Below are positions 1 through 64,000 of a stretch of DNA of 64,000 bases, in pieces (position 1 is the first letter of the stretch; each line of letters opens with the position of its first letter). The DNA is taken from positions 391,524-455,523 of the forward strand of contig NZ_JAERPO010000002.1 in NCBI RefSeq assembly GCF_016734905.1, given 5' to 3'. The position numbers and the translations under genes were made by a program. Under the pieces are notes generated by a model. The model was not told where the DNA came from. It saw nothing but the letters and a program-made list of their open reading frames with translations, and searched no databases. This DNA comes from Sphingopyxis jiangsuensis (GTDB taxonomy: Bacteria > Pseudomonadota > Alphaproteobacteria > Sphingomonadales > Sphingomonadaceae).

Positions 1-62
1 CGAATTTTCAAACGCCTTGCCGCACGAATTTTCGCGTGAGTCATTAGCGCTTACAAAATGGA

Positions 63-159
63 GGCAAATTTGCCAAATTTAAGAAATCATCCAAACTGAG
101 ACCGATTGATTGCCAGAGTTCCCAAATCCGATGCTTCCAAAATTGGCAAGTCTTGCCAA
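63..159. promoter_or_regulatory. Pair of palindromes sharing GGCAA/TTGCC half-sites
   Basis: Two perfect inverted repeats lie in a locally A+T-rich stretch upstream of the decayed gene at 229: GGCAAATTTGCC at 63-74 and TTGGCAAGTCTTGCCAA at 143-159. Both are built from the same half-site. They could be operators for a dimeric regulator. No intact gene follows directly; the sulfotransferase begins at 790. This is seen in the sequence only; no regulator is identified. Confidence 0.25.
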
Positions 160-228
160 ATCGCAGCGTTGTCTTGTGCTTAGCCTCCAGGCCACACAGG
201 GTGCAGCTATTCTGCACCGCCCCACACC

Positions 229-650
229 ATGCCCATGCGCGCCCGGAACCCCCTCTACATCATGGCTAAACCGCCGCCGGAGGTGCGGGCGGCGATCGAG
301 CGTTGCCGCGCAACGACCCCGGGCGCGGCCCCCACCCCCTCCATGTCACGCTCATCTCGCTCTACGACCTGCACACTGCGCCGCCCGAGTGGCTGCCCGC
401 GACCATCGCCGCGCTCGACAGTTTCGCCGCGGCGCCCTTCCCGCTCCGCTTCGACCGGATCGAAAACCGCAAGGCGGTAACCTTGCGCACGCGCGAGCCG
501 CTGGCTGGGGCGCGGGCGGCCAGCCGGGGGCGCGTCGCGATCTTTCCGGCGGCCGCGACCTTTGCGCGCTCCTGCGCTATGCTGCGCGGCGCAGGGGCGA
601 GTCGCATCGGGGACGAGGGGGCACCGCACAAAATTCGGGACTGTGACCGG
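229..650 (+). pseudogene. Decayed 2'-5' RNA ligase (LigT/ThpR-like) remnant
   Basis: The frame starting at 229 encodes a typical family N-terminus (NPLYIMAKPPPEVRAAIERC). Around 305-330 homology jumps to the frame containing 303, which continues with LHVTLISLYDL, carrying the first HxTx-type motif, and with an alpha/beta stretch (LDSFAAAPFPLRFDRIE). After about 500 no frame continues the fold and the second HxTx motif is absent. At least one frameshift plus loss of the C-terminal half means the gene cannot make an active 2H phosphoesterase. In intact relatives the two HxTx motifs form the catalytic site. The assignment is from motif recognition only; a sequencing error could explain the first frameshift but not the missing second motif. 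Confidence 0.6.
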
Positions 651-789
651 CGGCACTGCCGTGCGCAGGTCGCCCTCGCACAGAGCCGCCGTGCACCGCA
701 ATGGGTGCGCGAATCAGAATCGAGGTTTCGCATGACCCGCTCCGTCTCCTGGCGTCGGGACATGACGATCCCGAAGCGAAAGGACCTGC

Positions 790-1737
790 ATGACGACCAT
801 CCCCCGCTTGATCCGTCCCGCGACGCGCCCCGTGCGCTCGCGCTTCTTCGACAGCGCCTTGTGGGACGACTTCCCGATGCGCGGCGACGACATCATCATC
901 TCGACCTATCCCAAATGCGGCACCACCTGGACGCAGCGCATCGTCGGGATGCTCGTCTTCGGCAGCGCGGCGCCCTTTTCGGTACAGGAAAGCTCGCCCT
1001 GGCCCGATTTCCGCTTCATCCCTGTGGAAGCGACGCACGGGATCGCCGCATCGCAGACGCATCGCCGCTTCCTGAAGTCGCACCTGCCCTTCGACGCGCT
1101 GCCCGTGCACGAGGGCGTGAAGTTCATCCATGTCGCGCGCGACGGCCGCGACGCCGCCATGTCCTTCTTCAATCACAAGCGCAATTATACCCCCGGGATC
1201 GTCGCCGAATTTGCGCGCGTCAGCCTGGAAGATCCGAAATTCGGCGATGCGCCCGATTTCGTGCCGACCGACCCGGCGCAGCATTTCCACGACTGGCTCG
1301 TCGGCGACGAGGATGCGATGGGCGACCCCGGCGCCTCTTATTTCGCGATGGAAACCAGCTTTTGGGAAGCGCGCAGCGACCCCAATGTCCTGCTCGTCCA
1401 CTATAACGACCTCAAGGCCGACCGCGGCGGCGAGATGCGGCGGATTGCCGACTTCCTCGGCATCGCGATCGACGAGGCGCTGTGGCCGACGCTGATCGAG
1501 GCGGCGGGTTTCGACGCGATGAAGGCCGCGTCGGACGAACTTTTGCCGACCGCCGCAGACATCTGGGAAGGCGGCGGCAAGACCTTCCTGCACAAGGGCA
1601 CCAACGGCCGCTGGCGCGACATTTTCCGCGCCGACGACCTCGCGCTCTATGATGCAAAGGTCGCAGCCGAATTCAGCCCCGAACTCGCCGCATGGTGCGA
1701 GCACGGGCGGCTCGGCGCCAAGGCGCTCGCGGCCTGA
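790..1737 (+). CDS. Sulfotransferase domain protein (PAPS-dependent)
   Basis: A 315-residue protein of the cytosolic type-1 sulfotransferase family, which transfers a sulfuryl group from PAPS to hydroxyl or amine acceptors. The 5'-phosphosulfate-binding loop TYPKCGTTW lies at residues 39-47, close to the N-terminus as expected. The 3'-phosphate site follows as VARDGRDAAMSFFNH, and the C-terminal FLHKGTNGRWRDIF corresponds to the family RKGxxGxWK element. There is no signal peptide, so it should be cytoplasmic. The start is preceded by GAAAGGA at a good distance. The acceptor substrate cannot be read from the sequence. The next gene, an N-acetyltransferase, is convergent, so no operon partner is evident. 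Confidence 0.88.
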   Translation: MTTIPRLIRPATRPVRSRFFDSALWDDFPMRGDDIIISTYPKCGTTWTQRIVGMLVFGSAAPFSVQESSPWPDFRFIPVEATHGIAASQTHRRFLKSHLPFDALPVHEGVKFIHVARDGRDAAMSFFNHKRNYTPGIVAEFARVSLEDPKFGDAPDFVPTDPAQHFHDWLVGDEDAMGDPGASYFAMETSFWEARSDPNVLLVHYNDLKADRGGEMRRIADFLGIAIDEALWPTLIEAAGFDAMKAASDELLPTAADIWEGGGKTFLHKGTNGRWRDIFRADDLALYDAKVAAEFSPELAAWCEHGRLGAKALAA

Positions 1738-1765
1738 CGCGCGGCACGGCGGTACGGGGTGGCGC

Positions 1766-2644
1766 CTAGGCGGGCGCCACCTCGGCCGTCGCCGCACGCT
1801 CGATCGCGCGGCGCCAGCCGGGCTCGACGTCGATCAGGAAGATGTCGGCCAGCGCGCGTTCGATCGCGTCGGCGTCGAGGTATCGCTGCTCGACCGCGCC
1901 GTCGGCGTGGCGGATCGTCAGCCGATTGTCGCGCAGCCCGTGCCGCGCCGCATCGGTCGTACGCGCGGCGACGAGCGTGTGGCGGAAATGCGACGCGGGA
2001 TGCGTCGAGGTGTACCAATTGCCGACCTCCAGGTCGATCGCCGGCGCGGGGCTGTCCTCCACGTCGTAAAGCACGCGCCATTCGCCCTTGACCTCGGCCT
2101 CGACGCGGTATGAACGCCGTCCGCGGCGCACGCGATAGCGCTCGTGCCGCGTCGGCTGCGGCCGCGAATGGTCCATCGCGAGCGGCTGCGGCGGCACCGT
2201 CGCGCCGAACCCCACATCGACGAGCCACGCGCGCCCTTCCAGCATCACGCGCAGCACCAGATGCGTGCGCGCTGTCGGCGGCGCGTCGCCCGGCATCATC
2301 CACCGCACGCGGCCGAGCAAGGGTTCGGCGACAAAGCCCGCCGCCCGCAGCACACGCAGGAACAGCCCATTCTGTTCGAAACAATATCCGCCGCGCCGCC
2401 GTGGCCCGAGCAGCTTGGCATCGACCGCCTCCGCGCCGGTATCGACCGCCTGGCCCATCAGGGGGTCGAAGGATTCGAACGGGATCGCGGCCAGATGCGC
2501 CGCCTGCAACGCGCGCAAAACCTCCATCGTCGGCGCGGGCGGCGGTCCCGCATAGCCCGTGCGCTCCGCGTGGCGCGTCAACAGCGATGGCGCCGCATCG
2601 ACAGTCGATAAATCGGGAGAAAACGGGCGGTAGAGCATGGGCAA
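1766..2644 (-). CDS. nat: Arylamine N-acetyltransferase
   Basis: A 292-residue member of the NAT family, which moves an acetyl group from acetyl-CoA to arylamines, hydrazines or related acceptors through a cysteine thioester. The catalytic triad is complete: Cys88 in RGGYCFEQN, His128 in RTHLVLRV and Asp143 in VDVGFG. Length matches bacterial NATs (about 270-290). The N-terminal helical bundle and central beta-barrel region are both present. It converges with the sulfotransferase gene. Start choice is uncertain by two codons because a second Met lies at residue 3. The natural substrate in environmental bacteria is usually unknown, as here. Confidence 0.93.
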   Translation of the reverse strand: MPMLYRPFSPDLSTVDAAPSLLTRHAERTGYAGPPPAPTMEVLRALQAAHLAAIPFESFDPLMGQAVDTGAEAVDAKLLGPRRRGGYCFEQNGLFLRVLRAAGFVAEPLLGRVRWMMPGDAPPTARTHLVLRVMLEGRAWLVDVGFGATVPPQPLAMDHSRPQPTRHERYRVRRGRRSYRVEAEVKGEWRVLYDVEDSPAPAIDLEVGNWYTSTHPASHFRHTLVAARTTDAARHGLRDNRLTIRHADGAVEQRYLDADAIERALADIFLIDVEPGWRRAIERAATAEVAPA

Positions 2645-2734
2645 ATCATCCTTTCGCGAATCATTTGCCTCCGTCTCTGCAAGCTCAACCGCGCTTTAGG
2701 TCAAGCGCCCGTTCGGATGGCGCGGCGGCGCGGT

Positions 2735-3286
2735 CTAATAGGCATTGCGCTCGCGGCGCAGTTCGGCGCGGCCGTCCTTCCAGTTCACTTCCGCCGCGGG
2801 CTCGTCGGGCTTGCCCGGTGCGAACAGCTCGAAAACCACCGTCCCGTCATTCTGGGTGCTTTCGATCACGCGTTCGGGGGTGAAACTGTCGGGCGCCGCG
2901 CCGGCCGCCGCGATCACCTCGGCCGGCGCCGCGGTCCATTCGATGTCGCGCTGGACCTCGACCACGCGGTACTGGCCGCCCTCCTCCAATATGTCGAGTT
3001 CGATCTCGCTGCCGTCGGCGCGCGTGCCTTCGACGTCATAGAAGACCATGCCGTCGCGCTCCTTGCGCTCGGCCTCGACGATCGTCATGTCGGGAATCCG
3101 GGTGAGCACCGCCGCGCGCACCGCGTCGGGCAGGTCGGCGGCCGCGATCTTGTCGATACGCGCCGCGGGGCCGGCGGGAAGCACCGCATTTGCGCCTGCA
3201 TCGCCCCTGGCGTCCGCCGCCGGATCCTCGCTGCACCCTGCAAGCACGCCCAGCGCCGCCGCCGCTACGACCATCCTGCGAACCAT
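2735..3286 (-). CDS. Small exported lipoprotein, PepSY-like body
   Basis: About 183 residues starting at MVRRMVVAAAALGVLAGCS, a short lipoprotein signal with lipobox LAGC. This start is preferred over an upstream ATG because GGGAG lies just before it. The mature part is acidic and contains two similar segments (PDMTIVEAERKERDGMVFYDVEG and the following beta-rich part) resembling PepSY-type putative peptidase-inhibitor or sensor domains. Family assignment is tentative. It should be anchored in the envelope. It stands alone between divergent or convergent neighbours, and no partner gene is visible. Confidence 0.7.
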   Translation of the reverse strand: MVRRMVVAAAALGVLAGCSEDPAADARGDAGANAVLPAGPAARIDKIAAADLPDAVRAAVLTRIPDMTIVEAERKERDGMVFYDVEGTRADGSEIELDILEEGGQYRVVEVQRDIEWTAAPAEVIAAAGAAPDSFTPERVIESTQNDGTVVFELFAPGKPDEPAAEVNWKDGRAELRRERNAY

Positions 3287-3321
3287 CGTCACACTCTCCC
3301 TCGGCCGGAACGCTGGAAACG

Positions 3322-3645
3322 ATGCCCACCCTAAGCCCACACAACAACCGAGTCGAGCCTGCTGCTGTCGGGCGTTGCCGCGCGCCGACGAAAGCCGGCA
3401 CGCATTCGGCGACCCCCTTCCACGCTCCGCGCGGGACCGACAGCGATTGCGCCTATATGGGCGGCTCGGTGAAAGTGAACGGCGGCGGCGTGACCTATCC
3501 GATCATTCTCGGCGCGTGCATCACGACCGCCGCCGAAAAGATCGTTGCCGTCTATACCTACGATGTCCCTGGGAAAGACGGCGACATCGCGGGCAAGATG
3601 CGGAGCGCGCGCTCGGTCGCCATGTCGATCCGTCCGGCGTCATAG
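3322..3645 (+). pseudogene. Hypothetical fragment, possible C-terminal remnant
   Basis: The last ~85 codons of this open frame read as a compact, protein-like segment (CAYMGGSVKVNGGGVTYPI followed by ILGACITTAAEKIVAVYTYD and a Lys/Arg-rich tail). The preceding codons look like random high-GC translation. A Met at 3457 would give only 62 residues, and no convincing ribosome-binding site precedes it. This suggests the 3' end of a once longer gene whose 5' part has been lost, or a very small protein. I do not recognise the family. It fills the gap between the lipoprotein and the GNAT gene. Confidence 0.35.
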
Positions 3646-3676
3646 CGCAGCGCGAGGTTCATTGAGCTCGGCCAGG

Positions 3677-4237
3677 TCAGCCGTCCGACCGGCACCGATC
3701 GCGGGACGGCGTAAACACTGGCGCCTCCGCTCGAAGATCGAGCAGGTGCCTGTGGAAAAGCTGGCCATCGACCACAACCTCTCCGGCGCGTTCGGCGCCG
3801 AAACGGGAGAGCAAGAACGCGTTGCGCCGCGATGGCGGCAACAGGAAGCTAACCTCGGCAATTGATTCATGCTGCTTGGCAAATTCGATCGCCTTTCGCG
3901 CGATGGCGGCGCCATATCCGAAAGCCCGGGGATGCAGGACGAGACCGAAATCCCAATCATCTCCTTCCAACTGGAATCCGCCCCAGCCTGCGTAACGCCC
4001 GTCGATCATTATCGCCCAATGGCCGAGTCCGTCGCGTCGCCAGCACTCTTCTTTCGCAGCCACGAAAGCCCGGACCGTCTCGATATCCCACGGCGCGCGC
4101 ATCAAGGGCAAATGGCGCGCAATCCGCTCGTCGGCCATGTGGTCCAATATTTGCGCCGCCGGTATCTCTGACAGCCGCAAAAACGTTATCTCGGGACGAT
4201 CGTTGCTACGCCATCTTGCCAAGCCTACTCGTGCCAT
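3677..4237 (-). CDS. GNAT family N-acetyltransferase
   Basis: A 186-residue protein with the RimJ/RimL-like GNAT layout. The N-terminal half (DERIARHLPLMRAPW, then VRAFVAAKEECW) matches the helices before the core. GHWAIMIDGRYAGWGGFQL gives the beta2-beta3 strands, and a loop reading HPRAFGYGAAIARKAIEFA occupies the acetyl-CoA-binding A-motif position (Q/RxxGxG/A). The acetyl acceptor could be a small molecule or protein N-terminus and is not predictable. It is separated from pepN by 67 bp on the same strand, so co-transcription from upstream pepN is possible. Confidence 0.8.
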   Translation of the reverse strand: MARVGLARWRSNDRPEITFLRLSEIPAAQILDHMADERIARHLPLMRAPWDIETVRAFVAAKEECWRRDGLGHWAIMIDGRYAGWGGFQLEGDDWDFGLVLHPRAFGYGAAIARKAIEFAKQHESIAEVSFLLPPSRRNAFLLSRFGAERAGEVVVDGQLFHRHLLDLRAEAPVFTPSRDRCRSDG

Positions 4238-4304
4238 TTCCGGAATACGCGCACAACGCCGCGACCGTTACAGCCGCCGTCAATTCTCTCTCAACGGCAG
4301 TCGC

Positions 4305-6905
4305 TCAGCCGAGCAAGCTTTTGCTCGCCTGTTCGGTTACGTCGCGTGACAGCCCCGGTTGCGCCAAAATCCGGTCGAGCTCAGCCTTCATCATCGCGGC
4401 ACGTGCCTCGTCGAAGCGCTTCCAACGTCCCAGTGGCGGGATCATCCGTGCGGCGGTCTGCGGATTTTTGGGATCGAGCGCGATGACGAGGTCGGCGATG
4501 GTGCGGTATCCCGCACCGTCGGCCTGATGGAAGGCCGCCTGATTGCCCGTCAGCGCACCGTACAGCGCGCGCACGCGGTTGGGATTGGTCAGCGTGAAAT
4601 CGGGATGCTGCGCAAGCGCGCGCACCGCATCGACCGTATCGGGGCGCATCGACCACGCCTGCACCTGGAACCATTTGTCGAGCACGAGCGGATTGTCGCG
4701 ATAGCGCTGGTAGAAAATGTCGAGCGCGTGCGCGCGCTCGTCGCTGTCGCCATGCGCCAGTGTAGCGAGCGCCGCCTGCCGCTCGGTCATCCCGTCGGCT
4801 TCCGAGAAAATTGTGAATGCCAGCGACGGCACATCGGCGCGGTCGGTGGCCGCCAGATAGGCGAGCGCGACACCGCGGAGGCGCCGCCCGCCCTTTGCCT
4901 TGCGCGACAGGATCGACGCCGGCGGCGCGCCCTCGGCAAGAATGGAGCGCCACTCGCTTTCGAGCGCCGCGCCGATCGCATCCTGCAGCGCGAGCCGCTC
5001 GCGGCGGATCGCGTCGGGGTCGACCGTCAACATCTGGTCGCCGATGAACGCCTCACTCGGCAACAACACCGCTTCGGCGACAAAGGCCGGGTCCGCCTCA
5101 CGGCCGCGCAGCGTTTCCGCCACCGCATCGATTACCGCCTGGCGGTGACCCGGCTTGCCCGAAACCGCTGCGACGAGCGTGTCGAGCATCAGCTGCTGGA
5201 GCGCCTCGTAACGCGCGAAGGGATCATCGTCATGCGCGGCGAGCCAGCCGAGTTCGTCGGCTCCGCGCTCGAAATCAATGATGACCGGCGCCGAAAAGCC
5301 GCGGTTCAGCGACAGCTGCGGCGACGCTGCGAACTGCCCGAGCGGAACGAGTGTTTCGGCATCGTGCAGCACGACCAGTTGCTCGCCGGCCTGCGTCGCA
5401 GTCGCGCTTCGGTCAAAGGCCTTGATCCGTAGCGGAATCGGCATCGGCACCTTGACCGGCTGACCGGGCGTCGGCGGAACATTCTGTGTCAGATGAAGCT
5501 GCGCCGCACCCGATGCCGCGTCATGTTCGACGCGCGCCGTAACGCGCGGCGTTCCCGCCTGGCTGTACCAGAGGCGAAACTGCTTGAGATCGAGCCCTGC
5601 GCCATCCTCGATCGCCCGGACAAAATCCTCGCACGTTGCGGCCTCTCCGTCGTGGCGGTCGAAATAGAGGTCGGTGCCTTTGCGGAAGCGCTCGGGGCCC
5701 GCCATCGTCGCCATCATGCGAATGATCTCGGCGCCCTTGTTATAGACGGTCGCGGTGTAGAAATTGCTGATTTCCTGATAGCTGTCGGGCCGGATCGGAT
5801 GCGCGAGCGGTCCCGCATCCTCCGGGAATTGCGCCGCGCGAAGCAGGCGGACGTCCTCGATTCGCTTGACCGCGGGCGATCCCATGTCGGCCGAGAAACT
5901 CTGGTCGCGATAGACGGTGAAGCCTTCCTTCAGGCTCAGCTGGAACCAGTCGCGGCAGGTGATCCGATTGCCCGACCAATTGTGAAAATATTCGTGCGCG
6001 ACGACGCCCTCAACCCCGTCATAATCGGCGTCGGTCGCGGTGTCGGGGTCGGCAAGGATATAGCGCGTGTTGAAGATATTGAGCCCCTTGTTCTCCATCG
6101 CCCCCATGTTGAAATCACTCACCGCGACGATGTTGAAGAGGTCGAGGTCATATTCGCGACCATAGACCCGCTCGTCCCACGCCATGCTGTTCTTCAGCGC
6201 CTGCATCGCATGGCCGGTGCGGCTCTCGTCGCCCGCGCGCACCCAGATGCCCAGCTCGACCTTGCGTCCCGACATGGTGACGAATTCGTCGCGGTTGACG
6301 ACGAGGTCGCCCGCGACGAGCGCGAAGAGATAGGAGGGCTTGGGCCACGGATCTTCCCACAGCGCCCAATGTTTGCCGCCTTCGCCTGCGCCCTTGTCGA
6401 TGCAATTACCGTTCGACAGCAGGATCGGGAAGCGCGTCTTGTCGGCTTCCATCCGCACCTTGTAGCGACTGAGCACATCGGGGCGGTCGGGGTGGAAGGT
6501 GATGCGGCGAAAGCCTTCGGCCTCGCACTGGGTGCAGAGCATGTTGTTCGAAGCATAGAGCCCCATGAGCTGCGTATTCGCGCTCGGGTCGATTCGCGTG
6601 TCGACCTCGACCGTGGCCGCCGTCCGGTCGCCAAGGTCGACGATCAGATCGGACCCGTCCATCCGCCAGTCGTTCCAAACCTCGCCATCGACGCGTACGG
6701 CCTCCGGCGTCAAACCGTCGCCGCGCAAGACCAGCGGTGATGGCGTTTCGATATCGCGTTCGACAGCCAACGCAGCAGTCACGGACGTCTCCGCCAGGTC
6801 GAGCCGAAAATCGAGCGCAATATCGGGAACGCGCCACTCGGGCGGGCGGTAATCGCCGCGATGAATGGTAACGGGGACGGGCGGGGAGGAAGAGACGTCG
6901 GTCAT
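4305..6905 (-). CDS. pepN: Aminopeptidase N (M1 family zinc metallopeptidase)
   Basis: An 866-residue M1 aminopeptidase of the proteobacterial PepN group, which removes N-terminal residues from peptides in the cytoplasm during peptide turnover. The exopeptidase motif GAMEN is at residues 268-272. The zinc site is HEYFHNW (residues 304-310), with the third ligand Glu327 in SLKEG. The length and the long C-terminal helical domain match E. coli PepN (about 870). There is no signal peptide. The gene ends 67 bp before the GNAT start and is divergent from the SDR gene at 6952, sharing a 46-bp intergenic region. Confidence 0.96.
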   Translation of the reverse strand: MTDVSSSPPVPVTIHRGDYRPPEWRVPDIALDFRLDLAETSVTAALAVERDIETPSPLVLRGDGLTPEAVRVDGEVWNDWRMDGSDLIVDLGDRTAATVEVDTRIDPSANTQLMGLYASNNMLCTQCEAEGFRRITFHPDRPDVLSRYKVRMEADKTRFPILLSNGNCIDKGAGEGGKHWALWEDPWPKPSYLFALVAGDLVVNRDEFVTMSGRKVELGIWVRAGDESRTGHAMQALKNSMAWDERVYGREYDLDLFNIVAVSDFNMGAMENKGLNIFNTRYILADPDTATDADYDGVEGVVAHEYFHNWSGNRITCRDWFQLSLKEGFTVYRDQSFSADMGSPAVKRIEDVRLLRAAQFPEDAGPLAHPIRPDSYQEISNFYTATVYNKGAEIIRMMATMAGPERFRKGTDLYFDRHDGEAATCEDFVRAIEDGAGLDLKQFRLWYSQAGTPRVTARVEHDAASGAAQLHLTQNVPPTPGQPVKVPMPIPLRIKAFDRSATATQAGEQLVVLHDAETLVPLGQFAASPQLSLNRGFSAPVIIDFERGADELGWLAAHDDDPFARYEALQQLMLDTLVAAVSGKPGHRQAVIDAVAETLRGREADPAFVAEAVLLPSEAFIGDQMLTVDPDAIRRERLALQDAIGAALESEWRSILAEGAPPASILSRKAKGGRRLRGVALAYLAATDRADVPSLAFTIFSEADGMTERQAALATLAHGDSDERAHALDIFYQRYRDNPLVLDKWFQVQAWSMRPDTVDAVRALAQHPDFTLTNPNRVRALYGALTGNQAAFHQADGAGYRTIADLVIALDPKNPQTAARMIPPLGRWKRFDEARAAMMKAELDRILAQPGLSRDVTEQASKSLLG

Positions 6906-6951
6906 CGCTTCGGTCTAGGCTTGCGCCGCGCGGCGCGCAATAAGGGCGGCG

Positions 6952-7743
6952 ATGGGACAGATGCTGATTTTCGGAATGGGCTATGCCGCGCGTCACCTCG
7001 CCGCGCGACTGGAAGCGCGCGGGTGGGACGTCGTGGGAACGACGCGCGACGGGCGCGACGCGACGTTACGCTTCGACGACGAGACGGCGGTGTTAGCGGC
7101 CCTGCGCGGCGCGACGCACATCCTGTCGTCGGTGCCGCCGGGCGAGCGGGGCGATCCGGTACTCGCCCGCTATGGCGAAGCGGTTGCGGTCGCCCCGGCG
7201 GGGTGGGTCGGTTATCTTTCCTCGACCGGCGTCTATGGCGATACCGGCGGCGCGTGGGTCGACGAAAGCGCATCCATCCAGGGTCGCCGCGCCCCGCGCA
7301 ACGCTGCCGATGCAGCATGGGCCGAACTGCGAAGCGACGCACGCGTCTTTCGCCTGCCCGGCATCTATGGCCCCGGCCGTTCGATCCTCGACCGCCTGCG
7401 CACGGGTCGCGCCCATCGCATCGACCTGCCCGATCAGGTGTTCAGTCGCGTCCATGTCGACGACATAGCGGGCGGCGTGATCGCCTCCTTCACGGGGCCG
7501 CCCGGCGTCTATAATCTGGCGGACGACGAGCCGTGCCACCAGAACCGCCTCGTCGAATGGGGCTGCGCGATGCTCGGTCTCCCTGTCCCGCCGCTGCAAA
7601 GGATCGATGAAGCAGGCCTGTCACCCGCCGCCCGCGCCTTTTATGCCGAGAACCGCCGCGTCGCGAACGGCAAGGCAAAACGCCTCATCGGTTGGGCGCC
7701 GCGCTATCCCAGTTTTCGCGAAGGGCTGGCGCGCCTGCTGTAG
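6952..7743 (+). CDS. SDR/NAD-dependent epimerase-like protein
   Basis: A 263-residue atypical short-chain dehydrogenase of the YeeZ type. The N-terminal Rossmann loop is present as LIFGMGYAARHLA. The central YLSSTGVYGDTGG resembles the Ser/Tyr region of extended SDRs, followed by FRLPGIYGPGRS and a conserved RVHVDDIA segment typical of nucleoside-sugar epimerase-like proteins. Substrate and reaction are unknown. The gene is short for a sugar epimerase. It is divergent from pepN and converges with the DUF445 gene. Confidence 0.82.
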   Translation: MGQMLIFGMGYAARHLAARLEARGWDVVGTTRDGRDATLRFDDETAVLAALRGATHILSSVPPGERGDPVLARYGEAVAVAPAGWVGYLSSTGVYGDTGGAWVDESASIQGRRAPRNAADAAWAELRSDARVFRLPGIYGPGRSILDRLRTGRAHRIDLPDQVFSRVHVDDIAGGVIASFTGPPGVYNLADDEPCHQNRLVEWGCAMLGLPVPPLQRIDEAGLSPAARAFYAENRRVANGKAKRLIGWAPRYPSFREGLARLL

Positions 7744-7749
7744 CCGTCG

Positions 7750-9042
7750 TCAAATCAACACATCGACCGTGTGAATCGCGACCCCAACCAGTCCGCCGAC
7801 CAGCGTGCCGTTGATGCGGATATATTGCAGGTCATCGCCCACCGCATTTTCCAGCCGGTCGGTAATCGTCTTGGCGTCCCAGCCGCGGATCGTGTCGGAC
7901 ACGAGCTTGAGCGCGGTCTCCCCATAGCTGTCGACCACGCCCACCACCGCGCGGCGCGCATAGCGGTTGAGCGTGCGCTTGATATGAACGTCTTCGCCCA
8001 GCATCGTACCGAATTGGGTGACGAGCTCGCCGATCCGCCCGGCGAGCATCGTTTCGGGATCGCGTGCGGCCTTGAGCAGCGCGCCGCGACCCTGTTCCCA
8101 CAATCCGTCGAGCCAGCGCTTGACCGCCTTGTTTTCGAGCAATTCGTCGCGGACGCGCGCGACCTTTTCCTTGACCTCGGGGTCATGCTGCAGGTCGAGC
8201 GCCATTTTGGCGAGCCCTTCTTCGACGCGGATACGCAGCGGATGATCGGGCTCGACCGCCATTTCGCTGAGCAGCTTGCCGAGCCCCGCGACGATGCGGT
8301 TCGAAATACTCTCGTCAAGGCCGGTGAAGCGCACGATCGCGTTGCTGTTGTCGTGAACCATCTGGTGGATCAGGTGCGCGTTGAGATCGAGCGTCTTCGA
8401 CCCCCACTTTACCATCGCGTCGAGCAAGGGCTGGTGCCGCCCCTCGGCGAGCGCGGCCTGCAAGGCCTGCCCCAGCAGCGGCGCGACATCAAGTTCGCGC
8501 AACCGGTCGGCGATCGCCGACTTGACCATCCCGCCGAGCCGTTGCTGGTCGAGCGCGCCGAGCCCGTCGGCGATTATCCGCGACGCGCCGAGCCGCAGAC
8601 GCCCGCCGCCCTCGGCAGGATGTGCGAGGAACTTGCCGACCGCCCCCGCGACGTCGACCGTCAGCATTTTTCGTGCGATCAGGCGCGGCAGCAGAAAGTT
8701 ATTGAGCAGGAAGCGCGCCAGCGTATCGCCGATGCGGTTCTTGTTCCGCGGGACGATCGCGGTGTGCGGAATCGGCAGCCCCATAGGATGGCGGAAGAGC
8801 GCGGTCACTGCGAACCAGTCGGCGAGCCCGCCGACCATCGCGGCCTCGGCAAAGGCCCGGACAAAGCCGATCGCCGGATGCACGTCCTGATAATATTTGG
8901 CGCTGACGAACACGACCGCCATCACGACCAGCATACCCGTCGCCACAACGCGGATATTGAGCCCGCCGGTCGGCACGGCGACGCCGCGGCGCATGAAATC
9001 CGCGCCGCCTGCGTCGGACCGGGCTGAAACGCTATCCGTCAT
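7750..9042 (-). CDS. DUF445 family membrane protein
   Basis: A 430-residue protein matching the DUF445 (YjiN-like) family. There is a hydrophobic segment near the N-terminus (VATGMLVVMAVVFVSAKYY) and the characteristic GLADWFAVTALFRHPMGLPIPHTAI block, which is the family signature. A long helical, charged middle follows, and the C-terminus ends in a second membrane segment (LVGGLVGVAIHTVDVLI). It should sit in the inner membrane. The family has no established biochemical function. It lies 63 bp upstream of nothing co-directional except the RND pump, whose stop is at 9106, so it may be the last gene of the pump transcript. Confidence 0.9.
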   Translation of the reverse strand: MTDSVSARSDAGGADFMRRGVAVPTGGLNIRVVATGMLVVMAVVFVSAKYYQDVHPAIGFVRAFAEAAMVGGLADWFAVTALFRHPMGLPIPHTAIVPRNKNRIGDTLARFLLNNFLLPRLIARKMLTVDVAGAVGKFLAHPAEGGGRLRLGASRIIADGLGALDQQRLGGMVKSAIADRLRELDVAPLLGQALQAALAEGRHQPLLDAMVKWGSKTLDLNAHLIHQMVHDNSNAIVRFTGLDESISNRIVAGLGKLLSEMAVEPDHPLRIRVEEGLAKMALDLQHDPEVKEKVARVRDELLENKAVKRWLDGLWEQGRGALLKAARDPETMLAGRIGELVTQFGTMLGEDVHIKRTLNRYARRAVVGVVDSYGETALKLVSDTIRGWDAKTITDRLENAVGDDLQYIRINGTLVGGLVGVAIHTVDVLI

Positions 9043-9105
9043 GCCAACCCAATGGCGAAGCCCGCCAAAGGTTGCAACCGGCGCGGCGGCTGGGGCCGCG
9101 CCCGG

Positions 9106-12100
9106 TCACTCCGCAGGTTGCGGCGCCGGTTCGCCATGTGGCCGCGTGTCGTCGCCCTTGCGATAGGTGAGCAGATTCGACGAGAAGAAGCGGCCGAGGC
9201 GCTTTTCGATGCTGTCGGCAAGGCTGAAGCCCGCCGGAACGATCAGCAACGTCAGCACGGTCGAGAGGATCAGGCCGCCGATCACGACGACACCCATCGG
9301 CGCACGCCATGCCCCGTCGCCCGACAGTGACAGCGCGGTCGGGACCATGCCCGCGACCATCGCGACCGTCGTCATGACGATCGGCTGCGCACGCTTGCGG
9401 CCTGCATCGCGCAAGGCTTCGACCTTACCGATCCCCTTGTCCATTTCCTCGATCGCGAAATCGACGAGCAGGATCGAGTTCTTGGCCACGATACCGAGCA
9501 GCATCAGCAGGCCGATATAGACCGGCATCGAAATTTCCATCCCGGTGACAAGCAGCCCGAGCAGGCCGCCGAGGGGCGCGAGGAGCAGCGACGACATGTT
9601 GACCAGCGGCGACAGGAAACGGCGATAGAGCAGCACGAGCGTCGAGAAGACGAGCATCAACCCCGAAATCACCGCGATGATGAAGTTGTTGATCAGCTCC
9701 GCCTGCCATTTCTGATCGCCCTGGATCACCTTGCGGATACCCTGCGGCATATTCTTGACCGACGGCAGCGCGTCGATCTTCTTTTGCCCGTCGCCGGTAA
9801 CGAGTCCCGGCGCCAGATCGGCACCGATGACGATGCGCCGCGTCTGGTTATAACGCCGCAGTTCGGTCGGTCCCGCGCCGAAGCCGATCTGCGCGACCGA
9901 CTTGAGCGGGACCGTGGTGCCGCGCGATGTCGGGACCGGGAGATTCTCGATCGTCGACAAGGCGCGCCGCGAGTCTTCGGAGAGCAGCACGCGGATCGGG
10001 ATCTGGCGATCGGACAGCGAGAATTTGGCAGCATTCTGGTCGATGTCGCCGATCGTCGCGATGCGGATCGTCTGGCTGAGCGCCGCCGTCGTGACGCCCA
10101 GCTCGGCTGCAAGGTCGAGGCGCGGCGTGACGATAATCTCGGGCCGCGGAATGTCGCCCTCGATGCGCGCGCCGCGCAACTCCTTGACGCCTTCCATCTC
10201 CTTGACGATCTGGCGCGCATGGCGTTCGAGCGCGACAGGATCGTCGCCGCCGATGATGAAAGTGATGTCGCGGCCGGAGAAGCCGCCCGACTGGCTCGCG
10301 AAATTCACGCGGGCATCGGGAATCGCCGACATGCGCGGCTGGAGCCCGCGCTCCCACTCGACGCTGCTGAGCTCGCGGTCCTTCTTGAGCGTGATATAGA
10401 CCGACCCTTCGCCGACGCGCACGTCATAGAAGGCATTTTCGACCACATCGTTATTCGAAAGAATCTCGTTGATCTGGTTCGAGATATGCTCGCTCTGGGC
10501 CAGCGTCGATCCGGGCGGCAGCTCATAGCGGACCTGGCTATAGTCGCTGTTGATTGTCGGCTGGAACTGCTGCGGGAGCGTCGCAAACAGGACGATGCTG
10601 AGCGCAAAGGCGCCGAAGCCGATGCCGACGATCCAGACGCGATGGTCGTGCAGCCGCGCATAGGCGCGTTGGAGCATGAATTTGCTCCAGTTGGTCACGC
10701 CGTAACCACGCATGCCCAGAACCCAGGCAAGTGCGCCCAGAATGATGAGCAACAGGCTGGCGGCGAGGAATACGAAGATCGCCGTGAACGGCATCTGCAG
10801 GAGGAAGTACATCGCCGGGTTCGGGCCATCCTGTCCCAGCGGGACCGGCTGGAAATAGGAATAGATGGCGTAAAGCACATAGAGGCCGGCGAACGCGAAC
10901 GGCACGCCGAGATAGGCGAGCTTGGTCGGCCATGCCTCGTAACGCGCACGCACCGCCTTCTGCTTGCTGTTGTCGAGCGTGAAGGTCAGCAGCCGTTCGT
11001 AGCGGTCGATCCACGGTCCGTTGGCATGATCCTGCTCACCCTGCGCGGCGAGGAAATAGGCGGCGATCATCGGCGTGATCATGCGCGCGACGGCCAAGCT
11101 CATCAGCACGGCAAACACGACGGTCATGCCGAACTGGATGAAGAATTGCCCCGAAATGCCCGGCATCAGTGCGACGGGAAGGAAGACTGCGACGATCGAC
11201 ATCGTCGTCGCGACGACCGCAAGACCGATTTCGTCAGCGGCGTCGATCGACGCCTGATAGGCGGTCTTGCCCATGCGCATGTGCCGGACGATATTCTCGA
11301 TCTCGACAATCGCATCGTCGACGAGCACGCCGGCGACAAGGCTGAGCGCTAGCAGCGAAAGGCCGTTGAGCGAAAAGCCCATCATGTCCATGAACCAGAA
11401 GGTCGGGATGGCCGACAACGGGATCGCAAGCGCCGAAATCATCGTCGCGCGCCAGTCGCGCAGGAACAGGAAGACGACAACGACGGCGAGCACTGCGCCC
11501 TCGATCATCGCCGCCATCGAGCTGCGATATTGTTCCTTCGTATATTCGGTGCGTGTGAAGAGGATCTTGAAGTCGACCTTGGGATTGTTCTTCTTGATCT
11601 GCTCCAGCTTCTTCATCGTCTCGTCATGGACGGTGACGTCGGACGCGCCCTTCGCCTTTTCGATCGAGAAAGAGAGCACCTGACGGCCGCGGATCTTCGC
11701 GATGTTGCGCTGTTCGGCATAGCCGTCGGTGACGGCCGCAACGTCGGCAAGACGGATCGTACGACCGCCGCCGATCGAGATGTGCGTTTCGCCGAGCTGG
11801 AAGGCGCTGTCCGCGTTGCCGAGCACGCGCACCGCCTGTTCGGAACCTGCAATTTCGGTGCGTCCGCCCGCGGCGTTTAGGTTCACCTGGCGAAGCTGCT
11901 GGTTCACCTGGCTCGCGGTCAATCCATAGCTTTGCATGCGCGCGGGATCGAGGATGACGCGGATCTCGCGATCGACGCCACCCGAACGGCGAACCTGGCT
12001 CATCCCCGGGATCGAGAGCAATTCCTTGGCGACGGTGTTGTCGACGAACCACGACAGCTGCTCAAGCGTCATGTCCGACGTTTCGACGGCGAAATAGGTG

Positions 12101-12522
12101 ATCGGCCCGCCCGCGATGTCGACGCGAATAACCCGCGGCTCGAGGATGCCGTCGGGCAAGTCGCTGCGGATCTGCGAGATCGCCTGGTTCACATCGTTAT
12201 AGGCGCGGTCAATCGGTGTCCCGATCGCGAACTGCACCATCGTTCGGCTGTTGCCCTCGCTGACATAGGAGGACATTTCGTCGACGCCGCTCACGCTGCG
12301 CACCGCAGCTTCGACGCGTTGCGTCACCTGCGTCTCAAGCTCCGACGGTGCCGCACCCGGTTGCACGACGATGACCTGGACGGCAGGAAATTCGATGTCC
12401 GGATTGTCGTTGACGTCCATCCGGTTGAAGCTGACGACGCCGGCCAGCAGCAACAGAACGAACATGACGATCGGCGGCACCGGATTGCGAATGCACCAGG
12501 CGGAGATGTTACGAAAGCTCAT
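9106..12522 (-). CDS. RND efflux transporter permease (HAE1/AcrB-like) with extra membrane insert
   Basis: A 1138-residue inner-membrane proton-drug antiporter of the AcrB/MexB superfamily. It has the usual N-terminus ([17 protein letters not shown]), the porter domains, and the TM4 block [12 protein letters not shown] with essential acidic residues. It is about 90 residues longer than AcrB. The surplus is a segment encoded at roughly 10690-10920, between the two repeat halves, which reads as two extra hydrophobic helices separated by a Pro/Gly loop. The adaptor gene lies 32 bp upstream on the same strand. No outer-membrane channel gene is adjacent, so a TolC-like protein must be encoded elsewhere. 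Substrates are not predictable. Confidence 0.95.
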
Positions 12523-12554
12523 GATTCAAACGCCTTATGTGCCGCGCCGGGCAA

Positions 12555-13823
12555 TTATCGCGAAGATTTCTGGACGACGGGTTTGACCTTCTCGCCCGGG
12601 TTCAGGAACGCACCCGCGAGTGCGACGACCTTTTCGGTGCCGGTCAGCCCGGACGCAATCGAAACGCCGCGATCGCTGACCGCGCCGATCTTGACCGGAC
12701 GGCGAGCGATCGTGTCATTCTGATCGACGATCAGGACATAATTGCCCTCGGGACCGCTCAGCACGGCGCTTTCGGGAAGCAACGGCAATTCGGCCGTTCC
12801 CGACACCAACCGCGCGTCGGCAAAGCCGCCGGGGCGCAGCGCGTCGCTATAGGGAACCGCGATGCGCACCATGCCCTGGCGCGATTCGGCGTTCACTATC
12901 GGAGACACCTGCCAGACCTGCCCCGATATTTTCAGGTCGGTGCCGACGGGAGTCACGGTCGCGCGCGTACCGACCTTCACCTTCTGCAGGTCGGCCTCGG
13001 CCATTTGCGCAAGCATTTCCATTTCGCCGCCGCGCGCCATGCGGAAAAGCACACCGCTGCCCGCGCCAACGACCTGTCCGGGTTCGACCTGACGCGTGAG
13101 TACCAGCCCCGCAGCCGGGGCAACGATGTTGAGCCGACCGTTGCGTGCCGTCGCTTCGGCATATTGCGCCTGCGCGACGCGGACGCGCGCGTTGGCGGCG
13201 TCGCGGGTAGCGCGCTTGCGGTCCATGTCGGCCTTTGAAATGAAGCCGCGCGAAACGAGCGCTTCGGCGCGCTCCAACTCTGCCTGCGCCAGGTTCGCGT
13301 CCGCCTGCGCGACGCGGATCGAGGCCGCGAGGCTCGCCGCCTGCTGCGCCTGAACCGACCGGTCGATCACCGCGAGCGTCTGGCCGGCGCCGACCCACTG
13401 GCCGGGTTCGACGAGCACGCGTTGCACTTGGCCGCCCTCGCCCGCAACGCCGACGGGCATTTCGCGCCGCGCGGCTATTGTTCCGGTCGCCGCAATGGCA
13501 GCCTCGACCGAAACGCGCCCGGGGATGACGACGGTGACGCTCGGCGTGCTAGCAGCCTCGCCGGCCCCATCGGCCCCCGCTGCGGCGCCGTCCTTGCCGT
13601 GCGTGAAGGCGTACCAGGCGGCGACGAGCGCCAACCCGATCAACACCAGCGCGATAATCAGTCTCGTCCGCTTCCGACGGCTGTCGGTTTCCTCGTAAAA
13701 GCTTTGCGTCCCCGCCAGGCTGTCCATCGAATCCACTTTCCGCTCGTAGTTCACGTCGAATCCTCTTCTGCCGACGGCAGCAGCCGGGACGTTGTCGCTG
13801 CGCGACATCCCATTCCGGCCCAC
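12555..13823 (-). CDS. RND efflux periplasmic adaptor subunit
   Basis: A membrane-fusion protein of about 422 residues that bridges the RND pump and an outer-membrane channel. A single N-terminal membrane segment (LIIALVLIGLALVAAWYAF) is followed by a lipoyl half-motif (VLVEPGQWVGAGQTLAVID), a long alpha-hairpin rich in Ala/Gln/Arg, the second lipoyl half (IVAPAAGLVLTRQVEPGQVVG) and beta-barrel domains. It starts the pump operon. The exact start is uncertain: internal Mets at residues 6 and 33 are plausible and would shorten the cytoplasmic tail without affecting the core. Confidence 0.93.
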   Translation of the reverse strand: MGRNGMSRSDNVPAAAVGRRGFDVNYERKVDSMDSLAGTQSFYEETDSRRKRTRLIIALVLIGLALVAAWYAFTHGKDGAAAGADGAGEAASTPSVTVVIPGRVSVEAAIAATGTIAARREMPVGVAGEGGQVQRVLVEPGQWVGAGQTLAVIDRSVQAQQAASLAASIRVAQADANLAQAELERAEALVSRGFISKADMDRKRATRDAANARVRVAQAQYAEATARNGRLNIVAPAAGLVLTRQVEPGQVVGAGSGVLFRMARGGEMEMLAQMAEADLQKVKVGTRATVTPVGTDLKISGQVWQVSPIVNAESRQGMVRIAVPYSDALRPGGFADARLVSGTAELPLLPESAVLSGPEGNYVLIVDQNDTIARRPVKIGAVSDRGVSIASGLTGTEKVVALAGAFLNPGEKVKPVVQKSSR

Positions 13824-14035
13824 ACGACGGAAGCGATCCCGTCGAAGGTGTATTACCCCATTATATCACTAGTGGCAAGAGGGCGAAACACCGCCGCTCC
13901 CCCGGTCCGTCCAGCGAGGCGGCATAGGCAAGTTCCGATATAATTTCCATAGGCTAGCCAACGAAAAGGGCGGCGCACCCTGCGGTGGCCGCCCCGTTCG
14001 CGCGAACCGGTCTTGCCGGCCTCTGGCGCCCGCCG

Positions 14036-14308
14036 TCAGCGAACGCGACCGCGCCGTATCAGATTGACGATCGCAAGCAGCACCACCGCCCCCAGAAACG
14101 CCGTGAGCAGCGTCATCGGATCAAAGGCATCGCCACGCAGATGTCCACCACCCAGAAAGCTTCCGAACAGGAAACGCCCCAGAATGGATCCGATACCACC
14201 GACGATGATATTCAGGAAAATTCCCTGCTGGGCATCGGTTTTCATGACGATGCTCGCCAGCCAACCGATAATCCCGCCCATGATGATTGCGATAATCCAA
14301 GTAAGCAT
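14036..14308 (-). CDS. GlsB/YeaQ/YmgE family membrane protein, copy 1
   Basis: About 90 residues, starting at MLTWIIAIIMGGIIGWLAS. Three hydrophobic helices contain the family glycine-rich motifs (IIGWLASIVMKTDAQQG, IVGGIGSILG) and the protein ends in a short basic tail RRGRVR. YeaQ/YmgE proteins are small inner-membrane proteins linked to stress or stationary-phase responses; their mechanism is unknown. It is 95 bp downstream of a close paralogue on the same strand, so both probably form one transcript. Confidence 0.88.
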   Translation of the reverse strand: MLTWIIAIIMGGIIGWLASIVMKTDAQQGIFLNIIVGGIGSILGRFLFGSFLGGGHLRGDAFDPMTLLTAFLGAVVLLAIVNLIRRGRVR

Positions 14309-14403
14309 GTGATGACCCCCTACGATCATTGCGGATGCCCGACTTTGCAGGCGAATGAATGCTAACCCAAAAGATCACGCGCGACCAGCGCGCCGGGCAA
14401 CCG

Positions 14404-14667
14404 TCACCGAACGCGACCGCGGCGCACCATGTTGACGATCGCGAGAAGCACGAGCGCACCGATAAAGGCCCACAGCAGCCCGATCGGATTGAACGAGCTC
14501 AATGTCGCGCCCATGCCGAACATGCCGCCCAGGATATTGCCCAGGAAAGCGCCGACGACACCGACGACGATGTTCAGCAATATTCCTTGCTGCGCATCAG
14601 TGCGCATGACGATGCTCGCCAGCCAGCCGATAATCCCGCCGACAATCAAGGTGATGATAATACCCAT
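14404..14667 (-). CDS. GlsB/YeaQ/YmgE family membrane protein, copy 2
   Basis: About 87 residues, from MGIIITLIVGGIIGWLASIV to MVRRGRVR. The start is fixed by AAAGGAAAT a few bases upstream; the longer open frame has a non-membrane arginine-rich extension that looks untranslated. It shares the IIGWLASIVMrTDAQQGI core and the identical C-terminal RRGRVR with copy 1, indicating tandem duplication with divergence in the middle helix. A three-helix inner-membrane topology is expected. Confidence 0.88.
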   Translation of the reverse strand: MGIIITLIVGGIIGWLASIVMRTDAQQGILLNIVVGVVGAFLGNILGGMFGMGATLSSFNPIGLLWAFIGALVLLAIVNMVRRGRVR

Positions 14668-15584
14668 TAGATTTCCTTTCCGAACCCGCAACGGCGCGAC
14701 CGGCCGCCGGTTTGCTGGACGCATCGTCGCGCCCCGACATCGTTCGAACGATGGAAATATAATCGAGCGGATGGGAAAAGGTTCCCGGTCAACGTCACTT
14801 GCCGCTGACCGGGAAGAGGAGGATCGGTTCCGGTCGGGGAACGTCTCCGGGTCGCAAGAAGGGTTTTAGGGCACACAATGCGACGCCGTTGTGACGGCTG
14901 TCACTCGTTCGGCATTTTTTTCGTAAAGTATGGATTCAGGCGATACCAGCGCTTCGCACAGCGACCTCCATCGCGGGAAGCGCATACGAAATGGGGGCCG
15001 GCATCGCTGCCAACCCCCACTATCCGGTGTCGTTCCACGCATCCCCGTGCCGCTTCATCCCGGTCCGCCTCTCTTGCGATCGGCAGCCCGCCAAATGATG
15101 CGCCCCGGCGCGCGCCGGAACAATCCGGCGACGGTTTGGTCGGCCCCCTTTCGGGGGCCGGCCGCACCTGGAAAGCCCTTCATCATCTCGTCATTGCGTC
15201 TGCCGAAACAGTCGCTTTTCAAGCGATGGACTGCTTTCCTGTCCGATCGGGTTCGCCTCAACTCGTGGGAATCGCTGCGTTCCGTGATCGGGTCACCGGA
15301 TGACTTCCTCGTCGATCTGGCCCGTTCTCTTCCGGCTAGTCTTGCAACTACCCTTCGTTTCCCGGCGATCCGACGTCTCTGTCGTCCGATGATTTGAAGC
15401 TGACATGAAGGGCCCGGTCCACCAACAAAAATCGGCGCATTTTTTCACTCGGCCGATGCTTAATTGTGGATAAGTCCGGCAGTTGCAACAAGCAGATTCC
15501 CTGCAGCATTTTTGTAACAAGGGTGCAGCATTTTTTGACTCGGATTCGAGAATTGTGGCGCCCCCTCTTGTGCCCGCGCCGCGT
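14668..15584. other. 917-bp gene-free gap with hairpin and CATTTTTT repeats
   Basis: No reading frame here has credible codon use, start signals or family resemblance. Visible structure includes a perfect 8-bp stem (CGGCCCCC/GGGGGCCG) at 15141-15160 and several near copies of a GCATTTTTT word next to ACTCG, at about 14904-14922, 15434-15458, 15507-15515 and 15524-15541. The last 180 bp are markedly A+T-richer than the rest. It could hold a small RNA or be the residue of a lost gene; nothing more specific can be supported. Confidence 0.4.
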
Positions 15585-16898
15585 TCACACGGCCGGAAGA
15601 ATGCTGCACCGCGACTCGAGTCGCACGAAGGTGGGCCGTTCAAGCGCGATCTCCGCTAGTGCAAGAAGCCGATCGACCAGCGCTAAAAGCATCGCACGAC
15701 GTTCCGCGTTCGCCGCCGCAGGCAACATGCTCTCGACAATGCCGATGAACTTTGCCGCCGCCACGTCGCTTGAGGCCACGGATCGCAATGCCGAGCCAAA
15801 CCCTCGTTCGAGATAATGGTTGAATCCGTCGGCAACAGGTTTGACCCTGGTCCTGTCATAATCGTCCTGCTCGGGGCCGCGGTCGAGACTGCGTCTTGAA
15901 AGTTCGGCAGTGGCAGCCCCGAGCCAGTCGAGCGCGGCAATCGCGGTAAAAGGATCATTTATGCCTGGCGACAGGGCACGCAGCGCAATCTCGACCAATT
16001 CGTCGATCATATAATCGATGTCCTGATGCGGAGAGCGGCTGGAGCCTATCGCAAAGCATCCGCGCAGCTTTTCTTCGGTCTCGTCATCAAGATCGGGACC
16101 ACGCCAGTGCAACAGGGTCACTGCACCGTGCACGAAGTCGCCCGTGCGCAGCGGCAGGCCGACCACTGCACCATGCTTTTCGGCGATGGCGTCGAGCGTC
16201 GCAAAATCGATCAGCGTAATATAGCCATGATCGGCCGCGATGACCGGCGTTCCGTTGAGCGGTTCCTGCACATGCTCGGCGTCGCCCGACTTGGGGAAGC
16301 GGCCTTTTATCGAGGCGATGAGGCGGCAACCGATCTGTTCAATGACCTTGTTTATGCGGATGCTCGAGGGAATATGATGGAGCAAGTAAACCAGCACCAC
16401 GACCGAAATCATCGTGAGGCCAAAGGCCACGAGGATCGAAAGCTGGGGCACGAATCCCGGTGTCGACGTCCCGACAGCGCCGCCCAGTGATATCGCTTCC
16501 TCATCCTCGCCGCGGACGACACGCAGCACGAGCAGGGCGTGCACAAAGGTCGCAATAAAGACGGCAAGCGAAAGCTGGTTGCCACGATCCTCCATGAAAT
16601 TGGTGAGCAAACGCGGCCCATAGGTGCCCGACGCATAGGCGACTGCCGCGATGGTGATGGAAAACACCGTCGCTGCGACACCGATCATCGATGCGGCAAT
16701 CAACGAAAGGAGCGCCCGCGCGCCCTGGGGGCGCGATGGCGTCAGCCAGTCGACGCGTGACAATATTTCCGCTGCACCGTTGCGGTCAAACCAGATCGTC
16801 GTGGACGATACCAGGACCGCACCCAGGGCAAACAGCGCGGGGTAAAACCAATAGCTGGCGTTGATTGCTTCCCATAGGGCACGGAGACGGACGATCAC
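15585..16898 (-). CDS. DUF2254 family membrane protein
   Basis: A 437-residue protein of the DUF2254 family. The N-terminal half has four hydrophobic helices, with family blocks YWFYPALFALGAVLVS, AATVFSITIAAVAYASGTYGPRLL and FIATFVHALLVLRVVRG. The C-terminal half is soluble and includes ISPGINDPFTA-like text (ALSPGINDPFTAIAALDWL). Translation starts at GTG (16896-16898) preceded by GGGAGGGG. Function is unknown in the family. It is 30 bp upstream of nothing co-directional; nadA on the same strand ends at 16929, so nadA and this gene may be co-transcribed. Confidence 0.88.
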   Translation of the reverse strand: MIVRLRALWEAINASYWFYPALFALGAVLVSSTTIWFDRNGAAEILSRVDWLTPSRPQGARALLSLIAASMIGVAATVFSITIAAVAYASGTYGPRLLTNFMEDRGNQLSLAVFIATFVHALLVLRVVRGEDEEAISLGGAVGTSTPGFVPQLSILVAFGLTMISVVVLVYLLHHIPSSIRINKVIEQIGCRLIASIKGRFPKSGDAEHVQEPLNGTPVIAADHGYITLIDFATLDAIAEKHGAVVGLPLRTGDFVHGAVTLLHWRGPDLDDETEEKLRGCFAIGSSRSPHQDIDYMIDELVEIALRALSPGINDPFTAIAALDWLGAATAELSRRSLDRGPEQDDYDRTRVKPVADGFNHYLERGFGSALRSVASSDVAAAKFIGIVESMLPAAANAERRAMLLALVDRLLALAEIALERPTFVRLESRCSILPAV

Positions 16899-16928
16899 CT
16901 CGCCCCTCCCGCGAACCTGTCGTTACCG

Positions 16929-17927
16929 TCAGGCCGGCGCGCGCGCACCCAGATCGCCCTTGCCGATCGTCCCCGATGCCATTTCGAGCATCCGGTCGAG
17001 GCTTTTCTTGGCGCCGAGCCGTAGCTCCTCGTCAAGCTCGATGCGCGGCTCGAGGTCGCGAAGCGCAAAATAGAGCTTCTCCATCGTATTGAGCGCCATA
17101 TAGGGGCAGATGTTGCAGTTGCAGTTCCCGTCCGCCCCCGGCGCACCGATGAACTTCTTTTCGGGCAGCGCCTTTTCCATCTGGTGGATGATGTGCGGCT
17201 CGGTCGCGACGATCAGCGTGTCGCCGGGGAAACTTTTCGCAAATTGCAGGATGCCGCTCGTCGACCCGACATAGTCGGCGTGGTCGATTATGTGCGGCGG
17301 ACATTCGGGGTGCGCCGCAACCGGCGCGTCCGGATGCTGCGCCTTCAGCTTCAACAGTTCGGTTTCGCTGAACGCTTCGTGGACGATGCACACGCCCGGC
17401 CAGAGCAGCATGTCGCGCCCGAACTTGCGATTGAGATAGCCGCCGAGGTGCCGGTCGGGGCCAAAGATGATCTTCTGGCTTTCGGGGATCTGGCTGATGA
17501 TCGTCTCGGCGCTCGACGATGTGACGATAATGTCGGAGAGCGCCTTCACCGCGGCCGAGCAGTTGATATAGGTCAGCGCGATATGATCGGGATGCTGCTC
17601 GCGAAACCGCTTGAACTGCTCGGGCGGGCAGCTGTCCTCGAGGCTGCATCCCGCGTCCATGTCAGGCAGCACGACAATCTTTTCCGGCGACAAAATCTTC
17701 GCCGTTTCGGCCATGAACTTGACGCCGCAAAACGCGATGACGTCGGCGTCGGTCTCAGCCGCCTTGCGCGAGAGCTCCAGGCTGTCGCCAACGAAGTCCG
17801 CCAGGTCCTGGATCTCGGGCTTCTGGTAATAATGCGCAAGGATGACCGCGTTGCGATCCTTACGCAGCCGGTCGATTTCGGCGCGCAAATCGACGCCGGA
17901 CAGATTTTCGCGGACGGGAGCAGTCAT
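16929..17927 (-). CDS. nadA: Quinolinate synthase A
   Basis: A 332-residue NadA, the [4Fe-4S] enzyme that condenses iminoaspartate with dihydroxyacetone phosphate to give quinolinate in de novo NAD synthesis. Family blocks include ILAHYYQKPEIQDLADFVGDS, AFCGVKFMAETAKIL with its cluster cysteine, YINCSAAVKAL, and the C-terminal GNCNCNICPYMALNT with further cysteines. AAGGAAAG precedes the ATG. Its usual partners nadB and nadC are not in this window. It is cytoplasmic and oxygen sensitive in characterised relatives. Confidence 0.96.
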   Translation of the reverse strand: MTAPVRENLSGVDLRAEIDRLRKDRNAVILAHYYQKPEIQDLADFVGDSLELSRKAAETDADVIAFCGVKFMAETAKILSPEKIVVLPDMDAGCSLEDSCPPEQFKRFREQHPDHIALTYINCSAAVKALSDIIVTSSSAETIISQIPESQKIIFGPDRHLGGYLNRKFGRDMLLWPGVCIVHEAFSETELLKLKAQHPDAPVAAHPECPPHIIDHADYVGSTSGILQFAKSFPGDTLIVATEPHIIHQMEKALPEKKFIGAPGADGNCNCNICPYMALNTMEKLYFALRDLEPRIELDEELRLGAKKSLDRMLEMASGTIGKGDLGARAPA

Positions 17928-18001
17928 GGTCTTTCCTTATCGGGGCCGTTGCCCGGCACGTCCCTACACGGCGCCGCGCCAGAGGGCAATTCGGGACGGA
18001 A

Positions 18002-18715
18002 TCACCCCCCCGAAAGCCCCGCAGCCAGCGCTTGAACCGGCGGCAACATCGGCACCATATAGATGGTGAGCCGGACCAGGATGACAAGCAGCGCGACGAT
18101 CTTGGTCGCACTATGCACGTGTCCGAACGTTCGCCGGTCATGCAGCGCGATCAGCCCCACCGCCGCAAGCTGGATGATCGCGATAGGCAGATCCCACCAC
18201 CCGATCATCAGCGGCATCGGCAGCAGACGCCCGAGCGCAGGTTCGAGCAGCATTATCGCCGATCCGATCATGAAGCGCCGGTGCCAGTCGGTCCTGCTCC
18301 GGTGGGCGACGGCCGCCCATACCAGCCCCCCAAAAGCGAGCAGCTCCACCGAGACGAGGACAAGGAAATAGTGAGGGGTGAAAAAGGGCGGGAGCCGCCC
18401 CGCCGCGATCACCGATATACCCACATAAAAGCCCAGCCCCACGACAAGCATCGAAAGGGCAACGCCAAGCCGTCCGAGCCGGCGGTGCATCGCCATATCG
18501 CCCTGCCGCACCAGGCGCGGCTGCACGACGAGCAACGCGAGCCATGCGAGCATCGCCAAACCGTGGAAGTGGGTCGACAGCGGCACGCCGAACGGATCGA
18601 CAAAGCCACGCAGTGCAAACTGCGCGAAACCGAACAGGATAAGCAGCGCGAGGCCAAGCGCCATGCGCTCCCAAAAGCTTTCCGTAATCGCTGCGTCGCT
18701 TGTCGTCGTCGCCAT
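18002..18715 (-). CDS. Polytopic membrane protein, unknown function
   Basis: About 237 residues with roughly seven hydrophobic helices, starting at MATTTSDAAITESFW. Histidines recur at helix ends (STHFHGLAMLAWLALL, DMAMHRRLGRLG, FTPHYFLVLVS, DWHRRFMIG, HVHSATK), which could suggest haem or metal ligation in the membrane, but no family signature is certain. It somewhat resembles DUF2306-type proteins. It lies between nadA and the DUF4230 gene on the same strand with moderate spacing. Confidence 0.72.
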   Translation of the reverse strand: MATTTSDAAITESFWERMALGLALLILFGFAQFALRGFVDPFGVPLSTHFHGLAMLAWLALLVVQPRLVRQGDMAMHRRLGRLGVALSMLVVGLGFYVGISVIAAGRLPPFFTPHYFLVLVSVELLAFGGLVWAAVAHRSRTDWHRRFMIGSAIMLLEPALGRLLPMPLMIGWWDLPIAIIQLAAVGLIALHDRRTFGHVHSATKIVALLVILVRLTIYMVPMLPPVQALAAGLSGG

Positions 18716-18771
18716 AATCACCCCCTCATTTGGCGGCGGTATAGCGCATCGGGACGGTCGGAGAAAGGCGC

Positions 18772-19377
18772 TCAGCGCTCGCTAAAGCGTGCAGTCACCG
18801 TCGCGTCGATGCCGGCGGCCTTCAGCGGCATCGCGAAGCTCTGCTCAATGGCCGAGCGCGCGGCCGCTTCGGCGAGGCGCATCGGGGTTGCGCTCTTCGC
18901 CTGCTTGATCAGTTCGGCCTGCCCCGCCTTGCGATTGGCGGCGTCGAGCGACGCTTCGGCGTCGGTGATCGCAAGCAGGATTTCGCCATCGCGAAACTCG
19001 CTGATCGCATCGATGTCGATTTCGGGACCAGCGAGACGCAGCGGCGGGAGCGTCACCGTCAGCCGGCGAGCCGTCTCGTCCCAGTCGAGGTCAGAGGACT
19101 GCAGCTTCGCCAGATCGAGTTCGTAGCGTACCGTCCCCGGCATAATCAGCGTCTTCTTTGCGCTGAGGCCAAGACGGCTCTGGCTCGACGTCACCACCGC
19201 GACATAGCGTGCGGTGAAGGGAACGAGCACATTCTGCTCGCGCAACCCTTCGAGGCTCGCGGCGACAACGGTCTCGGGCTCATAGCCCTTTTGCCAGCCG
19301 CTCCACGCCCGCCAGCCGAGAAAGATCGCGAGCAGGAGAAGCGCGACGACAGTTATGCGAAAAAGGTCGCGCCTCAT
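18772..19377 (-). CDS. DUF4230 domain protein
   Basis: A 201-residue membrane-anchored protein. One N-terminal helix (LFRITVVALLLLAIFLGW) is followed by a domain with LVPFTARYVAVVTS, TLIMPGTVRYELDLAKL and LTVTLPPLRLAGPEID, characteristic of DUF4230. The bulk should be periplasmic. Its 5' end overlaps the stop of the upstream MBL-fold gene by 4 bp, so the two are translationally coupled. Function is unknown. Confidence 0.85.
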   Translation of the reverse strand: MRRDLFRITVVALLLLAIFLGWRAWSGWQKGYEPETVVAASLEGLREQNVLVPFTARYVAVVTSSQSRLGLSAKKTLIMPGTVRYELDLAKLQSSDLDWDETARRLTVTLPPLRLAGPEIDIDAISEFRDGEILLAITDAEASLDAANRKAGQAELIKQAKSATPMRLAEAAARSAIEQSFAMPLKAAGIDATVTARFSER

Positions 19378-20294
19378 GCGACGAGCCGCCAGCGGTTATC
19401 GGCACGTGCGACGCGACCGCGCGCTTCGAGGTCGAGAAGGTGCGCGAGCACCGATCGGCCGGCGGCGCCGGTCAAGCGCGGGTCGAGCCCCTTGTACATA
19501 TGCTTTACCATGTCGGGAATCACGTCCGTCCCGCGTTCGAGTTCCCGCAAAATCTGTCGCTCGCGCTGTTTGCGATGGCCGAGCATCCCCCGCACGAGCT
19601 GGCGCGGCTTGGCCACGGCAGGGCCGTGCGCCGGATAATAGATGCGGTCGTCGCGGTCATAGAGCTTCTTGAGGCTCGCCATATAGGCCGCCATGTCACC
19701 ATCGGGCGGGCTCACGACGCTCGTCGACCATGCCATCACATGATCGCCCGTAAACAGGGCCTTGCTCTCGATGAGCGAAAAACACAGATGGTTTGACGTA
19801 TGCCCCGGCGTCGCCACCGCCTCGAGCGTCCAGCCGTCGCCAGTGACACGCTCGCCATCGGCAAGAACCCGGTCGGGCGCATAATCGGGATCGAAGGCAG
19901 AGTCGGCGCGCGGACCGTCGTCGGCAAGCGCCAACGGGGCGCAGCCGACGATCGGCGCACCCGTCGCGGCCTTCAGGGGCGCCGCGGCGGGCGAATGGTC
20001 GCGATGCGTGTGCGTGCAAAGGATCGCTGCGACGCGCTGCCCCTTGACCGCGCGGAGGATCGCGTCGACATGCCCTGCCCCATGGGCGTCGGGCGGGTCT
20101 CCGATACTCATCCCGCTGCCGGTCGGGCCAGGGTCGATGATCGCAACGTCGCTGCCCGCGCCGACGATCCATGTCTGCGTTCCCGTGAAGGTGTAGGGCG
20201 ACGGATTGGGCGCGAGCACGCGCCTGACCAGCGGCTCATGCTCTTCGCAATCGCCGGCACGGATCGTATCGGGCCAAGGCTTTTGGTCGCTCAT
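19374..20294 (-). CDS. MBL-fold metallohydrolase (LACTB2-like)
   Basis: About 306 residues. The dinuclear metal site is visible: CTHTHRDHSPA (HxHxDH), VATPGHTSNHLCF (third His), ALFTGDHVMAW (bridging Asp) and IYYPAHGP (last His). A C-terminal helical domain (MLGHRKQRERQILREL to the RVARADNRWRLV end) matches the winged-helix extension of the LACTB2/RNase-like group. The reaction could be hydrolysis of thioesters, lactones or nucleic acid. The start at 20294 is preferred over a Met three codons upstream. It is coupled to the DUF4230 gene. Confidence 0.88.
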   Translation of the reverse strand: MSDQKPWPDTIRAGDCEEHEPLVRRVLAPNPSPYTFTGTQTWIVGAGSDVAIIDPGPTGSGMSIGDPPDAHGAGHVDAILRAVKGQRVAAILCTHTHRDHSPAAAPLKAATGAPIVGCAPLALADDGPRADSAFDPDYAPDRVLADGERVTGDGWTLEAVATPGHTSNHLCFSLIESKALFTGDHVMAWSTSVVSPPDGDMAAYMASLKKLYDRDDRIYYPAHGPAVAKPRQLVRGMLGHRKQRERQILRELERGTDVIPDMVKHMYKGLDPRLTGAAGRSVLAHLLDLEARGRVARADNRWRLVA

Positions 20295-20345
20295 ATATGC
20301 CATGTGGCATCACAAAGCCGGAAGGAAAAGGGCCGCGCATGTGAA

Positions 20346-20372
20346 AAAGGGAGCGGCATCGCCACTCCCTTT
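20346..20372 (-). terminator. Rho-independent terminator after the blaI-M56 pair
   Basis: Read on the minus strand, AAAGGGAGTGGC pairs with GCCGCTCCCTTT through a 12-bp stem with one mismatch and a 3-nt loop, and runs directly into TTTTT. It lies about 55 bp after the M56 gene stop at 20429. A second 10-bp hairpin (20385-20394 with 20405-20414) lies between the stop and this site. Confidence 0.75.
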
Positions 20373-20428
20373 CCCCGCCCCTGCCGCTGACCCCACCGGG
20401 GACGGGGGTCAGCGTCGAAGCTGAAACC

Positions 20429-22159
20429 TCAGTCGCCGGACTCTTCGATCTCGGCGATCGCGCGGTCCATGTCGGCGAGTACCTTGGCACGGATTTCGTC
20501 GCTCAACTTGCCGGAACTCTCGCCACTGGCAAAACGTTCGCGGGCCTTTTTAAGCGCCGAAACCTGCGCCGTCCGGTCGCCTTCCGGGCCGCAATGGGTC
20601 ATCACGACGCGGCTCTTCTTGCCGCCTTGCTGTTCCTCGAACTCGATGACGGGCATCGCCTTCGCATCCTTGCCGCACTTGGCGAAGGCAAAACCCTTGC
20701 CGTCGGCCGACGACCATGCAGCGGGGGGCATAGGCGGGATGGGCGGCATCGGGGGCATGGGGGCGAGCGCAATGCTGCGCTTCCCTTTCGCCTCGAGCCG
20801 GTCGGCAATAGCATTTGCCTTCTTGCCCGTTACGCCCTGCTCCTTCAGCGCCGACAGAATTTCATCACGCGTAGGCGCGCCGGGAAGCGCGAATTCGAAG
20901 CGCTTGACCTTTCCGCTCGCCCCCGCTTCGGGAGCCCAGTGGAGGCCGTGCTCGCCGCCGCCCTTGCGCTCGCCGTCCCGGATCACGACGCGGTGGATCT
21001 CGCGCTTCTTGCCGCCATCTGCCCCCTTGGCGTCGTCGTCGGTCGTGACGATCATCACGCGGTGGACGCCGGGTGCCGCGGGCGCTTCCGGTGCAGCAGG
21101 CGGTGCAGGCGGCTGCGGCACGTCGGTGGGCGCTGCGGGCGGGGCCGGGGGCGCCGGGGGTTCCGGCGCATCGGCGTATTGCGCATTCGCACTGGCAATC
21201 CCCGACGGCACCAGCGTCGCGGTCGTCGCGAGAACCGCCACCGCCGCTCCGCCGACAAGCAAGCGCCCCATGGCGCCGCGCTTGATCGAAACATCCTCCC
21301 GCATCAACATCGTCAGTCTCTCCTGCAAATTATCGTGGACCGCCATCGGCGCGGCGAGCGACAGGCGCGAACCGACCGCAGCCTTGGCGATGGCATGGGC
21401 GTAGCGGACGGTGCGCACTGCACGCGGACTGCTGTCAGCCATCGTCAGCACACGCGCATCGCACGCGGCTTCCTGATCGAAGCGGAAGGCCCTGATGGCG
21501 CGCCAGGCAAAGGGATTGAACCATTGGGTCGCGAGCAGCACGAGCGCCGCCGCATTCGCCCACAAGTCGCCGTGGCGATGGTGCGCAAGTTCGTGATCAA
21601 CCGCCAGCGCGCGCTCATCGGCGGCATAGCGTGCAAAGAAATCCTGCGGCACTGCGACAAACCGACGCCACAAACCAAAGGCGATAGGGCCATCGACCGC
21701 GTCCGACATGACGAGGCGGATCGACCCGATCGGCTCGAGCTCGACCGATGCGCCCAGTACCGCGCGCCGGAAACGGTCGTGCGCGAGCATGGCTGCGACG
21801 ATAACCGCGACCATGCCAACCGCCCATGCTGCGAAAAGCCACGGCAGCAATTCGGCCAATGACCAGAGCGGAGCGGCCGCCGACGCCGCAGCCGCACCAT
21901 CGAGCGCGCCGAGCTGGGCCGCGTCAGGCCAGACAATCTCGGTCACGGGCATCGCTACGGGTGCCGCAGGCACGACGGGATCGGCGAAGGGAAGTGGCGG
22001 CAAGACCAGGCGCAGCGCCGGGATCAGCCACAGCGTGTAGGTCAGCTTCGGTCCGAAAAAGCGCGCAAAAGGCTTACGGATCAGCAAGATCGCTAGCACG
22101 AGCAGCGCAGTTGTAACGAGCGTGTCGATCCACACGTCGAACAGCATCGCGGCGCTCAT
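20429..22159 (-). CDS. BlaR1-like M56 family membrane metallopeptidase
   Basis: A 576-residue protein with N-terminal membrane helices and the M56 zinc motif ALAVDHELAHHRHGDLWA (HExxH, here HELAH). In BlaR1/MecR1 this domain cleaves the BlaI-type repressor after sensing a signal. The C-terminus has no penicillin-binding domain. It carries a Pro/Ala-rich spacer (PPAPPAPPAAPTD) and a Lys/Met/Pro-rich region with repeated PPMPP words, so the ligand is probably not a beta-lactam. The ATG overlaps the stop of the blaI gene as ATGA, the standard coupled arrangement. Confidence 0.9.
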   Translation of the reverse strand: MSAAMLFDVWIDTLVTTALLVLAILLIRKPFARFFGPKLTYTLWLIPALRLVLPPLPFADPVVPAAPVAMPVTEIVWPDAAQLGALDGAAAASAAAPLWSLAELLPWLFAAWAVGMVAVIVAAMLAHDRFRRAVLGASVELEPIGSIRLVMSDAVDGPIAFGLWRRFVAVPQDFFARYAADERALAVDHELAHHRHGDLWANAAALVLLATQWFNPFAWRAIRAFRFDQEAACDARVLTMADSSPRAVRTVRYAHAIAKAAVGSRLSLAAPMAVHDNLQERLTMLMREDVSIKRGAMGRLLVGGAAVAVLATTATLVPSGIASANAQYADAPEPPAPPAPPAAPTDVPQPPAPPAAPEAPAAPGVHRVMIVTTDDDAKGADGGKKREIHRVVIRDGERKGGGEHGLHWAPEAGASGKVKRFEFALPGAPTRDEILSALKEQGVTGKKANAIADRLEAKGKRSIALAPMPPMPPIPPMPPAAWSSADGKGFAFAKCGKDAKAMPVIEFEEQQGGKKSRVVMTHCGPEGDRTAQVSALKKARERFASGESSGKLSDEIRAKVLADMDRAIAEIEESGD

Positions 22160-22524
22160 GACTTCAGCCTCCGCAGCAGCGCCTCAATCTCGGCGATGTC
22201 GCGATCCGACAATGCCTCGCGCTCGGCGAGATGAGCGATCAAAGGGCTAACCCGGCCGCCGAACAGGCGGTCAACGAAGCGCTGCGACTCCTCGCCCACC
22301 GCATCGGCGCGCTCGATGGCCGGCGAATAGAGATAGCGCCGCCCGTCGGCTTCGGCCGTCACCGCGCCCTTTTGCACGAGCCGCGCGAGCAGCGTTTTGA
22401 CGGTCGCCTGCGTCCAGCCGTTGCGCTTGCCGACGCGTTCGGTCAGGTCGGCGGCCGTCTGCGGGGCCCTGTCCCACAGCGCTGCCAATACCTGCATTTC
22501 CGACTCGCTTGCTCGTTCCGCCAT
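22156..22524 (-). CDS. BlaI/MecI/CopY family repressor
   Basis: A 122-residue winged-helix repressor. The helix-turn-helix region reads SEMQVLAALWDRAPQTAADL then GWTQATVKTLLARLVQKGAV, and the wing is ADGRRYLYSPAI, matching BlaI/CopY. The C-terminal helices would dimerise and carry the protease-sensitive segment. It is coupled to the M56 protease gene, which should inactivate it. A perfect TACA-N2-TGTA type operator lies 38 bp upstream, so autorepression is likely. Confidence 0.93.
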   Translation of the reverse strand: MAERASESEMQVLAALWDRAPQTAADLTERVGKRNGWTQATVKTLLARLVQKGAVTAEADGRRYLYSPAIERADAVGEESQRFVDRLFGGRVSPLIAHLAEREALSDRDIAEIEALLRRLKS

Positions 22525-22561
22525 GCCGGACCCCTCCTCTAGGCGTTCACCGATAGAACAC

Positions 22562-22577
22562 GACTACAATTGTAGTC
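22562..22577 (-). promoter_or_regulatory. BlaI/CopY-type operator with overlapping promoter
   Basis: GACTACAATTGTAGTC is a perfect 16-bp palindrome containing the TACA-N2-TGTA core known for BlaI/MecI/CopY regulators. On the minus strand, TTGACT (22574-22579) starts just upstream of and overlaps it, so the palindrome fills the promoter spacer; a loose -10 (TTCTAT) follows. A repressor bound here would occlude RNA polymerase. Confidence 0.7.
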
Positions 22578-22740
22578 AAACGGCTGAACGCTTCCTGAAC
22601 GAAAAATTACGCACGAGTGTCGGAATTCTTGACAAACGGCGGGGGCGGTAAGGATTCGCTAACCAGCGTCTCGCGTCATAATCCGCGATCGCCGCGATTT
22701 GGCACGGCGTTTGAATAGTATGTCCACGTTCCCGAGTGTT

Positions 22741-22859
22741 CCGCTCAAATGGAGCGGTGGGGGGCATCGGTCTGGTCCCTGATGCCCCCTGCCCCCACCG
22801 GGACATCCCCCACTTACCCCAAGCGAACGGGGGCGGAGCGGCCAATCGGCCCCGCCCCC
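22741..22859. other. GC-rich hairpin cluster in the blaI-acyltransferase gap
   Basis: The 387-bp region between divergent genes at 22524 and 22912 holds several strong stems. CGGTGGG (22755-22761) pairs with CCCACCG (22794-22800) and encloses GGGCATC/GATGCCC. GGGGGCGG (22829-22836) pairs with CCGCCCCC (22852-22859). Upstream at 22629, TTGACA could be a plus-strand -35 for the acyltransferase, but no good -10 follows. The hairpins may form a long structured leader or be a repeat family. Confidence 0.4.
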
Positions 22860-22911
22860 GGAAGCCGTCGGTTTAATCGGCTGTTATCCATTCTGGTGCA
22901 CAGCGTGCGGT

Positions 22912-24042
22912 ATGGGACACGCTCGCGCCGCGCCTCGCAAACTGGCTGCCCTCGACCTGCTCCGCTTCGCCTGTGCGATGCTGGTGCTCGCGGCGCATTA
23001 TTTCGCCTCGTTCGCGCGCGCGCCAAGCGCGGCCGCGCGCGAGGCTCTTTCGGGACAGGATCTCGCAGCGCCCTTCGCGTCCTTCACCTGGTTCGGATGG
23101 ATTGGCGTCGAACTATTTTTCGTCATCTCGGGCTTCGTCATTGCATTGTCAGCGCGCGGCAGCGGGGCCGGCCAGTTCGTGCGACGGCGCATCCTTCGCC
23201 TCGCCCCGGCAGCATGGCTTTGTGCAACGATCACCGCGCTTGCCCTCATCTGGGCGGGCATCTTCACGCCCGCCGAAGTCGCACGGCGCTGGACAGCATC
23301 GACTCTTTTCCTCGCCGCCGCACCACAAATCGACGCCTCCTACTGGACGCTCGGCGTCGAGGTGAATTTCTATCTGCTCGTCGGCCTTGGCCTGTGGCGC
23401 GCAGGTGATGCCGTCCTTGACGTGCTGCCCAAAATCCTCGCTTTCGTCGGAGCGCTGTTCTGGACGTCGTACCTGCTCGCAGGTCCAGGCCCGGGTCAGC
23501 CACCGTCGCTCGGGCTATGCTTGTTGCTGGCGCCGCACGCCAGCTTCTTCGCCGTCGGCATGATGCTCGAACGCCGGGCACGGACCGGCGCCCTGTCTTC
23601 GCCGTCTTTTTTTGTACTCGCTCTGGCAGCCTGCACGGTCGAAATCGCCAATGTCACGGCCGCTCGCATGACGGCGATGGATGTGACCCAGGGGTTTGCG
23701 CTTCCCTTCCTATTCTTTGTAGCGGGACTACTCGTCATCGCGAGCGCCGATCGCATCGCAATCGGAACGCAATGGCTCCCGATGGCTACGCAGCTCGGCC
23801 TTGCCACTTACCCACTTTACCTCATTCATCAGGATGCGGGGGCGGTCGCCGCGGCTGCGTTGCTTCGTACGGGGATGTCATTCACCGAAGCGTTGCTATT
23901 GACGACAGCAATCGTCGTCGGCTTTGCATTGGCCTGCACACGATGGCTTGAGCCGGTAGTCCGGGCGCGGCTTGCACACGCCATCGACGCCCTCGCACGT
24001 CGCCGTGCCGCGGCTCATTCCGGGGCACTACCCGGCGCCTGA
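22912..24042 (+). CDS. Acyltransferase 3 family membrane protein
   Basis: A 376-residue polytopic protein of the acyltransferase-3/OafA family, which acylates sugars in surface polysaccharides or related envelope molecules using cytoplasmic acyl donors. The N-terminus shows the family block KLAALDLLRFACAMLVLAAH with the conserved Arg and His, followed by WFGWIGVELFFVISGFVIA and FVRRRILRLAPAAWL. About ten hydrophobic helices follow. No glycosyltransferase neighbours are present, so the substrate is unknown. Its stop lies 1 bp from the convergent GFA gene. Confidence 0.9.
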   Translation: MGHARAAPRKLAALDLLRFACAMLVLAAHYFASFARAPSAAAREALSGQDLAAPFASFTWFGWIGVELFFVISGFVIALSARGSGAGQFVRRRILRLAPAAWLCATITALALIWAGIFTPAEVARRWTASTLFLAAAPQIDASYWTLGVEVNFYLLVGLGLWRAGDAVLDVLPKILAFVGALFWTSYLLAGPGPGQPPSLGLCLLLAPHASFFAVGMMLERRARTGALSSPSFFVLALAACTVEIANVTAARMTAMDVTQGFALPFLFFVAGLLVIASADRIAIGTQWLPMATQLGLATYPLYLIHQDAGAVAAAALLRTGMSFTEALLLTTAIVVGFALACTRWLEPVVRARLAHAIDALARRRAAAHSGALPGA

Positions 24043-24043
24043 A

Positions 24044-24472
24044 CTAGTCGGCTGCGTCGACCAACTTTCCCGAACCGCCGATTTCGGCAGGAAAATCGAC
24101 AAACTTCGGCAGATCGTCCGAAACCGCAAAAACGGCCTCGGCGTAGCTCAGATGCGCCTTTGGTTCGAAATCGACGGTCGGCAGGATTGCCGCGCGAACA
24201 TCGACGACGCCGAGCTTGGGATGGTCGATGAACATATGACCGCCGCACTGCGTGCAATATTTGCGATCGCTCGTCCCGACCTTGTTATAGCCGCCAATCA
24301 GTTCGGCGCCCTTGGTCACGGCAACATTGTCGGACGGCCAGATGGTGAAGGCAACGAACGGCGCCCCCGAATAGCTCCGGCACGACTGGCAGTGGCAATA
24401 TCCCATATCGACCGGATCGCCCGACACTGCGATCTCGACCGCGCCGCAAAAGCAGCTTCCCTTGTGCGTCAT
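24044..24472 (-). CDS. GFA family (CENP-V/GFA domain) protein
   Basis: A 142-residue zinc-binding protein of the glutathione-dependent formaldehyde-activating (GFA) fold. Zinc ligand clusters are GSCFCGAVEIAV, GYCHCQSCRSYSGAPF and KYCTQCGGHMF. The founding member was proposed to catalyse S-hydroxymethylglutathione formation, but most paralogues are uncharacterised. It is cytoplasmic. It lies 50 bp downstream of the grxD stop on the same strand and could be the tail of that transcript. Confidence 0.9.
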   Translation of the reverse strand: MTHKGSCFCGAVEIAVSGDPVDMGYCHCQSCRSYSGAPFVAFTIWPSDNVAVTKGAELIGGYNKVGTSDRKYCTQCGGHMFIDHPKLGVVDVRAAILPTVDFEPKAHLSYAEAVFAVSDDLPKFVDFPAEIGGSGKLVDAAD

Positions 24473-24522
24473 AACATCTCCACCATAATCTGTTTGTCAC
24501 GCTGCGGCACACGCCGCAGCAA

Positions 24523-24855
24523 TCAGTCCGCCTTGGTCGGGATGCCGTCCATCACCTGATGAAGTTCGCCCGCCTCCCACATCTCCATCATGATGTCGGA
24601 GCCACCGACGAATTCGCCCTTCACATAAAGCTGGGGAATCGTCGGCCAGTCGGAAAATTCCTTGATGCCTTGCCGGATTTCCATGTCCTGCAGGACGTCG
24701 ACGGTATCATATTCGATGCCAAGCCGGTCGAGCATCGCAATGGCGCGCGAAGAAAACCCACACTGCGGGAACAAGGGGGTGCCCTTCATGAACAGCAGCA
24801 CGGGATGATCGGCGACCAGCTTGGCAATGCGGTCGTGAGTGGCGGGGTCGGTCAT
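24523..24855 (-). CDS. grxD: Monothiol glutaredoxin, Grx4/GrxD type
   Basis: About 110 residues from MTDPATHDRIAKLV. The monothiol active site CGFS is present (FPQCGFSSRAIAML), together with the glutathione-binding WPTIPQLYVKGEFVGGSDI. This class binds a bridging [2Fe-2S] cluster with glutathione and forms heterocomplexes with BolA proteins for Fe-S handling and iron sensing. A bolA gene sits immediately upstream, supporting that role. The start at 24855 has GGAG upstream; an in-frame Met seven codons earlier is less likely. Confidence 0.95.
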   Translation of the reverse strand: MTDPATHDRIAKLVADHPVLLFMKGTPLFPQCGFSSRAIAMLDRLGIEYDTVDVLQDMEIRQGIKEFSDWPTIPQLYVKGEFVGGSDIMMEMWEAGELHQVMDGIPTKAD

Positions 24856-24904
24856 GTCAGGTCTCCGGTGGCGCACGCGGTGCGCAATATTTTGCTCTGC
24901 CCCC

Positions 24905-25138
24905 TTATGAGGGAATGGCGGTGGTCAATTGCAAGGCGTGAAGTTCGCCGCCCATCCGGCCGCCGAGCGCCGCATAGACCGCCTTGTGCTGCGCGACACG
25001 CGACATGCCCGCGAATGAGGCGCTGACAATGTGTGCCGAATAATGGTCATTGTCGCCCACAAGGTCGGTGATCGTGACGTCGGCATCGGGAAATGCCGCC
25101 TCGATCAGGCTCCTCAATTCGGATTCGCGCATCCCCAT
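24905..25138 (-). CDS. BolA family Fe-S/iron homeostasis protein
   Basis: A 77-residue BolA-like protein. The family core is visible: a helix (SELRSLIEAAFPDADVTI), the strand-loop with a conserved His (DNDHYSAHIVSASF), and the helix RVAQHKAVYAAL ending in ELHALQLTT. The invariant C-terminal His (ELHAL) is the ligand shared with monothiol glutaredoxins. It lies 49 bp before grxD and 12 bp after the DUF1476 gene on one strand, a cluster common in alphaproteobacteria. Confidence 0.93.
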   Translation of the reverse strand: MGMRESELRSLIEAAFPDADVTITDLVGDNDHYSAHIVSASFAGMSRVAQHKAVYAALGGRMGGELHALQLTTAIPS

Positions 25139-25150
25139 CGCCGATCGTCC

Positions 25151-25477
25151 TCAGTTCCGGCTTTCGATGAACTGGCGGCGAGCCTCGGTTGCCTTCTCGT
25201 TGAGCGCGGCCCGGATTTCGGCATCGCTGATCTCGACCTTTGCGGCGGTCAGGTCGCCCGCCAGCTTGCGGATGACATCCTCGTCGCCCGCTTCCTCGAA
25301 ATCGGCCTGGACGACGGCCTTGGCATAGGCGTCGGTCTCCTCGGGCGTCAGCCCCATTCGCTCGGCCGCCCATTCGCCGAGTAGGCGGTTGCGGCGCGCG
25401 GTGATGCGGAACTGCATCTCCTGGTCGCGGGCAAACTTCGCCTCGAAAGCCCGTTCACGATCGTCGAATGCGTTCAT
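25151..25477 (-). CDS. DUF1476 protein / ATP synthase inhibitor zeta-like
   Basis: A 108-residue all-helical, charged protein from MNAFDDRERAFEAKFARDQE, the DUF1476 signature. In Paracoccus the zeta subunit of this family inhibits ATP hydrolysis by the F1 motor through its N-terminal segment. The conserved MQFRITARRNRLLGEWAA follows. The start is set by AGGACAAG before ATG; the longer open frame is a non-family extension. It heads the bolA-grxD cluster. Confidence 0.9.
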   Translation of the reverse strand: MNAFDDRERAFEAKFARDQEMQFRITARRNRLLGEWAAERMGLTPEETDAYAKAVVQADFEEAGDEDVIRKLAGDLTAAKVEISDAEIRAALNEKATEARRQFIESRN

Positions 25478-25684
25478 CTTGTCCTCACCGGGTTGAAACA
25501 GTCGATACCAGATAGGTGCCCGACTGCGGCGGCGCAAGCCGCCTGTGCCCCAGATCACTTCCCTTTTGAAAGCGAAGGGTTTAGGGTCCGTCGGCAGGGA
25601 ATGGGTCGTACCACAGCAGCGAAGATGGCACCCTGACGCACGGGCGACAGGGCGCTTCGGTTATGTGTTTTGGGGGAATGTACG

Positions 25685-28600
25685 ATGGCCGCTCGACTTA
25701 AGGTTTGTTTGTCGGCGCTCGGTGCCGCTTCGATAGCGGCAACGCCACCGGCAGCGGCACAAGGCCAAGGTGTCGACCCAACGCTGCGCGACAGTTTTTC
25801 GATTGGCGAGCAAGGCGGATCGCTGTGCGCGGTTCAGGCGACCGTGCGCGATTCGGTCATCCGCGGAATGTTCGATCGCGCGTGGGTCATTGTCTGCCGC
25901 GATGCGAGCCAGCCGGTCGGCTATGTCCGCATGCTGCGCGCGGATCGCGCCGAGGCGGCGGCACGCATCGACGCCGGACGGACGGAAACGATAGATTGTA
26001 GTGCCGCCGGCACCTGCACGGTGCGCGGCAGCGACATCGCTTGGCAGACGCGGATCGAACAACAGGGCGAAACGGCCTATGCCGTCGAAGGCTTTGCCGC
26101 CTATGGCGATGCGCTCGACATCGCGCTCGAATCGGTTCGCCAGCGCCGCGTCGTCCCAGGCGTCATCAAGGTCGCCACGACCTCGGTCGGCGGCAACGAC
26201 GGCTTTGCCCGGACGCTCGCGGGAACCATCGATGTCGACAAGGCGCTTGCCGAAGGATACCGGCGCAACCACAGCGGCGATTATGCCGAAGCCGCCGAAT
26301 TTTTCGAGGCGCTGTCGCGGCGCGCGCTTGACGAGCAGGATGCGGTCGACATCGACCCGACCGAATTCACCCTCAACCGCGCGCTGCAGCGCTCGAACCT
26401 CGGAGAATTTTCCGAGGCGGAACGGCTGTTCGGCGAGGTCGAAGCCATCCCGACGAGCGATCCCGTGCAGATCCGCCTGCGGCGCAATTTCCGCGCGATC
26501 CACGCGCTCAACCAGCGCGATCTCGATGGCGCCGCGTCGATCCTTCAGGCCCCCGTCCCGCCGCTGCGCGATGCGGTGACGGTCTCGGGCGGCGCGGTGA
26601 CGCTGACGCCCGAAATCGTCGCCGGCGTCAACAGCGGCACGAACAGCGCGATCCGGCAGGATGGCGGTCGCGAAAAACTGACCCCCGCCGAGCGGGCGAA
26701 GATTATCGACGCGCAGGCCGACCATCTGTTCGGGACGGTCGAGCGGCTGCGCGGCAACGCCAGCGCGGCAAAGGCCGCGCAGATCAAGGGTCTCGACGAT
26801 GCGATTGCGGTACGCGAAGGGCGCGTGACTTCCATTATCCGCCTGCGCTCGCAAATGCTCGGCGAACTGGCGCTGGCCGAAGAAGCGCTCGGCAACATCG
26901 GTGCGGCAGACGCGCGCTTTATCGAATCGGTGAATGCGCTCGCGGTCGAATATCCCGAAACCAATGCGCTCGCCTCGGCCCGTGCGCGCTACGCCGCCTT
27001 CCTGACGCGACACGGCCAGGACGACAAGGCGATCGGCATCTATCGCGAGGTCGTGAGCGCACTCGCCTCGTCGCAGCGGTCGACGACCGGCATGGCGAAC
27101 ATGATGGCGCCCTATTATCGCCTGCTCACCGAGCGGGTCGGCTCCGACGCTGCAGCGATCAACGACTTCTTCGTCGCCAGCCAGCTTCAGGTCCGCCCCG
27201 GCGTAGCCGATACGCAGGCGGTGCTCGCACGCGAACTGTCGAGCGGCAGCGGCGAAGGCGCACGGCTGTTCCGGCAGGCGACGACGATCGCCCGCGATAT
27301 CGAGCGGGCGCGGATCGAGGACGCGCGCCTCGCGCAGCTTCCGGCGACGGCGGAGGTCAATGCGCTGCGCGCCGACCTCAAGACCCAGCTCGACAATCTT
27401 GCCTTTCAGCAGACCGAAACCATCGGCGCGCTTTCGGCCTTCCCGCAATATCGCGTGGTCGCATCGGGCAAGCTCGAGCTGACGGAGTTGCAGCAGGTGC
27501 TGCGCCCCGACGAAGCCTATCTCAAGATGCTCGTCGTCGGCGATGCGGTTTACGGGATGCTGATCGAACCCGGAGCGGCGCAGCTTTGGCGTTCGGACAT
27601 CGGTGCAGGCGCGCTCGAAGGCGCGGTCGACCAGCTTCGGTCGACCATCTCGGTGGTCGAGAGCGGCCGCCGCGTGACCTATCCTTTCGACGCCGCAACG
27701 GCGCGGTCGCTTTATTCGCGGCTTTTCGGCCCCGTCGCCGAGCGCCTGCCCACTGTGAGCCACCTGATTTTCGAACCCGACGGCGCGATGCTCAAGCTGC
27801 CGATCAACCTGCTCGTCACCGCCGACACCGGGCTGGCCGCCTATGACGAGCGGCTGCTCGACGTCGACGCCGATCCGTTCGACATGCGCCAGATTGCTTG
27901 GCTCGGGCGCGCGACGCGGCCGTCAACCGCGGTATCGGCGCTCGGATTTCGCAATGCGCGTCAGGCAGCGCCGTCGAATGCCCGCAACCAATATTTCGGG
28001 CTCGGCGAAAACGTGCCGGTCACCGGGCTCCTCCCGTCGCTCGGGACGCGCGGCGCGGTCGGCGTCGGCGTCGATGACGACTGCCAATGGGATTTGGCGC
28101 AGTGGAGCCGCCCGATTTCTTCGGCCGAACTCGTTACCGCGAGCAACGCCATCGGCCGCGACACCGCAACGCTTCTCACCGGCGGAGACTTTACCGACAC
28201 GGCCGTCAAGACGCGCAGCGACCTGTCCGACTATCGCATCATCCATTTCGCAACCCACGGTCTTGTCACCGCACCGCGCCGGTCGTGCCCGGCGCGTCCG
28301 GCGCTGGTCACCTCGTTCGGCGACGGTCAATCCGACGGGCTGCTGACCTTCCAGGAAATTTTCGAGCTCAAGATCGATGCCGACCTCGTCATTCTTTCGG
28401 CCTGCGACACTGCCGGCGCGGCCTCGGTCGCGGCGACGCGCGAGGCCGGCATTTCGAGCGGCGGCGGCAACGCGCTCGACGGACTGGTGCGCAGCTTCAT
28501 CGGCGCCGGCGGACGGTCGGTAATCGCAAGCCACTGGCCCGCGCCCGACGATTTCGACGCAACGCGGCGGCTGATCGGCGGGCTGTTCACCGCGCGTCAG

Positions 28601-28786
28601 GGCGATAGCGTCGCCGACGCGCTGTGGGCGACGCAGCAGCAGTTGATGGACGACCAACAGACGTCGCACCCCTATTATTGGGCCGGTTTCGCGATTATCG
28701 GCGACGGCGGCCAACCGTTGCTGCACGCAATTGACACCGCATCGACGGCGCAGCGGGGGGAGACGGCAGGCCGCTCGGCACGCTGA
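25685..28786 (+). CDS. Exported TPR-CHAT domain caspase-like protease
   Basis: About 1033 residues. The N-terminus MAARLKVCLSALGAASIAA followed by PPAAAQ looks like a Sec signal, so the protein is probably periplasmic. The middle (26250-27400) is helical with several TPR-like pairs. The C-terminal third is a CHAT domain: IIHFATHG with catalytic His858 and LVILSACDTAG with Cys907, and RSFIGAGGRSVIASHW between strands. CHAT proteases are clan CD, caspase-related peptidases; substrates here are unknown. GGGGGAA precedes the ATG. The next gene starts 4 bp after this stop, and the block continues to the TpsA exoprotein, so a role in sensing or processing the secreted protein is plausible. Confidence 0.9.
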   Translation: MAARLKVCLSALGAASIAATPPAAAQGQGVDPTLRDSFSIGEQGGSLCAVQATVRDSVIRGMFDRAWVIVCRDASQPVGYVRMLRADRAEAAARIDAGRTETIDCSAAGTCTVRGSDIAWQTRIEQQGETAYAVEGFAAYGDALDIALESVRQRRVVPGVIKVATTSVGGNDGFARTLAGTIDVDKALAEGYRRNHSGDYAEAAEFFEALSRRALDEQDAVDIDPTEFTLNRALQRSNLGEFSEAERLFGEVEAIPTSDPVQIRLRRNFRAIHALNQRDLDGAASILQAPVPPLRDAVTVSGGAVTLTPEIVAGVNSGTNSAIRQDGGREKLTPAERAKIIDAQADHLFGTVERLRGNASAAKAAQIKGLDDAIAVREGRVTSIIRLRSQMLGELALAEEALGNIGAADARFIESVNALAVEYPETNALASARARYAAFLTRHGQDDKAIGIYREVVSALASSQRSTTGMANMMAPYYRLLTERVGSDAAAINDFFVASQLQVRPGVADTQAVLARELSSGSGEGARLFRQATTIARDIERARIEDARLAQLPATAEVNALRADLKTQLDNLAFQQTETIGALSAFPQYRVVASGKLELTELQQVLRPDEAYLKMLVVGDAVYGMLIEPGAAQLWRSDIGAGALEGAVDQLRSTISVVESGRRVTYPFDAATARSLYSRLFGPVAERLPTVSHLIFEPDGAMLKLPINLLVTADTGLAAYDERLLDVDADPFDMRQIAWLGRATRPSTAVSALGFRNARQAAPSNARNQYFGLGENVPVTGLLPSLGTRGAVGVGVDDDCQWDLAQWSRPISSAELVTASNAIGRDTATLLTGGDFTDTAVKTRSDLSDYRIIHFATHGLVTAPRRSCPARPALVTSFGDGQSDGLLTFQEIFELKIDADLVILSACDTAGAASVAATREAGISSGGGNALDGLVRSFIGAGGRSVIASHWPAPDDFDATRRLIGGLFTARQGDSVADALWATQQQLMDDQQTSHPYYWAGFAIIGDGGQPLLHAIDTASTAQRGETAGRSAR

Positions 28787-28790
28787 CAGC

Positions 28791-30869
28791 ATGACGGAAA
28801 CGGCAACGATCGAACCCACCGCGGCGTCCGACGGACAGCCCGCCGCCGTGCCGCTGCGCAAGCGCATCCGGCGGCTGGTCACTCAACTCGGCCCGTCGCG
28901 CATGGTCGCGACGATCCTGTTCCTGATCGTCGCAGTGCTCATCGCGCGTTTCGGGTGGGAACTGCCGCTCGCGCGCGACGCCGAGCGGACCCTCTATGAT
29001 GCGCGCGCAACGCTGATGGCGCCGCAGACCCGGCAGGACAAGCGCATCGTCCTTGTCACCTATAATGACGAGACGCTGTTCAACACAGGCATCCGCTCGC
29101 CGCTCGACCGTACTCTGCTCGCCAACGCGCTCGCCAATCTCGACAAGATGGGGGCAAAGGCCATCGGCATCGATATCGTGTTCGACTCGCCGCGCCCCGA
29201 CGACGAGTTGCTCAAGGAGCAGCTTCGGTCGATGCAAACGCCGACGTGGCTCGCCTATGCCGAGCAGGCAAGCAACCCGAACACCATTTTTTATGAGCAG
29301 CAGAAGTTTCTCGAGGCATTCCAGGCCGACGTCGTCGGGCCGCGCACCAAGCCGACGAGCGTGCTGTTCCGAACCGACGACGACAGCGTCATCCGCAACT
29401 GGCCCGACCGCCCTGCCCATCTGCCGCCATTGATGGCCAATGCGCTCGCGCCGGTCGATTCCGCCCATGCCAATTTTCAGGGCAATATCCGCTTCCTGCT
29501 CCCGGCACGCGCCGCCAGGGGACAGGAGGAACCGGTGTTTGCCAACCTCCCCATCGACATTTTCGGCGCGCCACTCGACGATGCAATGCTCGCCGGAATG
29601 TCGGACCTGGTGCAGGGGCGCTATGTCCTGATCGGCGGCGACATCATCGACAACGACCAGTTCAACACGCCGCTCAGCCGCTTTCCCGATCCGATATCCG
29701 GCGAGCATGAAACGATGATCGGGCTCGAAATACATGCGCATATGCTCGCGCAGCAGCTCGACGGCGCCTGGACGAACCCGCTTCCGCGCGTTTCGCTCTG
29801 GCTTCTCGCGATCCTCGTGGTCGTCGCCGGGGGATTGACCAGCATCGTCGATCTTCGCGCGCGCTGGGTCGCACTCATTTTTCTCGGGCAGTCGGCTTTC
29901 TTCCTCACCTTTCCCTTCTGGGTGCACGCGCGGGGCGTCGATACCACGACATTGCCCGCATTCGGCTGGGCGATCGGCTGGCTGTTCGGCTATGCCGCCG
30001 TCGGCACCGCCGCGCGGACGGTGGGCGCCCGCCAGCGCGCCTTTGCGCAGTCGGCGCTCGGCAAATATCTGCCCGCCGATGTCGCAGCGCAGATCATGCG
30101 CGATCCCGACCAGCTTTCACTGCATGGCGAGCGCCGCAACATCTTTTGCGTCTTCACCGATCTCGAAGGATTCACCCAGCTAAGCCATGCAGTTACGCCG
30201 GAAACGGTCGCGCGTTTGCTCAACGAATATCTCGACAGGCTGAGCGATATCGTCCTCGACCACGGCGGAACCATCGACAAATTTGTCGGCGATGCGATTG
30301 TCGCCTTCTGGGGAGCGCCGCTTTCGCGTCCCGACGATGGCGAACGGGCAGCGGCAGCAGCGGTCGCGATGTACGAAGCGGGCGAAAAATTTCGTGTCGA
30401 CCTTGCCGAGGGCGTCCCGCCGATCGGCATGACGCGCGTCGGGCTGCACGTCGGCGATGCGATTGTCGGCAATTTCGGTGGCGAGGACCGCATTCAATAT
30501 ACGGCGCTCGGCGACAGCATGAACACCGCATCGCGGCTTGAATCGGCGAACAAGAGCTTGAAATCCGGCATTTTGATCTCCGCCGAGGCGGCCGCCCATG
30601 CCAAGCGCGACGACCTTGTTCCGATGGGCCGGGTGACGTTGCGCGGGCGTGCGCAACCGGTCGATGTCTTCACCCCGCGTCCCGACCTGACCCCCGACCA
30701 GCGCCGCGCGATTGCCGCCATGGTCGAGGCGCATGCCGCGGGCGACAAAAACGCCTTTGTGACCCACGCCACAGCGCTGGCCACGGAATATAGTCAGGAT
30801 GCAGCCATCAACTTTCTGATAGAACGTCTGAACGCGACCGAAAAAGGAGAAAGCTATGCCCTTTCCTGA
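28791..30869 (+). CDS. CHASE2-domain class III adenylate/guanylate cyclase
   Basis: About 692 residues. One N-terminal TM helix (MVATILFLIVAVLIARFGW) is followed by a periplasmic CHASE2 sensor (TLYDARATLMAPQTRQDKRI through IDIVFDSPRPD), then three TM helices (about 29790-30010) and a cytoplasmic cyclase domain. The cyclase keeps both metal-binding aspartates (CVFTDLEGFT and KFVGDAIVAFWG) and the Lys in IDKFVGD that favours ATP. YTALGDSMNTASRLES completes the active site. It should make cAMP in response to a periplasmic cue. It is preceded by the CHAT gene with a 4-bp gap and overlaps the next gene by 14 bp. Confidence 0.93.
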   Translation: MTETATIEPTAASDGQPAAVPLRKRIRRLVTQLGPSRMVATILFLIVAVLIARFGWELPLARDAERTLYDARATLMAPQTRQDKRIVLVTYNDETLFNTGIRSPLDRTLLANALANLDKMGAKAIGIDIVFDSPRPDDELLKEQLRSMQTPTWLAYAEQASNPNTIFYEQQKFLEAFQADVVGPRTKPTSVLFRTDDDSVIRNWPDRPAHLPPLMANALAPVDSAHANFQGNIRFLLPARAARGQEEPVFANLPIDIFGAPLDDAMLAGMSDLVQGRYVLIGGDIIDNDQFNTPLSRFPDPISGEHETMIGLEIHAHMLAQQLDGAWTNPLPRVSLWLLAILVVVAGGLTSIVDLRARWVALIFLGQSAFFLTFPFWVHARGVDTTTLPAFGWAIGWLFGYAAVGTAARTVGARQRAFAQSALGKYLPADVAAQIMRDPDQLSLHGERRNIFCVFTDLEGFTQLSHAVTPETVARLLNEYLDRLSDIVLDHGGTIDKFVGDAIVAFWGAPLSRPDDGERAAAAAVAMYEAGEKFRVDLAEGVPPIGMTRVGLHVGDAIVGNFGGEDRIQYTALGDSMNTASRLESANKSLKSGILISAEAAAHAKRDDLVPMGRVTLRGRAQPVDVFTPRPDLTPDQRRAIAAMVEAHAAGDKNAFVTHATALATEYSQDAAINFLIERLNATEKGESYALS

Positions 30870-31620
30870 ACACTCGATACGCCGCCTCGGCCTGACCGCC
30901 GTCGCCGCGGTCATGGCGGTTGCCGTTGTCGGCACCGCCGCCGCCCAGTCGATGGTCGTCCGCTCGACCGGACCTTCGGCGAGCAAATATCCTACCGGCA
31001 CCAAGCTCAAATCGAACGAACGCGTCACGCTTGTTGCGGGCGACAGGGTCGTACTGATGCAGGGCGGCAAGACCCGGACGCTGTCGGGACCCGGCACGTT
31101 CAACGCGACCGGCACCGTCCAGGCGAGCCAGTCGATGGGGTCCACCGTCACCCGCATGCTCGCCAAGGGGCCGTCGGTTCGCTCGCGCGGCGGATTTTCG
31201 CGCGGCCCCGGCGATCCGGAACCGGTCGACGTGCGCGCGCCGAATCTGTGGCTGCTCGACTATCGCGAAGGCGGCACCTTCTGCGTCGTCGACCCGGCAT
31301 CCTTGCTGCTCTGGCGCCCCGATATGGGTAGCGACCAACTGCTGCGCATCGAACGCGGCGAACGCGCTGAAACCGTCGCCTTTGTGTCGGGCGCCAATTT
31401 CCGCAAGTGGCCGACCGAAACGATGCCCGTCCAATATGGGGTCGATTACCGGCTCTCGGGTGCGGGATTGGCCGCGCCGGTGACGGTCCGCTTTGCGGCG
31501 CTCGAAGCGCTGCCCGAAACACCGGAGGCGTCGGTCGAGACACTGATGGCGAATAGCTGCTCGCCACAGCTCGAGCGGTTAGTCGATGCGATGGCGGAAT
31601 CGGAAATGACCGGGGGATGA
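30856..31620 (+). CDS. Exported FecR-like protein of unknown function
   Basis: A 254-residue protein with a Sec-like signal (LGLTAVAAVMAVAVVGTAAAQS). The first mature domain (TGTKLKSNERVTLVAGDRVV, GGKTRTLSGPGTF) resembles the FecR beta-domain. A second domain contains WLLDYREGGTFCVVDP and a pair of cysteines (CVVDP; NSCSPQ). A strong GAAAAAGGAGAAAG site precedes the ATG, which lies inside the cyclase 3' end (14-bp overlap). It is likely a periplasmic partner of the CHASE2 sensor or CHAT protease. No family of known biochemical function is recognised. Confidence 0.75.
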   Translation: MPFPEHSIRRLGLTAVAAVMAVAVVGTAAAQSMVVRSTGPSASKYPTGTKLKSNERVTLVAGDRVVLMQGGKTRTLSGPGTFNATGTVQASQSMGSTVTRMLAKGPSVRSRGGFSRGPGDPEPVDVRAPNLWLLDYREGGTFCVVDPASLLLWRPDMGSDQLLRIERGERAETVAFVSGANFRKWPTETMPVQYGVDYRLSGAGLAAPVTVRFAALEALPETPEASVETLMANSCSPQLERLVDAMAESEMTGG

Positions 31621-31628
31621 GGCCGGAA

Positions 31629-31653
31629 GGGGCGCGGCCATTGTTCGCGCCCC
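31629..31653 (+). promoter_or_regulatory. Hairpin in the FecR-like/tpsB gap
   Basis: GGGGCGCG (31629-31636) pairs perfectly with CGCGCCCC (31646-31653) across a 9-nt loop, right after the FecR-like stop. No U-tract follows, so it may be an attenuator, RNA stability stem or weak terminator. The 187-bp gap to the tpsB start could contain a promoter (TAACAAT-like word at about 31663), which would let tpsBA be expressed apart from the signalling genes. Confidence 0.4.
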
Positions 31654-31807
31654 ATCCGTCTGATAACAATAGGGCGAATGGTCACCGCACGAAGCGGCCT
31701 GCCCTTTCCTTGGGTCGAAAATGCGTTCCGTCGTCGCAAGACGGAGCGAATGGATCTGGCGCCGCGATGCTTTTTCGCGCGTCGGCGCGCGAGGAGTGGG
31801 GACGGTT

Positions 31808-33622
31808 ATGGGGGTAGTGCGACATTGCAAGCGGCAGCGACCGGCGGGTGATCCTGCCCGCATCCTGCTGACCGGGTCGGCGGCTCTCGCGCTGGCGGGA
31901 CTGCCGCTGGCCGCGCAGGCGCAGGTCGCGCCGCAAATTCCGACACGCGAGGAAATCCAACCGGTTGCGCCGCCACCGACGCAGCCGCCGCGCGAGCAGA
32001 TCGTCGCCGTCGATGACGAGATCGAGCGGTCGCCCTGCCCGCTCGCCAGTCCCGAATATGCGAATATCCGCATCGCGGTCCGCCGCGTCGAGTTCACATC
32101 GGTCGAAGGGATCGACCCGGCAATGCTGGCGCCGAGCTGGACCGACCGCACGGGCGACGACCTGCCGATTTCGGTGGTCTGCGACATTCGCGACCGTGCG
32201 GCGACGATGCTGCGCGCGAAGGGCTTTCTCGCCGCGATCCGCGTACCGCCGCAGACGATCAGCGACGGGGTGGTGCGGCTCGACATCCTCGCCGCGCGCA
32301 TGGCGCGGGTCGAGGTGCGCGGCGACGCGGGCGCCAACGAAGCCCTGCTCGCGCGCTATCTGTCGCGGCTCGACGACCAGCCGGTATTCAACATCGCCGA
32401 GGCCGAGCGCTATCTGCTGCTCGCGGGCGACATTCCGGGGCTCGACGCGCGGCTGACGCTGCGGCCGGGGGCGGTGCCGGGCGAGGTTGTCGGCGAGGTT
32501 CTGGTGACGCGCACCCCCATCCTCCTCGACGGCAGCACGCAGAATTTCGGATCGCGCGACGTCGGCCGCTGGGGCAGCGTCCACCGCGCGCGCTTTGCCG
32601 GGCTGACCGGAATGGGCGACCTCACGACGGTCAGCTTCTATTCGACCCCCGATTTCGATGAGCAAAAGGTGCTGCAACTCGCGCACGAGTTTCGCATCGG
32701 CGGCGAAGGCTTGCGGCTGGGTGCAAGCTATACCTACGCCTGGACGCGTCCCGACGTGCCCGCCTTTCCGATCAGGTCGAACACCCAGATCGCCAGCCTT
32801 TTTGCAAGCTATCCAGTGGTGCTGACGCAGGCGCGGCGGCTGACCGTCGGCGGCGGCCTCGACTTCATCGACCAGGACATCAAGTTCGGCGGCGTCCCCC
32901 TCAATCGCGACCGGCTACGCATCTTCAGCCTGCGCGGCGACGCAAGCTGGATCGATCCGGCGTCGGTCGCCGGGCGCAGCGGCTTCAGCCCCGCCGAGCC
33001 GCGCTGGTCGCTCGCGACCTCGCTCGAGGCACGGCAGGGCGTCAAGTTCCTCGGTGCCAGCGACGATTGCGGACCCGGCGGCGCGGCGTGCTTTGCGCCG
33101 GGCGCCATCCCGCTGACGCGCGTCGAAGGCAAACCCGACGCATTTCTCGTCCGCGCGCAGGCCCATGCCGAGTTCCGCCCGCACAAGCTGTTCACGCTCT
33201 CGGCGGCACCGCGCGCGCAATGGGCGAGCGATCCGCTGCTCGCCTATGAGGAGTTTTCGGGCGGCAACTTCACCGTCGGTCGCGGGTTCGACCCCGGCAC
33301 GGTCATCGGCGACAGCGGCGTCGCGGTGGCGCTTGAAGCGCGCTACGGCTCTTTCGTTCCCGCCAACGTCAAAAGCTTCGCCTTTCAGCCCTTTGTCTTT
33401 TTCGATGCGGCGTGGGTTTGGAACAAGGACAGCGTGTTCAACGGCCTGAACCCGCAAAAGCTCTATTCGGCGGGGGGCGGCGTGCGCGTTGCCTATGGCG
33501 ACCGCGCGCGCCTCGATGCGACGATTGCGGTACCACTCAACCGCGGCGGCTTCCTCGCGCAGCGACCCGACCCGCGCTTTCTGCTCTCTTTTACGACCCA
33601 GTTCGGCATCAAGGCGCGCTGA
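31808..33622 (+). CDS. TpsB outer-membrane transporter (ShlB/FhaC family)
   Basis: About 604 residues of the Omp85/TpsB superfamily that exports one large TpsA protein through the outer membrane. A signal peptide (ILLTGSAALALAGLPLAAQA) precedes a Pro-rich linker and POTRA domains (IAVRRVEFTSVEGIDPAML; ILAARMARVEVRGDAG). The barrel begins near NFGSRDVGRWGSVHRARF, and the conserved tip motif is TVGRGFDPGTVIGDSG (VRGF-like). The chain ends FTTQFGIKAR rather than in an aromatic residue. The start at 31808 is supported by GGAGTGGGGACGG. The cognate TpsA begins 31 bp after the stop. Confidence 0.93.
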   Translation: MGVVRHCKRQRPAGDPARILLTGSAALALAGLPLAAQAQVAPQIPTREEIQPVAPPPTQPPREQIVAVDDEIERSPCPLASPEYANIRIAVRRVEFTSVEGIDPAMLAPSWTDRTGDDLPISVVCDIRDRAATMLRAKGFLAAIRVPPQTISDGVVRLDILAARMARVEVRGDAGANEALLARYLSRLDDQPVFNIAEAERYLLLAGDIPGLDARLTLRPGAVPGEVVGEVLVTRTPILLDGSTQNFGSRDVGRWGSVHRARFAGLTGMGDLTTVSFYSTPDFDEQKVLQLAHEFRIGGEGLRLGASYTYAWTRPDVPAFPIRSNTQIASLFASYPVVLTQARRLTVGGGLDFIDQDIKFGGVPLNRDRLRIFSLRGDASWIDPASVAGRSGFSPAEPRWSLATSLEARQGVKFLGASDDCGPGGAACFAPGAIPLTRVEGKPDAFLVRAQAHAEFRPHKLFTLSAAPRAQWASDPLLAYEEFSGGNFTVGRGFDPGTVIGDSGVAVALEARYGSFVPANVKSFAFQPFVFFDAAWVWNKDSVFNGLNPQKLYSAGGGVRVAYGDRARLDATIAVPLNRGGFLAQRPDPRFLLSFTTQFGIKAR

Positions 33623-33652
33623 GCCATGCGATTTGCATCAAGGACCATTGCC

Positions 33653-36600
33653 ATGTCTGCCAGTTCCAACCCCTCGTCAGCCCGTCACGGCAAACACCGC
33701 CTGATGACCAGTTGCGCGGTCGCCGCAGGGATGATGGCGTTGGCGTGCGGTGGCCCGGCATTGGCGCAGGTTGCCGGCACAGGAACGTTCGTCAGCGGAG
33801 GAGGCGCGGGCAGTTCGATCGTCGACAGTGGCGCGACCAATACGACGACCGTCACGCTGGGATCGAACCAGAGCATCATCAACTGGGTGCCGACCGATAC
33901 CGCACCGACGGGCGGTGCCATCGACTTCCTGCCCGATGGCGAGAATCTGAACTTCATCGGAACCGGCGGCTATACCGTCCTCAACCGCTTCGTCGACGGC
34001 GGCGGCGGCAGTCTGAGCCGCCAGATTGCGCTCAACGGCACGGTCAACAGCTATATCGGATCCACCACCGGGCCGCGCGGCGGCAATATCTGGTTCTATA
34101 ATGCCGGCGGCATCTTGATCGGCGCGACCGGCGTCATCAACGTCGGCAGCCTTGTGCTCACGAGCAACGACATCGACACGACGGGCGGCCTGCTCGATCC
34201 GACCGATGACTCGATCCGTTTCCGCGGTGCGTCGGGCGGCCTGTCGTCGATCACGGTCAACGGCAGCATCACCGCCGGAAACACCCTCGATCCGGGCAGC
34301 AGCTATGTTGCGATGGTCGCCCCGCGCATCGTGCAGGCGGGCTCGGTCAGCGTCGACGGCTCGGCGGCCTTCGTGGCGGCAGAACAGGCCGACATCCGTA
34401 TCAACGGCGGATTGTTCGATATCAATGTACTCGTCGGCGCCGAAGGCGGCACGGTCATCACGCACAGCGGAACGACGACGGGCCCGGCGCATCAGCAGGG
34501 CGATACCGACCAGAGCCGCATCTATATGGTCGCGATCCCGAAGAATGTCGCGGTCGGCATGCTCGTGTCGGGCAATGTCGGCTATCAGGATGCGATGTCG
34601 CCGCAGATCGAACCCGACGGCGCGGTTCGGCTGTCGGCGGGATATAATATCGTCGGCGGCGAACTCGACACGACGCCGGTCAACGGCGTCGCAGCCAATA
34701 TAACCGTCACGGACACGATCTTCGACAGCAGCGTCGTCGCGCAGGCGAGCGGCGCCTTTGTAGGCGGGCCGCTGCTGCCGCTGGCGGGAATGGGGCCGCC
34801 GATCAACAATCCGGGGCCGACTGCCGACGGGCGGCTTGTCGTTCTTGGCGATGCGACCTTCATCGGCGATGCCAGCGCAACCCTGACCGTCGGCGCGACG
34901 CAACAGGTCGGTGCGACGGGCAATATGGTCGTGCAATCGGGCGGCGCCAACGGTGCGGCCGGCACGGCATCGGTCAATGTCGCGGAGGGCGGCTCCCTCG
35001 TTACGCTTGGCGACCTGTCGGTTCTTGCGAACGGGGTAGCCGACAGCCTGACCGGCGACAGCGAGGGCGGAACCGCGTCGATGAATGTCGCGGGCAACCT
35101 GACATCGAACCTCGTGACGGTTGCATCGCAAGGGTCGGGCGCGGGCAATGCGGCCGTGGGCGGAACCGGAACCGGCGGCAGCGCGAGCTTTACGCAAACG
35201 GCGGGTACGACGTCGGTCGGATCACTGGTCGTCGCAGCCGACGGCAGCGGCGGCATGGGTGACGGCACGCCGGGATCGGGCGTCGGTGGGTCGGCTTCGA
35301 TCACGCTGACCGGCGGCACGATCGGCGCCGGCGATATTTCCGCAACGGCAAATGGCCTCGGCGCCACCGGTACGACCGGCAGCGACGAGGATATGGCGAA
35401 TATCATTCCCGGCGGCGCAGGCGGAACGGGTCGGGGCGGCGACGTCACCATCACGATCGATGGCACCGCAGTGGTCAGCACGACGTCGGTCACGGCGTCG
35501 GCCAGCGGTCGGGGCGGGGACGGCGGCGATTTCGTCAATGTTTTCAGCTTCAGCGGAAACCCCGGCCCGACGGGAGACGGCGGCGACGGCATCGGCGGCA
35601 CCGCGACGGTCAACAACTTCGGCGGCACCACCATTGCCGAGGATATGGTAGCCGACACGTCGGGATTCGGCGGGGACGGCGGCAGTTCCTTCTTTTCGAG
35701 CAGCAGCGGCGGCGCGACCGGCGTCGGCGTCGGCGGAACCGGCGGATCGGGGCAAGGCGGGGTTTCGACAATCAACCTCACTGCTGCGGTCGACCCCGGC
35801 GTGGCACTGTCCGCCTTTGCGCAAGGCGCGGGCGGCGATGGCGGTCAGCACAATGTCGGCGGGACGGGCGGATCGGGGCTCGGCGGTCTCGCGCAAGCGA
35901 TCGTCGACGATTTCGATGCCGGTGACCTTGGCGTAACGCTCGACTCGCGTGCCGTGGGCGGCGCGGGATCGGACGGCCGCGATGGCGCGGGGGGCAATGG
36001 CGGCGATGCCGTCGGCGGCGTGTCGCTCGTGCTTGCCGACGGTCCGAACGCCAATGTTTCGGTGACACAGGGCAATTTCCTGACCTTCGGCTCGGGGGGC
36101 AATGGCGGCAACGGGGCGCTTGGCTTTGGCGCGAGCCCTGCAGTTTCGCCGTCGGGTGGCAATGGCGGAAGCGGAACAGGCGGGCAGCTCGCGCTGATCG
36201 CGACCGACGGCGGCACGGTGAACCTGCCTGCCCCGACGAGCGGCAACATCCTGCTCGAAAGCGCGGGTTTTGGCGGCAATGGCGGCGATGGTGCCGACGG
36301 AGGCTTCATCGACGGCTCTGGCGGCGGCAATGGCGGCAATGGCGGCGCCGGAATCGGCGGCGAAGTGCTGCTGTTCGGCGACGGCGGCACCGTGACGTCC
36401 AACGGTAACGCCATCGACATCGCCGCCTATGGCGTATCGGGAACGGCGGGGGCCGGGGGCGCCGGAACGGGAACGGGCGTCGACGGCGCCGACGGCATTG
36501 TGACCGAAGACGAAGGCGGGCACGTGACGCTCGACGCTGTCGGCTCGCCAACCGGATCGCCGGGTTTCGTCGGCCTTGGCGACACGACGATCGCGACAAA

Positions 36601-39600
36601 TGGTACGCGTGCTGGGCGCGTCGTCCTGCGCACCGGCGCGGGCGGCACGATCGAACTGTCGAGCCTCGACGTCCAGGCGCTCGGCTTTGCCGATCCAACC
36701 AACAACGATCTCGACGAAGCCACATCGGGCATTTTCCTCGGCACCGCGGGCGGCAGCATCACTTCCTTCGGGTCGGTGTCGCTGACCACCGACGGCTCGG
36801 TCGGGGTCTATGCAACGTCGGACGGTTATGTCGACGCCGGTGACGATCTGGTCATCCAGGCGGGCGACCAGATCGACATTCGCCACGACGCACGCGAAGG
36901 GACCGTTCCGACAATCCACGCCGCGGGCATATTCGCGGCGACGGCGGGAACAAGCATCGCTGGCGCGCCCGGCAGCATCCTTTCCGCCGACGGGACGATG
37001 ACGCTCGACGCCAATGGCCCGACGGGCACGATCGTGGTCGACACGCTCAACGGCGGCAGCGACATCGTGATGAGCAGCACGAGCGATGCGAGCGTCGAAC
37101 ATGCGGAGGCGGTCAACGACTTCACTGCCACGGTGGGCAGCTTCACCACCGGCCTCAACTCGATCATCACCGGCGGCGACATCACCGTGACCTCGCCAGG
37201 CGCGGTCGACCTGGGCAATTCGACCGCAGGCGGCTTTGTCTTTGTCGATGGCCAATCGATCGCCTTCAATGCCATCGACGCGGGCGATTTCGTCAGCCTG
37301 AACGCGACCGGCACTGCCCCCGGCGCCGAAGGTATCGCCGGCGGCTCTATCACTGCTCTCGGTAGCATCGACCTGTTCGGTAACAGCGTCAGCGTCGCCA
37401 GCATAACGGGCGACAACTCGATGTCCGCCATCGGTACGGGCGGAAGCGTCGCCATCGACCAGGCCGATGTCGCGGGACTGATTACCGTGTCGGCGGTCGG
37501 CGACGTGACGGGCAGCTATTCGGCCGGCGGCGACATATTCCTCGGCTCCGGCGCCAATATCACGGCCAGCGTCAACGCAGCCGGGGGCTTTCCCGATCCG
37601 CAGAATGGCGATGCGCCGCTGGCAGGCAACGGCTTTGTCGACGCGGCGGGCGATGTCGCCCTGACCGACAGCAGCACCGCGGGGATGATGGGGGTCAACG
37701 GCGACGGATCGGTAACGCTGACCAATGCGACCGCGGGCGAAGACATATTGGTAATCGCCGGAACGACCGCCAACCTGACCGACGTGACCGCGGGAGACGA
37801 CATCGGCGTGCGCGCCAACGGCGACATCACCATCGCCAACGCGACCGCCGATGCGAGCGGGATCGACGGATTCGAACTGTTCTTCGCGCGCGGATCAGGC
37901 TTCACGATCGGCATGGGCGGAGGCAGCAGCTCGCTCGACGGGTCGGACATCGTCCTCGCCTCTGCGACAGGTGCCGTCGATGCCGCGGGATTGTCGGCGG
38001 GCGACGACATATTGATAAGCGCAGCGACGACCATCGCGGTCGACGGCGCGACGACGCTGGGCACCGGCCTCAACGGCGGCGACAGCAGCATCCGCACGAC
38101 CGGCGCAGCGACGACGCTCGCCAATATCGACGCGTTCAGCGACGTCGCCGTCGATTCGACCGACAGCGTCGATATGACCGGTCCGGTCGGCGCCGGGCGC
38201 AATATTGCGATCACCGCCGCCGGTCCGATCACCGGCGGCTCGGTCGCGGCAACGGGCGACGTCTTGCTCGCGAGCAGCGACGGGGCGATCGCCATCGACG
38301 GGCTTTCGGCGGGCGGGACCGTCGACGCGAGCGGCCTTTCGGCCGCAATCGCCGGTTCGGGCGCACTGACGTTCAGCAATCTCGTCACCGATGTCGGCGA
38401 CGCGACGGTGCAGGCGGGCAGCCTGACAATATTCTCTGCCGATGTGGCAGGGAACGCGCAATTCGCGGCAACCAGCGGGCAAATGGCGCTGACCTCGATC
38501 ACCGTCGGCGACACGCTTGGCGCCTCGGCACTGACGACGATGCTCGTCGACGGAGCGATTGCCGCGCGCTCGATCGCGCTGGCGTCGGCCGACATCGACA
38601 TCGGCCCGTCGGCGCAGGTGGGCAGCGCCGGTCTGACCGATAACCTGTCGCTTACGAACAACAGCAGCGACGTGCAGACCTTCATCGGCGGCACCGGAAC
38701 GCGCGCGGGTTACCACCTCGACGCCGACGAAATGATGCGCATTTTCGGCACCGCGATAGAGATTGTCGCGCCCGATGTGCAGGATGTCGGCAGCGGATCG
38801 GTCGGGTCGGCCGCACCGCCCGACGTCATCGTCGACAGTTTCACCGTAGCCGGCGGAACGCCGGGTTCGAACATCGGCGCGAGCGGCGCGCTGACGATCC
38901 GCACACCGGGCAAGATGCGCGTCATCGGCAATGTCCAGATGACAGGGCTTACGGCCAACAACAGCCTCAACCTCTTCGCCGACGACGCGCTCGAGGTGAT
39001 ATTGGGCCAGGGCAGCGTCAGGCTCGACAATGGCGGCGTCCCGACCGGGATGCTCAACATGGCGTCGGACGACATCATCGTCGCGACTGCGGCCGCCATC
39101 GCCGACGTTGCCGCGGCGAACTCGACCGACGCGATCGGGGCGCGGCTTGCGGAGAATGACGGCATAGTGCTCAGCGACGGCGCGCTGTTTGCGGGCGGCA
39201 TCAACGCGGCTGTCAGCGGCGGATTTTACGTACAGAACAGCGGCACCAGCAGCGACTTTGACGCGCGCCGCGGGTTCACATTCGGGGCGCAGGGGCTCAA
39301 TGTCGATACGCTCGGTTCGAATGTGCGCGTCGTTATCAACGGCGTGCGACTGGAGGCCAACGGGCAGATCACCGGACTCGACGTGCTCCCGCTGCTAAGC
39401 TTCAACGGCTCGGCCCCGACCGCGGGCACCTACGACCCGCGCTCGACGCTCAACGGCTGCCTCATTGCCAACCCCGGCGTCTGCGGCATTTTCCCGCCGC
39501 CATCGCCCGAGTCCGAAAGCGACTTTCCGGTTCAGGACGTCATCGAAGAAACGAGCGAGAGCGACGAGGATGGCGAAGGCAATGTCCTGTCGGCGCCGCT

Positions 39601-39703
39601 CATCACGATGCGCGACCTCGACCCGCTGACCGGCGAGCCGTTGCTCGACGACCCCGTGACGGGCGCGGGCAACGACGATCTGTGGACACCGACGACCGAA
39701 TAG
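33653..39703 (+). CDS. TpsA exoprotein, filamentous-haemagglutinin-like
   Basis: About 2016 residues. The signal peptide runs to about ALACGGPALAQ. The TPS secretion domain follows: FLPDGENLNFIGTGGYTVLN, then GGNIWFYNAGGILIGATGVI, corresponding to the NxxGI-type motif that engages TpsB. The rest is repetitive beta-helix sequence with a very glycine-rich section (35140-36500) and Asp/Ala-rich repeats. There is no autotransporter barrel, in keeping with two-partner secretion. The C-terminal ~60 residues are acidic (SESDFPVQDVIEETSESDED) and could be a retention or processing tail. ATG at 33653 has AAGGACC upstream; 33626 is an alternative. It probably acts in adhesion, biofilm or contact functions; no toxin domain is seen. 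Confidence 0.92.
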   Translation: MSASSNPSSARHGKHRLMTSCAVAAGMMALACGGPALAQVAGTGTFVSGGGAGSSIVDSGATNTTTVTLGSNQSIINWVPTDTAPTGGAIDFLPDGENLNFIGTGGYTVLNRFVDGGGGSLSRQIALNGTVNSYIGSTTGPRGGNIWFYNAGGILIGATGVINVGSLVLTSNDIDTTGGLLDPTDDSIRFRGASGGLSSITVNGSITAGNTLDPGSSYVAMVAPRIVQAGSVSVDGSAAFVAAEQADIRINGGLFDINVLVGAEGGTVITHSGTTTGPAHQQGDTDQSRIYMVAIPKNVAVGMLVSGNVGYQDAMSPQIEPDGAVRLSAGYNIVGGELDTTPVNGVAANITVTDTIFDSSVVAQASGAFVGGPLLPLAGMGPPINNPGPTADGRLVVLGDATFIGDASATLTVGATQQVGATGNMVVQSGGANGAAGTASVNVAEGGSLVTLGDLSVLANGVADSLTGDSEGGTASMNVAGNLTSNLVTVASQGSGAGNAAVGGTGTGGSASFTQTAGTTSVGSLVVAADGSGGMGDGTPGSGVGGSASITLTGGTIGAGDISATANGLGATGTTGSDEDMANIIPGGAGGTGRGGDVTITIDGTAVVSTTSVTASASGRGGDGGDFVNVFSFSGNPGPTGDGGDGIGGTATVNNFGGTTIAEDMVADTSGFGGDGGSSFFSSSSGGATGVGVGGTGGSGQGGVSTINLTAAVDPGVALSAFAQGAGGDGGQHNVGGTGGSGLGGLAQAIVDDFDAGDLGVTLDSRAVGGAGSDGRDGAGGNGGDAVGGVSLVLADGPNANVSVTQGNFLTFGSGGNGGNGALGFGASPAVSPSGGNGGSGTGGQLALIATDGGTVNLPAPTSGNILLESAGFGGNGGDGADGGFIDGSGGGNGGNGGAGIGGEVLLFGDGGTVTSNGNAIDIAAYGVSGTAGAGGAGTGTGVDGADGIVTEDEGGHVTLDAVGSPTGSPGFVGLGDTTIATNGTRAGRVVLRTGAGGTIELSSLDVQALGFADPTNNDLDEATSGIFLGTAGGSITSFGSVSLTTDGSVGVYATSDGYVDAGDDLVIQAGDQIDIRHDAREGTVPTIHAAGIFAATAGTSIAGAPGSILSADGTMTLDANGPTGTIVVDTLNGGSDIVMSSTSDASVEHAEAVNDFTATVGSFTTGLNSIITGGDITVTSPGAVDLGNSTAGGFVFVDGQSIAFNAIDAGDFVSLNATGTAPGAEGIAGGSITALGSIDLFGNSVSVASITGDNSMSAIGTGGSVAIDQADVAGLITVSAVGDVTGSYSAGGDIFLGSGANITASVNAAGGFPDPQNGDAPLAGNGFVDAAGDVALTDSSTAGMMGVNGDGSVTLTNATAGEDILVIAGTTANLTDVTAGDDIGVRANGDITIANATADASGIDGFELFFARGSGFTIGMGGGSSSLDGSDIVLASATGAVDAAGLSAGDDILISAATTIAVDGATTLGTGLNGGDSSIRTTGAATTLANIDAFSDVAVDSTDSVDMTGPVGAGRNIAITAAGPITGGSVAATGDVLLASSDGAIAIDGLSAGGTVDASGLSAAIAGSGALTFSNLVTDVGDATVQAGSLTIFSADVAGNAQFAATSGQMALTSITVGDTLGASALTTMLVDGAIAARSIALASADIDIGPSAQVGSAGLTDNLSLTNNSSDVQTFIGGTGTRAGYHLDADEMMRIFGTAIEIVAPDVQDVGSGSVGSAAPPDVIVDSFTVAGGTPGSNIGASGALTIRTPGKMRVIGNVQMTGLTANNSLNLFADDALEVILGQGSVRLDNGGVPTGMLNMASDDIIVATAAAIADVAAANSTDAIGARLAENDGIVLSDGALFAGGINAAVSGGFYVQNSGTSSDFDARRGFTFGAQGLNVDTLGSNVRVVINGVRLEANGQITGLDVLPLLSFNGSAPTAGTYDPRSTLNGCLIANPGVCGIFPPPSPESESDFPVQDVIEETSESDEDGEGNVLSAPLITMRDLDPLTGEPLLDDPVTGAGNDDLWTPTTE
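35140..36500 (+). repeat. Glycine-rich GGxGGxGxGG repeats within tpsA
   Basis: Irregular repeats encode segments such as GGTGGSGQGG, GGTGGSGLGG, GAGGNGGDAVGG, GGNGGSGTGG and GGNGGNGGAGIGG at roughly 60-70 residue intervals, each followed by a beta-strand-rich stretch. They resemble bacterial glycine-rich surface repeats. Each repeat ends with a conserved GG before a hydrophobic strand. Expansion or contraction by recombination could change the exposed surface. Confidence 0.65.
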
Positions 39704-39755
39704 CGCCGCAACCCGCGCGCTGGCTTTCGGTTGACGGGAAACCCCGGCGCGGGGC

Positions 39756-41333
39756 ATGGGCCAAGCCATGACCGATGCCCCTGCCCCGCCGCTCAAGCTG
39801 TTCAACAGCCTCACGCGCCGTCTCGAAATCTTCGAGCCCGTCCACCCCGGCGTTCCTGGCGATCCGGCGAACCCGCCGGAGGCGCGCGTCTACAGCTGCG
39901 GCCCGACGGTCTATAATTACCCGCATATCGGCAATATGCGCGCCTACGTCTTTGCCGACACGCTCGGGCGCACGCTGTCGTTCAAGGGTTACAAGCTCAC
40001 GCATGTCATCAACATCACCGACGTCGGCCATTTGACCGACGACGCCGATGCGGGCGAGGACAAGCTCGAGAAAGCGGCCGCCGAAAAGGCGCAATCGATC
40101 TGGGATATCGCGCGGCACTATACCGAGGCTTATTGGGCCGATGTGAAGGCGCTCAATATCCGCCAGCCGGCGCACTGGTCGATCGCGACCGATTATGTCC
40201 CGCAGATGATCGAGTTCGCGAAGGCGATCGCCGACAAGCATTGCTACGAGCTCGACAGCGGCCTCTATTTCGACACGTCGACCGTCGCCGACTACGGCCG
40301 CCTCGCGCGCCATGCCACCGATGAAGGCGAAAGCCGCATCGATCCCGTCGACGGCAAGCGCCACCCCGCCGACTTCGCGATCTGGCGCAAGACCCCGCCG
40401 GGCGAGAAGCGCCAAATGGAATGGGATTCGCCCTGGGGCAAGGGCGCACCGGGCTGGCACCTCGAATGCTCGGTGATGTCGGAGGCCCTGCTCGGCTTCC
40501 CCTTCGACATCCACACCGGCGGCATCGACCATCGCGAGATCCATCATCCGAACGAAATCGCGCAGAACCAGGCGCACAGCTGCTCTGCCGACAGCGGCGC
40601 GCGCATCTGGATGCACAATAATTTCCTCGTCGAACGCTCGGGCAAGATGTCGAAATCGAGCGGCGAGTTCCTGCGCGTGCAACTGCTCATCGACAAGGGC
40701 TACCACCCCCTCGCCTATCGCCTGATGTGCCTCCAGGCACACTATCGCAGCGAGCTGGAGTTTTCTTGGGAGGGGCTCGGTGCGGCGCTGACGCGGTTGA
40801 AGCGGCTGGTGATGGCTGTCGAAAAACTTGATCCTCCCCGGAACGGGGAGGTGGCATCGCACAGCGATGACGGAGGGGGGCGGCGTCCTTCCGCCGATGC
40901 AGTGCAAGACCGCCAACCCCCTCCACCGGCTTCGCCGGTCCCCCTCCCCGTTCCGGGGTGGGTCGCAGACCTACTGGCAAAGTTTGACGCCGCCATGTCG
41001 GACGATCTCAACACGCCCGTCGCGCTGACCCTGCTCGAGGAAGCCGCAGCGATGAAAAAGGTCGACGCGAGCCAGAAGCGCGCGGCGTTCGCCGCGATGG
41101 ACGCGGTGCTCGGCCTCGATCTGCTGACCATCGAGCGCGCCGACCTGCGTGTCCGGCCGAAGTCCGCGACAATCGCCCAAGAAGAAATCGAAACCACGCT
41201 CGCCAAACGCAAGGAAGCCCGCGCCGCCAAGGATTTCGCCACCTCCGACAAACTCCGCGACGAACTGATCGCCGCGGGCGTCGAGGTGATGGACGGCGAC
41301 CCGCTCGGCTGGGACTGGCGGCTGGAAGCGTAA
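39756..41333 (+). CDS. cysS: Cysteine-tRNA ligase with in-frame repeat insertion
   Basis: A 525-residue class I cysteinyl-tRNA synthetase, which charges tRNA-Cys in the cytoplasm. The HIGH motif is PHIGN (residues 56-60), preceded by zinc ligand Cys48; further zinc-site residues are in WHLECSVM and GGIDHREIHHPNE, and KMSKS is residues 297-301. It is about 60 residues longer than E. coli CysS. Residues ~359-403 (Pro/Arg/Ser-rich, LDPPRNGEV to PVPGW) are encoded by a palindromic repeat and lie between the catalytic core and the anticodon-binding helical domain, a tolerant linker. Start ambiguity: Met1 or Met5. No other gene is within its transcript upstream. Confidence 0.95.
   Translation: MGQAMTDAPAPPLKLFNSLTRRLEIFEPVHPGVPGDPANPPEARVYSCGPTVYNYPHIGNMRAYVFADTLGRTLSFKGYKLTHVINITDVGHLTDDADAGEDKLEKAAAEKAQSIWDIARHYTEAYWADVKALNIRQPAHWSIATDYVPQMIEFAKAIADKHCYELDSGLYFDTSTVADYGRLARHATDEGESRIDPVDGKRHPADFAIWRKTPPGEKRQMEWDSPWGKGAPGWHLECSVMSEALLGFPFDIHTGGIDHREIHHPNEIAQNQAHSCSADSGARIWMHNNFLVERSGKMSKSSGEFLRVQLLIDKGYHPLAYRLMCLQAHYRSELEFSWEGLGAALTRLKRLVMAVEKLDPPRNGEVASHSDDGGGRRPSADAVQDRQPPPPASPVPLPVPGWVADLLAKFDAAMSDDLNTPVALTLLEEAAAMKKVDASQKRAAFAAMDAVLGLDLLTIERADLRVRPKSATIAQEEIETTLAKRKEARAAKDFATSDKLRDELIAAGVEVMDGDPLGWDWRLEA
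40831..40963 (+). repeat. Palindromic repeat element inside cysS coding sequence
   Basis: Starts ATCCTCCCCGGAACGGGGAGG and ends with CCCCTCCCCGTTCCGGGG, the same ends and internal hairpins (ATCGC-aca-GCGAT; CCGGC-ttc-GCCGG) as the intergenic copy at 54358-54485. It is read in frame by CysS, adding about 45 low-complexity residues. The right terminal GGGGAGGAT has decayed to GGGGTGGGT. This is comparable in principle to Rickettsia palindromic elements, which also insert in genes, but the family differs. Confidence 0.85.
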
Positions 41334-41336
41334 GCG

Positions 41337-41393
41337 GCCCCTCCGTCAGCGCTTCGCGCTGCCACCTCCCCATTGCAAGTCAATGGGGAGGAT
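41337..41393 (+). repeat. 57-bp repeat unit, right-end type, copy 1
   Basis: A 57-bp unit starting GCCCCTCCGTC, with hairpin AGCGC-ttc-GCGCT and hairpin CCTCCCCATTG-caagt-CAATGGGGAGG, lies 4 bp past the cysS stop. The 41846-41902 copy has the same length and the same loops. The stem differences between the copies are compensatory (AGCGC/GCGCT versus ATCGC/GCGAT; ATTG/CAAT versus ATCG/CGAT), which argues that the fold is selected. Confidence 0.85.
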
Positions 41394-41405
41394 CGTTAAG
41401 AGCCA

Positions 41406-41902
41406 ATCCTCCCCATCAACTTGCGATGGGGAGGGGGACCGCCCGCGCAGCGGGTGGTGGAGGGGCAACGACGGTGCGTCCAGACAAACCCGCTTGGACC
41501 ATCCGCCGCGCCAAACGGCTCCGCCGCCAACTCACCCTGCCCGAAACCCTGCTCTGGCAAATCCTGCGCACCGCGCCCGGCGGCCACAGGTTCCGCAAGC
41601 AACATCCCGCCGGCCCCTATATCCTCGATTTTTTCTGCGCCCGCGCCAATCTGGCGATCGAGATCGACGGCATCGCGCACGATATGGGAGGCAACCCCGC
41701 ACACGACGAACGGCGCGACGCCTGGTTGCGCGCCAATCGGATCGACACGATCCGCATTTCCGCCCGCGCGGTGCTGGACAGCGCCGAGACCGTCGCCCAA
41801 TCTGTTGTCGACATGGTCGAAGACCGCCTGAACAGATTCGGAAAAGCCCCTCCGTCATCGCTTCGCGATGCCACCTCCCCATCGCAAGTCGATGGGGAGG
41901 AT
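41406..41902 (+). mobile_element. DUF559 nuclease cassette with terminal inverted repeats
   Basis: A 497-bp unit bounded by inverted repeats: the left end begins ATCCTCCCCATCAACTTGCG (41406-41434 overall) and the right end (41874-41902) is its reverse complement with one difference over about 29 bp. Inside each end is a further hairpin (CCCGC-gca-GCGGG on the left; ATCGC-ttc-GCGAT on the right). The only gene is a DUF559 nuclease. The short copies at 40831 and 54358 carry the same two ends without the gene and in opposite relative order, so they look like deleted derivatives. No target-site duplication is obvious. Mobility is inferred, not shown. Confidence 0.6.
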
Positions 41903-41920
41903 CAGAAGGATCGTTTATGA
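41474..41920 (+). CDS. DUF559 domain endonuclease-like protein
   Basis: About 148 residues from a GTG start at 41474, preceded by GGAGGGG that belongs to the left repeat. The fold is Vsr/restriction-endonuclease-like: RQLTLPETLLWQILR with Glu24, GPYILDFFC with Asp52, and LAIEIDGIAHD with Glu63 and Asp65, followed by the ERRDAWLRANRIDTIRI family block. These residues fit a PD-(D/E)xK-type nuclease site. The last ~25 residues (APPSSLRDATSPSQ onward) are encoded by the right repeat and are not part of the domain. The stop overlaps the next start as ATGA. Its function is not established; a role in spreading the flanking repeats is a hypothesis. Confidence 0.82.
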   Translation: MRPDKPAWTIRRAKRLRRQLTLPETLLWQILRTAPGGHRFRKQHPAGPYILDFFCARANLAIEIDGIAHDMGGNPAHDERRDAWLRANRIDTIRISARAVLDSAETVAQSVVDMVEDRLNRFGKAPPSSLRDATSPSQVDGEDQKDRL

Positions 41921-42861
41921 CCAAAACCGTCACCGTCCTGTCGGGCCTTATCCGCCCGCTCGTCGAAAACCGCCTGCCCCACTGGGTCGAGCCGCGTTTC
42001 TTCCTGTCGAAGGACGAAGCCATGGCGCTCGCTCCCGAGGCGGAAATCGGCTGGTTCGACATGTACGACAAGAAGGACATGGCCGCGGTCATCACCGCTG
42101 CGACGAACCTCAAATGGCTGAACTCGATCTACGCCGGGGTCGACGGCATGCCGCTCGACCTGCTCGCCAGGCGCGGGACGGTCGTCACCAACGGCGCCGG
42201 CATCAACGCGATCACCATCGCCGAATATGTCGTGATGGGGATGCTCACCATCGCCAAGGGCTATCGTGAGGTGGTGCGCGCGCAGGACCGGCGCGAATGG
42301 CTCACCGACTCGCCGGGCAAGATCGAGCTGTTCGGGTCGAAGGCGCTGCTGCTCGGCTATGGCGCGATCGGCAAGCTGGTCGAGGAACGGCTGCGGGCCT
42401 TTGCTGTCGACGTGACGATCGTCCGCCGCTCGCCGGGGAAAGACACGCTGACCCCCGACCAGTGGCCGGAACGGCTCGGCGAGTTCGACTGGGTGATCCT
42501 CGCGGTTCCCGCGACCCCCGAAACCGACGGAATGATCGGCGCGGCGGAACTCGCGGCGATGAAGCCGACCGCGACGCTCGTCAACATCGCGCGCGGCAGC
42601 GTCGTCGATCAGGATGCGCTCGTGGCCGCGCTCGACCAGAAACGCCTCGGCGCCGCCTTCCTCGACGTCACGACACCCGAGCCGCTGCCCGAGGACGATC
42701 CGCTGTGGAGCCTCGATAACGCGCATATCACCATGCACCTGTCGGGCCGCGCGCAGGACAAGATGTTCGTGCGCTCGGCGGAGCGCTTCCTCGAAAATCT
42801 CGACCGCTGGAAAACCGGCGAGGACGTTACGCCGCAAGTGAATCTGACATTGGGATATTGA
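41917..42861 (+). CDS. D-2-hydroxyacid dehydrogenase
   Basis: A 314-residue NAD(P)-dependent enzyme of the D-isomer-specific 2-hydroxyacid dehydrogenase family, reducing 2-keto acids or the reverse. The nucleotide loop is LLLGYGAIGKLVEERL. Catalytic Arg is in NIARGSVVDQDAL, the acidic residue in DVTTPEPLPEDDPLW and the His in ITMHLSGR. The ATG overlaps the DUF559 stop, and AAGGA lies 6 bp upstream. The original promoter was probably separated from the gene by the repeat cassette. The exact substrate is not predictable. Confidence 0.9.
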   Translation: MTKTVTVLSGLIRPLVENRLPHWVEPRFFLSKDEAMALAPEAEIGWFDMYDKKDMAAVITAATNLKWLNSIYAGVDGMPLDLLARRGTVVTNGAGINAITIAEYVVMGMLTIAKGYREVVRAQDRREWLTDSPGKIELFGSKALLLGYGAIGKLVEERLRAFAVDVTIVRRSPGKDTLTPDQWPERLGEFDWVILAVPATPETDGMIGAAELAAMKPTATLVNIARGSVVDQDALVAALDQKRLGAAFLDVTTPEPLPEDDPLWSLDNAHITMHLSGRAQDKMFVRSAERFLENLDRWKTGEDVTPQVNLTLGY

Positions 42862-42928
42862 GGCCTCTGCGGTAACCAATCTCGCGGTGCCAGCGAAATC
42901 GGGGCACGAAGATTTTCCCGGGATTAAT

Positions 42929-43696
42929 ATGCCAACCCAGACTTGTGTTGATCGCCGTCGCGTGCTGACCGGGACGACCGCCGCCCTTGCCTTTGCCGCA
43001 GCACCTTCCCTGCGCGCCCAGCCACTCGGCATTCGCGCCGTCGCCTTTGACGCATTTCCGATCTTTGACCCGCGCAGCATCGCCGCGCGCGCGCAGGACA
43101 TTTACGGCGAGAAGGGCAAGGCGTTGGCGGCGCAATGGTCGGCAAAGCTATTCGGCTATAGCTGGCTCGAAACCGCTGCCGGACGTTATCGCGATTTTCG
43201 CACGATTGCCGACGCCGCGCTGCGCTTTACGGCCCGCTCGATGCAGATTCCGCTCGACGATTCAGCGCGGACCGCGCTCGTCGGCGCGTATGACGAACTC
43301 GCCATCTGGCCCGATGTACCTCCCGCGCTTGAACGCCTGCGTGCAGAGGGCATAAGATTGGCATTCCTGTCGAACCTTGGCGGCGCAACACTCGAAGCCA
43401 ACATACGGCGCAACGACATCGCAGAATTTTTCGAGACGCCGCTGAGTACCGACCGAGTGCAGTCTTTCAAACCGTCGCCGAAAGCCTATGCCATGGCGCT
43501 CGATGCGTTCGGCATGCCGCGCGAGAATATCGGATTTGCCGCCTTTGGAGGCTGGGATGCCGTTGGCGCGACTTGGTTCGGCTATCGCACCGTGTGGGTC
43601 AACCGCTTCGGCGTCGCACCCGAACAATTCGATGCCGCCCCGGCGGTAACGAGCCGCGGGATCGACGGCGTGCTTGCGATGGCCGGTTTGTCCTAA
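42929..43696 (+). CDS. HAD-superfamily haloacid dehalogenase-like protein with Tat signal
   Basis: About 255 residues from MPTQTCVDRRRVLTG, whose twin-arginine followed by a hydrophobic stretch to APSLRAQ fits a Tat signal. The mature part is a type II haloacid dehalogenase-like HAD protein: AVAFDAFPIFD holds the nucleophilic Asp, AFLSNLGGAT the motif II Ser, SFKPSPKAYAMAL the motif III Lys and GGWDAVGATWFG the acidic/ring motif. Classical enzymes of this group are cytoplasmic, so export is unusual. It converges with the phosphodiesterase gene with a 4-bp overlap. Confidence 0.85.
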   Translation: MPTQTCVDRRRVLTGTTAALAFAAAPSLRAQPLGIRAVAFDAFPIFDPRSIAARAQDIYGEKGKALAAQWSAKLFGYSWLETAAGRYRDFRTIADAALRFTARSMQIPLDDSARTALVGAYDELAIWPDVPPALERLRAEGIRLAFLSNLGGATLEANIRRNDIAEFFETPLSTDRVQSFKPSPKAYAMALDAFGMPRENIGFAAFGGWDAVGATWFGYRTVWVNRFGVAPEQFDAAPAVTSRGIDGVLAMAGLS

Positions 43697-44541
43697 GCGG
43701 GACGTTCCGACTTCAATTCCCTGACCAGCGGTTGCAATCGCTCGTCATATTTGGCGAGCATCGTGTGCGCGCCGGCATGGTCGTAAAAGCTGACGAGTTC
43801 GCGCCCGTTCCAGCGGTGCAGCGCATAGGCGGGGTCTTCGGCGACGATCATCGGGCGGTCGTCGGGGTGGTCCGCATCGATCGGGCGCAGGTCGAGCGAC
43901 ACCTGCGGCGCGGTCGACGAGCAGATCGCGACGGTTCGCCCCTCCCACGCCACGGTGACGCTGCGATGCAGATGCCCACAGATCAGCCCGCGCACCTGAG
44001 GATGACGCCGCACGACATCGGTAAAGGTCGCGACCCAAGGCTCGTCGGGGTCGGTGTTCATCCATTCGATCCCGCTTTCGACGGGCGGATGGTGCATCAC
44101 GATATAGGTCGGCTTGTCGGGCGCCTTCGCCAGTTCGGCGTCGAGCCACGCCGCGCGCACGTCGCAAAAGGCGCCGCCGTGGCGCCCTTCCTCGAGCGTG
44201 TCGATCGTCACGAGGCGCAGTTCGGGAAGCTCGATCACATATTGGACAAAGCCGTTGCCGTCGTCGAGCCCGGGAAAGCGCGCGTGGAAATTGTCGCGCA
44301 GGTCGTGGTTGCCGACGCTCGGCCACACCGGAAAGGGACAGCGCGAAAAGGCGGTTTCGAGGCGGCGGTAGCTGTCGGCGTCGCCGCGGTCGGCGATGTC
44401 GCCCGTCGCCAGCAGCAGGTCGGGGCGGTTCGGCCCCTCGATGAGCAGGTCGAGCACGTCGTCGAGGCGCTTGCGGTTATATTCGGCCGGATTGTCCGGA
44501 TCGAATCCGATATGGATATCGGTGATCTGCGCGATCAGCAT
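43693..44541 (-). CDS. CpdA-like cyclic nucleotide phosphodiesterase
   Basis: A 282-residue calcineurin-like metallophosphoesterase. The dimetal site motifs are complete: ITDIHIG, LATGDIADRGD, SVGNHD, IVMHHPPV and ICGHLHRS. This set is typical of class III 3',5'-cAMP phosphodiesterase CpdA and glycerophosphodiesterase GpdQ. It lies 42 bp downstream of the FHA-cytochrome gene on the same strand, so it may belong to that operon, whose first gene has cNMP-binding domains. It is cytoplasmic (no signal). Confidence 0.88.
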   Translation of the reverse strand: MLIAQITDIHIGFDPDNPAEYNRKRLDDVLDLLIEGPNRPDLLLATGDIADRGDADSYRRLETAFSRCPFPVWPSVGNHDLRDNFHARFPGLDDGNGFVQYVIELPELRLVTIDTLEEGRHGGAFCDVRAAWLDAELAKAPDKPTYIVMHHPPVESGIEWMNTDPDEPWVATFTDVVRRHPQVRGLICGHLHRSVTVAWEGRTVAICSSTAPQVSLDLRPIDADHPDDRPMIVAEDPAYALHRWNGRELVSFYDHAGAHTMLAKYDERLQPLVRELKSERPA

Positions 44542-44583
44542 ATCCGTCCCCTGCTCCGGCCGGCTGGTCCGACCCCCAAAAAC

Positions 44584-46518
44584 TCACCCGCCCTGCCTTG
44601 CCCCCTGCAAGGAAGGTGTGCGCCACGACACATCGTATAAGCCCCGCTCCCGCTTGCCTGTGATCAGGCTCACATCATAGATAGCTCGTGATGGTTGATG
44701 CGTTATTGACGACAATTGCCGCTTGCGCTCGCGCTTCGGTTGCCAGGGCTTGCCGCCGTCCGAGTGATATTCGTGGCACATCGCGCAGGGCGATTCGGTC
44801 GCGGTCTCGACCTTGACGATCCGCGCGCCGCCTTCGCCGACATGGCAATCGCGGCACTGGCGCAGCGCGGGAACGAGCAGATCGGTCGAGGCCTTCGATT
44901 CCGTCGCGGTGACATGGCAATCGGCGCACGCCGTCTCGCGGTGCGCGTCATGGTCGAACCAGCCCTTCGTCAGGAAGCGCGGCGTCTGGTTGACCGCCAT
45001 CACGCGCCAATTATTTCCTGCAGCCGGCGGAAAGATCGTGTGGCAGTCGTAACAGGCGCCGCCTTCGGAAAAGACCGCGCGCACGGCGTCGGCGGCGCGC
45101 GACGGACGCGCCGCGACCTCGCGGAAATAGATGTTATAGACCTGCCCCTCGGCATATTGGCCGGGGCGCCGCCGCGCCATTCCGCCAAGTTGCAGCGGCC
45201 GCGCCGGGGGCGTCGAGCGATAATAGGCCGTCAGGTCGGCGACAACCTGATCGGGCTCGCCGTGGCGCAAGGTGCGCGTCACGCCGCCGACCGTTTCGAA
45301 GGCGAGGCTGTGACACATCGCGCAGTCGCGCTCCATCTCCACCGGCTTGATCCGCACGCCGTCGGCGTCGGGGCGGTGGCAGTTTTCGCACTCGAGCTTC
45401 TTGCCGAAATCGTAACGCCCGCGAAAACTCGCGGCCATGCGCGCGACGCCGCCGGTCGCCTGCAGATGCAGGTCGTGCGGGAATTTCAGGCCGTTATAAT
45501 CGCGCCACGGCTTGCCCGGCATCGCGCGCACCGGTTTTGCCCCCGCCGCAGGGCGGACGAGGGGGCGAAGTTCGGGATGGCTCGTCCCGAAATCGGCTGC
45601 ATCGGCGAGCATCGTCGGATGCCCCGCCGATTTCAGCCGTCCCGCCATGCCGTCGTGGCAATCGGCGCAGAATTTTTGGGGCGTCGCCGCCATCGGACCC
45701 GCGCCCTCATGCTCGGTGTGGCAATCGACACAGCGCCCCGCGGGCTTGTTGAACGCCTCGGCAAAGCCCGCGAGCACCTTCTCGCCCAGCCCCGGCGGGT
45801 GGCGCGCGGCGAGCAGCATTGCGGTCGGAGCGCCCGCATGCGCCATGCTCATCGCCTTGTGCTCGCCCGTGTGGCAGTTGACGCAGGCGTTGTCGGTCAC
45901 CGCAACGAAGGCGTCGACATGACACGACTGGCAGTCGTTCTTCAGGTTCGCGTGCGCGCTCGACAGCGGCCCCGAAAGCCACGCGCTGTCGGCATGAAAG
46001 CCGTTCGGCCGCTCGTCGACGCCGCGATAGCTGTGCCACGCCCAGATCGGCCCGATCAGGAAGGCGAGCAGCATCAGCGCCGCAAAGGTCCATGCACCGA
46101 CGCGCTTGCCGAAAAGCACGCTCTGGAGCGAGAATGCCTTGACCTCGTCGACGTCCTTCGACGCCTGCGATAACTCGTCGATGCGTTCGACGAGCAGGAT
46201 GATCTTGTCATCCTCGCGCGCGATCGTCAGCCGGTGACCGCCGAAGCGCAGTTCGGCACCCGCGGCGCTGTCGATGTCGGCCACCGTTTCGGTCCGGCCG
46301 TTGAGGTCGAAACCCAACCCCTCCTGCGCGGTCACCCGCACCGTGCGCCCGTCGCCGCTGCCGATCGTCGCATGATGCGGGTTCACCGCCAGATCGGCGA
46401 CATGGATCGTGTTCGCGCTGTCGCGGCCGAGCGTGATCGTATCGCCGGGCAGCGGCTGGTCGCGGATGATCTGCTTGCCCGTCTTCGTCGTCGCGATCCG
46501 GCGCAGGATGAAGCTCAT
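44584..46518 (-). CDS. FHA domain-TM-decahaem cytochrome c fusion
   Basis: About 644 residues. Residues ~20-105 form an FHA phosphothreonine-binding domain (ITLGRDSANTIHVADLAVNP with the conserved GR and H). A TM helix follows at residues 141-161, then a periplasmic chain with ten CxxCH haem sites (CQSCH, CVNCH, CVDCH, CADCH, CENCH, CAMCH, CYDCH, CADCH, CRDCH, CAMCH). The start at 46518 is preferred over a longer frame. The C-terminus has a duplicated YDVS-containing tail. FHA fused to multihaem cytochrome links Ser/Thr phosphorylation to electron transfer. It is 16 bp downstream of the cytochrome b gene. Confidence 0.92.
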   Translation of the reverse strand: MSFILRRIATTKTGKQIIRDQPLPGDTITLGRDSANTIHVADLAVNPHHATIGSGDGRTVRVTAQEGLGFDLNGRTETVADIDSAAGAELRFGGHRLTIAREDDKIILLVERIDELSQASKDVDEVKAFSLQSVLFGKRVGAWTFAALMLLAFLIGPIWAWHSYRGVDERPNGFHADSAWLSGPLSSAHANLKNDCQSCHVDAFVAVTDNACVNCHTGEHKAMSMAHAGAPTAMLLAARHPPGLGEKVLAGFAEAFNKPAGRCVDCHTEHEGAGPMAATPQKFCADCHDGMAGRLKSAGHPTMLADAADFGTSHPELRPLVRPAAGAKPVRAMPGKPWRDYNGLKFPHDLHLQATGGVARMAASFRGRYDFGKKLECENCHRPDADGVRIKPVEMERDCAMCHSLAFETVGGVTRTLRHGEPDQVVADLTAYYRSTPPARPLQLGGMARRRPGQYAEGQVYNIYFREVAARPSRAADAVRAVFSEGGACYDCHTIFPPAAGNNWRVMAVNQTPRFLTKGWFDHDAHRETACADCHVTATESKASTDLLVPALRQCRDCHVGEGGARIVKVETATESPCAMCHEYHSDGGKPWQPKRERKRQLSSITHQPSRAIYDVSLITGKRERGLYDVSWRTPSLQGARQGG

Positions 46519-46534
46519 CGTCCCCCTCCCCGCC

Positions 46535-47416
46535 TTACCAATAGAAAAAGACGCTGATGATATGCGCCGACAGCGCCGCAATCAGCGCAAAGGTCAGCGG
46601 CACATGCACATAGAGCCAGATTTCGAGCAGCGCGCGAATACGCAGATGCGCGCGCAGCCGTGCGAGCGCCGCCTGCTTTTGCCGGAGCAGCCCAACCACC
46701 TTCTCGCGCGCTTCGGGGGCGCTGCCGTGCGACGCCGCCAGCGCGCTGAGCGCGGCCGCCGTCGCGCAGCGGGGATAGCGGCCGCTCAACCGCGCGCCGA
46801 TACCGCCCGCAAACGGATTCTCGTCGAGCGAGGCGAGCACCGGCGCGGTGTCGGCGGGCGACAGCGGCTGCGCGGCAGAGTGGAGCTGGCGGTCGAACGC
46901 GCGGATTGCCTCCAGCATCTGCATCTGCGTCATCTGGTCCCGATTGTTCGACAGCGCCTGCGGGAGCGTCGCATAGACGACAACGCCATAAAGCCCCGAC
47001 AAAATGACGAGCATCATCAACGCCCAGGCGAGCGTGTGGACATTCCAGCCGAGCTGGAAGCCGGTGTGCCAGGTTCCGATGACGATCAGGCTCAATCCCA
47101 GATAGACATGCGCCGAGGTCCACGCCTTCAGCGACCAGTAATCGCTCGTCATCTTGCGCTTGCGATAGCCGAGCGCGGTGAGCCACAGGATCAGCAGTGC
47201 GCCGATCGTGCCGAGCGTATAGCCATACCAGCTGCCGCCATTGTGACGCGGCGTCACGTCGATCAGCGCGTAGCTGACGATCACGATCAGGCCGAGCGCG
47301 CCCGAAATCTTCGCCCAGCGAAATCCCGCATAGCGCAGGAACCCCTCGTGCTGGCGTTCGCGCACCCGCTCGGTCTGCGTCGCCCGGTTGCGGCGGCGGC
47401 GAAAGATCGACGCCAT
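46535..47416 (-). CDS. b-type cytochrome-like membrane protein
   Basis: A 293-residue integral membrane protein starting at MASIFRRRRNR, with its ATG overlapping the upstream stop (TGATG). Hydrophobic helices include GALGLIVIVSYALIDV, YTLGTIGALLILWLTALGY, SAHVYLGLSLIVIGTWHTGFQ, HTLAWALMMLVILSGLYGVV and the C-terminal YVHVPLTFALIAALSAHIIS. Paired histidines in separate helices suggest two b-type haems, as in cytochrome b561 or ferric reductase-like proteins. A soluble charged stretch lies before the last helices. It would move electrons between the cytoplasmic flavoprotein and the periplasmic decahaem protein. Confidence 0.8.
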   Translation of the reverse strand: MASIFRRRRNRATQTERVRERQHEGFLRYAGFRWAKISGALGLIVIVSYALIDVTPRHNGGSWYGYTLGTIGALLILWLTALGYRKRKMTSDYWSLKAWTSAHVYLGLSLIVIGTWHTGFQLGWNVHTLAWALMMLVILSGLYGVVVYATLPQALSNNRDQMTQMQMLEAIRAFDRQLHSAAQPLSPADTAPVLASLDENPFAGGIGARLSGRYPRCATAAALSALAASHGSAPEAREKVVGLLRQKQAALARLRAHLRIRALLEIWLYVHVPLTFALIAALSAHIISVFFYW

Positions 47417-49851
47417 CAGTCGGTCGCCTCGTCGAGCCGCGCGATCGACAGAAACTCTTCGGGCGACACGCGGATCGCAGCGCCGGTGGGGCAGGCGCGC
47501 ACGCAGGCCGGTCCGCCCGCCAGCCCCTTGCACATGTCGCATTTGACGGCAATTTTCTTGGGTTTTTCGTCGCCGAGCTGCTTCTTGGTCCATTTGGGCG
47601 AAGGTTCGCCCGGCCCCGGCCCCTTGCCGAGCAGAAGCCAGCTCAAGAGCCCGGGCTTGGGCGGGGGCGCTGCCTCCATGCGGATCACGCCATAGGGACA
47701 GTTGCGCATGCAATTGCCGCAGCCGATGCACCCCGGTTCCATGAACACCTCGCCATCGGGGCCGCGGTGGATGACGTTGGGCGGGCAGTCGGCCATACAG
47801 TGCGGATGCTCGCAGTGGCGGCAGCTGGTAGGGACGTGCAGGTGGGCGAAGGTCTTCCCCGCCTCGCGGTCGAGCCGCGACAGGCCTTCATGACTGTCGG
47901 CGCACGCCTTTTCGCAATTGTCGCAGCCGACGCACAGATTTTCGTCGATCAGCAGCGCATCGGTCGCCTCGCCCAGCCCCTCTTTCATGATGAAGCTGGC
48001 GGTGTCCGAATAGAGATCGACCGCGCTCGAATAGCTCGCCTTGCGCGATTCGATGAAGCTGTTCATCTGCGCGCGTTCGGCGACCGCCGCTTCGGTCGCA
48101 GCGCGCACCTGCGGCCGCGCCGCAAGCATCGCCTTGAAGCCCGCGCCGGTGAGCTTGATCACTTCGCTACCGACGGCGGCCTTCACCGTTGCATTGCGCG
48201 GCTCGTCATTGAGCACCGCCATCTCGCCGAAATAGCTGCCCGCGGGCAAATAGCGGAGGAAGATCGGTTTGCCGCCGATATCCTTTTCGACCACCATCGA
48301 CCCTGATCGGATGACATAGACATCGTCGCCCGCGTCGCCTTCCTGAATGACGACCTTGCCCGCAGGCACGCGGATCACCTCGGCCTCGTCGACGACGGGG
48401 GCCAGATCCTCCACCGTCAGCCCGCCTTTGAAAATCTGGAGCAGCTGGCGTTCGAGCGAAATGCGGTTGATCACGCGCTTGGCGCCGGGGACCGCAGCCA
48501 TCAGCTTGAGCGCGGCGGTGCGCGACACCTCGACAAATATCGCGTCGGCGCCCGCGCGGATCGTCGCGCCGCGCTTGCGCCCCGAAATCAGCCCGACCTC
48601 GCCGAATATCGATCCCTGCTCGATCGGCACGGTGATGTCCGGTCCGACCTCTACCTCGGCATGGCCATCGGCGATCGCGAACAATGACGACCCCGGCTCG
48701 CCCTTTTCGAACACCACCTCGCCCTTGCGGTAAAAGGCAACCTTCGAATCGAGCATGAACTCGCGCATCTGAAGCGGCGACACATCGGCAAAAATCCGCA
48801 CCCGTTCGCGCAGATAGTCGAGCCACTCGCTCACCGATTTCTGCTGCGGCAGGCCCGCAAAGATCGCCGCCAGATCCTTTTCGTCCGCCGGGGTCAGGCT
48901 GGTATTGCCATTGATGAACTCGACGACGTCATAGCCCTGGTTCATGCAATGCTTGATCAGCGGATAGCCCGCGAGCGCGCCGATCACGAAAATGCCGGGG
49001 ACGGTCGATTCAAAGGTCGGCGACAGTTTCGGAAAGGCCTCGCGGTCGGGACCGGTAAATTCGATCCCCATCGATTCGACGAAGCCGCGCGGTGCAACCG
49101 AACCCAGCCGCGCAACAATCACGTCGCACGGAATCTTCTCTTCGCCGTCGGGCGTTTCGAGCATCAGCCAGCCCGGTTCGACCTTCTTGGGCTGCGTCTC
49201 GGTTCGGATGCTCAGCAGGCCATTCTCGCCCGCGTCCATCATATCGGAGACATTCTTGGCCTTGGCGCGCGCAAAATCCTTTGAGCGGTTGAGGATGGTG
49301 ACGGTATTTTCGAGCGCTTCCTCGGCGACGCCCAACGCATTTTCGATCCCCGCGTCGCCCGATCCGACGACGGTGATATGCTTGTCCTTGAAATCTTCGG
49401 GATCATCGACCTGATAGATAATATGCGGCAGGTCGAACCCTTCGCAGCGCAACCGGTTCGGATTGCCCTGCGTCCCGATCGCGAGCACGATATTCTCGGC
49501 CCGGTACACATCGCCCTTCGCGGTCTTGATCGCGAAATCGCCCTTTTGTCCCGTCACCTCGACGACATCGGCGTGATAGGCCACATTGACCTTGTTGTTC
49601 GCCGCATCCTCGTCCCAATTGCCAAGGATAAATTCGCGCGCGCCCTCTGCAAAACGACAGTCGGAGCGCAGGTCCAGCCGCTCGGGCGTCGCGAGCACGC
49701 GCTTGCCCTTCTGATATTTGAAAATCGTGTCGGACAGATGGTCGGTCTTTTCGAGCAGCACATGGCTCATCCCGAGCTGCCCCGCACGCGAGGCGGCGCT
49801 GAGCCCCGCGGGGCCCGATCCGATGATCGCGACCTTGACAGCTTCGCTCAT
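47416..49851 (-). CDS. Flavoprotein/double cNMP-binding/4Fe-4S ferredoxin fusion
   Basis: An 811-residue cytoplasmic fusion. Residues 1-330 are a thioredoxin-reductase-like FAD/NAD(P) oxidoreductase (IIGSGPAGLSAA at 9-20; second Rossmann loop VVGSGDAGIENA near 161). Two cyclic-nucleotide-binding domains follow (FYRKGEVVFEKGEPGSSLFA with GSIFGEVGLISG; VIQEGDAGDDVYVI with GSYFGEMAVLND). The C-terminal ~170 residues are a HybA/DmsB-like module with four cysteine clusters (CVGCDNCEKAC, CRHCEHPHCMADCP, CIGCGNCMRNCP, CDMCKGLAGGPACVRACP). It would take electrons from NAD(P)H and pass them to the membrane cytochrome under cNMP control. It starts the operon. Confidence 0.92.
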   Translation of the reverse strand: MSEAVKVAIIGSGPAGLSAASRAGQLGMSHVLLEKTDHLSDTIFKYQKGKRVLATPERLDLRSDCRFAEGAREFILGNWDEDAANNKVNVAYHADVVEVTGQKGDFAIKTAKGDVYRAENIVLAIGTQGNPNRLRCEGFDLPHIIYQVDDPEDFKDKHITVVGSGDAGIENALGVAEEALENTVTILNRSKDFARAKAKNVSDMMDAGENGLLSIRTETQPKKVEPGWLMLETPDGEEKIPCDVIVARLGSVAPRGFVESMGIEFTGPDREAFPKLSPTFESTVPGIFVIGALAGYPLIKHCMNQGYDVVEFINGNTSLTPADEKDLAAIFAGLPQQKSVSEWLDYLRERVRIFADVSPLQMREFMLDSKVAFYRKGEVVFEKGEPGSSLFAIADGHAEVEVGPDITVPIEQGSIFGEVGLISGRKRGATIRAGADAIFVEVSRTAALKLMAAVPGAKRVINRISLERQLLQIFKGGLTVEDLAPVVDEAEVIRVPAGKVVIQEGDAGDDVYVIRSGSMVVEKDIGGKPIFLRYLPAGSYFGEMAVLNDEPRNATVKAAVGSEVIKLTGAGFKAMLAARPQVRAATEAAVAERAQMNSFIESRKASYSSAVDLYSDTASFIMKEGLGEATDALLIDENLCVGCDNCEKACADSHEGLSRLDREAGKTFAHLHVPTSCRHCEHPHCMADCPPNVIHRGPDGEVFMEPGCIGCGNCMRNCPYGVIRMEAAPPPKPGLLSWLLLGKGPGPGEPSPKWTKKQLGDEKPKKIAVKCDMCKGLAGGPACVRACPTGAAIRVSPEEFLSIARLDEATD

Positions 49852-50056
49852 CGGCGCACGACCGCTTGACGCCAGGTAACCGGCGTCCGACTGGTCCTGA
49901 AGCTGACGAATGCGCGAACGGGCATCCCAATCCCCCCATCGCCAGCCCCTCCGGCGAGTCCAATACGGATGCGACCCGAACTTATGTCCTGGCGATAGCG
50001 CTATGCCCTTGAAAGCGGAGGAACGTCAACCGGCGTGGGCGAATTTCTGGCGCCGT

Positions 50057-50869
50057 TCAGGCGAGTTCGAACAGCTTGGCAAGCTTGTCCGACGCGACCG
50101 GCTCAAACCGCGACCAGCCATCGGGGCCGAGCCGTTCGAGCGGGCGAAAGCGCGCCTTGTAGGCCATGCGCGTCGACCCGTCGATCCAATAGCCCAGATA
50201 GACATAGGGAAGCCCTGCATTGGCGGCGCGCAGGATATGGTCGGTGATGATATAGGTCCCCAGCCCTTCGCGCAGCGGATGATGTGCGTCGAAAAAGCTG
50301 TAGATCATCGACAGGCCGTCGCCCTGGCGGTCGGTCAGGCAGCAGCCGACCAGTCGCCCTCGGCTGCCGTCGTCGGTGGGCTCGCGATATTCGATCATGA
50401 AACTGTCGACCGGAGTCTGCTCGACCATGTCGGCGAAATCCTGCTCGTCCATGTCGGCCATTCCGCCGTCGGGGTGACGCGAGGCCAGGTAGGAACGCAG
50501 CAGCGCATATTGTTCATCGGTTGCCCAGGGCTTGCAGGCGCTGACCTTCAGATCGCGATTGCGGCGGATCGTGCGCTTTTGCGAGCTGCTGGGCTTGAAC
50601 TCGGTTGCGCACACGCGCACCGACACGCACGCCGAACAATCGGCGCAGCTCGGACGATAGGCAACCGACTGGCTGCGCCGGAATCCGATGCGGCCAAGCG
50701 CGTCGTTCAGCTCGCTTGCATTATTGCCGTTCAGCTCGGTGAACACCTTCCGCTCGGTCTTGCCCGCGATATAGGGGCACGGCGCGGGGCTCGTTACGAA
50801 GAAACGCGGGAAGCGGAATGGTGCGGACACGCGAAATGGACCTCCGGGCTTGCAAAGCTGATCCCCCAA
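50057..50869 (-). CDS. bpt: Arginyl/leucyl-tRNA--protein transferase (Bpt/ATE type)
   Basis: A 270-residue aminoacyl-tRNA protein transferase of the Bpt/ATE group, which attaches an amino acid to N-terminal Asp or Glu to create an N-degron. The N-terminal cysteine region is [17 protein letters not shown], then [23 protein letters not shown]. The C-terminal GNAT-like half includes [19 protein letters not shown] and [23 protein letters not shown]. In Vibrio, Bpt uses leucyl-tRNA, so the donor cannot be assumed from homology. It stands alone; a 145-bp gap separates it from pyk. Confidence 0.93.
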
Positions 50870-51013
50870 CGCGGGAGCGACCGGCTAATTGCACCGAATA
50901 TGCCGTGCAGCGTCAATGGTGCAAAGTCCGTTTACCATTTTTACACGTCCCGGACTGAATCAGTTCGAAAATTTTCTGAATCGCCCGGTAACTTTTGTGC
51001 CGTTTTGAATCGT

Positions 51014-52468
51014 TCAGGCGTAACCCTTGAGCTCGTCGCCGGTCAGCGTGGCAACGTGGAGCACGTTCGTCGACCCCGGCGTGCCGAACGGAACGCCGGC
51101 CATCATCACCAGTTTCGACCCCGCTTTTCCGATCCGGTGGCGCAGCGCCATGCGCTTGCCCTTGGCGATCATCTCCTCAAAGCTGTCGATGTCGCGCGTC
51201 GAAACGGCGTGCGCGCCCCACAGCAGCCCCATGCGCCGCGCCGCCTCCTTGCGCGGCGTCAGCACGAGCAGCGGCGCGCCCGGCCGCTCGCGCGCAACGC
51301 GGCGTGCGGTCGACCCCGATGCGGTGAAACAGATGATCGCGTCGGCGCCGATCGTCCCGATGATGCTCCCCGCCGCTTCCGCGAGCGCATCGGCGGTCGT
51401 CGCGTCGGGTGCGGTTTCGGTGAAATGCAGGCGCCGGAAATAGTCGGGGTCGCTCTCGACCGAGCGCGCGATCGAATCCATCATCGTCACCGCTTCGACC
51501 GGCCAAGCGCCCGCGGCGGTTTCGGCCGACAGCATGATCGCGTCGGCGCCGTCATAGACCGCGGTCGCGACGTCGGACACCTCGGCGCGCGTCGGCGAGG
51601 GCGAGACGATCATCGATTCGAGCATCTGCGTCGCGACGACGACGGGCTTGCCCATGCGGCGCGCGGTCGCGACGATCCGTTTTTGCAGCGGCGGCACCGC
51701 CTCGGGCGGCAGTTCGACGCCAAGGTCGCCGCGCGCGACCATCGCCGCGTCGGCGATCTCGAGGATTTCCTCCAGCCGCTGCACCCCCGAAGGCTTTTCG
51801 AACTTGACCAGCAACGCCGCCTTGCCGCCGATCAGGCGGCGCGCCTCGGCAACGTCCTCGGGGCGCTGTACAAAGGACAGCGCAACCCAGTCGACATTCT
51901 GTTCGAGCGCGAAGGCGAGGTCCTTGCGATCCTTTTCGGTGAGCGCGGCGAGCGGCACGACGACGTCGGGAACGTTTACGCCCTTGCGATCCGAAATCTT
52001 GCCGCCGACCTCGACCGTCGTTTCGATGCGGTCGGCGCTGACGCTTTGAACGCGCAGCACCAGCTTGCCGTCGTCGATCAGCAGCCGGGTATCGGGTTCG
52101 AGCGCTGCAAACAGTTCGGGGTGGGGCAAGTGGACGCGCGTCGCATCACCTGCCGCCTTGTCGGCGTCCAGGACGAACGGCGCGCCTTTGGCCAGCTCGA
52201 CGGGTCCATCCTTGAACGCTCCGACTCGCAGCTTCGGCCCTTGCAGGTCGACGAGGATCGTCGTCGGGCGCCCCGTCTCCTTTTCGAGCGCGCGGATCGC
52301 CGCGATGACCCTGGCATGGCCCGCATGGTCGCCGTGGCTCATATTGACGCGGAAGGCATCGGCGCCCGCGCGGTGCAGCGCCGCGATCATTTCGGGGTTC
52401 GCGCTGGCGGGGCCAAGCGTCGCCAGAATACGTACCTTGCGCTGGCGGGGGGTAAAGCTCTGGACCAC
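51014..52468 (-). CDS. pyk: Pyruvate kinase
   Basis: A 484-residue pyruvate kinase, converting phosphoenolpyruvate and ADP to pyruvate and ATP in glycolysis. Family blocks: RKVRILATLGPAS near the N-terminus, FRVNMSHGDHAGH, ILVDLQGPKLRVG, LVKFEKPSG, the active-site MVARGDLGVELP, VVATQMLESMI, and DAIMLSAETAAGAWP. The C-terminal allosteric domain is intact and length matches the family. It is read leftward towards bpt, away from DUF1244. Confidence 0.97.
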   Translation of the reverse strand: MVQSFTPRQRKVRILATLGPASANPEMIAALHRAGADAFRVNMSHGDHAGHARVIAAIRALEKETGRPTTILVDLQGPKLRVGAFKDGPVELAKGAPFVLDADKAAGDATRVHLPHPELFAALEPDTRLLIDDGKLVLRVQSVSADRIETTVEVGGKISDRKGVNVPDVVVPLAALTEKDRKDLAFALEQNVDWVALSFVQRPEDVAEARRLIGGKAALLVKFEKPSGVQRLEEILEIADAAMVARGDLGVELPPEAVPPLQKRIVATARRMGKPVVVATQMLESMIVSPSPTRAEVSDVATAVYDGADAIMLSAETAAGAWPVEAVTMMDSIARSVESDPDYFRRLHFTETAPDATTADALAEAAGSIIGTIGADAIICFTASGSTARRVARERPGAPLLVLTPRKEAARRMGLLWGAHAVSTRDIDSFEEMIAKGKRMALRHRIGKAGSKLVMMAGVPFGTPGSTNVLHVATLTGDELKGYA

Positions 52469-52570
52469 GATTGCTCCGCTATGTCATCTTTGGTTATGGC
52501 GACCGCATGGCGCGCCGCGCGCGCCAGTGCAACCGCCGTATAGCTATTCATCGACGAACGGAGAAACCCC

Positions 52571-52891
52571 ATGTCATGCAGCGACGACCCTTTGGCGACC
52601 GGCGATGCGCTCGACAGCCTCGACGATGCGGTCGCGGCGGCTGCCTTCCGGCGGCTCGTCCGCCTGCTCCGGCACCGCCACGATGCAGCCAACATCGACC
52701 TGATGGGACTCGCGGGATTTTGCCGCAACTGCCTCGGCGACTGGATCGCCGAAGCGGGAGACATGGACAAGGAGAGCGGCCGCGCAATCGTCCACGGCAT
52801 GCCGACCGCCGAATGGAAGGCGCGCCATCACACCCCCGCCACCCCCGAACAGCTTGCCCGGATGGAAGAAAGCATGGCGAAGAATCCTTGA
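52571..52891 (+). CDS. DUF1244 family protein
   Basis: A 106-residue protein of the DUF1244 family, common in alphaproteobacteria. Family text includes AFRRLVRLLRHRHDAANIDLMG, GFCRNCLGDW with two cysteines, and HGMPTAEWKARH. It is cytoplasmic and its function is unknown. A 7-bp hairpin (52892-52898 with 52904-52910) follows the stop. It begins a run of small core genes on the plus strand. Confidence 0.92.
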   Translation: MSCSDDPLATGDALDSLDDAVAAAAFRRLVRLLRHRHDAANIDLMGLAGFCRNCLGDWIAEAGDMDKESGRAIVHGMPTAEWKARHHTPATPEQLARMEESMAKNP

Positions 52892-52956
52892 GGCCGCTAG
52901 GTGAGCGGCCAAGGCGATTCTCTTCGCCATCCCAATCCAATCCAGCGGAGTGAAAA

Positions 52957-53199
52957 ATGAGCGAAGCCACCGTGTCCGACGAACAATTGCGCCTGTTCAT
53001 CGAGCGTATCGAGCGTCTGGAGGAAGAGAAAAAGGGCATCGCCGACGATATCCGCGACGTGTATCTGGAGGCCAAGTCGCAGGGTTATGACCCCAAGATC
53101 ATGCGCCAGATCGTGCGCCTGCGCAAAATGCCGCCGCACGACCGCAAGGAAATGGAAGCGATCCTCGACGTGTATAAATCGGCGCTCGGAATCGCCTGA
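52957..53199 (+). CDS. gapR: GapR-family nucleoid-associated protein (DUF2312)
   Basis: An 80-residue DUF2312 protein. Caulobacter GapR binds overtwisted DNA ahead of replication and transcription and assists topoisomerases. The family core is complete: a long helix ([24 protein letters not shown]), [26 protein letters not shown], and a short C-terminal helix reading [15 protein letters not shown]. It should act as a dimer or tetramer on chromosomal DNA. The start is preceded by GGAGTG. Confidence 0.95.
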
Positions 53200-53226
53200 C
53201 ACCGCCGCCGATATCCAGCAGGGAGA

Positions 53227-53550
53227 ATGACGATGTTCAGCACCACGACCAATGCGATCGAAGGCCATCCGGTCCGCGAATATCTGGGCATCGTCACCGG
53301 CGAAGTGATCGTCGGCGCCAATCTGTTCCGCGACCTGTTCGCCAGCATCACCGACATCGTCGGCGGCCGCTCGGGCAAATATGAGGATGTCCTCGCCCGC
53401 GCGCGCAAACAGGCGATTGCCGAGATGGAGGGCGAAGCGGTGCGGCTCGGCGGCAATGCCGTGATCGGCGTCGACCTTGACTATGAAGTCCTCGGCCAGA
53501 ACGGCTCGATGCTGATGGTCAGCGCGTCGGGAACCGCCGTGGTTGTCTGA
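53227..53550 (+). CDS. YbjQ/UPF0145 family protein
   Basis: A 107-residue YbjQ-like protein, a small oligomeric fold once annotated as a heavy-metal-binding domain. Family blocks: [43 protein letters not shown], and [21 protein letters not shown]. It has ATG choices at 53227 and 53233. Function is not established. It is 27 bp downstream of gapR and 55 bp upstream of yebC. Confidence 0.9.
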
Positions 53551-53605
53551 AACGGCTCGCCGCGCTAGGGGCGACGCCAGATTATCCCGTTGATGGAGGT
53601 AGGCC

Positions 53606-54352
53606 GTGGCCGGCCATAGTAAATTCAAGAACATCATGCACCGCAAGGGTGCACAGGACAAAAAGCGCAGCAGCCTCTTTTCGAAGCTGAGCCGCGAAAT
53701 CACCGTGGCGGCCAAGATGGGCTTGCCCGATCCCGACGCCAACGCGCGCCTGCGCGCCGCGGTCAACGCCGCCAAGGCGCAGTCGATGCCAAAGGACAAT
53801 ATCCAGCGCGCGATCGACAAGGCGAGCGGCGGAGACGGCGAGAATTATGAGGAAATCCGGTATGAAGGCTATGGCCCGGGCGGCGTGTCGCTGATCGTCG
53901 AGGCGCTGACCGACAACCGCAACCGCACCGCGACCAACGTCCGCACCGCCTTCAGCAAGAATGGCGGCAATCTCGGCACATCGGGCAGCGTCAGCCACGG
54001 TTTCGACCGCCTTGGCATGATCAGCTATGCGGCAAGCGCGGGCGACGCCGACACGGTGTTCGAAGCCGCGCTCGACGCGGGCGCCGACGACGTCGAATCG
54101 TCCGATGACGGCCACGAAATCTGGACCAGCGTCGATAGCCTGCACGAAGTCGCGAAAGCCCTTGAGGCCAAGCTTGGCGAGGCCGAAGGCGTCAAACTTG
54201 CGTGGCGCCCGACGCTGAAAAGCGAAGTCGCCGACGAGGCGACCGCGCAGACATTGTTCAAGCTGATCGACACGCTCGACGACGACGACGACGTCCAGAC
54301 CGTGTGGGGCAATTACGACATCCCCGACGCGGTGATGGAGAAACTGGGTTGA
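53606..54352 (+). CDS. yebC: YebC/PmpR family (TACO1) regulator
   Basis: A 248-residue YebC protein starting at GTG (53606) with GGAGGT just upstream. The N-terminus [20 protein letters not shown] is the family signature, followed by [21 protein letters not shown] and [14 protein letters not shown]. YebC proteins act in transcription regulation and, in recent work, translation of problematic motifs. It heads the ruvC-ruvA-ruvB region as in many proteobacteria; a palindromic repeat separates it from ruvC. Confidence 0.96.
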
Positions 54353-54357
54353 ACCCA

Positions 54358-54485
54358 ATCCTCCCCACTTGTGGGGAGGTGGCAGCGCGAAGCGCTGACG
54401 GAGGGGGGGTGCGGCCTTTAGCGCCGCTCGAAACCGCGAGCCCCCTCCACCGCTTCGCGGTCCCCCTCCCCGTTCCGGGGAGGAT
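54358..54485 (+). repeat. Palindromic repeat element between yebC and ruvC
   Basis: A 128-bp copy with ends ATCCTCCCCACTTGTGGGG and CCCCTCCCCGTTCCGGGGAG and internal hairpins AGCGC-gaa-GCGCT and CCGC-ttc-GCGG. It is homologous to the cysS copy and to the ends of the DUF559 cassette. Its right terminus GGGGAGGAT lies at the correct distance to act as the ruvC Shine-Dalgarno sequence. Confidence 0.88.
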
Positions 54486-54491
54486 TTTTCG

Positions 54492-54965
54492 ATGATCATC
54501 CTCGGCCTCGATCCGTCGCTCAGCTGCACCGGCTGGGGCGTCATTCGCGTCGAGGGCAGCCGGATCAGCCATATCGCCAACGGTCAGGTCAAGACCGACG
54601 CCAAGGCCCTGCTGCCCGACCGCCTTGCGCATCTCGACACAGTGCTCGCTGCCGTGATCGCCGACCATGCGCCGACCCACGCCGCGGTCGAGGAAGTTTT
54701 CGTCAACGACAATCCGCAATCGACGCTGAAGCTCGCCCACGCACGCGGCGTCGCGCTGCTCGCCTGCGCGCGCGGCGGCCTGCCGGTGGCCGAATATGCT
54801 CCGCGCCTCGTCAAGAAAGCGGTTGTCGGCACCGGCGGCGCGGCGAAGGAGCAGGTGCAGGCAATGCTGCGCATACTCCTCCCCGGCGCCAAGGTCGCGG
54901 GAGCCGACGCCGCCGATGCGCTGGCGGTGGCGATCTGCCACGCCAACCATCGGCCGCGCGCCTGA
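54492..54965 (+). CDS. ruvC: Holliday junction resolvase RuvC
   Basis: A 157-residue RuvC, the dimeric nuclease that cuts Holliday junctions after RuvAB branch migration. Catalytic acidic residues are in [15 protein letters not shown] (Asp7), [12 protein letters not shown] (Glu) and [14 protein letters not shown] (Asp pair). The ATG is preceded by GGAGGAT from the adjoining repeat. A minus-strand DUF305 gene separates it from ruvA, so the usual ruvCAB transcript is broken. Confidence 0.97.
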
Positions 54966-54980
54966 CCGGCGTCGGTTCGA

Positions 54981-55475
54981 TCAGGAAGCTGCTTTTGCCG
55001 GCGGCAGGTCGGGGGCGTCGTCGGGGATCGGATTGGCTTCGATATCGGCGATCAGCCTCTTCATCTCGTCGATCTCGCGCACCTGCGCCTTGATGATCTC
55101 GTCGGCGAGTTCGCGCACGCGCGGGTCGCGGATGTGCGCGCGGCTGCTCGTCAGGATGGCGATCGAATGGTGCGGGATCATCGCTTTCATATAGGAAATA
55201 TCGCCGACCGTCGCCTGGCTGCGCACCAACCACAGCGACCCGGCGCCGACAATCAGCGCGCCCGCGACGATCGCGACCTTGGTGCGCTGCCCGTCGTACA
55301 TGCTCCACATGAAGCCCAGCATGATCACCGCCATCGTCGCCCCCATCAGCAGCGCCATCCAGGTGCGCGTCTGGCTGTAAAATTGATGGTCGAGCGCATA
55401 GCTGTTGAGGTACATGAGGATGAACATGACCAGCGTCGAAGTCGCGATCATCGCGGCGAAGCGTCGATAGCTCAT
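54981..55475 (-). CDS. DUF305 family membrane protein
   Basis: A 164-residue protein starting at [18 protein letters not shown]. Three hydrophobic segments ([53 protein letters not shown]) precede a DUF305 domain with the family [15 protein letters not shown] and [20 protein letters not shown]305 proteins are often associated with metal or copper handling, but the function is unproven. It faces ruvC and interrupts the ruv cluster on the opposite strand. Confidence 0.9.
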
Positions 55476-55589
55476 GGGGCTTCCTTTCCTGTTTGTCCCT
55501 GTTCGAACCCGCGAGCGGCGCGAAAGGTTCGCCCGAGGGCACCGCCAAATCTGTTCCCTTTTCATTCCCACCGCGCTACGCACGGAGGC

Positions 55590-56189
55590 ATGATCGCGAA
55601 ACTCACCGGACGGCTCGACAGCAGCGGCGCAGGCCATGCGGTGATCGACGTCGGCGGCGTCGGCTATCTGGTCGAGGCGTCGGCGCGCACGCTCGACGCG
55701 CTCGGCGCGGTGGGCAGCGACGTCACCATTCACACCGAAATGCTCGTCGGCGAGGATTTCCTGCGTCTTCTGGGCTTTGCGCGCGCCGAGGAACGCGACT
55801 GGTTCCGCCTGCTCACCAGCGTCCAGGGCGTCGGCGCCAAGGTCGCGCTCGCGATCCTCTCCGCGCTCGAGGTCGCCGACCTTCAGCGCGCGCTCGCGAG
55901 CGGCGACAGCGCGATGATCGCGCGCGCCAATGGTGTCGGCCCGAAACTCGCGCAGCGCATCGCGCACGAACTGAAGGACAAGGCGGGCGCGCTCGTCGGG
56001 ATCGCGGGCGGCAGCGTCACCAGCCTGCCCGTCGGCGGCCCGCTCGGCGACGCCATCTCGGCGCTCACCGGTCTCGGCTTCAAGCCCGGCGAAGCGAGCG
56101 CCGCGGTTGCCGCAGCGAGCGAGGAGTTGGGCGCAGGCGCGAATTTGGATGCGCTGGTGCGCGTGGCGCTGAAAAAGGCGGCGAAATGA
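55590..56189 (+). CDS. ruvA: Holliday junction branch migration protein RuvA
   Basis: A 199-residue RuvA, which binds the four-way junction and loads the RuvB motor. The N-terminal OB-fold ([20 protein letters not shown]) is followed by paired helix-hairpin-helix motifs ([16 protein letters not shown] and [16 protein letters not shown]). The C-terminal domain that contacts RuvB is present ([20 protein letters not shown]). GGAGG lies just before the ATG at 55590. Its stop overlaps the next start as ATGA. Confidence 0.97.
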
Positions 56190-56488
56190 GCCATTCGATC
56201 ATCTGGCAATTTACCGTCGCGCCCGACAATTGCGAAGCTTTCGAGGCAGGCTATCGCCCCGACGGCCCCTGGGCTGCATTGTTTGCGCAAGCCGAAGGAT
56301 TTATCGAAACCCAACTGCTCAAGGATGCCGAGCAGCCCGGTGTCTATCTGACGATTGACCGTTGGGCATCGCTGCAGGCCTTCGGTCGTTTCAAAAGCGA
56401 ACATGCCATTCCCTATGCGGCACTCGATGCCAGCTTCGACGGGCTTGCGGCGACGGAAAGGCGCATCGGCGCCTACCACCATGTCTGA
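56186..56488 (+). CDS. Antibiotic biosynthesis monooxygenase-like protein
   Basis: A 100-residue small ferredoxin-like alpha+beta protein (ABM fold). Family-like text: [42 protein letters not shown], and [14 protein letters not shown]. It lacks a clear haem- or quinone-binding residue set, so the enzymatic role is uncertain. It is wedged between ruvA (4-bp overlap) and ruvB (8-bp overlap), so all three are translationally coupled. Confidence 0.85.
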
Positions 56489-57506
56489 GCCCGTCGACCT
56501 CACCACCCCAATCCGCACCGCCGAGGATGCCGATGCGGCACTGCGGCCCAAGTCGCTCGCCGAGTTTGTGGGGCAGGCAGCGGCGCGCGAGAATTTGCGG
56601 GTTTTCATCGAGGCGGCGAAGGCGCGCGGCGATGCGCTCGACCATGTGCTCTTTTTCGGCCCGCCGGGGCTCGGCAAGACGACGCTCGCGCAGATCGTCG
56701 CCAAGGAGCTGGGCGTCGGCTTTCGCTCGACCTCGGGACCGATTATCGCCAAGGCGGGCGACCTCGCCGCGCTGCTCACCAATCTGGAGGACGGCGACGT
56801 CCTGTTTATCGACGAAATCCACCGCCTGTCGCCCGCGGTCGAAGAAATCCTCTATCCGGCGATGGAGGACCGCGCGCTCGACATCATGATCGGCGAGGGA
56901 CCGTCGGCGCGCAGCGTACGCATCGACCTTCCCAAATTCACCCTCGTCGGCGCGACGACGCGGCAGGGGTTGCTGACGACGCCGCTGCGCGATCGCTTCG
57001 GCATTCCGGTGCGGCTCAATTTCTACACCCATGCCGAGCTTGAGCAGGTGATCGGGCGCGCCGCGAGGCTGCTCGGCCTCGGTATCGCGCCCGACGGGGC
57101 GCTCGAGATTGCGCGGCGCGCGCGCGGGACGCCGCGCATCGCGGGACGCCTGCTGCGCCGCGTGCGCGATTTCGCGACCGTGGCGGGGCATGACGTCGTC
57201 GATGCAAAGACCGCCGACGCCGCGCTCAACCGGCTGGAGGTCGACGCGCTCGGCCTCGACGCGATGGACCGGCGCTACCTTACGATGATCGCCGACATCT
57301 ATCGCGGCGGCCCGGTCGGGGTCGAAACGCTCGCGGCGGGATTGTCGGAACCACGCGACACGATCGAGGATGTGATCGAACCCTATCTCCTGCAGATCGG
57401 GCTGATCGCGCGCACCGCACGCGGCCGCACGCTCAACGCCAGCGCATGGAAGCATCTGGGACTCAACCCGCCCGCGGGGTCGCAGGACGGGCTGTTCGAC
57501 AAATGA
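56481..57506 (+). CDS. ruvB: Holliday junction DNA helicase RuvB
   Basis: A 341-residue AAA+ motor driving branch migration with RuvA. Walker [15 protein letters not shown]; Walker [12 protein letters not shown]; sensor 1: [20 protein letters not shown]; sensor 2 and the C-terminal winged helix: [18 protein letters not shown] to [11 protein letters not shown]. Start at 56481, inside the 3' end of the monooxygenase-like gene. A palindromic repeat follows the stop. Confidence 0.97.
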
Positions 57507-57510
57507 TCCC

Positions 57511-57536
57511 GTCGCCCCCGCGAAGGCGGGGGCGAC
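57511..57536 (+). repeat. REP-like palindrome after ruvB
   Basis: GTCGCCCCCGC (57511-57521) pairs perfectly with GCGGGGGCGAC (57526-57536) over a GAAG loop. Similar CGCGAAGGCGGGGG palindromes are scattered in sphingomonad genomes, as known from general experience. It lies 5 bp past ruvB and may act as a transcript-stabilising stem or terminator-like element before ybgC. Confidence 0.65.
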
Positions 57537-57628
57537 GAGTTTATGCCCTCCACCAAGCGGCCCTCATCTGCGACGAGCCGTGTATGAGGGCTTTGCGACT
57601 AGTCGAAGCGCGGCTATCGCTCTCCACG

Positions 57629-58108
57629 ATGGTAAACGCCCCGCCCCCCTTCGTGCCCGGCGCCTTCGTCGGGGCCGAACATCGGTACCGCGTGCGCATC
57701 TATTTCGAGGACACCGACCTCAGCGGCATCGTCTATCACGCCAATTATCTGCGCTATATGGAACGCGCGCGGTCGGACATGCTGCGGCTTGCCGGGATCG
57801 ACCAGCGTGCGGCGATGGAGGCGGGCGATGGCGCCTGGGCGGTCACCGACCTCGCGATCAAATATCGCCGCCCGGCCAGGCTCGACGACGACCTGCTCGT
57901 CGTGAGCGAGGTCGAGGCAGTGCGCGGTGCAAGCGTTGTCATCGCGCAGCGCATCCTTCGCGGTCATGATACGTTAAGCTGCGAAACGCTTATCGAGGGC
58001 CGCGTCACCGCCGCATTTCTGTCCCCCGAAGGCCGGCCGCGTCGCCAGCCTGCGGGATGGGCCGAAAGATTCACCGCGATCATGAATGGAGAGACCTCCC
58101 CTTGCTAG
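57629..58108 (+). CDS. ybgC: Tol-Pal-associated acyl-CoA thioesterase
   Basis: A 159-residue hotdog-fold thioesterase of the YbgC type. It contains RIYFEDTDLSGIVYHANYLRYMERARSD split across the active site (Asp in DTDLSG, and YHANYLRY), the 4-hydroxybenzoyl-CoA thioesterase-like signature. It cleaves acyl-CoA or acyl-ACP and is tied to phospholipid metabolism in the tol operon. The start at 57629 is inferred because the upstream open frame is not conserved. The stop overlaps tolQ. Confidence 0.92.
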   Translation: MVNAPPPFVPGAFVGAEHRYRVRIYFEDTDLSGIVYHANYLRYMERARSDMLRLAGIDQRAAMEAGDGAWAVTDLAIKYRRPARLDDDLLVVSEVEAVRGASVVIAQRILRGHDTLSCETLIEGRVTAAFLSPEGRPRRQPAGWAERFTAIMNGETSPC

Positions 58109-58800
58109 ACAATATCTCGCTGGCCGCCGACGCGGCGACCCTGTCCCCCATCGCCCTGTTCCTGCAGGCCGACTGGATCGTGCAGGCGGTGATGATCGGG
58201 CTGCTGCTCGCCAGCATCTATGTCTGGGCCGTCATCTTCACCCACGGCACCGGCGTCGGCCGCCTGATCGGCGCGTCGGAGCGGTTCGAGCGCGATTTCT
58301 GGCGCGCGGGCAATATCGACAAATTCTATGACGAGAATGGCCGCGAGGAACTGCCGAGTGCCAAGGTGCTCGCGGCGGGAATTTCGGAATGGCGCCGTTC
58401 GACCGCCGGCAAGGCGGTCGACCGCGAAGGTACGCGCGAACGGCTTGGCATCGCGATGAACAGCGCGGTTGCGGCCGAGGTTGACCGACTCGCCGAAAAG
58501 ATCGGCGCGCTCGCCACCATCGGGTCGGTCGCACCCTTCGTCGGTCTGTTCGGTACCGTGTGGGGGATCATGCGCAGCTTCACTGCGATCGCGGCGTCGA
58601 ACAACAGCAGCCTGGCGGTCGTCGCGCCCGGCATTGCCGAGGCGCTGTTCGCGACCGCGATCGGCCTGTTCGCCGCGATCCCTGCGGTCATCGCCTATAA
58701 CGCCTTCTCGCAGCGGCTGAACCGGCTCGAATCGCGGCTCGGGCGCTTTGCCGACGGGCTTCACGCCACCTTCAGCCGCGAGCTGGAGGTCGACGCCTGA
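58102..58800 (+). CDS. tolQ: Tol-Pal system protein TolQ
   Basis: A 232-residue inner-membrane protein, the MotA/ExbB-like stator of the proton-driven Tol motor. It starts at TTG (58102), preceded by GGAGAG and overlapping the ybgC stop. TM helices include WIVQAVMIGLLLASIYVWAV, TIGSVAPFVGLFGTVWGIM and EALFATAIGLFAAIPAVIAYN. Its stop and the tolR start share TGATG. Confidence 0.95.
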   Translation: MLDNISLAADAATLSPIALFLQADWIVQAVMIGLLLASIYVWAVIFTHGTGVGRLIGASERFERDFWRAGNIDKFYDENGREELPSAKVLAAGISEWRRSTAGKAVDREGTRERLGIAMNSAVAAEVDRLAEKIGALATIGSVAPFVGLFGTVWGIMRSFTAIAASNNSSLAVVAPGIAEALFATAIGLFAAIPAVIAYNAFSQRLNRLESRLGRFADGLHATFSRELEVDA

Positions 58801-59315
58801 TGGCGATGACCGGCCCCTCAGGCGGCATCGGCGGACGCCGCGGGCGCGGCGGACGGCGCGCGCCGATGTCCGAAATCAACGTCACGCCGCTCGTCGACGT
58901 GATGCTCGTGCTGCTCATCATCTTCATGATCACCGCGCCCTTGCTCGCCTCGGCCGTTCCCATCGACCTTCCCGAAAGCCGCGCCAAGCCGGTCGAGACC
59001 GAAGAGCAGGAGCCGGTCCAACTATCGATCGGAGCCGACGACACCGTCTATATCGGCGAGGACATCGTGCCGGAGGCCGAACTTCCCGCGCGTCTCGACG
59101 CGATCGCGCGCGAACAGCGCGACGGCGAGCGGCCGCGCCAGATCATGCTGCGCGCCGACAAGGGGCTCGAATATGGCCGGGTGATGCGGATCATGGGCGA
59201 GCTCAACCGCGCCGGGCTGACGCGCATTGCGCTGGTGACAACGGGCGCCAATGCCGAAGCCGCGCCAACCGCGAGCGCCGAAACGGTCACCGACGGTTCA
59301 GGCAGCGCGGAATAG
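58800..59315 (+). CDS. tolR: Tol-Pal system protein TolR
   Basis: A 171-residue ExbD/TolR protein. A single TM segment carries the essential proton-pathway Asp: EINVTPLVDVMLVLLIIFMI. The periplasmic domain ends in the conserved GLEYGRVMRIMGELNRAGLTR. With TolQ it energises TolA. It has an N-terminal basic, glycine-rich extension of about 20 residues before the TM helix. It is coupled to tolQ through TGATG. Confidence 0.95.
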   Translation: MAMTGPSGGIGGRRGRGGRRAPMSEINVTPLVDVMLVLLIIFMITAPLLASAVPIDLPESRAKPVETEEQEPVQLSIGADDTVYIGEDIVPEAELPARLDAIAREQRDGERPRQIMLRADKGLEYGRVMRIMGELNRAGLTRIALVTTGANAEAAPTASAETVTDGSGSAE

Positions 59316-59324
59316 GCTGGCACC

Positions 59325-60143
59325 ATGGTTGCAGACGCACCACGACAGGGGAGTGAACGAACGGGCATCGCCATCGCGGTGGCGCTGCATGTCGTCCTCG
59401 TTGGCCTGTTGTCGGTGCAATGGACCGCAGGCGAGCGCCGCTTCGACAATCCGCCGATGGAGGTCGACCTGATCGCCGAAACGGCGGTGCAGTCAACGGC
59501 GCCGGTGCTCAGCGACAATCCGCCCGCCGCGCGGCTCGGCGACGAACTCGCCGACGATATTGCAGCGCCCGAACCGACGCCCGCGCCGCCGGTCCCCGAC
59601 CCCATCGTCCGCCCCGACCCGGCGCCGTCGCCCAAACAGGTGTCGCGGCCCGCACCGCCACGAAAGCAGCCGCCCGCCGCCGAAAAGGCCCCGCCCAAGG
59701 CGTCGCCCAAGAGCACGCCCGCCAAGGATCGTCCGACGCGACCGACCGGGCGCCTCGACGGCATCGCGGAAGGCTTGTCGAAAACGCCGCCCAAAAGCGC
59801 ATCGAGCAAGGGCGCGCCCGCTGCGGCCACCGCCGCAGAGGTTCGCCGCTCGATCGACGTCAGCATCAAGGCGGCGGTCGGCCCGCGCTGGAACAGCTGC
59901 CGTGTGTCGGGAGTCGACGTCGATCAACTCAAGACCGTTGTGAGATTCCGCCTGAGCGAGTCGGGCGCGCTCGCCGGCTTTACCAGCGTCGAGACGAGCG
60001 GCGAGAACGACAGCAACCGTTTCCAGATTCAGCGCCACCAGGAATGCGCCAAGCGCGCGATCGAACTGGCGGCGCCCTTCGACCTGCCCGAGGACAATTA
60101 CAGCTTCTGGCAGAATTACACGCTCGACTTCATCAAAAGGTAG
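59325..60143 (+). CDS. tolA: TolA-like envelope protein
   Basis: A 272-residue TolA: N-terminal TM helix (IAIAVALHVVLVGLLSV), a Pro/Ala/Lys-rich periplasmic stalk (for example PPAPPRKQPPAAEKAPPKAS), and a C-terminal globular domain with WNSCRVSGVDVDQLKTVVRF and a cysteine pair. TolA spans the periplasm and contacts Pal and TolB when energised. The stalk is shorter than in enterobacteria, as is common in alphaproteobacteria. Confidence 0.9.
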   Translation: MVADAPRQGSERTGIAIAVALHVVLVGLLSVQWTAGERRFDNPPMEVDLIAETAVQSTAPVLSDNPPAARLGDELADDIAAPEPTPAPPVPDPIVRPDPAPSPKQVSRPAPPRKQPPAAEKAPPKASPKSTPAKDRPTRPTGRLDGIAEGLSKTPPKSASSKGAPAAATAAEVRRSIDVSIKAAVGPRWNSCRVSGVDVDQLKTVVRFRLSESGALAGFTSVETSGENDSNRFQIQRHQECAKRAIELAAPFDLPEDNYSFWQNYTLDFIKR

Positions 60144-60148
60144 GTTCC

Positions 60149-61507
60149 ATGCTGCGTCCCACCCTCTTCTCGCTCACCCTGATGCTAACCACCGCGTCGG
60201 CGCTCGCGCAGACGCCACCCCCCGCCGATCCCGCGCCTGCCACGCCGCGCGAGACGATCGAGGGCGAGTTGTCGCAAGACCGCACCGTCATCGCGATCCC
60301 TGCGCTCGCAACGCCGCAGGTCGCGACGGTTGCGGGGCTGCGCACCGACAGTCTCGGCCGCCAGATTGCCGAGGTGATCGCCGCCGACCTCGAACGCAGC
60401 GGTCTCTACGCACCGCTCGGCCCCGGCAGTGTCCGCGCGATCGAAATGGGCGAGGTGCGCGCACCGCGCTTTGCCGACTGGCAAGCGCGCAACGCCGAAA
60501 ATGTCGTTCACGGCTTTGTGCAGGCGAGCGGTACGGGCGGCTTTGTCGTCGGATGCTATCTTTATGACACGCAGCTCGGCAGCGAGCTGGTGCGGCAGGG
60601 GTTCGAGATCCAGCCCGCCGACTGGCGCCGCGCCGCGCACAAATGCGCCGACGCCATCTATTCGCGCCTGTCGGGCGAGGCACCCTTCTTCGACAGCCGC
60701 GTCGCCTATATCGCCGAGAGCGGCCCCAAGGGGAACCGCATCAAGCGGCTCGCGATCATGGACTCCGATGGCGGCAATCACCGTTTCATCACCAACGGTC
60801 AGGCGCTGGCGATCAGCCCGCGTTTCTCGCCCGATTACAAGAAGATCGTTTACGTCAGCTATTTGAACGACCGCGTGCGTGTTTTCATCTATGACATAGC
60901 CAGCGGCTCGCAGAAGCTGGTGACCGAAAGCGGCAATGCGACTTTTGCGCCGCGCTGGTCGCCCGACGGGCGCCAGATCCTCTTTTCGATGGCGGTCGGC
61001 GGCAACACCGACATCTATCGCGTGTCGGCCGACGGCGGCACGCCGGTGCGACTGACCAACGCGCCGGGAATCGACGTCGGCGGCAGCTTCTCTCCCGACG
61101 GGCGCAAGATCGTGTTTGAAAGCGACCGCTCGGGAAGCCAGCAAATCTATACGATGAATATCGACGGATCGGACCAGCGGCGGATCAGCTTTGGCGGCGG
61201 GCGCTATGCGACCCCCGAATGGTCGCCGCGCGGCGACCTGATCGCCTTCACGCGCATCGGCGGCGGCGAGTTTCGCGTCGGCGTCATGACGCCGAGCGGC
61301 GGCGGGGTGCGCTTGCTCACCAACAGTTGGCAGGACGAAGCGCCGACCTGGTCGCCGAACGGGCGCGTCATCCAGTTCTTCCGAACCTCGCCGGGGCGCG
61401 ACGGCAAGTCGAGCCTGTGGCAGGTCGACCTGACCGGCGTAAACCTGCGCCGCCTGCCGACACCGCAGGACGGATCGGACCCGAGTTGGGGGCCGGTGCT
61501 GCCCTGA
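60149..61507 (+). CDS. tolB: Tol-Pal system beta-propeller TolB
   Basis: A 452-residue periplasmic protein with a Sec signal (LFSLTLMLTTASALAQ). The N-terminal domain is followed by a beta-propeller with repeats ending in Ser-Pro-Asp/Arg/Asn-Gly (PRWSPDGRQILFS, SFSPDGRKIVFESD, PEWSPRGDLIAFT, PTWSPNGRVIQFF). The propeller binds Pal. It lies 5 bp after tolA. Confidence 0.96.
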   Translation: MLRPTLFSLTLMLTTASALAQTPPPADPAPATPRETIEGELSQDRTVIAIPALATPQVATVAGLRTDSLGRQIAEVIAADLERSGLYAPLGPGSVRAIEMGEVRAPRFADWQARNAENVVHGFVQASGTGGFVVGCYLYDTQLGSELVRQGFEIQPADWRRAAHKCADAIYSRLSGEAPFFDSRVAYIAESGPKGNRIKRLAIMDSDGGNHRFITNGQALAISPRFSPDYKKIVYVSYLNDRVRVFIYDIASGSQKLVTESGNATFAPRWSPDGRQILFSMAVGGNTDIYRVSADGGTPVRLTNAPGIDVGGSFSPDGRKIVFESDRSGSQQIYTMNIDGSDQRRISFGGGRYATPEWSPRGDLIAFTRIGGGEFRVGVMTPSGGGVRLLTNSWQDEAPTWSPNGRVIQFFRTSPGRDGKSSLWQVDLTGVNLRRLPTPQDGSDPSWGPVLP

Positions 61508-61625
61508 TCCGCTGCATATCAGGCGGAACCAAAGGATTTCCGTGGGGTTCAGATGAGGCGTTCATATTGGATTCATCGGCGAGAGCCACGGAACAGATGA
61601 AGACAACAAGAAGAGGACAAACGTC

Positions 61626-62138
61626 ATGACGATACGCAAAACCACCGCAATGATTGCTGCGATCACGATGCTTTCGGTTGGCGCGTGCGCCAAGAAAGCT
61701 CCCGACACGCTTCCCCCCGCGCCCGAGGGCACGGGCACCGACACGGGCACCGGCACCGATACCGGGGTCGTTCCCGGATCGCAGGCCGACTTCATCGCCA
61801 ATATCTCGTCGGACCGCATTTTCTTCGATTACGACCAGTATAATGTCGATGCCGAAGATCAGGCGACGCTGCGCAGCCAGGCGCAATGGCTGCAGCGCAA
61901 CCCCGCGGTCCGCGTCACGCTCGAAGGCCATGCCGACGAACGCGGCACGCGCGATTACAACATCGCACTCGGCGAACGCCGCGCCAACGCCGCGAAGAAT
62001 TATCTCGCGTCGCTGGGCGTCGACCCGAACCGCATCCAGGTCATCAGCTATGGCAAGGAACGTCCCGCAGCGATCGGATCGAACGAGGAAGCCTGGGCGC
62101 AGAACCGCCGCGCGGTGACGGTCGTTATCGGACGCTGA
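61626..62138 (+). CDS. pal: Peptidoglycan-associated lipoprotein Pal
   Basis: A 170-residue outer-membrane lipoprotein. Lipobox SVGAC with Cys21, then a Gly/Thr-rich linker (GTGTDTGTGTDTG) and the OmpA-like domain: IFFDYDQYNVDAEDQATL, VTLEGHADERGTRDYNIALG and ERRANAAKNYL. It anchors the outer membrane to peptidoglycan and links to TolB. Its 3' end overlaps the convergent gspO gene by 14 bp. Confidence 0.97.
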   Translation: MTIRKTTAMIAAITMLSVGACAKKAPDTLPPAPEGTGTDTGTGTDTGVVPGSQADFIANISSDRIFFDYDQYNVDAEDQATLRSQAQWLQRNPAVRVTLEGHADERGTRDYNIALGERRANAAKNYLASLGVDPNRIQVISYGKERPAAIGSNEEAWAQNRRAVTVVIGR

Positions 62139-62895
62139 TCAGCAGCCACAGCGGCACCGCGGTCCACGCCGCGGCGCACGCGAAAACACCGAAGGGGACC
62201 CGTCGCTCGCGGAGCGGCTGGTCCCCTTTTCCTTGAGCGATGAGCGCCCACGCGATCCCGCCCAAGCTGGCGAGAAGCAGGACCAGCGGCAGCGCCTGCC
62301 AGCCGGTCCATGCGCCGATTGCCGCGACAAGCTTTGGGTCACCGCCGCCCATCCCCGTCGCCCCGCGACGCTTGCGATAGAGCCATGCGACCAGCGCGAG
62401 CACGCCCCCACCAACGAGAGCGGCGATCCAGCGGTCGAGCAGGCCGGTGTCCAACAGCGGGCCGGCGAGCAGGATTCCCGCTATCGCCAGCAGCAGGTTG
62501 AGCCGATCGGGCAGCCAGAAATGGCGCGCGTCGAGCAAGGCGAGCGGCAACAGCAGCCAGCCGAACACGGCCCAGATCCAACCCTGCACGCCCGGCAGCA
62601 ACGCCAAGGCGCCCGCGCCGATCAGCGCCGCCGCCAGCTCGACGCTGCCGTGAAAGCGATCGATAGCCGCGCCGCAGTGGCGGCAGCCGCCGCGCAATAT
62701 CAAAGCCGACACGAGCGGAACGAGATCGCGCGCGCCAACGGGCCTGGCGCACGCATCGCAGCGTGACCGCCCGGCGAGCGATTGCCCCTCTGGCCAGCGC
62801 AGCACAAGCGTCGCGATAAAGCTGCCGAGGACCGCACCCAACAGTCCGGCGAGCGCGACGCCTGCGCCCCATGGCAAGGCGTCGATGGCGGTCAT
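62125..62895 (-). CDS. gspO: Prepilin peptidase / type II secretion GspO
   Basis: A 256-residue A24 family aspartic protease that cleaves and N-methylates type II secretion pseudopilins. The N-terminal four-cysteine zinc region is RCDACARPVG and GCRHCGAAID. Catalytic aspartates are in LLDARHFWLPDRL and the GxGD-like GMGGGDPKLVAAIG. About seven TM helices are expected. The start at 62895 is 2 bp from the gspN stop, so the two are coupled. Confidence 0.93.
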   Translation of the reverse strand: MTAIDALPWGAGVALAGLLGAVLGSFIATLVLRWPEGQSLAGRSRCDACARPVGARDLVPLVSALILRGGCRHCGAAIDRFHGSVELAAALIGAGALALLPGVQGWIWAVFGWLLLPLALLDARHFWLPDRLNLLLAIAGILLAGPLLDTGLLDRWIAALVGGGVLALVAWLYRKRRGATGMGGGDPKLVAAIGAWTGWQALPLVLLLASLGGIAWALIAQGKGDQPLRERRVPFGVFACAAAWTAVPLWLLISVR

Positions 62896-62897
62896 GG

Positions 62898-63614
62898 TCA
62901 GAAGCGGCCCGAAGTCGCCAGCATGAAGCCGCCCGAACCGGCCTTGAAGCCCATCGCGGCAAGCGCCGACGCCATCGCCGGATCGCCGCCTGCATCGATG
63001 GCAAGCTGCGCGCGATAGGCGCCGTCTGCACCAAAGGAAATCGTCAGCCGTTCCATTCCCGACTGGCTGCTCAGCGCCGCCTGTGCGCGCCCGCCCGCAC
63101 AGGAGAGCGGTCCCGCCAGGCCGCGCGACAGGTCGAGTCCGGCAATCGGCGCGGCGACCGACAACGCGATGCGGCCGCTCGCCGCGACGCATTTGCCCGC
63201 GCGATCGAAGCGCACCGCCGCACCTTCGAAGCCGACCGTATCGACCGGGATTGCTCCAAGGCCGCCGGCAAAGAGAGCCGTGCCGTTGACATCGGACAGG
63301 CCGCGCTCGCCGCCGCCGTGCAAACGCCCCGACAATGCCCCGAGCCTTTCGTCGGCGCGCGCGAATGCAAGTTCGGTACGTCCGCCAAGCAGGGCGAGCG
63401 GCGACAGGCTCGCCTCGACCGTCCCGAGCGGCAGCGCGCCGAGCCGCGCCTCGACCAGTTCGCCCGCCCAGATCGAGCCGCGCACCGTGCGCGCGCTGAT
63501 GCCCGCGTCATCTGCGCCCGACAATGCGAGCGCGAGGCGCATCGGAAAGGTCGCGATTCCGAGCAATAGTGCCAATGCTGCCGCAGCAGCGATCCAGCGG
63601 CGCCGCGCGCTCAT
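62898..63614 (-). CDS. gspN: Type II secretion system protein N (GspN)
   Basis: A 238-residue GspN-like component with an N-terminal membrane anchor (WIAAAAALALLLGIATFPM) and a periplasmic beta-rich domain (VRGSIWAGELVEARLGALPL, EASLSPLALLGGRTELAF). GspN is an accessory inner-membrane-anchored part of the T2SS in many proteobacteria. GGAGGGG precedes the ATG at 63614, which overlaps the gspM stop as ATGA. Confidence 0.88.
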   Translation of the reverse strand: MSARRRWIAAAAALALLLGIATFPMRLALALSGADDAGISARTVRGSIWAGELVEARLGALPLGTVEASLSPLALLGGRTELAFARADERLGALSGRLHGGGERGLSDVNGTALFAGGLGAIPVDTVGFEGAAVRFDRAGKCVAASGRIALSVAAPIAGLDLSRGLAGPLSCAGGRAQAALSSQSGMERLTISFGADGAYRAQLAIDAGGDPAMASALAAMGFKAGSGGFMLATSGRF

Positions 63615-64000
63615 CGTCCGCCCCTCCTGAGTTCGGCGGTCATGCCCACCGTCCCGTCGGCGGCGGGCGTGATGGTGAGCTGGTCGACGACGAACCCCTG
63701 CCCCTCTAGCGCCGCGAGCCAATCGGTCAGGACTGGCGCCTTTGCCGTGGCGATCGCTATCGTCGCCTGATCGGCACCGCGCGCCTCGTTGCGGTCGAGC
63801 GTCAGCCCGATTTCGCCCGCCGATTGTGACAGATATTGATCGATGGCGACCGCGCTCGCCGTGAGTGCGGCCGCGCCCGTCGAAGGCTCTGCGAGGAGTT
63901 TGACCTTTGCTGCGACGCGCCCTTCGCGCTCGAGTGCGGCGCGGTGCCGGCTATCCAGATCGGCAAATGCCGCGACGGCGGGGCGTCCGAGCGCCCAAGC
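63611..64000 (-). CDS. gspM: Type II secretion system protein M (GspM), partial
   Basis: The last 129 codons of a GspM gene run off the right edge of the window; the 5' end is outside. The visible part ends with a domain reading AAALTASAVAIDQYLSQSAG, LTDWLAALEGQGFVVDQLTI and MTAELRRGGR. This is the ferredoxin-like periplasmic domain of GspM, which pairs with GspL in the T2SS inner-membrane platform. The stop overlaps gspN as ATGA. The rest of the gsp cluster is expected beyond 64000. Confidence 0.85.
   Translation of the reverse strand, partial: AWALGRPAVAAFADLDSRHRAALEREGRVAAKVKLLAEPSTGAAALTASAVAIDQYLSQSAGEIGLTLDRNEARGADQATIAIATAKAPVLTDWLAALEGQGFVVDQLTITPAADGTVGMTAELRRGGR

Follow-up and report, generated by a model that had tools for sequence, protein, structure and literature searches.

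An intact DUF559 nuclease gene between inverted palindromic ends in Sphingopyxis: a candidate enzyme for BoxC/PIT-type repeats

The window analysed here is a stretch of 64,000 nucleotides of Sphingopyxis jiangsuensis DNA. Three of its genes follow one another on the + strand: cysS (39756..41333), a gene encoding a DUF559 protein (PF04480; a Vsr/EDxHD-type PD-(D/E)XK nuclease; 41474..41920), and a D-2-hydroxyacid dehydrogenase gene (41917..42861), whose start overlaps the DUF559 stop (ATGA). The DUF559 protein has 148 amino acids, with GTG 41474 as its likely start, since five orthologues at the same site have ATG (3/5) or GTG (2/5) at this position. Two palindromic ends, also read on the + strand, enclose the gene. 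The L-type end (41406..41466, fold z -4.4) consists of an outer palindrome, CCTCCCC..GGGGAGG, then an inner hairpin, GGGGACCGC..GGTGGAGGGG. The R-type end (41846..41903, fold z -6.6) starts with its inner hairpin, CCGTCATCGC..GCGATGCCA, which in the inward reading is GGTGGCA..TGACGGAGGGG, and closes with the outer palindrome CCTCCCCATCG..CGATGGGGAGG. Each end thus consists of two hairpins, outer palindrome and inner hairpin, which DNA folding predicts. The coding sequence traverses the right end, so that the R-type end overlaps its 3' part.

An earlier note, made from the sequence alone, had described 41406-41434 and 41874-41902 as inverted arms with one mismatch in 29 bp. This was confirmed, and a repeat search extended the arms to 32 nt at 94%. 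Arms were scored as the best local match between the 350 bp on the left of a gene and the reverse complement of the 350 bp on its right, and the control was made of 1240 windows set at equal distances along 20 stretches of 20 kb, which were picked irrespective of content. The DUF559 locus scored 26 and the best control window 17 (n=1240): these arms are not a product of chance. The direct copy of the right end that the note had also pointed out is a solo R-type end lying just past the cysS stop (41337..41394, + strand), 58 nt long and 93% identical to 41846-41903. The window further contains a gene-less pair of an R-type and an L-type end (40831..40964, + strand, right border set by eye), in frame within the cysS coding sequence, and a second miniature element of the same family as the cassette ends, again a pair with no gene (54358..54485, + strand). 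An Rfam search of 40500-42900 at E 1 returned two matches only, both far under the gathering scores; one was to a miRNA model and covers the cysS-internal pair. PADLOC gave two matches, both weak.

The hairpin pair within cysS is fused in frame, and the protein is about 34 residues longer than the 491 usual among relatives. The same pair is found in the cysS gene of locus L286 (genome G002) and is absent from the other 20 cysS sequences compared. In G002, a further stretch of about 250 bp, with no visible palindromes, is inserted in frame into cysS; it lies between codons 185 and 194, at a place that is otherwise conserved. In many genomes of the genus (L039-L049), the strong match to cysS ends near codon 357 and the remainder is highly divergent.

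In a profile search, the protein encoded between the ends scored 77.5 bits against PF04480 (E 8.7e-22), for which the curated cut-off is 20.6. It is the sole gene of the cassette and its acidic site is intact, as had been claimed: D52, E63, D65 and H69 are invariant in 43 aligned DUF559 sequences, as are E24, W28, Q43, G66 and R94, and all are kept here. The motif goes by the name EDxHD, which fits the D..ExD..H pattern of the residues present here. One orthologue, L043, has G in place of the otherwise invariant E24. Among the six orthologues found at the cysS site, 15 pairwise dN/dS values over 110 codons ranged from 0.09 to 0.29; the gene is under purifying selection there.

An AlphaFold2 model of the protein had a mean pLDDT of 84.9. 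Its best Foldseek match was the DUF559 structure 3hrl (E 5e-6), the only one to pass E 0.001, followed by 3r3p, the catalytic domain of I-Bth0305I (probability 1.00, TM 0.80 by target for chain B, E 1.1e-3 to 2.5e-3). The same two structures ranked first in a profile search, 3r3p with E 3.1e-5, and 3hrl alone came under E 0.1 in a single-sequence search. Among solved proteins whose role is known, the closest relative is I-Bth0305I, an EDxHD/Vsr-type homing endonuclease. Catalytic fold and profile match are common to both; however, no intron or intein is present here, the DUF559 gene being carried between palindromic ends, and the protein is little more than a nuclease domain, unlike I-Bth0305I. 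E. coli Vsr (1vsr) belongs to the same superfamily and is a weak fold match (rank 21, E 0.32), but it is not the closest structure, and the DUF559 gene has cysS and the dehydrogenase gene as neighbours, with no methyltransferase.

Do other DUF559 genes carry such ends? The 3.13-Mb genome to which the window belongs has six DUF559 genes, one of them frameshifted, and hairpins in inverted array flank all six, each locus with its own variant. Five of these loci had arm scores of 21 to 36 and the sixth had 13, a value reached by 45/1240 control windows. DUF559 is present in 51 of 60 genomes of the genus, with up to 11 copies per genome. From the 169 DUF559 matches (E 1e-10 or better) in these 60 genomes we examined 95 loci, namely the six of the own genome, the 29 best matches, and 60 taken from about every second row of the remaining matches listed. 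Arms scoring at least 18 were found at 86/95 loci, against 0/1240 control windows; the figures were 89/95 against 6/1240 at a score of at least 15, and 92/95 against 45/1240 at a score of at least 13.

A wider, named set gave similar arms (score of at least 18) in 68/78 loci, including records from Betaproteobacteria, relatives of Xanthomonadales, Chloroflexi, Marinimicrobia and Binatia. It was made of the best 80 of 512 candidates, one genome per species, chosen via two peptide patterns; it is rich in sphingomonads, some probably of the same genus. Two loci were excluded, L182 for its 9-bp flank and L255 for a run of N. In a few loci, N bases inside an arm were scored as matches. In a phylum-wide sample, DUF559 was present in 31/150 genomes and the arms passed the same score in 18 of the 29 loci examined. 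On plasmids (7 of 40 matching records examined), 2/2 Deinococcus and 1/3 cyanobacterial loci passed. Strong direct repeats stood in place of inverted ones at a second cyanobacterial plasmid locus and at a Neisseria gonorrhoeae locus; at the latter (L295), the flanking direct copies are about 120 bp each and contain the same hairpin motif. Over the genus and wider sets, 16 loci scored below 13, and a scan without control found a C-rich/G-rich hairpin of at least 6 bp on at least one side in 15 of them. The earlier note had proposed a possible new mobile cassette. This proposal stands in so far as the element has ends of its own and carries the gene as cargo; the element is not one local cassette, it belongs to a family spread over the genus and across phyla.

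The ends of different loci resemble one another to some degree. When ends were paired at random across loci, 34% of 1500 draws scored at least 13, and the own partner of an end ranked first in 27/95 loci and within about the top five in 56/95. Over 86 loci, protein identity and end similarity were correlated (Mantel r 0.51, the highest of 1000 permutations being 0.14). The ends co-vary with the nuclease.

The ends also occur without the gene. A pattern for one end family was searched and, among the 150 matches listed, which come from ten genomes, 37 inward neighbouring pairs were found. Thirty of these were short, 45-72 bp from start to start, and held no DUF559; the other seven were 368-384 bp apart, and DUF559 was enclosed in all seven. 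Four outward pairs, 74-76 bp apart, adjoined DUF559 cassettes, and 76 of the listed matches were single. BLAST of the R-type end against its own genome gave 61 matches at E ≤10, of which 33 under E 2e-4, the cassette's own ends included. Among 22 own-genome copies that were aligned, 20 pair one R-type and one L-type end over a short spacer, as judged by eye, and these miniature elements have sharp borders, ATCCTCCC..GGGAGGAT, also by eye. The number of ends follows that of the gene: the median of pattern matches was 14 in the 51 genomes with DUF559 versus 1 in the nine without (p 6e-4), and end number correlated with DUF559 number over the 60 genomes of the genus (rho 0.66), kinship being ignored in both comparisons. 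A reversed control pattern had 0 matches in every genome of the genus. Two of the nine DUF559-free genomes hold 11 and 21 end matches, so end copies persist or arise without DUF559.

How mobile is the gene-bearing form? We retrieved 30 cysS loci from the genus, 26 of which had a readable junction with the following gene, and L286 was added, making 27 junctions read. The cassette was present at 6/26 junctions, own genome included. At one (L057), both cassette ends are kept but only codons 1-25 and 118-159 remain, that is, an internally deleted cassette. Seven junctions carry a pair from another end family, one of them decayed; two are empty (59 bp); seven contain an unrelated stretch of 410-422 nt resembling a small gene; and three have other repeats. 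In L286, exactly one palindrome is left between the same flanks. The search for empty sites that the note had called for was therefore fruitful: filled, deleted, solo-hairpin and empty states all exist at the cysS site. The excision it had imagined, by recombination with the direct copy at 41337, found no support, as the expected product is not among the 27 junctions, and the recurrent deletion is the one between the two outer palindromes. A decayed copy of the solo R-type end is seen at the same place in L042.

Comparing DUF559 loci between genomes, pairs with at least 80% protein identity occupied the same site in 153/158 cases and different sites in five. At 60-70% identity, neither flank was in common in 18/52 pairs. 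Three of the five different-site pairs were upheld by their neighbours: L119 has no flanking gene in common with L127, L130 or L142, L130 and L142 having both flanking sides in common. The apparent relocation of L137 relative to L144 and L156 was not upheld, L137 and L144 having a 57-residue match in the upstream flank. The high proportion of shared sites indicates that the gene-bearing form rarely moves and is mostly inherited in place, as PMC3116915 describes for RAYTs, the short gene-less forms being the dispersed ones.

The structure of the ends recalls a repeat family of E. coli. Most ends obey a common grammar in sequence, a pyrimidine arm, a purine arm and then a mirror image of the purine arm, which is that of the BoxC/PIT repeats. 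The mirror purine tract was present in 134/143 ends from the genus and 118/146 others, where shuffled arms would give 36.2 and 43.1; 55 ends without a purine arm of at least 6 were skipped in this count. Purine tracts in the same sense were also frequent (94/143 and 80/146), because many arms are nearly symmetrical. According to the accessible portions of Holder 2015 (PMC4666352), BoxC/PIT/TMECO repeats were already recognised in E. coli in the 1990s and are present across bacteria, their means of spread is not known, and no mobility gene was found in their context. As described there, they share with the present ends the palindrome with its mirror purine tract and an intergenic, multi-copy and strain-variable distribution, and all five of the inverted pairs given there are made of a type A and a type B unit, as here. 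The difference is that the text ties no mobility gene to them, whereas here ends of this kind enclose DUF559 in several phyla, and ycjD has BoxC no. 9 next to it.

The gene ycjD is the DUF559 gene of E. coli, and was listed as a PD-(D/E)XK member in 2005 (excerpts of PMC1189080). The stop of ycjD is followed, after 167 bp, by BoxC no. 9 (1,351,204-1,351,239 in the table of Holder 2015), whose palindrome was found there in NC_000913.3. BoxC-type repeats are on one side of ycjD only, without an inverted arm pair (score 9). E. coli strains lacking ycjD did not offer a clean empty site, as the two examined carry efflux genes there, which correspond to the eef operon of PMC12817139, from what could be seen of that paper.

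BoxC sites vary among E. coli strains. Between hrpB and mrcB, a full pair is present in K-12 and a single palindrome in strain I3, whereas TUM11352 has neither. Between alx and sstT, K-12 has a pair and AZ 186 one palindrome; in strain NH-21 (L309), the allele lacks the BoxC pair and is longer by 217 bp, a form seen in 11 of 40 matches listed. Between fepB and entC, K-12 has a pair plus outer arms (186 bp), all absent from ZH49 and WP4-S17-ESBL-03, and the K-12 form was matched over at least 80% in 2752/5426 genomes. No consistent target-site duplication was seen at these three sites, a 3-bp TAA being possible, by eye, at fepB-entC. The solo palindrome is a recurrent state, occurring in L286 as well as at two of the E. 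coli sites, and may result from the nuclease or from simple deletion between palindromes.

DUF559 usually lies between hairpins of which copies without a gene are dispersed as well, and this makes it a candidate for the enzyme behind their spread. We consider it rather probable that the feature in the window is the gene-bearing member of a REPIN-like palindromic family run by a nuclease of the homing-endonuclease type. That the nuclease moves its own ends, we infer from the association, the co-variation, the copy number and the kind of enzyme. In the mechanism we propose, the nuclease would recognise its own ends, probably as hairpins or putative triplexes in single-stranded DNA at replication, and would nick or cut there; repair would then copy or drop the element. 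This would yield solo hairpins, cassettes with an internal deletion and, in trans, further short copies. Such cut-and-repair chemistry would resemble that of I-Bth0305I and not the strand transfer of a transposase, and the gene, like that of a RAYT, would stay put for long periods and seldom move. In its broader form, the proposal is that the BoxC/PIT superfamily has its dedicated enzyme in DUF559, with ycjD of E. coli as one case, across five or more bacterial phyla. These repeats would then be a REP-like class of mobile element in which a homing-endonuclease-type PD-(D/E)XK nuclease acts on hairpin or triplex ends without transposase chemistry. For this broader form, we see the balance as about equal. 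Several observations count against our reading: the nearly always fixed site of the cassette, the lack of a consistent target-site duplication, the one-sided repeats at ycjD, the end matches in genomes without DUF559, the resemblance among ends of different loci, the frequent same-sense purine tracts, and the G in place of E24 in L043. The E. coli alleles could also be explained as plain deletions between palindromes.

The most serious rival is that DUF559 is a homing-type endonuclease lodged inside pre-existing palindrome pairs. BoxC/PIT repeats would then be moved otherwise, the nuclease cutting empty pairs and repair copying the gene in. We hold this to be a real, though clearly less probable, possibility. 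That I-Bth0305I is the closest solved relative of known role speaks for it, as do cassettes that keep to their sites and, like homing genes, have alleles with and without them, as at the cysS site, and end pairs that outnumber the genes and occur in some DUF559-free genomes. Against it, end copy number tracks DUF559, and the only other mobiliser examined, RAYT, is absent from 49/60 genomes at E 1e-5. In another reading, the palindromes are ordinary REPs moved in trans by a RAYT or another transposase and DUF559 is incidental. The doublet architecture is that of REPINs (as depicted in excerpts of Bertels and Rainey 2011, PMC3116915), PF01797 (RAYT-type) has a single, weak match in the own genome (E 3.8e-8), and genomes with PF01797 have somewhat more ends, although the link is not significant over the 60 genomes (median 22 versus 10, p 0.13). 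PF01797 was, however, found in just 11/60 genomes of the genus at E 1e-5, with 2 of 12 matches strong, and 40/51 genomes with DUF559 lack it. RAYT, the one transposase family covered, is thus not favoured as driver of the ends in this genus, and we judge incidental association very improbable.

It also seems improbable to us that DUF559 is a Vsr-like DNA repair gene around which terminators or other regulatory repeats have gathered as hairpins. The elements at the cysS site do lie directly behind a stop codon, and a DUF559 protein of Caulobacter, VsrA, damages DNA in cells without a cytosine methyltransferase, which is read as mismatch repair in the portions seen of PMC12907096. Terminators, however, are not expected to come as inverted pairs co-varying with the nuclease subfamily, nor as gene-less pairs of L-type and R-type ends, nor to show such site polymorphism as is found at cysS and in E. 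coli.

The likeness to REP-associated transposase systems, suggested at the outset with a nuclease of another fold, proved real. Going by the excerpts of PMC3116915, REPINs share with our elements the inverted palindrome doublet as short mobile form, here seen in the 20/22 aligned copies and the 30 short inward type-A pairs, and, next to these palindromes, an enzyme gene that is divergent and for the most part immobile. The differences lie in the enzyme, which is here a PD-(D/E)XK nuclease (PF04480) and not a Y1 (HUH) tyrosine transposase, and, by eye, in the palindromes, with mirror purines here versus GTAG tags in REPs. If the preferred reading of DUF559 as mover of its own ends is true, REP-like systems have at least two separate origins, with enzymes that are not related. 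DUF559 is a common family with a solved structure and no agreed role, and BoxC/PIT are repeats without a known spreader; the link between them gives both a testable role, in K-12 as well, and suggests another view of those DUF559 proteins that are currently labelled as Vsr enzymes of mismatch repair. The literature on DUF559, ycjD and COG2852 that we covered, PMC12907096, PMC1189080 and PMC12817139 included and most subscription journals outside it, revealed no link to palindromic repeats, and an earlier mention elsewhere is possible.

Alphaproteobacteria also have CGTC-tagged REPs, palindromes said to be without a dedicated transposase in the accessible part of Di Nocera 2013 (PMC3733652). 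No best arm pair of the genus and wider loci was a CGTC REP, as judged by eye, and DUF559 therefore does not appear to fill this gap. Some miniature elements (L014-L016, L026-L034) adjoin CGTC-type REPs or have common extended outer flanks (ACCGGTTGCGGAC), a compound arrangement that looks as if they had spread in larger units. In most of the 22 aligned miniature copies (L011-L036), the outer palindrome pairs CCTCCCTGT with ATGGGGAGG, so that, on one strand, the hairpin contains a tandem T.G wobble; T:G mismatches are the target of Vsr enzymes.
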